A stretch of 32,786 nt of DNA from a virus. The notes below the pieces were generated by a model. That model had not been told where the DNA came from, ran no database searches, and saw nothing but the letters and a program-made list of their open reading frames with translations. A program made the translations under genes and the position numbers. Of this stretch, positions 1 through 32,786 are shown piece by piece. Position 1 is the stretch's first letter. Each line of letters opens with the position of its first letter. Location: positions 1-32,786 of IMG/VR virus record IMGVR_UViG_3300017764_000041; one strand, 5' to 3'.

Positions 1-123
1 AAGCATAAACTGTTCCTGATCTATAGGAGTTTGATCTGCATTTTTTACCAGATCAGCTTCAAATAGAGTAGCTCTAGTTTCTATATTATTAAGTCTTTCA
101 ATGACACCAAAATATGCCCATAC
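1..123. repeat. Left copy of 123-bp direct terminal repeat
   Basis: The first 123 bases are identical to the last 123 bases of the window. The repeat lies inside an open reading frame that reads through without interruption when the ends are joined. This is what an assembler leaves on a circular contig, or what a true terminal redundancy looks like. The sequence alone cannot separate the two. Confidence 0.97.
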
Positions 124-204
124 TGCAGTTGCAGTAACACCTAATAATCCTAATAGATTTTTGAGAGGTAAGCCTATTTCAGTTTTATCTGAAAGACTAG
201 GCAT
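1..204 (-). CDS. Membrane-anchored coiled-coil protein, N-terminal part (gene continues across the window ends)
   Basis: The ATG is at 204-202 and the frame stays open to base 1. Joined to the right end (from 32663) it gives a 121-residue protein that stops at 32502. After a short polar start there is one hydrophobic segment, about residues 17-35 (beginning LLGLLGVTATAVW), followed by an acidic, heptad-rich tail of about 85 residues, probably a coiled coil. It sits between the tail-fibre genes and the lysis genes, so a role in the envelope during lysis (holin, antiholin or spanin partner) is possible. I recognise no named family. The hydrophobic segment and coil are seen; the lysis role is inference from position. 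Confidence 0.8.
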   Translation of the reverse strand, partial: MPSLSDKTEIGLPLKNLLGLLGVTATAVWAYFGVIERLNNIETRATLFEADLVKNADQTPIDQEQFML

Positions 205-241
205 TACCTACAAACACATTCGCCGTTACAAAATTCACACA

Positions 242-466
242 TTATTCAGAAGGTGCATAACCTGTAAGAGCAGTGATTTCTTCTTGTGTTAAACCTAAGT
301 CTAATAACTTAGTATTACCACTTGCTAATGCAGAATTTTCTGCAGATACAGATGCATCATATGCAGCTTTTTCTTCTTCTGCTTGTATTTTATCTGCTTC
401 CGCCAGAGTTAATTCTTCATCAGTAGCATCTCTTAGAACATTATTTACTAATATTTTTTTTGACAT
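242..466 (-). CDS. Small acidic protein downstream of the tail fibres
   Basis: This is a 74-residue acidic protein rich in Ala and Glu. The middle (about residues 17-50) looks helical, and the end carries LGLTQEEITALTG, a short motif I associate with small proteins next to tail-fibre genes in marine podophages. An AGGAG sequence precedes the ATG. Its position just behind two fibre genes suggests a fibre chaperone or accessory structural protein. This is inference; no catalytic motif is visible. Confidence 0.8.
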   Translation of the reverse strand: MSKKILVNNVLRDATDEELTLAEADKIQAEEEKAAYDASVSAENSALASGNTKLLDLGLTQEEITALTGYAPSE

Positions 467-475
467 ATTTACTCC

Positions 476-1417
476 TTATTTCTTGAACCCATAATATTTA
501 ATTACTGCATCTTTAACTGATCCTGCATAGAGAAAAGAAAATCTGAGTCCGTTATGTTGGGCTGCACTACCATCAAATCTACCATTAAATGCTTGTGGTG
601 TTGGCATATCATTACCTGAACCTTGTACAGTATGCCATCCCCACATACTTTTGTAACCATTGTTACTCCAACCACTACCCCAACCTTGAGGAGTGTGGTA
701 ATAAACAAAGTTTGATAAAGCATAACCTTGGAAAAAAGTAGGTGCAAATACACTAAGATCCCACTTATTATCACCTCCTCCGTTTCCTTGTTTCTGACCA
801 CCTACGCTACCTCCACCACTTACTGTGGTTTGTTTTGCCCAGTGCTTTATAAACTTATAGCTACTAGTTGTTACAGGATTTCCACTAGTATCTAGAAGTC
901 TACATCTTAAAGCATCTGCAGAATGAGTATCTATCCAACCAACAACCTTATACATATAATATAAACTGCTATTATATGTAGGCTGTATATCAATATCGGT
1001 TACACTACCAGATGATTGACCAGATACAGTTGCTGAACCTATCTCAACTATATCACTACTACCACCTGCAGCACCAAACTCATAACCATTTGCATTACTG
1101 TTTACTTTCAATACTTGACCTGCAGTACCAATTGATAATCCACCTAGATTACCACTATTATCTTTCAATGGGATTTGATTATTAGATAATCCAAATGAAT
1201 CACCTGATGCTCCACCTTTTGCTAAAAAGTTCCAATTAGAACTATTAACTGTTCCACTTGTTGAGGGTACTTGGTTTGTGGAATTTGCTACTGCTACATA
1301 AGACGAAAGTATACCATTGTCGGTATACTGAACGACATCTCTTTCAGTATAGGCAGTAGAACTAGACCAAGTGCCTTTGTTGACAAAAGATATTTTGCCT
1401 AAGTCTATTGTAGCCAT
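476..1417 (-). CDS. Second tail-fibre or receptor-binding tip protein
   Basis: The protein has 313 residues. The N-terminus carries a Trp/Tyr module (GTWSSSTAYTERDVVQY, about residues 15-31) resembling the small carbohydrate-binding modules (CBM5/12-like) often found in phage fibres. A related stretch, GNWAASTSYNKRDLI, occurs in the upstream 842-residue fibre. The middle has Ser/Gly-rich beta-type sequence including LGGLSIGTAGQVLKV. The last 180 residues are rich in Gly, Trp, Tyr and Asn, as in receptor-binding tips. It lies 13 bases after the main fibre gene with a GGAG ribosome site. I infer that it is a distal fibre or adhesin and probably a host-range determinant. No enzyme motif is seen. 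Confidence 0.8.
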   Translation of the reverse strand: MATIDLGKISFVNKGTWSSSTAYTERDVVQYTDNGILSSYVAVANSTNQVPSTSGTVNSSNWNFLAKGGASGDSFGLSNNQIPLKDNSGNLGGLSIGTAGQVLKVNSNANGYEFGAAGGSSDIVEIGSATVSGQSSGSVTDIDIQPTYNSSLYYMYKVVGWIDTHSADALRCRLLDTSGNPVTTSSYKFIKHWAKQTTVSGGGSVGGQKQGNGGGDNKWDLSVFAPTFFQGYALSNFVYYHTPQGWGSGWSNNGYKSMWGWHTVQGSGNDMPTPQAFNGRFDGSAAQHNGLRFSFLYAGSVKDAVIKYYGFKK

Positions 1418-1430
1418 ATTTTATTCTCCA

Positions 1431-3959
1431 TTATATTGTTGCTCTTAATTCACCTGATGCTGTTACAGACCAAGTAAAACCTGTTGATGCATACACAACA
1501 TCATCAAATGTTGCATACGTTGATGAACTAATATTATCTTGTCCACCATTTGTTGTAGTTACTGATAAACTACCTGTAGCTTGATCTACTACAAACCCAT
1601 AAATTTCAGGACTTGATGTGTTGCCACTTCCTGCTGAGTTAATAGTAAGAGTTCCTGCAGTATCATTGTAAGCAGTAGTAATATTGTTTCCTGCTACTAT
1701 TAAGCTAGATACTCTATCGTCTACTCTTTCATCAGTATAATAAAGATTAGAACCTTCTGTTAAGTTTGCTGTTGTTTTGGTTGCTAATCTATTATCGAAA
1801 TCTGAATTTGAAAAACCTGCATTACTAATCCAATCATAATCACTACCATTCCAGCTAAGAACTTCACCAGTTGCTGCAGTTGATTGATTTAAATGTGTAT
1901 CAACCGCACCATTTAAACCAGATGTTGTTTGATATGCACCTAATTGACTGTTATTTGCTAGTTCAATCCATGCACCACCATGAGCATAGTAACCTTTACC
2001 TGTTGCATGAACGTGTGCAAACATACCATGATAAGTAGTAGCACTAGGTAAATCACTAAGTTGTGCATACATATTTGCAAACTTAATTTTACCTGTAGTT
2101 GTAATATCGTTACTACCCATATCTAGAGCAGCTGACTCTACTAAAGCAGTTACTTCTGATTGAGTTTGATCTGCTGTAGCAGAAGATTCTATACCAGATA
2201 ATTTTGTTTTTTCTGCATCAGTAAAAGCATTAGTATTAGATTCACCTTCGTATGCACTTTTGATCTCTGCACCTGTTTGATCGGCAGTTGCACTTGCTTC
2301 TATAGCATTTAATTTTGTATGGTCAGCATCAGTAAACACGTTGCTATCACTGGCACTTTCTACAAGTGTTCTTATCTCACTAGCAGTCTGGTCTGCTGTT
2401 GCTCCTGTTTCAATACCACTTAACTTTGTATTTAAAGCTGTAGTATAAGAAGAAGTAGTTGCATCTAATACTGAACTATGAGCCTGGACATCAGATCCAA
2501 TAGCTACACCCATATTAGTTCTAGCAGTTCCTGCATTTGGTAAATCAGATAAATTGTTTGACTTTGTTAAGAAAGTAGTTCCTGAACTATAAGCATCTAC
2601 CCATGCACTTCCTGTGTAAACTTTCATAGCTCCAGAGCTAGAATTAAAATATAAAGCACCAGCAACCAAAGCATTTCCGTCATTATCTACAGTAGGATCT
2701 GAACTCTTTGGTCCTAAGTATCTGTCATCAAAACTATCAAAAGAAGCTAAAGCACTATCTCTTGCAGATTCAGCAGCAGTTTGTGCTGAAGCAGCAGCAG
2801 TTTGACTTGTGGCTGAAGCATTTGCACTATTTGCGGCAGCTGTCGCAGAATTACTAGCATTAGTTGCTGATGTAGCTGCGGCAGTCGCACTATTACCAGC
2901 ATTAGTTTCAGAAGTAGCAGAAGCAGTAGCTGAGTTAGCAGAATTAGTAGCTTGAGTTGTAGCTGTAGAGGCAGAAGTTGCTGCATTTGTAGCAGATGTA
3001 GATGCTTCAGAAGCCTTTGTAGTTGCAGTAGAGGCTTGTGTAGATGCAGTTGTTGCAGACGAAGCAGACGCTGTCGCTGAGTTACTTGAATTTGTAGCCT
3101 GTGTACCAGCATTTGTTGCAGATGTTCCTGCATTAGTTTCAGATGTCGCTGCATTAGTTGCTGATGTAGCAGCTTCAGTTGCTTTAGTTGTAGCAGTTGT
3201 GGCTGATGCCGCTGCGTTACTTGCTGAAGTAGATGCTGCAGATGCCGAACTAGCAGCGTTTGTAGCTGACGTAGTAGCTGTTGCAGCGTCTACTACTAAT
3301 TCATATTTTGCACTATTTGCATTTGTAGTAAGAGGCTGAGAACCAGATGATGTGTGTGATTCTAATACAATAAATACATTATTTGTGGATGTGTCTTTAA
3401 TTAAATCTCTTTTGTTATAACTTGTACTTGCAGCCCAGTTACCTCTAAATACACCCAGTTCTTGAGTAGCATCAAATCCATCACCAGAACTATTAATAGC
3501 AAGGACTTTGTTTGCAATCAGCTCTCCAGGTAAATCTGCATTGAAGGTTGTAGTACTAGTTACAGGATATTGTAATGTTCTTAAAAACTTTTCTTCTAAC
3601 TGTTGCATCATAGCAACAATCTTGTCTAATTCTGTATTTAGAGTTTGTATTGGAAAATTACCAGATACTGGAAAGTCAGAAGTTCTAGCAATAGCTACAT
3701 CTCTAATAATGGTAATAACATCATTCAGGGTAGCACCTGAGCCACCTAGTGTTATAGATCCCCCACCTGTTACACCTGCACCAATTACGCTGTATTGTGA
3801 TGCAGATGAAGGTGAGTTGTCATAAGTAAGGAGTGTCGTACCATTGAAAACTTTTAAATCTGCTACGTCAAAAAATTCAAAACTAACAGCAAATGTAGTC
3901 TGTCCAGACGTAGCTGTATATTGATTTTTAGGTGTTGTATCACTTATTTGTAATGCCAT
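1431..3959 (-). CDS. T7 gp17-like tail fibre protein
   Basis: The protein has 842 residues. The first 130 or so match the T7 tail-fibre N-terminal domain that docks the fibre on the tail: an Asn/Tyr-rich opening (NQYTATSGQTTFAVSFEF), then ITIIRD and LNTELDKIVAMMQQLEEKFLRT. A CBM5/12-like stretch follows near residue 172. Residues about 223-397 are an almost pure Ala/Ser/Thr/Asn repeat in seven-residue steps, likely a long helical trimeric shaft. Three copies of an ATADQT repeat 37 residues apart follow. The C-terminal 220 residues are beta-type sequence. Its first ATG shares a base with the stop codon of the upstream internal protein gene. Confidence in the fibre call is high; receptor specificity cannot be read. 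Confidence 0.92.
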   Translation of the reverse strand: MALQISDTTPKNQYTATSGQTTFAVSFEFFDVADLKVFNGTTLLTYDNSPSSASQYSVIGAGVTGGGSITLGGSGATLNDVITIIRDVAIARTSDFPVSGNFPIQTLNTELDKIVAMMQQLEEKFLRTLQYPVTSTTTFNADLPGELIANKVLAINSSGDGFDATQELGVFRGNWAASTSYNKRDLIKDTSTNNVFIVLESHTSSGSQPLTTNANSAKYELVVDAATATTSATNAASSASAASTSASNAAASATTATTKATEAATSATNAATSETNAGTSATNAGTQATNSSNSATASASSATTASTQASTATTKASEASTSATNAATSASTATTQATNSANSATASATSETNAGNSATAAATSATNASNSATAAANSANASATSQTAAASAQTAAESARDSALASFDSFDDRYLGPKSSDPTVDNDGNALVAGALYFNSSSGAMKVYTGSAWVDAYSSGTTFLTKSNNLSDLPNAGTARTNMGVAIGSDVQAHSSVLDATTSSYTTALNTKLSGIETGATADQTASEIRTLVESASDSNVFTDADHTKLNAIEASATADQTGAEIKSAYEGESNTNAFTDAEKTKLSGIESSATADQTQSEVTALVESAALDMGSNDITTTGKIKFANMYAQLSDLPSATTYHGMFAHVHATGKGYYAHGGAWIELANNSQLGAYQTTSGLNGAVDTHLNQSTAATGEVLSWNGSDYDWISNAGFSNSDFDNRLATKTTANLTEGSNLYYTDERVDDRVSSLIVAGNNITTAYNDTAGTLTINSAGSGNTSSPEIYGFVVDQATGSLSVTTTNGGQDNISSSTYATFDDVVYASTGFTWSVTASGELRATI
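2160..2415 (-). repeat. Three 111-bp repeats in the fibre gene
   Basis: Three copies of a 37-residue unit, each marked by ATADQT followed by a Glu-Ile or Glu-Val pair and, in the first two units, an Asn-x-Phe-Thr-Asp-Ala segment. The period is exactly 37 residues between successive ATADQT motifs. Similar units are common in phage fibre shafts. Confidence 0.8.
2760..3290 (-). repeat. Ala/Ser/Thr heptad repeat in the fibre shaft
   Basis: About 530 bp encode repeats of the kind ATSATNA and TASTQAS in steps of seven residues (21 bp). The copies differ at synonymous and near-synonymous sites, so this is an old, diverged coding repeat rather than a recent tandem expansion. It should form a long alpha-helical bundle. 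Confidence 0.85.
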
Positions 3960-6900
3960 TATCTTATACTTTTTTCAAACCTATCAAAGATACCATCTAA
4001 ATACCATATATTTTGCAAAGGTAAAGACCTTCGTATTGCTCTGGCTGTAGTGTAATCATAATTACCACTACCTGTATCTAACATTATTTCATATAAATTA
4101 GCTGCTAAACTACCACTTGGTCCAACTAATCCCATTTTTTGTTTATATGTTGAATCATAAGGCTTACCTGCACCTAATGCAGGAGCTATACCATATTCAT
4201 TATTACTTGCTACTTCTATCATTCTGTTTACATCACTAAATATACCAATAACTGCAGATCTATCAATCGCACTAGCTATTTTATCACCTAGTTTCTTTTT
4301 GCTGTAATCTCTATCAAATGCTCTTGTTCTTAACATATCAACCATAGCTCCTAACCCTACTAAGAATATAACTCCAGTAAAGAAATTTTGATCTCTTTCT
4401 TGTAAACCTCTCATCAAAATAGCTTGTGTAGCAGCCATACCAAATTTTTTGAATTGTGATAATACACCACCTAATTGTGAGTTCATCCATAATGGTACAT
4501 CTGCTTTATCTGGAGTAACAATAGTAGTTCTAATTTCTTGTCTAAGTGCATTACTAAAAGCGTTAGCAGCTTCTCTATCTGCCCAAGTATCTGATCTAGC
4601 TATTCTATTTATTTTCATACCACCAGTTTCTTTTGCTTTTACACCTAAACCAAACTCTTTGTATTGTTCAAATATTCTTTTAGCCATATCTCTATTTATT
4701 CCAATTTTTGTAAGTTTAGCTAATTCTCTTTTACCTATAGTACCTTTTACATATCTCTCTGATAATTGTAATATTTTGGTGCTTCCTATAAATGCAGAAC
4801 CTCTTTTTACTCCTGTATTCCAAACATTCATCATGTTAATAAAGGTAAAATATAACGAGTTGGCGCTGGATGTTGCTCTTTCAATACTATTCATTCCAAA
4901 AACCATATCATCTACGTTACCAATAATAGATGCTCTACCTGCAAATAATAAATCTAATGCTTCACCTGCCATTTCAGCTTCTCTTTTTGATAGCTTCATA
5001 ACTTGTCTAGACATTCCAGAAAAACCTGTATCTAGTATTTGACCAAAAGTATTTTTCAAACCATTTTGCATAATTAATCTTGCCATGTCAGGAACAGCTG
5101 ATAATGCTCCTTGTAAAAAAATCATGTTTTGAACATTCTTTAATGTTCTAATAGCAGCTGGTAATGCAGCACTTGGATCTGATGGTAATCCACGTGTACC
5201 TCTAAGCAAATCTCTTAATGCTTCTATATCTCTTAAATCTTGATCTCTTTCACCAATTAACTTTTTTCTTAATTCTGGTTTAGTTTTCTTTGGTGCAGTT
5301 TTATTTATAAAATTATCCCACTCTATTCTTAATTGTGCTATGCCTGGTTTATATCCAGGTCCTCTAATACCCATCATAGCAACATCACCAAATACTTTAG
5401 ATATTTCAATATCAGGCATAATAGAATTAAAATACTGTTTCATAATCAAACTAATATCATCTTCCATATATCCTCTTGCTAATAGATGCTCATCATCAAA
5501 ATTCCAAACTCTATTTCTTAAATGTTTAGATATACCTGATGCTTGAAAAGCAAACTCTAAATCAAATGTATCATCTTTACCTATTGGATTTTTTGGTAAT
5601 TTGTTAAATGGCATAGATGTTAATATGTCATCTGCTACCTCATCTAACTCTTTAGATGTCATTTGTATACCTTTGTTTTTAAATGCAATAAGTAAGTCTT
5701 TTTTAAACTGATTTATATCTTTTCTAATTAGATCTCTTCTCCAGTATCTAGGTAAAAAATCTTTTCTTAAAGGACCAGTTGCATTTATTGTGTCTAATCT
5801 AGCTTGTTCATCATCTATTCTTTTCATTATATCTTGTAATGAGTATTCTTTATTTTTTTGAACTACCTTTGTTTCACCTCTACTTCTCATTCCATCTCTA
5901 GTTTTTTTCAAACCTGCTATAATAAGTTTTGAATATAAACTAAATAATTCTTCTGCATCTGCTTCTCTACCAATTAACGTAAAGAAATTTTCTCTTACTG
6001 TTCTGGCTACATTTACTGCTTCTGGCAATAATCTACCTTGTCCAAAATTACTAGCTATCAAAGATTTAGATACTTGTTTTCTAAATTCTACTTCTGACAT
6101 AATATTATTTTTCTTAAAAAAGTTCTTAGCTCTATTTTTTAAGTTTGGTGTGCCGAGGTTGTTTTCTTCATAAACTCTTTTTAAATATTGTTTATATGCA
6201 TCTTTAACTGCTCGAATATTATCTACTACATATAAATTTTTTCTTGCAATATTTGATTCTATAGATCTTGTTGTTTCTATACCTTTTAAATTTTTATTTT
6301 GTATTAACTTTGTATCCATCATATCTGTAGCTATTTGTCTAACTGATAATAGTTTAGATTGTATGGCTCTAAACATAGGTGTAATAGGAGTATCTTCTAA
6401 TCCTGTATAGGTTTTAACAAAAGCCTCATCCCATAAATCATCATTATAAGACACACCTTTTGATTCAGCAGAAGCACTAGCTCCTACAGACTGTGGTTTA
6501 ACTTTTTTATTAGGATCAAAAATTCTAGTATCTATATCATCTTGATCTACAATTTTTGTACTTGCAACCTCAGTTTCTTTTCTATCAAGCCTATCCATAT
6601 CTCTATTGTATTTAGCAATAGCCTCACCACCTTCTTTGTTTCTAAGTCTTGATATACCACTAAGTAATCCTGTTGTTATAAGTGTACCAAAAGGAACTAT
6701 ATATGTTAGTTCTTGTTCTCTTGTTTTATCTATTGTTTGTTTATATAGCTCCTCAGCTGCCATAACTCCTGTTACCTTTTTTACATTTAAAGCACCTTGC
6801 GTTGTTCTAAATGCTTTTGCACTAAAAGCAAATAAACTAATAGGATCTAATATAGCACCTGTTAATCTTCCAATAAAATATGCTCCAGGGTTTGCTTGTA

Positions 6901-7222
6901 TAATGTCATTTTCTTCTTGCAGTTTAGTCATTAAATATTTGGTTTCATTTGCACTTTCTGAAAATTGAAAATAGTCCATATTATTTACAAATGGAGCTAA
7001 ACTTTTATCATAGAATGGGTTGTACTCTGGATCAGGTGTAAAGTTCTTTCTATTTCTTTCTGTGAATGTTGTGTATGATAAAGCTACACTATTTTCATCA
7101 ACAAATCCTTTTTGGATTCCTTCCATTTTTGGTCTAGAAAAAAACTTATCTAAACTAGATTCATTATCTACTGTTCTTGAAACGTGATTCTTATGAAAAC
7201 CTTTGTATACTACATTTGCCAT
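3959..7222 (-). CDS. Large internal virion protein (T7 gp16-like position)
   Basis: The protein has 1087 residues and is the last and largest of three internal-protein genes ahead of the fibre, the place held by gp16 in T7, where that protein is ejected to help DNA cross the envelope. It is Lys/Arg-rich with long helical stretches and some hydrophobic segments (for example about residues 112-135 and a Gly/Leu-rich stretch near 930). T7 gp16 begins with a lytic transglycosylase domain; I see no such catalytic Glu-Ser motif in the first 200 residues, and the protein is about 230 residues shorter. The gp16 role rests on position and size. Both ends are coupled to the neighbouring genes through TAATG overlaps. 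Confidence 0.75.
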   Translation of the reverse strand: MANVVYKGFHKNHVSRTVDNESSLDKFFSRPKMEGIQKGFVDENSVALSYTTFTERNRKNFTPDPEYNPFYDKSLAPFVNNMDYFQFSESANETKYLMTKLQEENDIIQANPGAYFIGRLTGAILDPISLFAFSAKAFRTTQGALNVKKVTGVMAAEELYKQTIDKTREQELTYIVPFGTLITTGLLSGISRLRNKEGGEAIAKYNRDMDRLDRKETEVASTKIVDQDDIDTRIFDPNKKVKPQSVGASASAESKGVSYNDDLWDEAFVKTYTGLEDTPITPMFRAIQSKLLSVRQIATDMMDTKLIQNKNLKGIETTRSIESNIARKNLYVVDNIRAVKDAYKQYLKRVYEENNLGTPNLKNRAKNFFKKNNIMSEVEFRKQVSKSLIASNFGQGRLLPEAVNVARTVRENFFTLIGREADAEELFSLYSKLIIAGLKKTRDGMRSRGETKVVQKNKEYSLQDIMKRIDDEQARLDTINATGPLRKDFLPRYWRRDLIRKDINQFKKDLLIAFKNKGIQMTSKELDEVADDILTSMPFNKLPKNPIGKDDTFDLEFAFQASGISKHLRNRVWNFDDEHLLARGYMEDDISLIMKQYFNSIMPDIEISKVFGDVAMMGIRGPGYKPGIAQLRIEWDNFINKTAPKKTKPELRKKLIGERDQDLRDIEALRDLLRGTRGLPSDPSAALPAAIRTLKNVQNMIFLQGALSAVPDMARLIMQNGLKNTFGQILDTGFSGMSRQVMKLSKREAEMAGEALDLLFAGRASIIGNVDDMVFGMNSIERATSSANSLYFTFINMMNVWNTGVKRGSAFIGSTKILQLSERYVKGTIGKRELAKLTKIGINRDMAKRIFEQYKEFGLGVKAKETGGMKINRIARSDTWADREAANAFSNALRQEIRTTIVTPDKADVPLWMNSQLGGVLSQFKKFGMAATQAILMRGLQERDQNFFTGVIFLVGLGAMVDMLRTRAFDRDYSKKKLGDKIASAIDRSAVIGIFSDVNRMIEVASNNEYGIAPALGAGKPYDSTYKQKMGLVGPSGSLAANLYEIMLDTGSGNYDYTTARAIRRSLPLQNIWYLDGIFDRFEKSIR

Positions 7223-10065
7223 TACTGTATATTAAAAGTATGAACACTTTGTTTATCAATGTAGTTCATAATTTCTTCTTCACTAGTCATAAATTTAACA
7301 CCTGGATACATAACCTTTGTAAAAATTGATTCTAAAGTTTCTTGGTCAATACCAAGATCTTGTGCAAAATCTAATGGGTTTTCATCTAGATATCTTTTTA
7401 TTGCATTACTTATAATATTTGCATTACTGATTATTTCTCCTTTTTCAGTAACTAGTGTTCCTGTTGGACTAAAGTATTGTGCTTCATCAATATCTCCATC
7501 TAACTCAAGTCTTTGGTTTTGTGCGTAAAAATAATTAGGATCTAAGTTATATCTATATACATCAGTGCCAGGTACTCTTTCTAAAAACACTCCATCTTTT
7601 TCAATAGCTATTTCATATGCTCTTGCTAAATTAAATTCAACTTTGTTTTCTTGATCAGTTCCAAAATTATTAATGTAAAACTGAGGATAGTTTTCCATCA
7701 TGTAATTATAATCTTCTGTATTATATTTTGCTTCCATATCTTTTACACGATTGTAAAAATGCACTGCTATGTACATATCTTTATCTTCTAATCTTTCATA
7801 AATAATTTTATCGTCTACAGGTTGATATGCTAATGTTAAACCTGGACCTGATGATTCATACTTACTAACTCCAAAACCTTCATCTCTTAATTTTCTTATA
7901 GTCATATCCATAGCTAGTTTTTGATTATTCTCTATATCTTTTCTTAATTTATCAGGATTACTATCTACCAAACTAAAGTCTACTAACTTATTTAATGAGG
8001 TTGTATATATAGAATTTAATTGTGCTTCTATATCTGGAGGTAAGTTTATAAGTCTTGTTTCTGCTGCTTCTGATGCATCACTTTTAAAAAACACTGGTTG
8101 TGTTATTGCTAGTGATAATTTTTCAAACTCTGATAATCCAAACAAATCTGTATAACTACTAGTCTTTTGTTTCTTATCATCTTCATCTAGACCAAAAGGT
8201 AAATAACTTGGTATTTTATTTCTTACCCAGTTAAATAATGCAACTGGACCATATTGTGTTTGTGCATCATCAATAACTCTACTTTCTATAAAACTTGAGT
8301 TCATAGCATCTAATCCACTTTTGTTTACAAATTCATTTGCTTTATCAAAGTCAAATCCTGCTTTTACATTATCTCTATATTCTGTATACAAACGTCTAAT
8401 ATTTTCAATATCTGTAATGTTTACATTTAAATATGGCTCACCTCTTGTTTTATCTAGATACAAAAAGAAATCACTTACTTCACCATATCCTGCTTCATAA
8501 AAAGCTAATGGATTTAAACTTTTAGATAGTCTGTAAAATTCAAATGTATTTTGTAATTGTGCTGCATCTGTACTGCTAATACCATCACCACTTGCACTTA
8601 TGATAGCATCTACTTTAGCAAAGGTATCTCTGCCATCCATGGGCATATTTCCCATCTTCATATTGTATTCAAATGCTTTTATTTGATATAAATTTTCTTT
8701 TTCTAAATTTATTTGATCTACAGTTTTCCCTACCATAGGTTCACCATATCCAGGAATAGTTTTTACATCTTGTACCATCATCATATATTCGTTAGTAGTT
8801 TTTGATGGAACACCTATCATAGTATTTCTGTATTGGATTAATTGTTTATCTGTTAGTTCAATATCAGTATCATTTTTAATTAGTTCTTTTAGAGTAGTTG
8901 CTTCTGGAAAAATACCATTATACTTGTCATATATAGATTTTAGTGATTTATGAATACTTATTGCATTAAGTGATTCTTGTATTGTAGCCATAGCTGTAGT
9001 TGGATTTTGAAACAAATAATCATCATTGGCTACTATTTCTAATACATCTGATATACTAGAGTTCAATGCTTTCTGAGGATCATTAATATATGTATCTATT
9101 ACAAACTGTGATTTTTCAGCTATAATAGTGTTTGTTGCTATTTCAGCCATTTTAATTCTTTTATTATTAAAGTTTAAAAGTTGTTCTTTTTGAGCTACAT
9201 AATTTTTTCTAATAGATTCAACCTCTGAATCAGATAAATTATTTATATCTCTAGATTCTGGATTAGTAACAAAGTTTTCAATCATATCATCAATAACATC
9301 ATTAGCTTCAATAAGTTGTCTTGATAAACTTTCTGTTGTTGAGTTGTCAAAATCTATCGCACCAATAATACTTTTCATTTTTGAGTAAAATTTTTGTGAT
9401 GAATAATCTGTTTGTAAGGCTCTTACATTAACTTCTATGTCTGTTGGTGTAATCTTTAATGGTTTAAGTTGATTTAATGTTTCGTAGTTTTTAGCTATTC
9501 TATTTATAGCAGGAGTAACAACATTTGTATAATGTGTTTCAATTAACATATTTTGTTTTTCAATATCTCCAGGATTATTTTTAATAATCTGATCTATGTA
9601 ATTAGTAGTTGATGCAATATTGCTAGTTTCTAGTTCTTGTGTTTTTGTAAGTAAATTTGTGTATTTCAAATCATTTGCATAATCTGTAACTAAGTTAATG
9701 TTTTCAGAAAACGCTACATCAAGTTTGTTTGTAATATAGTTTGCAAACCTTTGTGGTGCTTCTCCTAATGCTTTATCTTTGTATGATAATAATTTTTGTT
9801 GTAATCCTACTAAATCTGGATTTGTGCTTTGTAATTCTTTTCTAGTTTCTTCTACTATAAAAGCACTAGAGCTTGTATCAAAATCATTTTGCCATTCTTT
9901 ATCCATTATATCAGCTTGGAATAAAGTTATCTTTTCAGCTGTTTCTGCTAACTTACCACCTATAGTTCCAAGACTGGCTGTATTAGTTTGTACAACTCCA
10001 AAAGGATTCTCAAGAAGTGTTCTTCTTTTTCCTCTATTAAGTTCTGCTCCTCTTTGTAAAACCAT
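7222..10065 (-). CDS. Internal virion protein (T7 gp15-like position)
   Basis: The protein has 947 residues and is rich in Asn, Asp, Glu and Ile. It looks mostly helical, with no transmembrane segment or catalytic motif that I can identify. It lies between the small core protein and the gp16-sized protein, the same order and a similar size class as T7 gp15, a component of the ejected inner core. Start and stop codons share a base with both neighbours (TAATG), so translation is probably coupled and stoichiometry kept even. Assignment is by synteny. Confidence 0.75.
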   Translation of the reverse strand: MVLQRGAELNRGKRRTLLENPFGVVQTNTASLGTIGGKLAETAEKITLFQADIMDKEWQNDFDTSSSAFIVEETRKELQSTNPDLVGLQQKLLSYKDKALGEAPQRFANYITNKLDVAFSENINLVTDYANDLKYTNLLTKTQELETSNIASTTNYIDQIIKNNPGDIEKQNMLIETHYTNVVTPAINRIAKNYETLNQLKPLKITPTDIEVNVRALQTDYSSQKFYSKMKSIIGAIDFDNSTTESLSRQLIEANDVIDDMIENFVTNPESRDINNLSDSEVESIRKNYVAQKEQLLNFNNKRIKMAEIATNTIIAEKSQFVIDTYINDPQKALNSSISDVLEIVANDDYLFQNPTTAMATIQESLNAISIHKSLKSIYDKYNGIFPEATTLKELIKNDTDIELTDKQLIQYRNTMIGVPSKTTNEYMMMVQDVKTIPGYGEPMVGKTVDQINLEKENLYQIKAFEYNMKMGNMPMDGRDTFAKVDAIISASGDGISSTDAAQLQNTFEFYRLSKSLNPLAFYEAGYGEVSDFFLYLDKTRGEPYLNVNITDIENIRRLYTEYRDNVKAGFDFDKANEFVNKSGLDAMNSSFIESRVIDDAQTQYGPVALFNWVRNKIPSYLPFGLDEDDKKQKTSSYTDLFGLSEFEKLSLAITQPVFFKSDASEAAETRLINLPPDIEAQLNSIYTTSLNKLVDFSLVDSNPDKLRKDIENNQKLAMDMTIRKLRDEGFGVSKYESSGPGLTLAYQPVDDKIIYERLEDKDMYIAVHFYNRVKDMEAKYNTEDYNYMMENYPQFYINNFGTDQENKVEFNLARAYEIAIEKDGVFLERVPGTDVYRYNLDPNYFYAQNQRLELDGDIDEAQYFSPTGTLVTEKGEIISNANIISNAIKRYLDENPLDFAQDLGIDQETLESIFTKVMYPGVKFMTSEEEIMNYIDKQSVHTFNIQ

Positions 10066-10595
10066 TATTTTTGTAATCCTGCTGCTAGTGGAGTTCCAAA
10101 TCTAGCTGTACTTTCTCCTGGACCTATCCCTGTTGTTTTTGTTTTTGGTGCTGGATTATAATATTTATAGTAATTCCATCCATTTGCAGCATAACTAGAT
10201 ACATCAGCTATTGCATTATATGCTACTTGTTGTTTTTCAATTTTAGAATTAATTATAGCTTGATCATATTTTGAATTAGCTATCTTTGAATTTAATCTAA
10301 TTGATTGTATATCTTTTACTGCATTTGATACTACATCTTCTTGTATAGATAAAAATGATCTACTATCATCTAATATACCAGCAGCTCCAGCAATAGCTCT
10401 ATTAGCAGCAAGTGTTTCATCCATTACACGTCTACGTGCATTTTCATCTTGTAAAGCTCTAAGCTCTGCATATTTTTTTTCATCTTTATATCTTGCTATA
10501 TCATTATTTAAAGCAGCATTTGCAGCTTGTGCATTAGCTACACTACTTACTGCTCCTACTCCTGCTGATATTAATAATGCTGTTTCTACGCCCAT
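10065..10595 (-). CDS. Small internal core protein (T7 gp14-like)
   Basis: The protein has 176 residues. It opens with an Ala/Gly-rich hydrophobic stretch (residues 4-30, beginning ETALLISAGVGAVSSVANA) followed by charged helical sequence with ENARRR and ANRAIAGAAGI. This profile, an Ala-rich N-terminus with a long amphipathic helix in a gene just after tail tubular protein B, is typical of gp14-type core proteins that form a pore in the outer membrane during ejection. The start lies one base beyond the stop of the upstream gene. Confidence 0.75.
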   Translation of the reverse strand: MGVETALLISAGVGAVSSVANAQAANAALNNDIARYKDEKKYAELRALQDENARRRVMDETLAANRAIAGAAGILDDSRSFLSIQEDVVSNAVKDIQSIRLNSKIANSKYDQAIINSKIEKQQVAYNAIADVSSYAANGWNYYKYYNPAPKTKTTGIGPGESTARFGTPLAAGLQK

Positions 10596-10596
10596 T

Positions 10597-12789
10597 TTAG
10601 TATACTACCTCTAATGCTACACCTAAAACCTTCAAAGGCAAGGGTGCTGTTTGTGTTATCTTTAATGTTGGTTGTCTGTTATATCCCAAAAAGAAAAACT
10701 CCTTTTTACCAGTAACAGGTGTGATTGGATTATCAATACTAAAATCAACCTGTCTTATAACTAAACTTTTAGCAGTATTATCTGCTGCTTGTAAAGCTAC
10801 ATTTAGTGTATCTGATACATCTATAACTGCCCTAGATATTCTTTTTATTTCACCAGTCAATGGACCAGTAGCAACTTCTCTATCTATAGGCATTGTTTCT
10901 AAACTAGGATCATAATTAAATCCTACTATAACACCTGCATTATGGGCTTCTTCAAATGTAATAGTATCATTTCCAGATGTTGTAAGACTACCTAAAGAAA
11001 AAGTACCATCAACAGCATTAACTGTTTCCCCAGTTAAATGAGATGGACTGTTATGGACACGACCTGATGTAATTGTAATTGGAGCATCGTCAGCAGGTGA
11101 AGAATTTAGTGCTTGATTTAAAACTAATGTATGTCCAGTAGATGTAGCAGTAACTGTTAGTATTTCATATGTTCCAGTAACTCCATTAATAGTAATTCTA
11201 TCTCCTATGTTTGGACTACTAGTATATCCATCAACATTTAATGTTGAACCTGATTGAGAAGCACCATTGACTAATGGAGTGCCTTGTTGATTGACTGTAG
11301 TTGCTCCAGAACAATCTAATGTTAAATCATCTTGTTCAGCAAATTTTTCTAAAGTGTATTGTGTAGATCCTTCTAAATTTCTTTCAACAACACAAAATAA
11401 ATTTTCATTGATTGCAGTTATACTAGTATACTTATCTCCTGTCTTTGTTTCCCATTGTGTCCAACCTGCTATCTTTTCTGCTCTAACACTATGGAATAAT
11501 GCAAGTGTTCCATCATTGTTAGTAAAGAAAGCAAACTGTTCTGGTCTAGTTGTTGAACCAGTTATCATAGTCATATCTACTGGTGATTTAATTAACTGTG
11601 ATGCTAATATAGAAATAGATGTAGATGCATAAGCATTTTCAACATCACTAAATAAATATTCACGAATAGATTTACCATTCTTTTGTGCATATAAAGTTGC
11701 ACCATCAAATACTATTGGCTTTGCTCTGCTACATCCATATGGTGTTTGTCTTAAAAATGTTATATTAGCTGGTGTTACAGCAGAAGTATCTGTGGATGTC
11801 GGCACAAAATATTCACCACCATCTGTTAATACTTGTAAGTTTCTTGAAGATACTAAATGTCTAATTTCGTTTACTCTATCGCCAGACACAAATACATTTA
11901 CAGCTTCATCAGCATTACCTGATCCTACATCAAAATTAAAATACCCACCTACTTGTGATCCTATTACAGCAGCAGGAGCATCTCTTACTCCAGCAAAATA
12001 TAATCTATTATCATGGAAAGTAACTGCTTGTGGAAAACCTCTAACAGCAGATATTAATTGTTCTTCCCAATCTGCTTCAGCAGTAGTTCCAGCTAATGTT
12101 TCTAATATTGTAATAGTAACTACGGTTGCACTTGTATATCCAGTTATCTTTGCTTGTTTACCACCAATTGTTAAATACGTACCATTATGATTTACATCCC
12201 AAGTATTAGCACTAGCTGTAAGTGTAACGCCTGTTCCACTTGTAGCAGAAGGAGTAACTGTTACTGATGTAGGTGCATATTTGTAAAAAGGCTGTGTAGT
12301 TTTATTAATACCACTTACTTGTACTGTATCATCATCTTCAAACTCAAATAAAGAAACAGTAAAATTACTAGCACTAGTTCTTTTGATTTCAATAATAGGA
12401 TTATTTCTATGTGTGAGAAATACCGTATCGCCGAACTGTGCAAAGTTTAATTCAAATAATTGAGCTGTAGTCCAATTACAATTAGATGTTATATTAGCTT
12501 GTATACTTGCACCTGAACTATCAAATATATCTAATCTATTATTTGATAATGCAAAAACTGCTAGTTCATCATTAGAAAAAATAAAAGGTATGATTCTTGA
12601 TTTGCCTGGTAATACAGATTTAAATGTAGTTCCAGGTCTACGCATAATACCACCTTCATCTAATAAATACCAATTACGCAAAGTTTTAGCACCATTGAAG
12701 TATGCATTAGCATCTGTTCTAGTAACAAGTGATGAGTTAAGTTCACCACTTGAAAAGTTGGTGTATACTGTTCTTAGGACACTAGCCAC
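10597..12789 (-). CDS. Tail tubular protein B (nozzle, T7 gp12-like)
   Basis: The protein has 730 residues. The opening NFSSGELNSSLVTRTDANAY, followed by an Asn-Trp pair and GGIMRRPGT, is the signature start of podovirus nozzle proteins. The rest is beta-rich, as expected for the propeller-like nozzle that forms the tail tip. The start codon is GTG, placed so that the stop of the preceding gene and this start share a base (TAGTG). It follows tail tubular protein A directly, the conserved order of T7-like tails. Confidence 0.92.
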   Translation of the reverse strand: MASVLRTVYTNFSSGELNSSLVTRTDANAYFNGAKTLRNWYLLDEGGIMRRPGTTFKSVLPGKSRIIPFIFSNDELAVFALSNNRLDIFDSSGASIQANITSNCNWTTAQLFELNFAQFGDTVFLTHRNNPIIEIKRTSASNFTVSLFEFEDDDTVQVSGINKTTQPFYKYAPTSVTVTPSATSGTGVTLTASANTWDVNHNGTYLTIGGKQAKITGYTSATVVTITILETLAGTTAEADWEEQLISAVRGFPQAVTFHDNRLYFAGVRDAPAAVIGSQVGGYFNFDVGSGNADEAVNVFVSGDRVNEIRHLVSSRNLQVLTDGGEYFVPTSTDTSAVTPANITFLRQTPYGCSRAKPIVFDGATLYAQKNGKSIREYLFSDVENAYASTSISILASQLIKSPVDMTMITGSTTRPEQFAFFTNNDGTLALFHSVRAEKIAGWTQWETKTGDKYTSITAINENLFCVVERNLEGSTQYTLEKFAEQDDLTLDCSGATTVNQQGTPLVNGASQSGSTLNVDGYTSSPNIGDRITINGVTGTYEILTVTATSTGHTLVLNQALNSSPADDAPITITSGRVHNSPSHLTGETVNAVDGTFSLGSLTTSGNDTITFEEAHNAGVIVGFNYDPSLETMPIDREVATGPLTGEIKRISRAVIDVSDTLNVALQAADNTAKSLVIRQVDFSIDNPITPVTGKKEFFFLGYNRQPTLKITQTAPLPLKVLGVALEVVY

Positions 12790-13385
12790 TAGTACCCCCT
12801 GGTCGTTAATCTATTTGTTATAAATCTTTTTGAATTTAATCTCTTTGTAGAAACTTCTTGGCTCTCAATATTCTTAGATATTAATATTTGTCTTTCTGCT
12901 AAATCAGAAAACTGTTTTATCATAGCTGCATCTCTTGCTACTGATCCTGCAAAGATAGATGCTAATTGATATTCTAAACATAGTTGAAAGTATGCTGGAA
13001 ACTGTGATTCATCTTGTCTGAATACATAATCAGCAATAACTGCAGAAGAAGAACCATATCCATTTAAAAAAATTTTATCACCATATCTTGCATATTGAAT
13101 AGGCACATCAGCAACAGTTAAAGTATTTAGTTGTAATAAATCTGGTGAAGTTGGTAACTGATAAGCAAATTCATATCTACCAGTTGGTGTTGCTGTTAAT
13201 AAACTTAATTGTTGTTGTTCTGTAGCAAAGGTCCATCTATGTCTAGATAGTGTAGACTCTACAATATTCTCATAAATATTTGATGCTACTAGAGCTTCTG
13301 TACTTCCATCTGAAAATGAAGATATTGGTTGAGCACCAATCATAATTAATGCTCTTGCACATATGTCTACTTTAGTACTTGCCAT
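12789..13385 (-). CDS. Tail tubular protein A (adaptor, T7 gp11-like)
   Basis: The protein has 198 residues, the usual length for gp11-type adaptors. Key features are the start DICARALIMIGAQPISSF, then SRHRWTFATEQQ near residues 55-66 and a C-terminal helical region. It forms the ring joining portal and nozzle. No Shine-Dalgarno sequence is visible before the ATG; a G6/C6 hairpin occupies that space (13393-13411), so translation may depend on coupling or on the hairpin. Confidence 0.9.
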   Translation of the reverse strand: MASTKVDICARALIMIGAQPISSFSDGSTEALVASNIYENIVESTLSRHRWTFATEQQQLSLLTATPTGRYEFAYQLPTSPDLLQLNTLTVADVPIQYARYGDKIFLNGYGSSSAVIADYVFRQDESQFPAYFQLCLEYQLASIFAGSVARDAAMIKQFSDLAERQILISKNIESQEVSTKRLNSKRFITNRLTTRGY

Positions 13386-13392
13386 ATTTAAA

Positions 13393-13411
13393 GGGGGGAA
13401 TAAATCCCCCC
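13393..13411 (-). terminator. G6/C6 hairpin between head and tail genes
   Basis: Six G and six C residues flank a seven-base loop, and on the minus strand only three T follow the stem. This is too few for a full Rho-independent terminator, so it is probably a weak terminator, an attenuator or an mRNA end-protector. It fills most of the 33-bp gap before the adaptor gene. Confidence 0.6.
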
Positions 13412-13418
13412 AATATCA

Positions 13419-13667
13419 TTATGATAATAATGCGACTGTTACTGTAGAGGATGTTGCTGCTGATACTATTACAATATCTACAACACCATTTGATCCACCA
13501 CTGTTTACAATGATTACATCACCAGCGTTCAGGTCGCCTGTCGCTGCTAAAAAGTAATCTGCATCATCAATAGTTCCTATAGCATCTCCGTCAGAGTAGT
13601 ACCATAAGGAATTGCTATCTCCCATTTGAGAGATCTTCTTAATTGGATTTGAAGTTGCGTATGCCAT
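13419..13667 (-). CDS. Small head decoration-like protein
   Basis: The protein has 82 residues with a conserved-looking opening (SNPIKKISQMGDSNSLWYY) and a beta-rich, Val/Ser/Thr-rich remainder. It lies directly after the major capsid gene and ends just before the G6/C6 hairpin, so it is likely made in large amounts together with capsid protein. Small proteins of this kind are recurrent in marine podophages; decoration or head fibre is my inference from position and composition. A GGAG site precedes the ATG. Confidence 0.75.
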   Translation of the reverse strand: MAYATSNPIKKISQMGDSNSLWYYSDGDAIGTIDDADYFLAATGDLNAGDVIIVNSGGSNGVVDIVIVSAATSSTVTVALLS

Positions 13668-13676
13668 TATTTACTC

Positions 13677-14510
13677 CTACTCTGCACACTTCTGGATTCT
13701 TACACCATCACCATCAATTAGGACTGCTCCCATTGACATATATGAAGTTGTAAGGTGTGCTACTTTCTCAGGGATATAGTTAACTTCAGTTCTTACGTCT
13801 GAACCTACACCCATACCTAGAGATGATTTATGGAAAGCCATAGTGTGTCTATCTGTTGAACCAGATGTTGGTAGACCACTAAAACCCATCCACATGAAAG
13901 ACAACCATCTTTTAGCTGTCATTCCACCTTTATAAGGTAGATCTGCTTCACCGATATATTCAGCTCTTGAGAACTGATCTATATCTAATAGGTCAGACCA
14001 CTGTTTTGGACCGACTACCCAGTATCTTTGTCCATCATCTGGAACATCATTGTTTCCAAAGATTTCAAAAACATTCTGAGCTTTGTCTAAGTTCATACCA
14101 GTAGTTGTACCAGCAGAGTTATTTGCTAGTGCAGTTGCACCTGAATTGTAAGTATCTGTGATGATTTCATCAGTCTTACGACCTAAAGCATATGCAGCAT
14201 TTTGTGCTACAATGTTTCTCTCATCAATATTTACTTTCAATTCGTCTAGTTTGTCTACGTAATCAGCAGCATAAAAGTCTGATAGTGTTGCAGTTACATT
14301 TGAGTGTACTGAGTTCATAGCGACAACCTCAGCGTGTCTTGCTTTAGTTGAAGCAGAACCTTTCGCTACTTTTTGGAACTGAACAGTATTTCCTTTTACA
14401 CCATTGACATTACGTACCATGGACTTCAATTTTGAGCCCATACGTTGATAAGCCATGTGAACTTCAGCTTCAAACTGTTTCACAAATGCTTGATCTATTG
14501 TTGCTGTCAT
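13677..14510 (-). CDS. Major capsid protein
   Basis: The protein has 277 residues. It follows the scaffold gene and precedes the tail genes, the invariant place of the capsid protein. Sequence features fit an HK97-fold shell protein: an N-terminal helix with QFEAEVHMAYQ, GNTVQFQKVAKG near residue 39, a central domain with VDERN-like NIDERNIVAQNAAYALGR, and a C-terminal region ending GAVLIDGDGVRIQ. Base composition is richer in G+C than its neighbours, as often seen in highly expressed phage genes. It has its own promoter candidate (14616-14644) and a leader of about 98 bases, both unusual in this tightly packed operon. Confidence 0.9.
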   Translation of the reverse strand: MTATIDQAFVKQFEAEVHMAYQRMGSKLKSMVRNVNGVKGNTVQFQKVAKGSASTKARHAEVVAMNSVHSNVTATLSDFYAADYVDKLDELKVNIDERNIVAQNAAYALGRKTDEIITDTYNSGATALANNSAGTTTGMNLDKAQNVFEIFGNNDVPDDGQRYWVVGPKQWSDLLDIDQFSRAEYIGEADLPYKGGMTAKRWLSFMWMGFSGLPTSGSTDRHTMAFHKSSLGMGVGSDVRTEVNYIPEKVAHLTTSYMSMGAVLIDGDGVRIQKCAE

Positions 14511-14572
14511 TGTGTTTTACCTTTCATTGTTAAATCCAAGTTGTCGTCATAAACATTTCTTAGTTATCCATT

Positions 14573-14589
14573 ACTGGGCAAAGTCCAGT
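14573..14589 (-). promoter_or_regulatory. Hairpin in the capsid mRNA leader
   Basis: A five-base-pair stem (ACTGG with CCAGT) encloses a seven-base loop within the 106-bp gap ahead of the capsid gene. It would lie roughly 20-37 bases from the 5' end of a transcript made from the promoter at 14616-14644. It may protect the message; function is not shown. Confidence 0.4.
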
Positions 14590-14615
14590 TTAAATCGGCT
14601 TGTTAATTCAGATAT

Positions 14616-14644
14616 ATTATATTTTTGTCAGCTTTACAAGACAA
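14616..14644 (-). promoter_or_regulatory. Sigma-70-like promoter for the capsid gene
   Basis: On the minus strand, TTGTCT (14644-14639) and a perfect TATAAT (14621-14616) are 17 bases apart. The -10 box overlaps the stop codon of the upstream gene. The -35 box matches consensus at four of six positions. The predicted start is near 14609. Confidence 0.65.
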
Positions 14645-14871
14645 GATGCAGGAAAAACATTGACATCAGCGTATGTGTATGATCCATCGCTTTCCCTGAT
14701 ATAACTTGCAAATGTCTTGATATACTTCTTATTCTTTGAATAAATGTATGCTTCTGTAGTAATAATAGCTGGAGATAAATGTTCCATATCTTTATCAGAC
14801 ATCCATCCACTATCTCCAGTAGGATCTTCCCATATAAGTATATATTTCTTATATGGAAACTTCTTAGCCAT
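14617..14871 (-). CDS. Small conserved phage protein between scaffold and capsid
   Basis: The protein has 84 residues with no membrane segment and no catalytic motif. Notable parts are YILIWEDPTGDSGWMSDKDM in the first third and DVNVFPASCLVKL at the end, a pattern I have seen in small proteins of marine podophages without a known role. It overlaps the scaffold gene by eight bases. Its last codons contain the capsid promoter's -10 box. Confidence 0.8.
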   Translation of the reverse strand: MAKKFPYKKYILIWEDPTGDSGWMSDKDMEHLSPAIITTEAYIYSKNKKYIKTFASYIRESDGSYTYADVNVFPASCLVKLTKI

Positions 14872-15613
14872 ACTTTTTCTGATATAGATCAGTTACTTTT
14901 CTAATATATGCAGGATCTTTTGTACCTTCTTTCCAGTATCTTGGATCTTGCATCATAGATTGTAAATCTCTTTCATCTAGTTCTACATCTACTACAGTAT
15001 TGGTATTAGGTAATGCTTTGTTTTTAGACAAAGACATTATTTCTTCTAGAGCTTTAACGCCTTCAGCAGTAGCAGCCATATTGGCAATAGCATTATAGGC
15101 ATCAGTAGATAGATACTTTTTACTCCAAAGATCAGCAGCTTCAATACGTTGTTTTGCATTATCTCCCAACTTGCCCATTTCTTCTTGTAGATTCGGCAAA
15201 CCAGCAATTTCATTATTAACAAAAGCCTCCACTCCCTGGTTGAATACATCCTGTGATAACCCATTATCTTTACAAATTTGTTCCCAAGACTTAACAAGTG
15301 CTTGTTCTGGATCAACGGATATTTCAACATCTTCTGGTATCTCTGGTAGCTTTATTTCATATGATTCAGGAACGCTAGATTTTCTTTCTGATTCCAAATC
15401 TTCACGTAATTGTTTCGTAAGATCTTCAGTTCGCATCCCAAGTTTTTGCTCCAATGCTTTGTATGATGCACCCAGTTCTTCAACTTTAATTTCATTTCTA
15501 TCTGTATCCCAAAATTTCTCTGGAATATACTCAGGTATTTGAACTTCAGTAGTGTTTTCTTGAGATACCTCTTGTGTTGTTTCTTGTGTTTCTTGTATTT
15601 GTTCTTCTGACAT
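14864..15613 (-). CDS. Capsid assembly scaffolding protein (T7 gp9-like)
   Basis: The protein has 249 residues and is strongly acidic, with a Gln/Glu/Thr-rich disordered start (repeats of QETQETTQEVSQ type) and helical middle and end regions. These properties, together with its place between portal and capsid genes, fit the internal scaffold that guides procapsid formation and is then lost. The short basic end (YQKKYG) resembles the capsid-binding tail of other scaffolds. The stop codon shares space with the next start. Confidence 0.85.
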   Translation of the reverse strand: MSEEQIQETQETTQEVSQENTTEVQIPEYIPEKFWDTDRNEIKVEELGASYKALEQKLGMRTEDLTKQLREDLESERKSSVPESYEIKLPEIPEDVEISVDPEQALVKSWEQICKDNGLSQDVFNQGVEAFVNNEIAGLPNLQEEMGKLGDNAKQRIEAADLWSKKYLSTDAYNAIANMAATAEGVKALEEIMSLSKNKALPNTNTVVDVELDERDLQSMMQDPRYWKEGTKDPAYIRKVTDLYQKKYG

Positions 15614-15888
15614 TATGCCTCCTTATCAGATTCGATTCTTTTCTTGATGATAAAATATAAATATCTCATCCCTTCAAGATGTCGTAAATGTTCGTTGCTA
15701 ACATCTTTACCTGCAACTGCATCTACTGTTATGGATCTTAAATAATCCAACATTTTTTCACCAACAACGGTGCTAAAAACTGCGTTCATCTCTGAATTAA
15801 GTTCTTTTTCTTTTTCTTCTGTTCGATAAAATCCATCAATAGATAGATGGCTACCTTTAGGTTTGTTCTGGAGCTGCTCCCAACTCAT
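15613..15888 (-). CDS. Bbp19-like small head protein
   Basis: The protein has 91 residues. The core, FSTVVGEKMLDYLRSITV followed by HLEGMRYLYFIIKKRI, resembles the small Bbp19 family often encoded near portal genes of podoviruses. It overlaps the portal gene by 32 bases in another frame and shares its stop region with the scaffold start. It is likely a minor head component. The family match is from memory of the motif, so moderate confidence. Confidence 0.7.
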   Translation of the reverse strand: MSWEQLQNKPKGSHLSIDGFYRTEEKEKELNSEMNAVFSTVVGEKMLDYLRSITVDAVAGKDVSNEHLRHLEGMRYLYFIIKKRIESDKEA

Positions 15889-17434
15889 TTGTTCCTCCTT
15901 GTTGTTGCATTACTTGTTGCATTTGCTGTACTACTTGTTGTTGTTCAGCTGCATCTCTAATTAGTTTTTCAGGAAGGTTCATTTTTTCTGCCAAGTACCT
16001 AGCTACTTCTTCTTGTTTTACAATAAGATTAAGTACTTGTGGTCCAAATGTTTGACCTAGCGTTGCGTTGAATCTGTTTACATCTGCAATATCTTGCTCG
16101 TTTTGTGCTCTAGACAATGGTGATTCTGGAACAATTTTTATTTCTTTGTTATTCAAAGAAGGTAATTCTATTCTGCCTTGTTTCTTTAAAATATAAATAA
16201 CACGTCTAATTAATGGCATAATAAATTCTGATTGTAATCTTCCAAATGAAGATCCAATCTGTCTAGATAAATCTGCCATTCTTTCTGCTACTTCAGTAGC
16301 TGACATTGGTGTACCTTTGGTTGGACCTAATGTTTCCATGTATAATGCTTTACGAATATTCTGCCTCATATCATCTAATACTAACTGTGCAACATCAAAT
16401 CTACCTGCTCCATTAATAGGAACTAGTCCTCTAGATCCAGGAGCTACTGGAATAATTGTGCCAGGCACTAATGAAATGTTATCTGGATTAATAACTCCAT
16501 CATCTTCTAGTTGATAAATACCAGATATATTCATCTGTGCATTTTCTAAAATTAATTCGATAGTTAAGTTTGTAGTCTTGATAGCAGACATAGCATTAAA
16601 TACTGGACCACGACCATATACTTCACCACTAGCTTTATTCCATCTAAATGTAATAAATGGATTAGAACCTTGTCCTTCAAAAGTATCTTCAAGAATAACT
16701 GCTTCCATATCTTTTACACATACTACATAATCATAAACTTCTTTATTTGGATCTTTATAGTTTCTCATTGTACCTTCGATTACAGTACACTTGACATCTG
16801 GATCATTTAAAATCTTATCTTCTATATCTTCAAAGTTTCCATCTGGATATAAAACTTTTAAATCACCTAATCTGATATTTCTTTTTCTATAAATACAATC
16901 TACTCTATTATCTGGACCTGTATTTAAATATACATGAGGTAATGGTATAGAATTAAATACTACTGGATTAGTTGATGTACCTTCATTCACTAACATTACA
17001 CCTGTACCAATAGCTAAATCCATAAATGATTCATGCACTTCTTGATTAAAGTTAGATGAATGTAATATCTCAAATATATAATTAGTTATTTCATCTAACT
17101 GTGCATCTATCTGTGGTGCTATTTGTGGAGGTATTTCTATACCTGCTTTTAAATTAATCCATCTTCCAAATGTAGGAGTGATACCTGCTTGTAGTCTTGA
17201 AGCAAACTCTTGAATACCTACAACAGCTGTTTCATCAAAGATTCTATCTGTTCTTTTTTCTCCAGGAGCTTCTTCATAAAATGCTTCTCTACCTGGCATA
17301 GTATATTCATATGCTTCTTCAAACTTTGGAATCCAATGAGATTTTAATTGTTCTGATTGTGCAAACTTTTTCAAAAAAGATTTAGGATTCATTACTCCAG
17401 TATTTGGAGCAGATCTATAATTAAAACTGTACAT
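15857..17434 (-). CDS. Portal (head-tail connector, T7 gp8-like)
   Basis: The protein has 525 residues, the usual size of gp8-type portals. Typical parts are YTMPGREAFYEEAPGEKRTD near residue 45, QEFASRLQAGITPTFGRW near residues 75-92, and the C-terminal RMADLSRQIGSSFGRLQSEF helix region followed by a Gln-rich tail (QQQVVQQMQQVMQQQGG). It forms the twelve-subunit ring through which DNA is packaged and ejected. The gene lies after TerL in transcription order, with three small genes between. Confidence 0.93.
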   Translation of the reverse strand: MYSFNYRSAPNTGVMNPKSFLKKFAQSEQLKSHWIPKFEEAYEYTMPGREAFYEEAPGEKRTDRIFDETAVVGIQEFASRLQAGITPTFGRWINLKAGIEIPPQIAPQIDAQLDEITNYIFEILHSSNFNQEVHESFMDLAIGTGVMLVNEGTSTNPVVFNSIPLPHVYLNTGPDNRVDCIYRKRNIRLGDLKVLYPDGNFEDIEDKILNDPDVKCTVIEGTMRNYKDPNKEVYDYVVCVKDMEAVILEDTFEGQGSNPFITFRWNKASGEVYGRGPVFNAMSAIKTTNLTIELILENAQMNISGIYQLEDDGVINPDNISLVPGTIIPVAPGSRGLVPINGAGRFDVAQLVLDDMRQNIRKALYMETLGPTKGTPMSATEVAERMADLSRQIGSSFGRLQSEFIMPLIRRVIYILKKQGRIELPSLNNKEIKIVPESPLSRAQNEQDIADVNRFNATLGQTFGPQVLNLIVKQEEVARYLAEKMNLPEKLIRDAAEQQQVVQQMQQVMQQQGGTNELGAAPEQT

Positions 17435-18207
17435 TACTTAAATGTTCCACCAAATCCTCTACCCTTAACTGTAAGAAATGGTCTTTCATTACTAGATACG
17501 TTTCCAATACCATATCCAGCCAAAACTTTTTCTAGCCTTTTTTTTCTTTCATTATCTCTTATATTGCTTTCACTTTGTTCTATTGGTGCATTACTTGTAC
17601 TTGTATTATTACTACTATCATTTTTAAAAAAACTAGTTCCTCTTATCGCATTAAAAATAGCACCAACAGGTGATGCTTCTACTAATCCTGCTTTCCTAAC
17701 CATTGTTGGTGTATTAGATCCATCTATATATTCTAAAGTATTATATCCAGTTACAGCTCTAGAAATATCACCACCTAATTGTTTTAACGTAGGAGCGTTT
17801 GCAGTTAGTTGTGGGGTTTGTTTTGAAAGTATAGTTTCACCTTTTTCGTTTTTCATTCCTGTTCCAACAAAACTCATTCTTTCTACTCCATCAGGACCAG
17901 TAAATTTCTTACCACCTAACATTTCTCCTACTTCTTGAGTACGTAAATCTTTTGCATATTTTTCTACATTAGCTGGTCTACGATATTTAGAACCTATTTC
18001 ACCGATATTTTTACTAATAGCATTGAAAGATTTTCCTGTAGTTCTATTAATTGTTTCTGCTTGTTTTGTTGTAGCAGTAGCTAATCCAGTAGTTCCAGAC
18101 ATAGCCAAAGACTGACCTGGACCCATTCCATATACTTTTTTAGGTTTATTTTGATTTTTATTATTTCCTCCGCCGCCGCCTCCAGATGTTGGTTTACTTG
18201 ATCCCAT
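17434..18207 (-). CDS. Gly-rich, largely disordered protein upstream of portal
   Basis: The protein has 257 residues. It opens with a run of six glycines and a Lys/Asn-rich stretch, then GMGPGQSLAMSGTTGLATA, and is low in hydrophobic residues, so most of it is probably disordered. There is no membrane segment and no catalytic signature. The gene shares a base with both neighbours (TAATG). Position between TerL and portal suggests a minor virion or assembly protein. I do not recognise a family. Confidence 0.75.
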   Translation of the reverse strand: MGSSKPTSGGGGGGNNKNQNKPKKVYGMGPGQSLAMSGTTGLATATTKQAETINRTTGKSFNAISKNIGEIGSKYRRPANVEKYAKDLRTQEVGEMLGGKKFTGPDGVERMSFVGTGMKNEKGETILSKQTPQLTANAPTLKQLGGDISRAVTGYNTLEYIDGSNTPTMVRKAGLVEASPVGAIFNAIRGTSFFKNDSSNNTSTSNAPIEQSESNIRDNERKKRLEKVLAGYGIGNVSSNERPFLTVKGRGFGGTFK

Positions 18208-18419
18208 TATGTTTCTTGTCCTTCTGTAAAAAATCCAGCTCCACCAGCTCTTGAGAACAATGATCTATTACCGAGCTTACCTTCGATAAATCTTTTTTTT
18301 CTTTTAGCCATAGCTTCTTCTTGTTCTTTTTGTATACGTTCTTCCTCCATACGCTTTTCTTTTAACTGTCTTTCTAGCTCTGGATCAGGCTTATATTTTG
18401 GTGTTCTTAAAAATCCCAT
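18207..18419 (-). CDS. Small charged coiled-coil protein
   Basis: The protein has 70 residues. It begins MGFLRTPKYKPDPELERQLK and continues as a run of Glu, Lys and Arg with heptad spacing (about residues 13-42), then a Gly-rich end. A single helix or coiled coil is likely. It overlaps the upstream gene by 13 bases. Many podoviruses carry a similar small protein between terminase and portal; its role is unknown. Confidence 0.75.
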   Translation of the reverse strand: MGFLRTPKYKPDPELERQLKEKRMEEERIQKEQEEAMAKRKKRFIEGKLGNRSLFSRAGGAGFFTEGQET

Positions 18420-18814
18420 TGTTCACAACCATGTTTCTTTAAGTATTTATATAACTGAAAAGGGGTAATAATCAATCTATTTATTCCTAGAACTCTCATA
18501 ATAACAGTTACACAAGAATGTTCTCTCAACCATGCAGCTTGAAATAATCTCCACTTATGGCGAAATGTCTTGCATTTTAAAATAATACCACCATGTTGTT
18601 TTATATAGACCATCATCTGATCTACTTCAGTACCATCTATAATATTTAAATCTAATCTTCTATGTATGTGTTCTACTACTATCCATTTATCTTTTTTTGG
18701 AAAGTATGCAAAAGCACCACAATGTGCCATCCCATTTTTTCTGAACCTATGATACCACTCATGGTTAGGTGGATCATAAAAAAATACTAGCCATTCCTTC
18801 GGAAAATATCCCAC
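18407..18814 (-). CDS. Possible permuted papain-like enzyme next to terminase
   Basis: The protein has 135 residues. His31 lies in NGMAHCGAFAYF and Cys101 in EHSCVTVIMRVLGI, followed by ITPFQLYKYLKKHG. An early His and a late Cys before a Leu-Gly-Ile and a Thr-Pro-x-Gln-Leu-Tyr motif fit circularly permuted papain-like amidases or peptidases seen in phages. The residues are visible; the fold is inferred. If right, it could act in head maturation, cell-wall cleavage or host modification. The gene overlaps TerL by 28 bases. Confidence 0.65.
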   Translation of the reverse strand: MGYFPKEWLVFFYDPPNHEWYHRFRKNGMAHCGAFAYFPKKDKWIVVEHIHRRLDLNIIDGTEVDQMMVYIKQHGGIILKCKTFRHKWRLFQAAWLREHSCVTVIMRVLGINRLIITPFQLYKYLKKHGCEQWDF

Positions 18815-20310
18815 TTCTTCCTCCTATTCATTGAAGTACGATCAAATATATTCCAGTTCTTATAAGCATTAGATACTTGTGGTTTAGCTGGACCTACTGT
18901 TAATGATCTACCTTCTCCTGCACCTAGCATTAAATATTGTAATGCATCATGTACGTGTGAAAATTTATTCTTATTAGGTTTATCTTCATATCTTTCTCCA
19001 GATGTTTGTATTCTTCTGTAATGATATCCACCTAAGAATCCTTTACGTAGTGATTTACAAGTTTTATTTAATAAAAATCCTGCCTTACCATCTACCATTC
19101 TATTCAATGCAGTTTCAACAGATTCTATTCTTAGACCTACATCATTAGATGGTGCAGGAAATGCCTGGATGCCTTGTTGTCTAAGTATCTGAAAAGGAGT
19201 TGTTTCATCTGTTTGTGCTCTAAAATCTCCAGCTGGATCTCCAAATATTTTTAAATCTTTATCTGCACAGTGTTTAATTATCTCATGCTTTAATAATTCA
19301 CCAAACTTAACTGTACCAATATCAAAACAAACTAGTTCATGCAGTATCAACCATCTACCATCAGGTAGCTTTTGACCAAATACAGCAGAAGGTGTAAGAC
19401 CAAAGTCTAATCCAATATAAACTGTAGTAGGTGCAAATTCTATTTCATCATCTGCTATGTGTACATCTTCTCTAAATGAACCATATACTAGTTTACCATC
19501 TTCAATAGTTCCTAATTTATTTAAAACGTAAACATCAATCCAAGATTTACTTTTTCCTCTAATGATATTTGGATAGTAATTAGGTGTAACATTTTGGATA
19601 TTTTCTGCTGTATTATTAAGCTCATAACTTTTAATTTTATCATCTTCTTTTTTTTCTATCATGCCTGGAGGTTGTACAAAAAACTTCCAGTTGTCAGGCT
19701 TGACTAACATTAAGGATTCTTCTTGATTCATATGATCTGGTACAGGTACTTCACCAGACATAATGGACCACCAATGATCTTCATCAGGTGCATTAGTATC
19801 TGCTATAACACCATACCATGAAGGTCCACCATCTTTCATAGAAGGGAATCTACCTACACGCATAGTACACGCATCAACAATAGACTTAGGAATCTCTCTT
19901 GCTTCATTAATCCATACACCAGTTAATTCTAAAGACAATAATTTTTTAACATCTTCTGGTCTATCTAGTGCTAAGAATATAACTTCTAGCTCTACATCAC
20001 CTATATGAATGTTATGTGTAAAAGGAACTGAGTACATAAAGTTTCCAAAAGAATTTTCTGGAAACCAATCTAACCACGTTTTAATAGTTGTTGTTTTTAA
20101 TTGGGGATTTGTATTTCTTATTACTGCCCATCTAGATTTACGTTTACCATCTTCACTAGGCTTTTGTTTTAAGGCACGTCTAAATATTTCAATACAACAA
20201 GATACAGACTTCCCTGATCCTACTGGACCACGTACACCTCTAAAGAAGGAATCATCCTTCATAAAGGTTTTTATTGTTTCACCTGGAGCTTTGTAGTTGA
20301 GTTCTGTCAA
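18787..20310 (-). CDS. terL: Terminase large subunit
   Basis: The protein has 507 residues. The ATPase has a Walker A loop at residues 28-35 (GPVGSGKS), a Walker B strand with catalytic Glu at 131-137 (GVWINEA), and an Asn-rich coupling region after it. The C-terminal nuclease shows YIGLDFGLTPSA (Asp302), IFGDPAGD (Asp358) and HVHDALQYL near residue 470, the three acidic positions of an RNase H-like nuclease. It packages DNA into the prohead through the portal. The start is TTG at 20310, overlapping the TGA of the previous gene; no strong ribosome site is seen, so coupling is likely. An ATG at residue 17 would remove part of the region before Walker A but is less likely. Confidence 0.95.
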   Translation of the reverse strand: MTELNYKAPGETIKTFMKDDSFFRGVRGPVGSGKSVSCCIEIFRRALKQKPSEDGKRKSRWAVIRNTNPQLKTTTIKTWLDWFPENSFGNFMYSVPFTHNIHIGDVELEVIFLALDRPEDVKKLLSLELTGVWINEAREIPKSIVDACTMRVGRFPSMKDGGPSWYGVIADTNAPDEDHWWSIMSGEVPVPDHMNQEESLMLVKPDNWKFFVQPPGMIEKKEDDKIKSYELNNTAENIQNVTPNYYPNIIRGKSKSWIDVYVLNKLGTIEDGKLVYGSFREDVHIADDEIEFAPTTVYIGLDFGLTPSAVFGQKLPDGRWLILHELVCFDIGTVKFGELLKHEIIKHCADKDLKIFGDPAGDFRAQTDETTPFQILRQQGIQAFPAPSNDVGLRIESVETALNRMVDGKAGFLLNKTCKSLRKGFLGGYHYRRIQTSGERYEDKPNKNKFSHVHDALQYLMLGAGEGRSLTVGPAKPQVSNAYKNWNIFDRTSMNRRKKWDIFRRNG

Positions 20311-20498
20311 GCAATACCATTATCTACAGATTTTTTAATTAACTTGTAGATAGTTTCTGGTAGTAGAGATTCTATAAATTTATCGGCTTCATTATCCGAA
20401 AATCGTAAGTCTTTGGGATAATGTTTAAAATGTTCTTTCTTCACTATCTTACGAAGTCTTTGACGATCCTCGTAAGATAGCTCCTCTGCATACCTCAT
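20307..20498 (-). CDS. Small helical protein before TerL
   Basis: The protein has 63 residues, rich in Lys, Arg and Glu, and predicted helical throughout (RYAEELSYEDRQRLRKIVKK). No membrane segment or metal motif. Its TGA stop overlaps the TTG start of TerL, so it probably sets TerL translation. No family recognised; it may assist terminase, but this is inference from position. Confidence 0.7.
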   Translation of the reverse strand: MRYAEELSYEDRQRLRKIVKKEHFKHYPKDLRFSDNEADKFIESLLPETIYKLIKKSVDNGIA

Positions 20499-20500
20499 AT

Positions 20501-20611
20501 TTAATTAAATATTAATCCTAAGATTACTAAAGTAGGAATAGCACATACAAATATTTTACCTTTGTAATTAAGTCCATCCCATTTTCTTTTCATTTTTATT
20601 ATTAAATCCAT
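20501..20611 (-). CDS. 36-residue single-pass membrane peptide
   Basis: ATG at 20611, stop at 20503-20501. The first 19 residues are basic (IKMKRKWDGLNYKGK); residues 20-35 are hydrophobic (IFVCAIPTLVILGLIF), a clear membrane segment with the positive side expected in the cytoplasm. The ATG overlaps the upstream stop (TAATG), as in the surrounding tiny genes, which supports it being translated. Function unknown; a membrane peptide among packaging genes is unexpected. Confidence 0.6.
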   Translation of the reverse strand: MDLIIKMKRKWDGLNYKGKIFVCAIPTLVILGLIFN

Positions 20612-20781
20612 TATGCCCTTGCTTTCTTTTTAGCTGTTGCTGATAGATCTTTAAAGTGAACTATAGGTTTACTTGATGCAGTATGTGATTTGCCTGTATG
20701 TAGTTTACCATTAGGCATTTTATGATATGCACCTTTATGCTCAGTTCCATTTTTAAAGTAATGTTTTTGATTAGCACCCAT
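20611..20781 (-). CDS. Tiny basic His/Lys-rich protein
   Basis: ATG at 20781, stop at 20613-20611; 56 residues. It is rich in Lys and His (KHYFKNGTEHKGAYHKMPNG near the start) and ends in a cluster of Lys and Arg. Such a short basic peptide could bind nucleic acid. Start and stop overlap both neighbours by one base (TAATG). No family recognised. Confidence 0.65.
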   Translation of the reverse strand: MGANQKHYFKNGTEHKGAYHKMPNGKLHTGKSHTASSKPIVHFKDLSATAKKKARA

Positions 20782-20891
20782 TACTTTTTCTTTTTACTAG
20801 CCATAATCTTTTTCTTCAAAGCAGGTGGTAATTTATTTTGTTTACCCTTTAACTTTTTAGATCCAGCGGCAGGTTTTTTCATTCCATACAT
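20781..20891 (-). CDS. Tiny Lys-rich protein
   Basis: ATG at 20891, stop at 20783-20781; 36 residues, of which about 15 are Lys (ends IMASKKKK). A GGAGGG ribosome site lies seven bases before the ATG, one of the best in the late unit, and supports translation. A second in-frame ATG at 20882 would give a 33-residue form. It is probably a nucleic-acid-binding peptide, perhaps carried in the head with DNA; that role is inference. Confidence 0.65.
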   Translation of the reverse strand: MYGMKKPAAGSKKLKGKQNKLPPALKKKIMASKKKK

Positions 20892-21133
20892 TATGATACC
20901 CTCCTAAAAGGTTTTGTTTTAGCAGATATAGATTTAGGTTGTCTAACAAATTGTTTCCCACTCTTACTGCCTTTTCTCTTAGCTCTAGTTGTAGCTGCAT
21001 ATTCACTAGCAGTCAATGACTTGATCGCAGCTTCAGGTAAGTAGCGTTCACCTGTTTTTCCAGATGGCTTTCCAGATTTGGTTCTCCATTTCTGTTTAGT
21101 CCATGCTTTCAAACTTCTTTGTGGCTTCTTCAC
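20891..21133 (-). CDS. Small basic protein, TGERYLP family
   Basis: The protein has 80 residues and is very basic. The core SGKTGERYLPEAAIKSL, then EYAATTRAKR and GKQFVRQPKSI, is a pattern I recall from small phage and algal-virus proteins (I believe DUF5872). The start codon is GTG overlapping the TGA of the upstream gene (GTGA). In proteins I recall, this half and the half encoded just upstream are joined in one chain; here they are two genes. Function unknown; DNA or RNA binding is likely from charge. Confidence 0.75.
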   Translation of the reverse strand: MKKPQRSLKAWTKQKWRTKSGKPSGKTGERYLPEAAIKSLTASEYAATTRAKRKGSKSGKQFVRQPKSISAKTKPFRRVS

Positions 21134-21306
21134 CGATATCCACCACCTTTGGATTTATAAGCCTTAGCTAACATTTGTGCCTTCCTCGCACTCCATTGTC
21201 CAGGATTTCCTCCTTTTCCTCCAGCTTTAATACGATTAAATAAACTTTTTCTCATTCCAGGCTTAGTATAATTACCAGCCTCATTGACTCTACTCTTTTT
21301 TACCAT
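21130..21306 (-). CDS. Small basic protein with GGNPGQWSARKAQ motif
   Basis: ATG at 21306, TGA at 21132-21130; 58 residues. The core KAGGKGGNPGQWSARKAQ (residues 27-44) followed by KSKGGGYR matches a motif that, as I remember it, is fused upstream of the TGERYLP part in longer viral proteins. It overlaps the upstream gene by seven bases (ATGGTAA) and the downstream gene by four (GTGA). The conserved core and tight coupling support it as real. Role unknown. Confidence 0.75.
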   Translation of the reverse strand: MVKKSRVNEAGNYTKPGMRKSLFNRIKAGGKGGNPGQWSARKAQMLAKAYKSKGGGYR

Positions 21307-21581
21307 TTTGATTTATTAGCCCAGAACGCAGCTGACATCTTTCCTTTTGCTATATTTTTTCGATGTCTAGCCTTAAATGATTTTCTTTTCATCTTCATTC
21401 TCTTTGACTCTCCTGATTTAGGCTTACCAGCTGTACTAGCTCCCTGTTCACCATATCTAATAGTCTTGACCTTAGATCCTTCTTTAGCGACTACGACATG
21501 AGATTTTTTAGGGTGTCCTGGAGTTCTTTTAGGTTTGTTGTAACCAGATACACCTATTCGTTTTAATAAACTCTGGCTCAT
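21300..21581 (-). CDS. Small basic conserved phage protein (DUF6321-like)
   Basis: The protein has 93 residues, highly basic. It carries GVSGYNKPKRTPGHPKKSH, then VKTIRYGEQGASTAGKPK, and ends with KSFKARHRKNIAKGKMSAAF followed by WANK. I recall this layout from small proteins of cyanophages and other marine phages (probably DUF6321). The chemistry suggests nucleic-acid binding. The stop overlaps the next start by seven bases. Family number is from memory and should be treated as tentative. Confidence 0.75.
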   Translation of the reverse strand: MSQSLLKRIGVSGYNKPKRTPGHPKKSHVVVAKEGSKVKTIRYGEQGASTAGKPKSGESKRMKMKRKSFKARHRKNIAKGKMSAAFWANKSKW

Positions 21582-21808
21582 TTAAATTTACGATTTTGTG
21601 GTTTATTTACTTTCTTCAAAGCATTTATTGCTTTCTTCTGATCTTTATTAAACAATGAGAATGTAAAGATAGCTTTACCAGTTTTGTTATTAAACAAAGA
21701 AAAAGATACTAGATCTTTCTTGTTACCTTTGCCAGGAGGTCCATCATTTAATAATTTCTTTACAGCTTTACTATGTAGAACTTTTGATTCTGTTTTATCT
21801 GTAGACAT
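21578..21808 (-). CDS. Small Lys-rich protein with internal SFSLFN repeat
   Basis: The protein has 76 residues. Two copies of a short motif, SFSLFNNKTGKA and TFSLFNKDQKKA, lie side by side in the middle (about residues 35-60), so the core may be a duplicated beta-hairpin. The rest is Lys/Asn-rich. The stop region overlaps the start of the next gene by four bases. No family recognised. Clustered with several other small basic late proteins. Confidence 0.65.
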   Translation of the reverse strand: MSTDKTESKVLHSKAVKKLLNDGPPGKGNKKDLVSFSLFNNKTGKAIFTFSLFNKDQKKAINALKKVNKPQNRKFK

Positions 21809-21814
21809 AGATGC

Positions 21815-22165
21815 TTATTTTATACTAATTAATAAATTACTAGGATCTTTTACTGCAGATAATATATTATTAGCAAACTTCTTAATACTATTATGAATCT
21901 TTTTTACACCAATAGTATTGAAATTATCCTCATTCATCATCATAGCTTTAAAACCTAAAGCACCAGTATCTTTAAGAAATGAATTCTTTAATGTAGATTT
22001 ATTATAACCTATCTCTTTAAATGTATTAACTTGTTTATCAGATAAACTAGACCAATACTTATTAAAAACTTCATTATCTTCCATTAACCTTGTTAATTCT
22101 CTTAGTTTTAATTTTTGTGATGTGTTCTTTGCACCTGGCAACATTGATTGTTTTGTTTTAACCAT
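21815..22165 (-). CDS. Helical basic protein of unknown function
   Basis: The protein has 116 residues, Lys/Asn/Ser-rich and predicted helical, with no membrane segment or catalytic motif. There is no evident ribosome site before the ATG at 22165; the 30 bases upstream include a ten-base A/T run (22181-22190). Placed between TerS and the small basic cluster, it may help packaging. No family recognised. Confidence 0.65.
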   Translation of the reverse strand: MVKTKQSMLPGAKNTSQKLKLRELTRLMEDNEVFNKYWSSLSDKQVNTFKEIGYNKSTLKNSFLKDTGALGFKAMMMNEDNFNTIGVKKIHNSIKKFANNILSAVKDPSNLLISIK

Positions 22166-22195
22166 AGGCGTACTTTACCCAAAAAAAAAATATAT

Positions 22196-22423
22196 TCAAC
22201 GCTGTTTGTAATGTTCATAGCATAGGAAGTAATAACTACCTATCTCGTTCTTGATATGAAACGGAGCGAACTCCCCACACTCACAACAACGACAATACTT
22301 AATGTGTTCTTTATGTGTCCAGTTTAGTATTTGTAACTGATTGTAACTCGGACCTTTTTCGCTAATAATGTGAGTAGAGGACCTTTCTCTATGCTGTCGC
22401 TCCTGTTTTCTAACCCCCCTCAT
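22196..22423 (-). CDS. Small zinc-finger-like protein beside TerS
   Basis: The protein has 75 residues. The C-terminal half has HIKYCRCCECGEFAPFHI and then FLCYEHY, giving a cluster of Cys (C-x2-C and nearby Cys and His) that could bind one zinc ion. The N-terminus is Arg/Gln-rich. The ATG directly follows the TerS stop codon (TAGATG), so translation is coupled. Base composition is G+C-richer than most of the genome, like TerS. Likely a nucleic-acid-binding partner of packaging; role inferred. Confidence 0.7.
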   Translation of the reverse strand: MRGVRKQERQHRERSSTHIISEKGPSYNQLQILNWTHKEHIKYCRCCECGEFAPFHIKNEIGSYYFLCYEHYKQR

Positions 22424-22807
22424 CTAATCTAGGTCTATCTTGATCGAGAGGTTTCCTCCTACACTGTGCTGTACCTTATCAGGAGCTTTGAACCCACTCC
22501 TATCTAGTATGTCCTTACTGGCTTCTAGCTTCACGTAATCGGACTTCGCTTCCTGCGCAAGTCTAACGATTGTCTTGACTGCTGGGATTGCACCTACCAG
22601 TCCTATCTCAGCTACACGTGAGCGGTAGTACTCTTGTACCTTTGGAAGTCGTAGCGTCTTACTAGCAGTTACTCTACCAGATTCTCCCTTTGCATATCCA
22701 GCTATTTGACTAGCTTTTGCTACGGAGCAACCTTCTGCTACGAGGGTATCAATCAACTTGCGTTGCTTATGTGTAAGTCCGTCAGTTCCTTTTATTTGAC
22801 TGCCCAT
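22424..22807 (-). CDS. terS: Terminase small subunit (probable)
   Basis: The protein has 127 residues. An N-terminal helix-turn-helix-like part (LTHKQRKLIDTLVAEGCSVA followed by KASQIAGY) is followed by a helical oligomerisation region and a short hydrophobic tail (NLSIKIDLD), the usual architecture of small terminase subunits that recognise viral DNA. It is the first gene of the late unit and sits upstream of TerL, although about a dozen small genes intervene. G+C is high: 143 of 300 bases in 22441-22740 by hand count. No ribosome site precedes the ATG, so the message may be leaderless or have a very short leader. Confidence 0.75.
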   Translation of the reverse strand: MGSQIKGTDGLTHKQRKLIDTLVAEGCSVAKASQIAGYAKGESGRVTASKTLRLPKVQEYYRSRVAEIGLVGAIPAVKTIVRLAQEAKSDYVKLEASKDILDRSGFKAPDKVQHSVGGNLSIKIDLD

Positions 22808-22829
22808 AACGATAGATACCTTGCTACGG

Positions 22830-22857
22830 TTTATGTTGTCAAGTAAAAAATTGTAAA
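22830..22857 (-). promoter_or_regulatory. Candidate late promoter upstream of TerS
   Basis: On the minus strand TTTACA (22857-22852) and CATAAA (22835-22830) are 16 bases apart. A consensus TTGACA also lies at 22842-22837, 18 bases before TATCTA, which would start a leaderless message near the ATG. Either would be read by a host sigma-70-type polymerase. The -10 boxes are only fair. Confidence 0.45.
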
Positions 22858-22859
22858 CA

Positions 22860-22869
22860 AACGAGAGAT
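22860..22869 (+). repeat. Direct repeat AACGAGAGAT, copy 1
   Basis: Ten bases repeated at 23237-23246, near the other edge of the control region. Each copy also forms one arm of a hairpin. They could be protein-binding sites. Confidence 0.6.
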
Positions 22870-22883
22870 GTTCCCTCTCTCGT
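22861..22883. promoter_or_regulatory. Eight-base-pair inverted repeat near the late promoter
   Basis: ACGAGAGA and TCTCTCGT flank a seven-base loop. The repeat lies immediately upstream of the minus-strand promoter candidate, where an operator or activator site would be expected. Confidence 0.6.
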
Positions 22884-22917
22884 GCTCTCTCCCCCTAGAA
22901 CGTAGACTGTTTAATGG

Positions 22918-23024
22918 ATCAAACGATTGACCTATGTCTTTTCTATTACCTCAGTCAGCTATGGCGATAGCCTCCTTCGTGTCCTCTATATCTCATATAG
23001 CCACAGGCAACCCAATCGTTTGAT
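22918..23024. promoter_or_regulatory. Large stem with two internal hairpins
   Basis: ATCAAACGATTG (22918-22929) is the exact inverse complement of 23013-23024. The 83 bases between hold hairpins at 22958-22971 (GCTAT, GGCG loop, ATAGC) and 22986-23000 (CTATAT, CTC loop, ATATAG). Together they could form a branched fold, either as RNA or as single-stranded DNA. A flanking G-T pair extends the stem on the plus strand only. Confidence 0.65.
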
Positions 23025-23039
23025 TTACTCTCTCTCGAT

Positions 23040-23096
23040 AATGCTCCATTCGTGGCGACAGCATTGAGGGGGTATCAGCGTGGTACACGCCACGAA
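23040..23096 (+). promoter_or_regulatory. Possible pseudoknot with a competing hairpin
   Basis: Stem one pairs AATGCT (23040-23045) with AGCATT (23060-23065). Its loop contains TTCGTGGCG (23049-23057), which is the inverse complement of CGCCACGAA (23088-23096): the topology of an H-type pseudoknot. A small hairpin (GCGTG 23078-23082 with CACGC 23086-23090) uses some of the same bases, so two folds are mutually exclusive. This is direct base matching; the biological fold is untested. Confidence 0.55.
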
Positions 23097-23103
23097 CTAC
23101 CAG

Positions 23104-23216
23104 AAGATTCTTTCACCAGTCAACCCATAAAGGGTACTGTGCAACAAGTTAGCTTGACGTTTATTTCACTTCGTGAACGGACAAACAACTGGTCGCACTG
23201 ACTGTCTTAGAATCTT
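23104..23216 (+). promoter_or_regulatory. Nested inverted repeats forming a second folded domain
   Basis: AAGATTCT (23104-23111) pairs with AGAATCTT (23209-23216). Inside, ACCAGT (23115-23120) can pair with ACTGGT (23188-23193), or its last four bases join ACCC in a hairpin closed by GGGTACTG (23132-23139) around an ATAAA loop. TTCAC and GTGAA form a further hairpin (23165-23177). Confidence 0.55.
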
Positions 23217-23236
23217 TGGTTGCTAAAGTGGGCATT

Positions 23237-23246
23237 AACGAGAGAT
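23237..23246 (+). repeat. Direct repeat AACGAGAGAT, copy 2
   Basis: Second copy of the 10-bp repeat at 22860-22869. Its GAGAG part also pairs with CTCTC at 23250-23254 in a small hairpin just before the first early ribosome site. Confidence 0.6.
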
Positions 23247-23276
23247 CGACTCTCATCATATCAAAGGAGATATACA

Positions 23277-23636
23277 ATGAAGATAACAAGTAACAATATC
23301 TATGTAGTTCATACACAATACTATGAAGATTATAATATGGAAGCATCCAATTGGGATGAAGGATATTATAAATTTAAAGGAGGAGATACATACTTCCTCC
23401 ATGGTTTTGACAAACTGGCTACAGCTGTAGCATTTGTACATAAGGAACTATGTTATCCAACTGAGTTTCCATCTAGCTATGAAGAATATACATATGATGA
23501 TGCAAGTAAATTATATGGTAAGTATTTGGAAGATGGAGGTGATGTAAAGAAAATAGATTTACATCAGTGGATGGAGTTAAATGAAGGAGGAAAAACGCAT
23601 AGCGTATTAAAAGATGAAGGAGGCAGAAATGCATAA
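23277..23636 (+). CDS. First early protein, unknown function
   Basis: The protein has 119 residues from the ATG at 23277, chosen because AAGGAG lies eight bases upstream; longer reading frames start inside the structured control region. It is acidic and rich in Tyr and aromatic residues (NNIYVVHTQYYEDYNMEASN near the start, then GYYKFKGGDTYFLHGFDKL). No membrane segment or catalytic motif. As the first gene read after infection it is a candidate host-takeover protein, but this is inference from position only. Confidence 0.8.
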   Translation: MKITSNNIYVVHTQYYEDYNMEASNWDEGYYKFKGGDTYFLHGFDKLATAVAFVHKELCYPTEFPSSYEEYTYDDASKLYGKYLEDGGDVKKIDLHQWMELNEGGKTHSVLKDEGGRNA

Positions 23637-23808
23637 TCCATTAGAAAAAGAAGCCTGTGATATCATAGATAGAATTAAATATCTTGAGGAAGCAGGTGCA
23701 ACTAAAGATGAAATTGATCTTGAAAGACAAAGACTTCAAGGAACAATGTATGGTAAAGAGCTAGAATACAATGATATAGAGGAGGTAAATTATGTCATAC
23801 ACAAGTAA
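23629..23808 (+). CDS. Small acidic helical early protein
   Basis: The ATG at 23629 is preferred over an in-frame ATG at 23614 because GGAGG lies before it and the 8-base overlap with the upstream gene is normal here. The product has 59 residues, acidic and helical (CDIIDRIKYLEEAGATKDEI). It ends 17 bases into the next gene. No family recognised. Confidence 0.7.
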   Translation: MHNPLEKEACDIIDRIKYLEEAGATKDEIDLERQRLQGTMYGKELEYNDIEEVNYVIHK

Positions 23809-24304
23809 ACCAAGACACCTAGAAACTGATGAAGCTAACATCAAAGCCATTACTATGGTAGCTAACCAAGATTGGTATCAGATACTAGGACATCTTGTTG
23901 ATGAAACATCTGATGTAGATGTCAATTACTCACAGTTATTACTGTGGCAGATATACAATTCATCCAAAAGATCTGTGTTTTCATTCAGCTTCAATGCACA
24001 GTATTACAAAGATAAACAGATGAATAGTTATCAGGTTGATAGGGAGTCCACATCAGGACAAGAGATAGCTGAAACCAATGCGAACTACATGGTTTTACAA
24101 GGTAAAACATGGAACGCATTGACTGACAAATACAAAGCTATCAATGAGGCTAGTATCAAACTATATGAAATGTTGTATCAACAACATCCAAAAGATAGGA
24201 AGATCACCAAAGTAAGTAAAGGTGAAATGAGAACACTAGCTGACATGACACCACAAGAAGTTAAAAGAATTAAAGAGGTGAATGATCAGATGTTTGGATA
24301 CTGA
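23792..24304 (+). CDS. Early protein of unknown function before the terminator
   Basis: The protein has 170 residues. A GAGGAGG site lies upstream of the ATG. The sequence is mixed alpha/beta, with DVNYSQLLLWQIYNSSKRSV and later LADMTPQEVKRIKEV; no metal or nucleotide motif is visible. It is the last gene of the first early segment: a strong terminator begins 18 bases after its stop. No family recognised. Confidence 0.8.
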   Translation: MSYTSKPRHLETDEANIKAITMVANQDWYQILGHLVDETSDVDVNYSQLLLWQIYNSSKRSVFSFSFNAQYYKDKQMNSYQVDRESTSGQEIAETNANYMVLQGKTWNALTDKYKAINEASIKLYEMLYQQHPKDRKITKVSKGEMRTLADMTPQEVKRIKEVNDQMFGY

Positions 24305-24321
24305 TCTGAAATAATATTTCA

Positions 24322-24360
24322 GCTAGTGGGGTTTATACCCCATTAGCAAAATTTTTTTTT
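24322..24360 (+). terminator. Strong Rho-independent terminator
   Basis: A ten-base-pair stem (GCTAGTGGGG 24322-24331 with CCCCATTAGC 24338-24347, one G-T pair) has a TTTATA loop and is followed by four A and nine T. The G-T pair is compatible with an RNA made from the plus strand, matching the orientation of the early genes. Confidence 0.93.
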
Positions 24361-24380
24361 CAGCGAGGACCAGGGGTATG

Positions 24381-24409
24381 TTGAATATGCCGAGCACTCG
24401 TGTTACAAT
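24381..24409 (+). promoter_or_regulatory. Strong extended -10 sigma-70 promoter
   Basis: TTGAAT (24381-24386) and TACAAT (24404-24409) are 17 bases apart, and TG at 24401-24402 gives an extended -10. Transcription should start near 24416, a dozen bases before the next ATG. It follows the terminator directly, so it should drive an independent early transcript using host polymerase. Confidence 0.85.
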
Positions 24410-24428
24410 AAAATAGAAGGAGAGTAAG

Positions 24429-24737
24429 ATGATCAAATCAAAAATAGCATTTGATGCAGCAGAACGTGCAGCATCATGGGGAGTAAAAAAAATAACAGGT
24501 GGTAAATTCTCTGCCTATGCTGAGTATATCGGAACATTCTTTCTGATCTACTGTGGCTTAGGTGGTGGCTTTATTGGTATGTGTTTATTCCTTGGTATCA
24601 ATCCAACACTAGTTGTGTCAGTAGTAGCTGCACCAATATGGATTGGTATTGTATTTCTAACTAACAATCTAACAAAGATAGCAGTACATCTAAAGGATGT
24701 TGATAGTAATCCAACAACCAAGAGAAAGAAAAAGTAA
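24429..24737 (+). CDS. Two-span membrane protein, early
   Basis: The protein has 102 residues. Two hydrophobic segments, about 33-56 (YIGTFFLIYCGLGGGFIGMC) and 60-78 (TLVVSVVAAPIWIGIVFLT), are separated by a short GINP turn. The N-terminal helix is amphipathic and the C-terminus is very basic (KRKKK), probably cytoplasmic. It is the first gene after the strong promoter, with ribosome site GAAGGAG. It may be a membrane modifier such as a superinfection-exclusion protein, or a holin-like protein; neither is proven. Confidence 0.8.
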   Translation: MIKSKIAFDAAERAASWGVKKITGGKFSAYAEYIGTFFLIYCGLGGGFIGMCLFLGINPTLVVSVVAAPIWIGIVFLTNNLTKIAVHLKDVDSNPTTKRKKK

Positions 24738-24922
24738 TGAAGCTATTAGAAGTATCAAAGTGTGAAGCTATACTAAAAGATCTCATTAAATGTCAAGAAG
24801 AAGCTGGAGTCATTATGACTGACGCTAAGTATATACATGAGGCATCTATGGATTTAGATAGAAGAATCAAAGACATAGGAGATCGAGTAAATAAATTAAT
24901 ACAAGAGAACTTGGAGGAGTGA
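24737..24922 (+). CDS. Small helical early protein
   Basis: The protein has 61 residues, rich in Glu, Lys and Ile with heptad spacing, so probably one coiled coil (about residues 20-58). It has two Cys near the start (SKCEAILKDLIKCQEEAG). The ATG overlaps the upstream stop (TAATG) and its TGA overlaps the next ATG. No family recognised. Confidence 0.7.
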   Translation: MKLLEVSKCEAILKDLIKCQEEAGVIMTDAKYIHEASMDLDRRIKDIGDRVNKLIQENLEE

Positions 24923-25104
24923 TGGAAATAGAAATAGAAATATCAAAGGATACAATGAAAGCTAGAGTAGAGTGTATGAGATGTAATGGACTTGGTGTTA
25001 TACCTTGGGGTGATGCACCAGATGAATCAGATCCCTGTGATGAATGTGAAGGACATGGTGAATGGCTAGAGGTAGTAAAAAAGAAAGAGGATAGTAATGA
25101 ATAG
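24922..25104 (+). CDS. DnaJ-type zinc-finger protein
   Basis: The start is taken at the ATG 24922, four bases after GGAGG, rather than at an adjacent GTG. The product has 60 residues with Cys18-x2-Cys21 and Cys39-x2-Cys42, each followed by the Gly pattern of DnaJ cysteine-rich domains (CMRCNGLG and CDECEGHG). A chain this short can bind a single zinc ion. It may bind protein or nucleic acid; whether it interferes with the host chaperone system is speculative. Confidence 0.8.
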   Translation: MEIEIEISKDTMKARVECMRCNGLGVIPWGDAPDESDPCDECEGHGEWLEVVKKKEDSNE

Positions 25105-25354
25105 TGAATCAATAAAAGTATTACAACTAAGATGGATTGAATCATGCCAAAAGATGTATGATGCTCTTGATAAAGATGTAGTACAATTTGATGTCAAGCA
25201 TAAGTTTGATGATGTTGTATTAGTACATATTGAAATGGTAAAAACACTTACTAATATATCAGATCAAATAGAAGCAGAGCTTGTACAAACAGCTCATACA
25301 ATCAAGTATATGAATGAAGCAATATCAAAACTTAGAGAGGATATAAATGGGTAG
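25097..25354 (+). CDS. Small helical early protein
   Basis: The protein has 85 residues with no membrane segment. It appears helical throughout (VLQLRWIESCQKMYDALDKD, then later SDQIEAELVQTAHTIKYMNE), so likely a coiled-coil partner. It overlaps both neighbours by eight bases, with GAGG before the ATG. Function unknown. Confidence 0.7.
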   Translation: MNSESIKVLQLRWIESCQKMYDALDKDVVQFDVKHKFDDVVLVHIEMVKTLTNISDQIEAELVQTAHTIKYMNEAISKLREDING

Positions 25355-25757
25355 ATATTACGAAGGAGATATAGAAGGTAAGTTTTGGTTTGGTATACAA
25401 TCAAGTGATGATGCAGACTTCTTTGGATCACAAGGATTTCAACCAGACTATCTTGAATATTACTATGAAGAATCAGATATAAACAAAATAGAACATGGAC
25501 TAGCTCAATGTTTAGATCATCTTGGATCTAAAAAAGAATTGTTAGATGATTTCTTTACAAAAGCTAATGGTTATACAAGGGAAGAAATATGTGAGTTATT
25601 AGATATTCCTGTACCGATACCAAGTATGTCGTTAGAGGAACATAAGAAAAGTAAATACCAATATTATTTAGAATGGTATGCACGATATGAACTTGGTGTG
25701 AAAATACTAGATCGTGTTAAGTCAAATAAGTTCTGTTCATTTAGAGCAGAATTATAA
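25347..25757 (+). CDS. Conserved-looking acidic early protein
   Basis: The protein has 136 residues. The start GRYYEGDIEGKFWFGIQSSD followed by DADFFG is a segment I recall from several marine podophage early proteins of unknown role. Aromatic residues are frequent and the overall charge is acidic. Downstream, EEICELLDIPVPIP and a helical tail follow. The gene ends at the structured 222-bp gap. Function unknown. Confidence 0.8.
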   Translation: MGRYYEGDIEGKFWFGIQSSDDADFFGSQGFQPDYLEYYYEESDINKIEHGLAQCLDHLGSKKELLDDFFTKANGYTREEICELLDIPVPIPSMSLEEHKKSKYQYYLEWYARYELGVKILDRVKSNKFCSFRAEL

Positions 25758-25979
25758 GTTTAAAAAGTTTCGTGGTAGGGGTATAGCTTCCCCTATCGGC
25801 TGACTGAACAACTCTTTATCAGAGGGGTAAGGTACACTTGAGATGAAGTATGTGCAAATGCATGAGGTAATCAAGGGTGGTTGTGAGTAGACAATGAGCA
25901 AAATTCTATCTGTAGTTGAAAGCTTGTGGGTGATAAAATAATCCCACGCCTTTAGCGGAAGTAACAAAGGAGGAACAAT
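25758..25979 (+). other. 222-bp structured leader before the DUF932-like gene
   Basis: This is the longest gap inside the early unit. It holds a clear hairpin TAGGGG (25776-25781), loop TATAGCTT, CCCCTA (25790-25795); a smaller one CTCT/AGAG around TTATC (25812-25824); and near the next gene GTGGG (25926-25930) pairing with CCCAC (25943-25947), then CGC and GCG around CTTTA. No T-run follows the stems, so they are not terminators. No open frame of note. It may be a regulatory leader or a small RNA. AAGGAGG precedes the next ATG. Confidence 0.6.
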
Positions 25980-26783
25980 ATGTTACCACAAGAACTAATG
26001 TTTCAGGTACGTGAAGAACCTGTATACAACCAGCATGGCTCAAGGCTAGATGGCTACAAGCAGTTGGTTAAAGACGAGAACAATGAACTGATTGCAGTTC
26101 ATAAAAATACATATCGAGTTATATCACATGACACAGCATATGATAAAGCTAATGATTTTCTTAATGAACATTTTGATACCAATGGTATGACTGAGCAACA
26201 CAAGTGGTCTAATCATGGTGCTGTTATGGCTACCAGATTTACTCTACCAGAGTATCAGATACCATTCAAAGATACATCCATTGGTCTAGAAGCTGTGATA
26301 TGGAACAGCTACAATGGTATGCGTTCATTCAGATTTGATCTAGGTTTCTACCTATGGTTATGTCTTAATGGACTTAAAAGTTCAGTATGGGATATCAGTT
26401 TGAATACTGCACATAAAGGTAATAATGAAATTAAACTAGCATTACCTGGTTTATATTCAGCTATGGATGGACTACATACTGTACATAACTACATGACTAA
26501 CTGGTTAGAGGTACCAGTAGATGACAACCAGTTACACGCTGAGGTAGATAGACTATGCTTTCAACCAACACGTACTGACAAGAGTCATGTCAATCAGCAG
26601 CACAAGAATTATATTCTTGATGAGTACAATGGTAACTATGCACAACAATTTGGACCTAATAAATTCAGTGCATATCAAGCAATTACACACTGGAGTACAC
26701 ATTATCCTAGCGATTCAGTAAATACTCGCTATGATAGAGAGAGGAAAGTGTCTAACATGTCTTGGTTTAGCCAAGCAGCGTAG
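25980..26783 (+). CDS. DUF932-like early protein
   Basis: The protein has 267 residues. The pattern LIAVHKNTYRVISHDTAYDK near the start, then WSNHGAVMATRFTLP, a VIWNSYNGMRSFRF segment and a long C-terminal helical region, fits the DUF932/TIGR03299 plasmid- and phage-protein family. The biochemical role of that family is not settled. It has its own 222-bp leader and a strong ribosome site, so it may be regulated separately from the upstream genes. G+C and codon use look like other early genes. Confidence 0.75.
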   Translation: MLPQELMFQVREEPVYNQHGSRLDGYKQLVKDENNELIAVHKNTYRVISHDTAYDKANDFLNEHFDTNGMTEQHKWSNHGAVMATRFTLPEYQIPFKDTSIGLEAVIWNSYNGMRSFRFDLGFYLWLCLNGLKSSVWDISLNTAHKGNNEIKLALPGLYSAMDGLHTVHNYMTNWLEVPVDDNQLHAEVDRLCFQPTRTDKSHVNQQHKNYILDEYNGNYAQQFGPNKFSAYQAITHWSTHYPSDSVNTRYDRERKVSNMSWFSQAA

Positions 26784-26790
26784 AGATTTA

Positions 26791-26835
26791 GATGGGAGTA
26801 CACTTCTTCATCTTCCTCCTCCTCGTACTCCCATC
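26791..26835 (+). promoter_or_regulatory. Eleven-base-pair stem with pyrimidine-rich loop
   Basis: GATGGGAGTAC (26791-26801) is the exact inverse complement of GTACTCCCATC (26825-26835). The 23-base loop is almost all C and T and includes CCTCCTCCTC, which is complementary to GGAGG ribosome sites. There is no T-run after it. It may protect the upstream mRNA or act on ribosome binding; this is inference. Confidence 0.7.
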
Positions 26836-26844
26836 ATTCAATCA

Positions 26845-27015
26845 ATGAAAAAAATATTTATTAGTGAAGAAGAAAAACAATTACATAAGTGTACCTCTTG
26901 TAAGAAATGGAGCACTATGTATATGATGATACAACTAGATCATTATACTAAAGAGAAACAATGTATAAGATGTTTTAATAGGAGTAGATATGAAAACAAA
27001 AACAAGAGTCGTTAA
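26845..27015 (+). CDS. Small zinc-ribbon protein
   Basis: The product has 56 residues from the ATG at 26845, which lies just after the 26791-26835 stem. Cys16-x2-Cys19 and Cys40-x2-Cys43 (CTSC and CIRC) make a treble-clef or ribbon-like zinc site. A longer frame starting at 26731 would run through the tail of the upstream gene and the stem-loop; I prefer the shorter form although it lacks a strong ribosome site. Likely DNA or RNA binding. Confidence 0.65.
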   Translation: MKKIFISEEEKQLHKCTSCKKWSTMYMMIQLDHYTKEKQCIRCFNRSRYENKNKSR

Positions 27016-27274
27016 GAAACTATGGAAAGGAATGTATATCTCACTTAGAGATTATGAAATACAACAAGCCATTGATAAGAACTATACTATCCAGGCAGTA
27101 CATAAAGGTGAAGTAATGATGCTTACACCAAGTAGATTAAAAGATATTGATTTAAGTATAGGCACACCACAAAAATCAGTATATAGTGGTAAGTCTTATA
27201 GATTAATAGATGTGAGGTGGAATCCATATGACAGATCAAATAAATCCGAGTCATTACAAACAAGGAACAATTGA
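26990..27274 (+). CDS. Small early protein of unknown function
   Basis: The protein has 94 residues. Features are a Lys-rich start, WKGMYISLRDYEIQQAI, then a segment with GEVMMLTPSRL and a closing YRLIDVRWNPYDR. I recall similar short proteins with SLRDYE and MTLTP blocks in marine phages, with no assigned role. It overlaps the upstream gene by 26 bases and the DUF3310 gene by 47, all in different frames; AGGAG precedes the ATG. Confidence 0.7.
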   Translation: MKTKTRVVKKLWKGMYISLRDYEIQQAIDKNYTIQAVHKGEVMMLTPSRLKDIDLSIGTPQKSVYSGKSYRLIDVRWNPYDRSNKSESLQTRNN

Positions 27275-27428
27275 AACATATGATTTTATAATGGATAAAA
27301 AACTATCATATCCTCTTGGTAATGTTGTGAAATATATTGTAAGACACAATCATAAAGGAGGAGTTGTAGATCTACAGAAAGCTATGTGGTATCTACAACG
27401 AGCGATAGATGACTACGATAGACGTTAA
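27228..27428 (+). CDS. DUF3310 protein
   Basis: The protein has 66 residues. INPSHYKQGTIETYDFIM at the start, then GNVVKYIVRHNHKGG, then DLQKAMWYLQRAI is the defining motif order of DUF3310, a family that includes part of T7 gp1.7, which has been linked to nucleotide metabolism. Here only the small domain is present, not the longer T7 protein. It probably acts early in DNA metabolism. A GAGGTGG site precedes the ATG. Confidence 0.85.
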   Translation: MTDQINPSHYKQGTIETYDFIMDKKLSYPLGNVVKYIVRHNHKGGVVDLQKAMWYLQRAIDDYDRR

Positions 27429-27750
27429 ACTTTTAGTCAGGAAATTTGCAAGTGATAATAAACTACGTAATAAACCTAAAAAAAATTATAATATGTCAGA
27501 CCCAATGCAACGTAAGCAGTGGTGGATTGATAAAGTTTGTTACTTTTGTTATCTCAAGCATGACAAAGAAACTGCCCAAGCATTACGTATAGAACTTACT
27601 AAACCATATGTACACCCTACAGCGAGAGCTATGGCGAAAGAACTATGGAATGATAAGATACGATTTGACGAAATAATAACGAGGAGGACGAATGAATATA
27701 CACAAGCAAAAGAAACTTATAGACAGAAACTCAGGACTAGGAGGAAGTGA
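27409..27750 (+). CDS. Small basic early protein
   Basis: The protein has 113 residues, rich in Lys, Arg and aromatic residues. A WWIDKVCYFCYLKHDKETAQ stretch lies in the middle; the end is a basic helix (TYRQKLRTRRK). It overlaps the previous gene by 20 bases and the exonuclease gene by 59, the longest overlap in the early unit. No family recognised. Charge suggests nucleic-acid binding. Confidence 0.65.
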   Translation: MTTIDVKLLVRKFASDNKLRNKPKKNYNMSDPMQRKQWWIDKVCYFCYLKHDKETAQALRIELTKPYVHPTARAMAKELWNDKIRFDEIITRRTNEYTQAKETYRQKLRTRRK

Positions 27751-28288
27751 TGCTGGTAAAATAGTTGCTGGTAATTGGAAAGAACTATATGAAATCAAGA
27801 AAGGTATAAAAGAAAACGAAGATCTTTCTTTTGTACTACCAGTACAACTTGGTATATATACCGAGGATTTCAATAGAGATTGGTTTGCTGCAAACACAGA
27901 TTTACCAGTCAAAGAATCAAATGAAACTATCACTATCAAGAAATATCCATTCATGTTAGCTAACATTGACGGATATGTATTGAATGAGAATCTAAAACCA
28001 TTAGGTGTATTTGAAGCCAAACACGTACACGCATTTACTAAAGATGATACTATACTTGAAAGATATTACCCACAGATACAACACTATATGATCGTATGTA
28101 ATTTACCTCAAGCATGGTTGTCTATTATCTTTGGTAATAACAAATGGAAATCATTTCATGTACAAGCTGACAAGAAGTTTCAAAAGAAACTAATCAAGGC
28201 AGAGGAAATGTTTTGGCAACATATAACTAATAATGAAGTACCTGCAGATCTTGTAGACTTCGACAGCATAGGAGGAACTAATGACTGA
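27692..28288 (+). CDS. YqaJ-type exonuclease (lambda exonuclease family)
   Basis: The protein has 198 residues. Motifs in order: GLGGSDAGKIVA (15-26), Glu58 in LGIYTEDF, Asp93 in LANIDGY, Glu108-x-Lys110 in GVFEAKH, and YYPQIQHY (125-132) with Gln128. These are the PD-(D/E)xK nuclease positions of YqaJ recombinases, which digest one DNA strand from a double-strand end. The ribosome site GAGGAGG precedes the ATG. With the next gene it forms a two-part recombination pair, as in Red-like systems. Confidence 0.9.
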   Translation: MNIHKQKKLIDRNSGLGGSDAGKIVAGNWKELYEIKKGIKENEDLSFVLPVQLGIYTEDFNRDWFAANTDLPVKESNETITIKKYPFMLANIDGYVLNENLKPLGVFEAKHVHAFTKDDTILERYYPQIQHYMIVCNLPQAWLSIIFGNNKWKSFHVQADKKFQKKLIKAEEMFWQHITNNEVPADLVDFDSIGGTND

Positions 28289-28760
28289 TAAAATACTAAA
28301 CGAACCAAACAAAAGATACTGGGATCAACTAAAAACTACTGATCCTAGATTCACTAAAAGAATCAACAAAGGCTTTGGTGAACTAACTACCATTGATCCA
28401 ATGTATCAGATTATGAAGATGACTGAAGTGTTCGGTCCATGTGGTATTGGTTGGGGTTGGACGTGTAACTATACATATACTGATTTAAATGTATTTGCAG
28501 AGGTAGGTGTATGGTTAGAAACACCAATCCAAACTTATGGACCAGTATCATCTGTACAATCATTACATAAAACTAATGGTAAGTTAGATGATGAATGTAC
28601 TAAGAAAGCTATGACTGATGCATTGACTAAAGCATTATCTCATGTTGGTGTAAGTGCAGATGTATTCTTAGGTATGCATGACAACAGTAAGTATGTTGAG
28701 AAAATCAAATCAGATATTAAATCTAATGTTGATAAATCAAAAGTTAAGGAGATTGCATGA
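28281..28760 (+). CDS. Single-strand annealing protein (Rad52-like, probable)
   Basis: The protein has 159 residues. A conserved-looking block FGPCGIGWGWTCNYTY near residue 52 and a second, ECTKKAMTDALTKALSHVGV then FLGMHDNSKYV near the end, are typical of short phage annealing proteins distantly related to Rad52/Sak-type families. It would pair single strands made by the upstream exonuclease. The exact family is uncertain. It overlaps the exonuclease gene by eight bases, with GGAGG before the ATG. Confidence 0.75.
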   Translation: MTDKILNEPNKRYWDQLKTTDPRFTKRINKGFGELTTIDPMYQIMKMTEVFGPCGIGWGWTCNYTYTDLNVFAEVGVWLETPIQTYGPVSSVQSLHKTNGKLDDECTKKAMTDALTKALSHVGVSADVFLGMHDNSKYVEKIKSDIKSNVDKSKVKEIA

Positions 28761-29068
28761 AGTGTATAAGAGCTGGACATTACCAAACAACTATAGCGTA
28801 TGGGCATAGCCTAAACATTATAGTGAATATAGTGAAGGTAACACCTCGCTTTCAAGACTCTGTTACTAAATGGAGATTGACTATTGATGATACTCTCATC
28901 AAGAATCAACATAAATCTGATTGGGATTCTTACTCAACTGCTAAGAGGAAAGCAATTAGAATGTGTGAAAATCTATTAATGAATGATATCATTAAGAAGA
29001 TTGATAAGGCTTTTCCTAAACCAAAGGTTAAGCCTGAAGAAGATAATCTAGTACAATTAAGGAGGTAA
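28757..29068 (+). CDS. Small early protein between annealing protein and SSB
   Basis: The protein has 103 residues. It has a short beta-type first half (AYGHSLNIIVNIVKVTPRF) and a basic helical second half with KRKAIRMCENLL. No catalytic or metal motif. Its place between two recombination genes, with a four-base overlap (ATGA) with the first, suggests it belongs to that module. No family recognised. Confidence 0.7.
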   Translation: MKCIRAGHYQTTIAYGHSLNIIVNIVKVTPRFQDSVTKWRLTIDDTLIKNQHKSDWDSYSTAKRKAIRMCENLLMNDIIKKIDKAFPKPKVKPEEDNLVQLRR

Positions 29069-29069
29069 T

Positions 29070-29477
29070 ATGATTAACAAAGTAATATTAGTAGGTAGAT
29101 TGGGTGTCGATCCAGAGATCAAAGCTACCAGTAAAGGTGATGAATATGCTAACTTTAGTTTAGCTACATCAAAGAAGATCAAGACCAAAGATGGTACGTG
29201 GCAAGAGAAAACTACTTGGCACAAGATTACTACCTTTGATCCTAATTTAACAAACACTATCAAGACCTATGTATCGAAAGGTACTATGTTGTATCTTGAA
29301 GGTGAGATAGATGTGTCTGAATACACAGATAAAAGTGGTAACAAAAAGTATAATACTTCTATCATTATACCAAGAGTAACTGGTGTTTTGAAGATGTTAG
29401 GTGGTAAAGGTGATGCTAAACAAGCACCTACTAAAGACATCAATGATGATCTACCAGATGATCCAATACCATTTTAA
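29070..29477 (+). CDS. ssb: Single-stranded DNA-binding protein
   Basis: The protein has 135 residues. The N-terminal OB-fold starts INKVILVGRLGVDPEIK and includes TTWHKITTFD and YLEGEIDVSEYTDKSG; the chain ends in the acidic tip DDLPDDPIPF, the standard tail that recruits partner proteins in bacterial SSBs. It protects single-stranded DNA during replication and recombination. AAGGAGGT before the ATG is the best ribosome site in the window. Confidence 0.95.
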   Translation: MINKVILVGRLGVDPEIKATSKGDEYANFSLATSKKIKTKDGTWQEKTTWHKITTFDPNLTNTIKTYVSKGTMLYLEGEIDVSEYTDKSGNKKYNTSIIIPRVTGVLKMLGGKGDAKQAPTKDINDDLPDDPIPF

Positions 29478-29481
29478 AAGT

Positions 29482-29595
29482 TTCCCCTGCGTTATGTAAG
29501 GCAAAACCTTCACCTAGCTAGGTTGTTGGGGAATAAGGTGGTGATACTTTTTCAATTGTTATCTTCGCAAATAATGACTCCTAGTATTGCCACCT
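29482..29595 (+). ncRNA. Candidate two-domain structured RNA after SSB
   Basis: Domain one: TTCCCC (29482-29487) pairs with GGGGAA (29528-29533) around two small hairpins (AAGG/CCTT and ACCT/AGGT). Domain two: 29536-29547 pairs with 29584-29595 over 12 positions, including two G-T pairs, around a loop with a TTAT/ATAA hairpin. The G-T pairs would be mismatches on the opposite strand, so the fold favours an RNA read from the plus strand. It could equally be an mRNA 3' structure protecting the SSB message. No known family recognised. Confidence 0.5.
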
Positions 29596-29616
29596 GTAAA
29601 ATGATAGAAAGAGTAA

Positions 29617-29850
29617 ATGACAATGATTGTTAAAGGAGAACTTGACGAACTTGTAGACACACTCAATGATTACAGTGTCTACTTAAAACAATTCGGTTAT
29701 GATACCGATACTATTTTTGCAGCATATGCCATCATGGCAGCTTCGCTATCAGGCAAAAAAATAAAAAAGAATCAAACTACAGATGCTATCAAAGAACGTA
29801 TGACTGAACTTAATGTTGTTCAGGTTCGTGCTTCAAGTACAATTCATTAG
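29617..29850 (+). CDS. Last early protein, small
   Basis: The protein has 77 residues, helical, with a Tyr/Ala-rich middle (FGYDTDTIFAAYAIMAASLS) and a Lys-rich end. No family recognised. Its last 41 bases overlap, tail to tail, the end of the HNH gene on the other strand, so both C-termini come from the same bases and no terminator can lie between the two units. A GAAAGAG sequence precedes the ATG. Confidence 0.7.
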   Translation: MTMIVKGELDELVDTLNDYSVYLKQFGYDTDTIFAAYAIMAASLSGKKIKKNQTTDAIKERMTELNVVQVRASSTIH

Positions 29851-30112
29851 CATATTCCACTGCATCAAAATTATGATGTTCCCAAAACTTATGTTCTGGT
29901 TTATACTTACCCCATGTCAGATCTGAATGGTGTTCAAAACACAATGGTACTACAAGCTGATTAGATCTATTATGTTGAACCTGGCTACCACGTAGATGAT
30001 GAACATTCATTGGTGTATTTGACATACAACCTGGAACACAACATCCGTGTTCAATTATTTTTATAAAATATTTTTTATCTTTAGATGTATACTTTGCCAT
30101 CCCATGAACCAT
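29810..30112 (-). CDS. HNH-type nuclease, last gene of the late unit
   Basis: The protein has 100 residues. Cys25-x3-Cys29 (CVPGC) is followed by VHHLRG (His38, His39), Asn51 in RSNQLVVPLC and Cys58-x2-His61-His62 (CFEHH). This is the order of metal and catalytic residues in small HNH nucleases of the DUF968 or NinG-like kind, some of which act on branched or packaged DNA. GAGG lies four bases before the ATG at 30112, favouring it over the ATG at 30100. Overlaps the metallophosphoesterase gene by 32 bases. Confidence 0.85.
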   Translation of the reverse strand: MVHGMAKYTSKDKKYFIKIIEHGCCVPGCMSNTPMNVHHLRGSQVQHNRSNQLVVPLCFEHHSDLTWGKYKPEHKFWEHHNFDAVEYANELYLKHEPEQH

Positions 30113-30893
30113 CTTTCCTCAATAACATTGGAACTATAGATGGTACACCATTAGTAATAATACCACAAGATAAGATTGGTTTAGCCATGTTTACTTTCAT
30201 GTAAGCCATAGCCATAGATTTTTTATCTACAAGGCAACCTACAGACATACCCCAGTTAAGATGAAAGTCGTTACCTACATACTCTATATTTGACTGGGTA
30301 TGATAGTGCCCCTGGACAACTGAAGCAGACATCATCTGTACTGCCTTTACAATATTCTTAGATACTTGATGTGCAAAGTAAACTCTACCCATATCAGTAT
30401 CTTCCCAATGAGATTCTTTCCATACCCAACCATGACCTACATCTAGTATTTCATTATAGTCTTTGAGAAAAAACTTAGACATACCTTTTGCCATAGCACG
30501 TCTAAGTATCATAGATCCATGATTAGATTCTAGTATAGTCATTACAGGAAACATAGACTCTAGTTTCTTCATATGATATCTACCGATTTCTAGTTCATCA
30601 GCAGGACTAGGTAGATCTGGATTGATTATGTGAGAAACATTAATTGAGTGCCAATCCATTTCGTCTCCGATATGAATAACATTCGTAGGATTATACTTAG
30701 CAGCCAAAGACTCCAAGAACCTATAACTATCACTGTGATGATAAGGAACATGAAGGTCAGAGATAACAAGAATTCTAGCGTTTTTTTCTCTTTTAAGAGC
30801 CGTAGAAGGGGTAATTTCATCCTTCCTAGGTCTACCCCTACCCCTTTTTACTATCTTTAAATCTGTCTGCAACTTTTTCGGCTGATCTTCCAA
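30081..30893 (-). CDS. Metallophosphoesterase with an N-terminal AT-hook
   Basis: The protein has 270 residues. Residues 17-24 (RGRGRPRK) form an AT-hook, a minor-groove DNA-binding motif. The phosphoesterase motifs follow: Asp46-x-His48 (ISDLHVP), Gly-Asp77-x2-Asp80 (GDEMDW), Asn124-His125 (ESNHGS), His175 and Gly-His196-x-His198 (GHYHT). All metal ligands are present. The start is TTG at 30893 with GGAGG eight bases upstream; no ATG occurs before the first active-site motif. It may act on DNA ends or a nucleotide; the substrate cannot be read. Overlaps the holin gene by 56 bases. Confidence 0.85.
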   Translation of the reverse strand: MEDQPKKLQTDLKIVKRGRGRPRKDEITPSTALKREKNARILVISDLHVPYHHSDSYRFLESLAAKYNPTNVIHIGDEMDWHSINVSHIINPDLPSPADELEIGRYHMKKLESMFPVMTILESNHGSMILRRAMAKGMSKFFLKDYNEILDVGHGWVWKESHWEDTDMGRVYFAHQVSKNIVKAVQMMSASVVQGHYHTQSNIEYVGNDFHLNWGMSVGCLVDKKSMAMAYMKVNMAKPILSCGIITNGVPSIVPMLLRKDGSWDGKVYI

Positions 30894-31221
30894 CAGTGTA
30901 CCCTCCGATTCCCACTAAAATAATATTCAATAGAGAGTTCTGTACAGATTCAGGTATGTTGGGTGCAGTAAATCCAAACCAATGAGCTACCATTAAACCA
31001 GCAAAGACCAACATCATTATTGGTCGCCAGTTTCTTTGTAAGAATCCTCCTTGTGCTTCTGTTTGTATAATTTTAGCAGCACCTTCTAAGTGTGCTAGTT
31101 CTCCTGCAATAATCTTTTCTTGTACTTTAGCTTTAAGTTTGTCAGCCTCTCCCTTATTATCGACAACTTTATCAATTGTTTTAAAGACTGCTCCAGCGAC
31201 AGGTCCGAGTAAATTAAGCAT
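30838..31221 (-). CDS. Holin of the GTA three-span type
   Basis: The protein has 127 residues. An N-terminal amphipathic part (LGPVAGAVFKTIDKVVD), a basic middle ending NWRPIMM, and two strong membrane segments (about 67-85, MLVFAGLMVAHWFGF; and 97-113, LLNIILVGIGGYTVG) match the holin family first defined in gene transfer agents. It would make holes that let the lysozyme out of the cytoplasm. It starts eight bases inside the end of the lysozyme gene with a GGAG site. Confidence 0.88.
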   Translation of the reverse strand: MLNLLGPVAGAVFKTIDKVVDNKGEADKLKAKVQEKIIAGELAHLEGAAKIIQTEAQGGFLQRNWRPIMMLVFAGLMVAHWFGFTAPNIPESVQNSLLNIILVGIGGYTVGRSAEKVADRFKDSKKG

Positions 31222-31639
31222 TGATCTCCTCCATTACTGAGGCTAGAGCTTTTGCCCTGTTCGGTGTTTGATTTGCCCATCTTGAGTCTAACATTTCTGT
31301 GGCACATTCTGAATACCTTTGTTCTTTAAGATTAGATAAAGCACCTTTGAATTTAGATACACCACCTTCACCCATTTGAAAAACCATTTCGATAATAACT
31401 TCACGAGCTGTGTTATTAATATCATAACCATCAAGAATCCTCGAAGCACCATCAACTGCATTTTGAAAATCTTTCTCAAATAAATTTTCCCATCCATCTC
31501 TGTCTGTCGGTATATCCTCACCAGGTATGATCTTATGTCCATAGCCACCAGTTTCAAATCCCAGTGTATCTTTATAAACAGTTTCGCAATATCCTTCATG
31601 CTCTTTAATCCTCTCTTTTAAATTATTATATTGTGTCAT
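31214..31639 (-). CDS. T4-type lysozyme (endolysin)
   Basis: The protein has 141 residues. Glu15, Asp24 and Thr30 in the segment from KEHEGYCETVYKDTLGFET are spaced exactly as the catalytic triad of T4 lysozyme (Glu-x8-Asp-x5-Thr), followed by GGYGH. The end, WANQTPNRAKALASVM, matches the family's closing Arg/Ala helix region. It cuts peptidoglycan between the two sugars. No signal peptide is seen, so it needs the neighbouring holin for release. Confidence 0.95.
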   Translation of the reverse strand: MTQYNNLKERIKEHEGYCETVYKDTLGFETGGYGHKIIPGEDIPTDRDGWENLFEKDFQNAVDGASRILDGYDINNTAREVIIEMVFQMGEGGVSKFKGALSNLKEQRYSECATEMLDSRWANQTPNRAKALASVMEEINA

Positions 31640-31832
31640 AATCCTTTTGTGTACAGAAACCTGTTACATACAAATCCTCGTTATTTCTTAAACTGTATCT
31701 AAAGTTATCCACATATGCAAGACAATCTGGTATACTATTAAATGGTTCATATAGCGGTTCTGCTACACAACTTTCTTCTAAAGGGGATGTTAATGATTGA
31801 ACACAGAATAAAATAATTAAATAAAACTTCAC
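31626..31832 (-). CDS. Small secreted Cys-rich protein in the lysis cluster
   Basis: The product has 68 residues with a hydrophobic N-terminal signal (residues 1-15, FYLIILFCVQSLTS). Cys22, Cys37 and Cys60 remain in the mature part, with Cys10 inside the signal; the Leu-Phe-Cys context is not a good lipobox. The start is GTG overlapping the TGA of the upstream gene (GTGA). Position suggests an outer-membrane-side helper of lysis (spanin-like), but I cannot assign it. Confidence 0.65.
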   Translation of the reverse strand: MKFYLIILFCVQSLTSPLEESCVAEPLYEPFNSIPDCLAYVDNFRYSLRNNEDLYVTGFCTQKDYDTI

Positions 31833-32023
31833 TTTATTTGTGTCATTATAATAGCTAGTAAGTTAGAAAATACTAGGAAACCAACAGACCACATGACTTT
31901 CTTAATCATAGATACATCAGATTCAATATGTTTAAGATGATTATTTTTAATAACTTCGATATCCTTTTTGATTAATAGGATATCTTTATCTAATCTATTT
32001 ATTCTCTCTGACTGTGTTACCAT
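31829..32023 (-). CDS. XhlA-like membrane protein
   Basis: The protein has 64 residues: about 40 residues of charged helix (RINRLDKDILLIKKDIEVIK) and then a membrane segment at 43-60 (VMWSVGFLVFSNLLAIIM). A short coil followed by a C-terminal anchor is the layout of XhlA-type proteins, which assist holins in bacteriolysis. Family resemblance is by architecture. An AGG site precedes the ATG. Confidence 0.7.
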   Translation of the reverse strand: MVTQSERINRLDKDILLIKKDIEVIKNNHLKHIESDVSMIKKVMWSVGFLVFSNLLAIIMTQIK

Positions 32024-32294
32024 TGGGTAATCCTGATGAATTTAAATGTACTTTTTCTTGCATAGATAATTGTTCACTAATTGATTTTTCTAGAGATGCA
32101 GCATATTCAGCTTTAGATTTCTGCATTAACACAACATCATCTACAGTCATGTTGTTTTTTTCTTCTCTTAATTTAGCATTTTTTTCATGTGCTAAATCAA
32201 GTCTATCTAATAAAAACTTGTTATGTGTTCTTAGTTCTCTTACTTCTTTCTTAAGAGATCTAAGTTCTTTTTGTACTTCTTGTAGTGTAGCCAT
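31995..32294 (-). CDS. Coiled-coil protein
   Basis: The protein has 99 residues, almost all with heptad spacing (TLQEVQKELRSLKKEVREL, then RLDLAHEKNAKLREEKN), so a long soluble coiled coil. The last 20 residues are polar. It overlaps the XhlA-like gene by 29 bases. It could pair with one of the neighbouring membrane proteins. No family recognised. Confidence 0.7.
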   Translation of the reverse strand: MATLQEVQKELRSLKKEVRELRTHNKFLLDRLDLAHEKNAKLREEKNNMTVDDVVLMQKSKAEYAASLEKSISEQLSMQEKVHLNSSGLPNGNTVRENK

Positions 32295-32512
32295 TACTTT
32301 ACTTTACTCATTGATCTTATAAATTCAACACCTTCTATAGTTTCTATTTGTGCTTCAACTTTAGCACATGATACTCTTGCAGTATCTGATTGCATATTGC
32401 GTTCAATGATTCTTTTCTTTTCAAGACAATCTTTAACACCATCAGTAACAGTATGTTCAATCATAGTTCCACCAGAAAATAACAATAATGCTATAATTAC
32501 TTTAGTTATCAT
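32294..32512 (-). CDS. Small signal-anchored protein with two cysteines
   Basis: The protein has 72 residues with an N-terminal hydrophobic segment (about 4-15, KVIIALLLFSGG) and a mainly polar, probably periplasmic, helical part with Cys29 and Cys49 that could form a disulfide. Its start lies 11 bases within the end of the coiled-coil gene that spans the window ends. Lysis or envelope function is suggested by its neighbours. No family recognised. Confidence 0.65.
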   Translation of the reverse strand: MITKVIIALLLFSGGTMIEHTVTDGVKDCLEKKRIIERNMQSDTARVSCAKVEAQIETIEGVEFIRSMSKVK

Positions 32513-32786
32513 ATCCGTTTGCTCTTACTTTATCTTTTAGTTCTTCTATATCTTCCAGGGCTTTCTCTACATCAGTTTGTAATCTCATAATATTAACCTT
32601 ATTATGTGCCATGTTTTCTAGATCTTCAGACATACCTTCTACTTGTTCTGATACAAATTCTAGAAGCATAAACTGTTCCTGATCTATAGGAGTTTGATCT
32701 GCATTTTTTACCAGATCAGCTTCAAATAGAGTAGCTCTAGTTTCTATATTATTAAGTCTTTCAATGACACCAAAATATGCCCATAC
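32502..32786 (-). CDS. Membrane-anchored coiled-coil protein, C-terminal part (start lies beyond the window end)
   Basis: Stop TAA at 32504-32502. Together with the start at 204 it forms one 121-residue protein once the 123-bp repeat is collapsed. This part encodes the long acidic coil (ending ALEDIEELKDKVRANGYDN). It overlaps the next gene by 11 bases. Within the window this copy is truncated by the contig end. Confidence 0.8.
   Translation of the reverse strand, partial: VWAYFGVIERLNNIETRATLFEADLVKNADQTPIDQEQFMLLEFVSEQVEGMSEDLENMAHNKVNIMRLQTDVEKALEDIEELKDKVRANGYDN
32664..32786. repeat. Right copy of 123-bp direct terminal repeat
   Basis: Identical to 1-123. Collapsing the two copies joins the two parts of the coiled-coil gene in frame. 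Confidence 0.97.

Follow-up and report, generated by a model that had tools for sequence, protein, structure and literature searches.

The gene-free gap between the terS gene and the early operon of this phage almost certainly holds a structured element under selection, and it is highly probable, from the sequences compared, that close relatives exchange this cassette as a block at a constant position, which lies between the promoter site of terS and the first gene of the early operon. The window, which is the whole stretch of DNA that was analysed, is an IMG/VR virus record of 32,786 bases. Its gap covers positions 22808-23276 (469 bases) and is bordered on the left by terS (22424-22807, minus strand, Pfam Terminase_2) and on the right by the first plus-strand gene of the rightward early operon, which begins at 23277, so that the coordinates given in the original prediction were right. 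Its left end carries a promoter-like terS site, and the gap also contains a structured cassette of about 340-390 nt. The early operon encodes a DUF932 protein, a RecE/YqaJ-type exonuclease, a second exonuclease-like protein and an SSB. The statement that the genome has almost no spacer DNA was a little strong, since our hand-typed gene list also held gaps of 392 (20499-20890, between minus-strand genes), 230 and 222 bases.

The G+C content of positions 22861-23220 was 46.1% (166 of 360, exactly as had been claimed) compared with 33.8% for the whole window, and an equal or higher G+C was found in 23 of 3243 sliding 360-base windows. Eleven exact 8-base inverted repeats were counted in the gap, where at least seven had been announced; the mean of 300 mononucleotide shuffles was 1.67, and one of these shuffles reached 12. 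Two exact copies of the 10-bp direct repeat AACGAGAGAT were confirmed, at 22860-22869 and 23237-23246; they do not enclose the entire gap, and each of them is a helix arm. The gap folded better than all 100 dinucleotide shuffles on either strand, with z-scores of -3.36 (plus) and -3.58 (minus). Searches of Rfam 15 gave no match at the gathering threshold in the window or in 14 loci of relatives, and no match up to an E-value of 10 in the region 22700-23400. A search-level look at the literature on pelagiphage replication, non-coding RNA, terS-adjacent RNA and hypervariable intergenic RNA brought up no account in which the element could be recognised.

No named phage matched the window DNA. The nearest named phage by TerL was the Pelagibacter phage EXVC031P Hodr (66.7% identity over 97% of the query), which by its own annotation has a 337-base gap at the same place. 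In viral contigs, the searches with TerL and TerS led to 263 relatives, of which 80 loci were kept, and to 68 loci; 105 of the loci examined had at least 250 bases upstream of terS and 73 were distinct by their last 280 bases. Absence of the region from close relatives had been named as a result that would count against the original prediction; we found the gap kept at the same place in relatives, with its content exchanged. The TerL proteins of L165 and L166, both on gammaproteobacterial MAG contigs, were 65% identical to that of the window; either the hosts of such phages may not be limited to SAR11, or this MAG may hold phage contigs.

Structure and covariation of the cassette

The first sequence class (class I), to which the window belongs, comprised 20 distinct regions found in 163 loci. 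Alignment A1 was made of 16 of these 20 rows, with L002, L004, L035 and L104 left out, and its consensus had 62 pairs, 28 of them with compensatory change. In alignment A5 (21 rows, 5' domain), 97.9% of the cells were paired, 13 of 31 pairs were changed on both sides and the covariation score was 0.286, compared with 0.098 (sd 0.010) when shuffled and at most 0.061 when slid, in an alignment that leans towards structure by having been fitted to a covariance model. Alignment A3 (3' domain, 14 distinct rows) was made with plain MAFFT; in it 8 of 17 pairs were changed on both sides, with a score of 0.401 versus 0.160. Compensatory changes, the general test of a structured non-coding RNA, went beyond the controls. 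The covariation check proposed in the original prediction was therefore passed, and its reading of the gap as a long structured RNA is supported by all three alignments.

The class I structured, RNA-like element runs on the minus strand from 23249 to 22914, as judged from the alignments, the compensatory changes and the strand test described below; these bounds are predicted, being the limits of conserved structure rather than mapped RNA ends. Its 5' domain extends from 23249 to 23028 and its 3' domain from 23027 to 22914, and the order of its parts on this strand is the closing helix P1, a three-way junction with P2 and P3, the purine run GAGAGAGAG and a second domain closed by P4. The arms of P1 are TCTCTCGTTAATGC (23232-23245, 5' arm) and GCATTATCGAGAGA (23031-23044, 3' arm). 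The 5' and 3' arms of P2 lie at 23208-23217 (core 23209-23216) and 23103-23112 (core 23104-23111), respectively, and 7 of its 11 pairs were changed on both sides. In P3, formed by TTCGTGGCG (23088-23096, 5' arm) and CGCCACGAA (23049-23057, 3' arm), 4 of 9 pairs were so changed. The purine run, at 23028-23036, is located at and just past the 3' arm of P1, and was singled out from the GAGAGAG counts in relatives. The arms of P4 in the 3' domain, ATCAAACGATTG (23013-23024, 5' arm) and CAATCGTTTGAT (22918-22929, 3' arm), had 6 of 8 pairs changed on both sides.

Downstream of the P4 domain, some members have a G-rich element, AGGGGGAGAGAGC at 22884-22896 of the minus strand in the window, and a hairpin with a T-rich tail (22861-22883, minus strand), which is terminator-like on the minus strand and whose tail is not conserved. 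The motif AGGGGGA occurred in 7 of 30 representatives, which is the level of the shuffles (maximum of 8 for 7-mers). The succession of a G-rich element AGGGGGAGAG and a CGAGAGG-type hairpin (22861-22896 in the window) recurs near terS in several classes, with counts not above those of shuffles.

The near-family regions fell into about ten sequence classes when sorted by eye. The covariance model R1, built on the 5' domain, matched the window at 23028-23249 of the minus strand with 157.8 bits, the window being among its training sequences. Run on 71 loci, it recovered four groups outside its training set (L035/L105, L103, L033/L099 and L102/L027, with E-values from 2e-23 to 7e-13), all upstream of terS, on the terS strand and at the same site, while the other 7 of 36 rows had E-values of 0.051 or worse; class VIII and L105 were later joined to class I by this model. 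Across classes, the core GTGCGAC was present in 10 of 30 representatives (shuffle maximum of 8) and TGCGAC in 13 of 30 (6-mer maximum of 14), a common core that hints at remote kinship. Two cassette-core patterns picked out 17 stretches. Thirteen loci were checked for terS and 11 of them had it beside the motif; the remaining four stretches (L052, L057, L089 and L092) were near-family loci already known to have terS. The apparent contexts without terS were discarded, as L173 ends before the terS position and the match in L176 arose by chance within a coding gene.

The constrained strand and the borders of the cassette

The raw folding energy was lower on the minus strand for all 16 5' domains and all 14 3' domains (L009 was left out of the 3' set), but it was not used as evidence of strand because shuffled window sequence showed the same bias towards the minus strand (means of -122.9 for minus and -111.8 for plus). 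The strand was instead tested in a neutral way, by making folds from Watson-Crick pairs only and counting the 1x1 mismatches inside helices, read in the minus sense. The results showed 40 G-T and 6 A-C mismatches in 25 diverse cassettes versus 82 and 91 in shuffles (binomial p of 3e-7, Fisher p of 7e-7, values that overstate independence since the rows and representatives are related and not all independent). The G-T to A-C ratio in the class I 5' domain was 19:5 in the minus fold and 19:2 in the plus fold, and in the 3' domain it was 3:0 and 5:0. In ten other near and mid classes (26 loci) it was 35:2 and 35:1, depending on which strand was folded, and in eight farther regions it was 18:4 and 14:4. 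Among pairs common to the consensus folds of both strands the counts were thin and mixed, with 4 G-T and no A-C in A2 and no G-T and 4 A-C in A3. The class I z-scores were lower on the minus strand for 12 of 16 regions and on the plus strand for 4 of 16. By the mismatch test, the minus (terS) strand is quite probably the constrained single strand, in class I and in diverse other cassettes.

A constraint on the minus strand means that the element is not simply a leader of the early plus-strand message. A functional leader in which the Shine-Dalgarno sequence of gene 1 carries a switch would fit the right border, where the cassette abuts this sequence; in 13 of 38 loci a 7-9 base inverted repeat encloses the Shine-Dalgarno sequence and ATG of gene 1, and the choice of a synonymous Leu codon goes with the cassette (CTT with ATCAAGA in 8 loci and CTA with ATCTAGA in 5). 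In the window, where an inverted repeat around these signals was noted at 23258-23279, a plus-strand hairpin, ATATC-AAAGGA-GATAT (23258-23273, read by eye), carries this Shine-Dalgarno sequence in its loop. The repeat, however, is symmetric and fits either strand, it is absent in this form from the other 25 loci (L102 has another 8-nt match), and the G-T to A-C asymmetry favours the minus strand. The early leader, which had been put forward in the original prediction, was set aside as the main reading on the strand-neutral mismatch test, and we consider it quite unlikely. The repeat itself may be a translational control element of the plus strand or a 5' hairpin of the minus-strand RNA.

Tolerance of G-T mismatches alone does not separate RNA from DNA, and no promoter for an RNA was found in 57 loci, both of which would allow the structure to act as single-stranded DNA, such as a hairpin origin or a primosome site. 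Long three-way architectures like this one are, on the other hand, more usual for RNA than for single-stranded DNA, and we regard a role as DNA as highly improbable. The promoter search concerned sigma70-type sites upstream of the RNA, which were not enriched in the 57 loci (mean percentile of 0.50) with an E. coli-like matrix, from which host promoters may differ. A conserved motif upstream of the RNA was also considered and rejected, since most of the k-mer excess came from the Shine-Dalgarno complement and from sequence that class I members have in common. Terminator-like hairpins were found on the minus strand of 7 of 45 loci (1.9 expected) and on the plus strand of 5 (2.8 expected), a weak excess on which an intrinsic terminator at the 3' end of the RNA was set aside. 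The scarcity of such hairpins and the lack of promoter enrichment both speak against the stand-alone RNA gene that is favoured below.

On the left, the terS promoter-like site of the window lies on the minus strand at 22813-22842, with a -35 TTGACA at 22837-22842, a spacer of 18 and a -10 TATCTA at 22813-22818. Most near-family regions have a -35 of the TTGACA type at a distance of about 30 bases from the ATG of terS (TGTCAAG at 29-32), and Hodr has TTGACA-17-TATACT; scored with an E. coli-like matrix, the sites of 30 loci had a mean percentile of only 0.16. The TTTACAAT element upstream of this promoter (22850-22857, minus strand) follows a pattern, AATTGTAA, that most near-family regions have near position 41-44, counted from the ATG of terS. 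The terS message is predicted to start at or beside the terS ATG. The late terS mRNA would then be nearly leaderless and without a clear Shine-Dalgarno sequence (22813-22842, 22807). The shared control region that had been suggested is thus partly borne out, with a sigma70-like site on the terS side but no enrichment of a sigma70 promoter for the early plus-strand operon.

The same site bears on whether the element could be a cis-acting leader of the late (terS) operon, e.g. a polymerase-modifying antiterminator or a translational control element. The element is on the same strand as, and directly upstream of, this long operon and no late activator was recognised, much as the put-type antiterminator leaders of HK022 are structured RNAs upstream of a long operon on the same strand. 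The element is nevertheless much longer than these leaders, and a separate TTGACA-18-TATCTA site stands between it and terS, so that most late transcripts would not contain it; no promoter was found upstream of the element. A late leader is therefore an unlikely explanation.

Exchange of cassettes between close relatives

The exchange was surveyed in 33 loci (528 pairs). Among the 36 pairs with terS sides at least 90% identical, 20 shared less than 15% of the cassette. The loci L054 and L055 have a 108-base terS side that is 100% identical and first-gene proteins that are 99% identical, while their cassettes have no blastn similarity; their flanks are 90.9% identical over 3844 bases and 97.1% over 555 bases, and the break opens some 63 bases upstream of terS and closes at the Shine-Dalgarno sequence. 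A second clean case was that of L008 and L091, with 97% identity on the terS side and 90% in the first protein. In L013 and L096 (96.2-97.2% over about 6.5 kb) the replaced block includes the first 150-170 bases of gene 1, and in L094 and L096 (95-99% over about 6.2 kb) the exchanged block of L094 has an extra gene.

The pairing of terS genes of 60-100% identity with many different cassettes also argues against a packaging site (cos or pac) or a packaging RNA, to which the position beside terS in the window and in relatives might otherwise point. The contig ends of eight records of at least 31 kb, placed by hand, were scattered relative to terS and no fixed end was seen, as would be expected of a cos site if the genome ended here. 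We therefore hold a packaging role to be very unlikely.

Because of the pattern of exchange, our favoured reading, a tentative one drawn from the sequences, is that of an exchangeable, trans-acting and type-specific non-coding RNA gene. The cassette would be a stand-alone gene for an RNA of about 340-390 nt, which the host RNA polymerase would transcribe leftwards, beginning close to where the first early gene starts and stopping short of the terS promoter. This RNA would act type-specifically, either in the control of superinfection or early genes by pairing with a complementary early leader, or in counter-defence against a host factor. Type-specific action would favour the rare type, and whole cassettes would consequently recombine at their conserved borders. 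The P4 immunity RNA and CopA suggest how type-specific control could arise from a small RNA that is complementary to an early leader, and frequency-dependent exchange would be expected of such control; the phage element is, however, more complex than simple antisense stem-loops, and pairing and immunity are only proposed for it. Like GOLLD, ROOL and the marine candidate RNAs of Rfam, it would be a structured phage RNA without an assigned function, but it differs from them by the lack of an Rfam match (in the window and 14 loci), by its fixed site next to terS and by its exchange between close relatives.

The exchange of alleles between near-identical phages is familiar for protein genes such as those of tail fibres, repressors and anti-defence proteins, whereas the unit exchanged here is structured and does not code for protein. 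Should it prove to be an RNA gene, it would represent a new RNA family with no counterpart in Rfam 15 and would give a handle on the start of replication or on competition in small marine phages without recognised initiators. The gap of EXVC031P Hodr, a culturable relative, makes the question accessible in laboratory infections. A wider view, possible but doubtful, is that of a new kind of variable locus in lytic marine phages, fixed in place next to terS, where near-identical phages swap structured-RNA genes that do not align but have a common plan (a long closing helix, then GAGAGAG), and where the alleles either determine a type, meaning the co-infecting phages or host defences that a phage tolerates, or act as RNA-primed origins that need no protein, in a lineage poor in initiators.

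The purine run and the replication genes

An RNA-primed origin like that of ColE1 is the main rival of the type-specific RNA gene. A leftward RNA, hybridised to the plus strand at the purine run, would be used by the host as a primer, and such an origin would be exchangeable as no phage initiator must fit it. GAGAGAG was present on the terS strand of 39 of 43 near-family regions versus 3 of 28 farther regions, these three belonging to a clade whose searched members have DUF932, and it occurred in 18 of 30 representatives compared with at most 8 in shuffles. The O-like initiator (phrog_391) was found in 8 of the 48 records searched (seven contigs and MEP301), i.e. in 8 of the 24 other records but in none of the 24 from the near family, although 8 of the latter have a length of at least 31.8 kb; HTH_36 gave the same 8. 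Neither profile, the test for a lambda-type ori, had a match in the window record. As the original prediction had stated for polymerase, primase and origin-binding genes, the window yielded neither a polymerase nor a primase nor an O-like initiator; several of its small early proteins had no informative family match.

These distributions are in favour of an RNA-primed origin, as are two precedents. ColE1 uses a non-coding RNA made by the host polymerase and no plasmid initiator (PMC5043065), and the related phage MEP301 is described as having neither an RNA nor a DNA polymerase (PMC8024684). The element would resemble RNA II of ColE1 in being a structured non-coding RNA of a few hundred nucleotides with a purine-rich run beside the structure, in a phage where no initiator protein is recognised and the host polymerase would be needed. 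It differs from RNA II in that the promoter, the antisense RNA I, the hybrid and the origin are putative only, in that relatives bearing an initiator are also structured, and in that the whole cassette is exchanged. Against this reading, the O-carrying relatives L113, L126 and L131 had minus-strand z-scores upstream of terS of -4.9, -6.0 and -6.8, respectively, and the O-carrying L124 reached -8.8 (the best of several windows). Hodr, L112 and L134 had no O-like match, and Hodr and the class of L112 had no GAGAGAG. The pattern of initiator and purine run follows phylogeny, and one of the early proteins of no recognised family could be an initiator. An origin of this type is thus possible but rather unlikely.

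DUF932 was found in 17 of the 48 records (one of them below the cut-off) and ERF in 8, the two never together, and the near family seems to have DUF932 in place of the ERF single-strand annealing protein and to be without a recognised initiator. The predicted structure of the DUF932 protein had a mean pLDDT of 69 and was uninformative, with no PDB match at an E-value of 0.001 or less except borderline ones to long nuclear-pore chains with TM-scores below 0.15. The GC skew of the window follows gene direction and decides nothing as to an origin. It becomes positive inside a minus-strand gene at 2501-3500, the neighbouring minus-strand genes being mostly negative.
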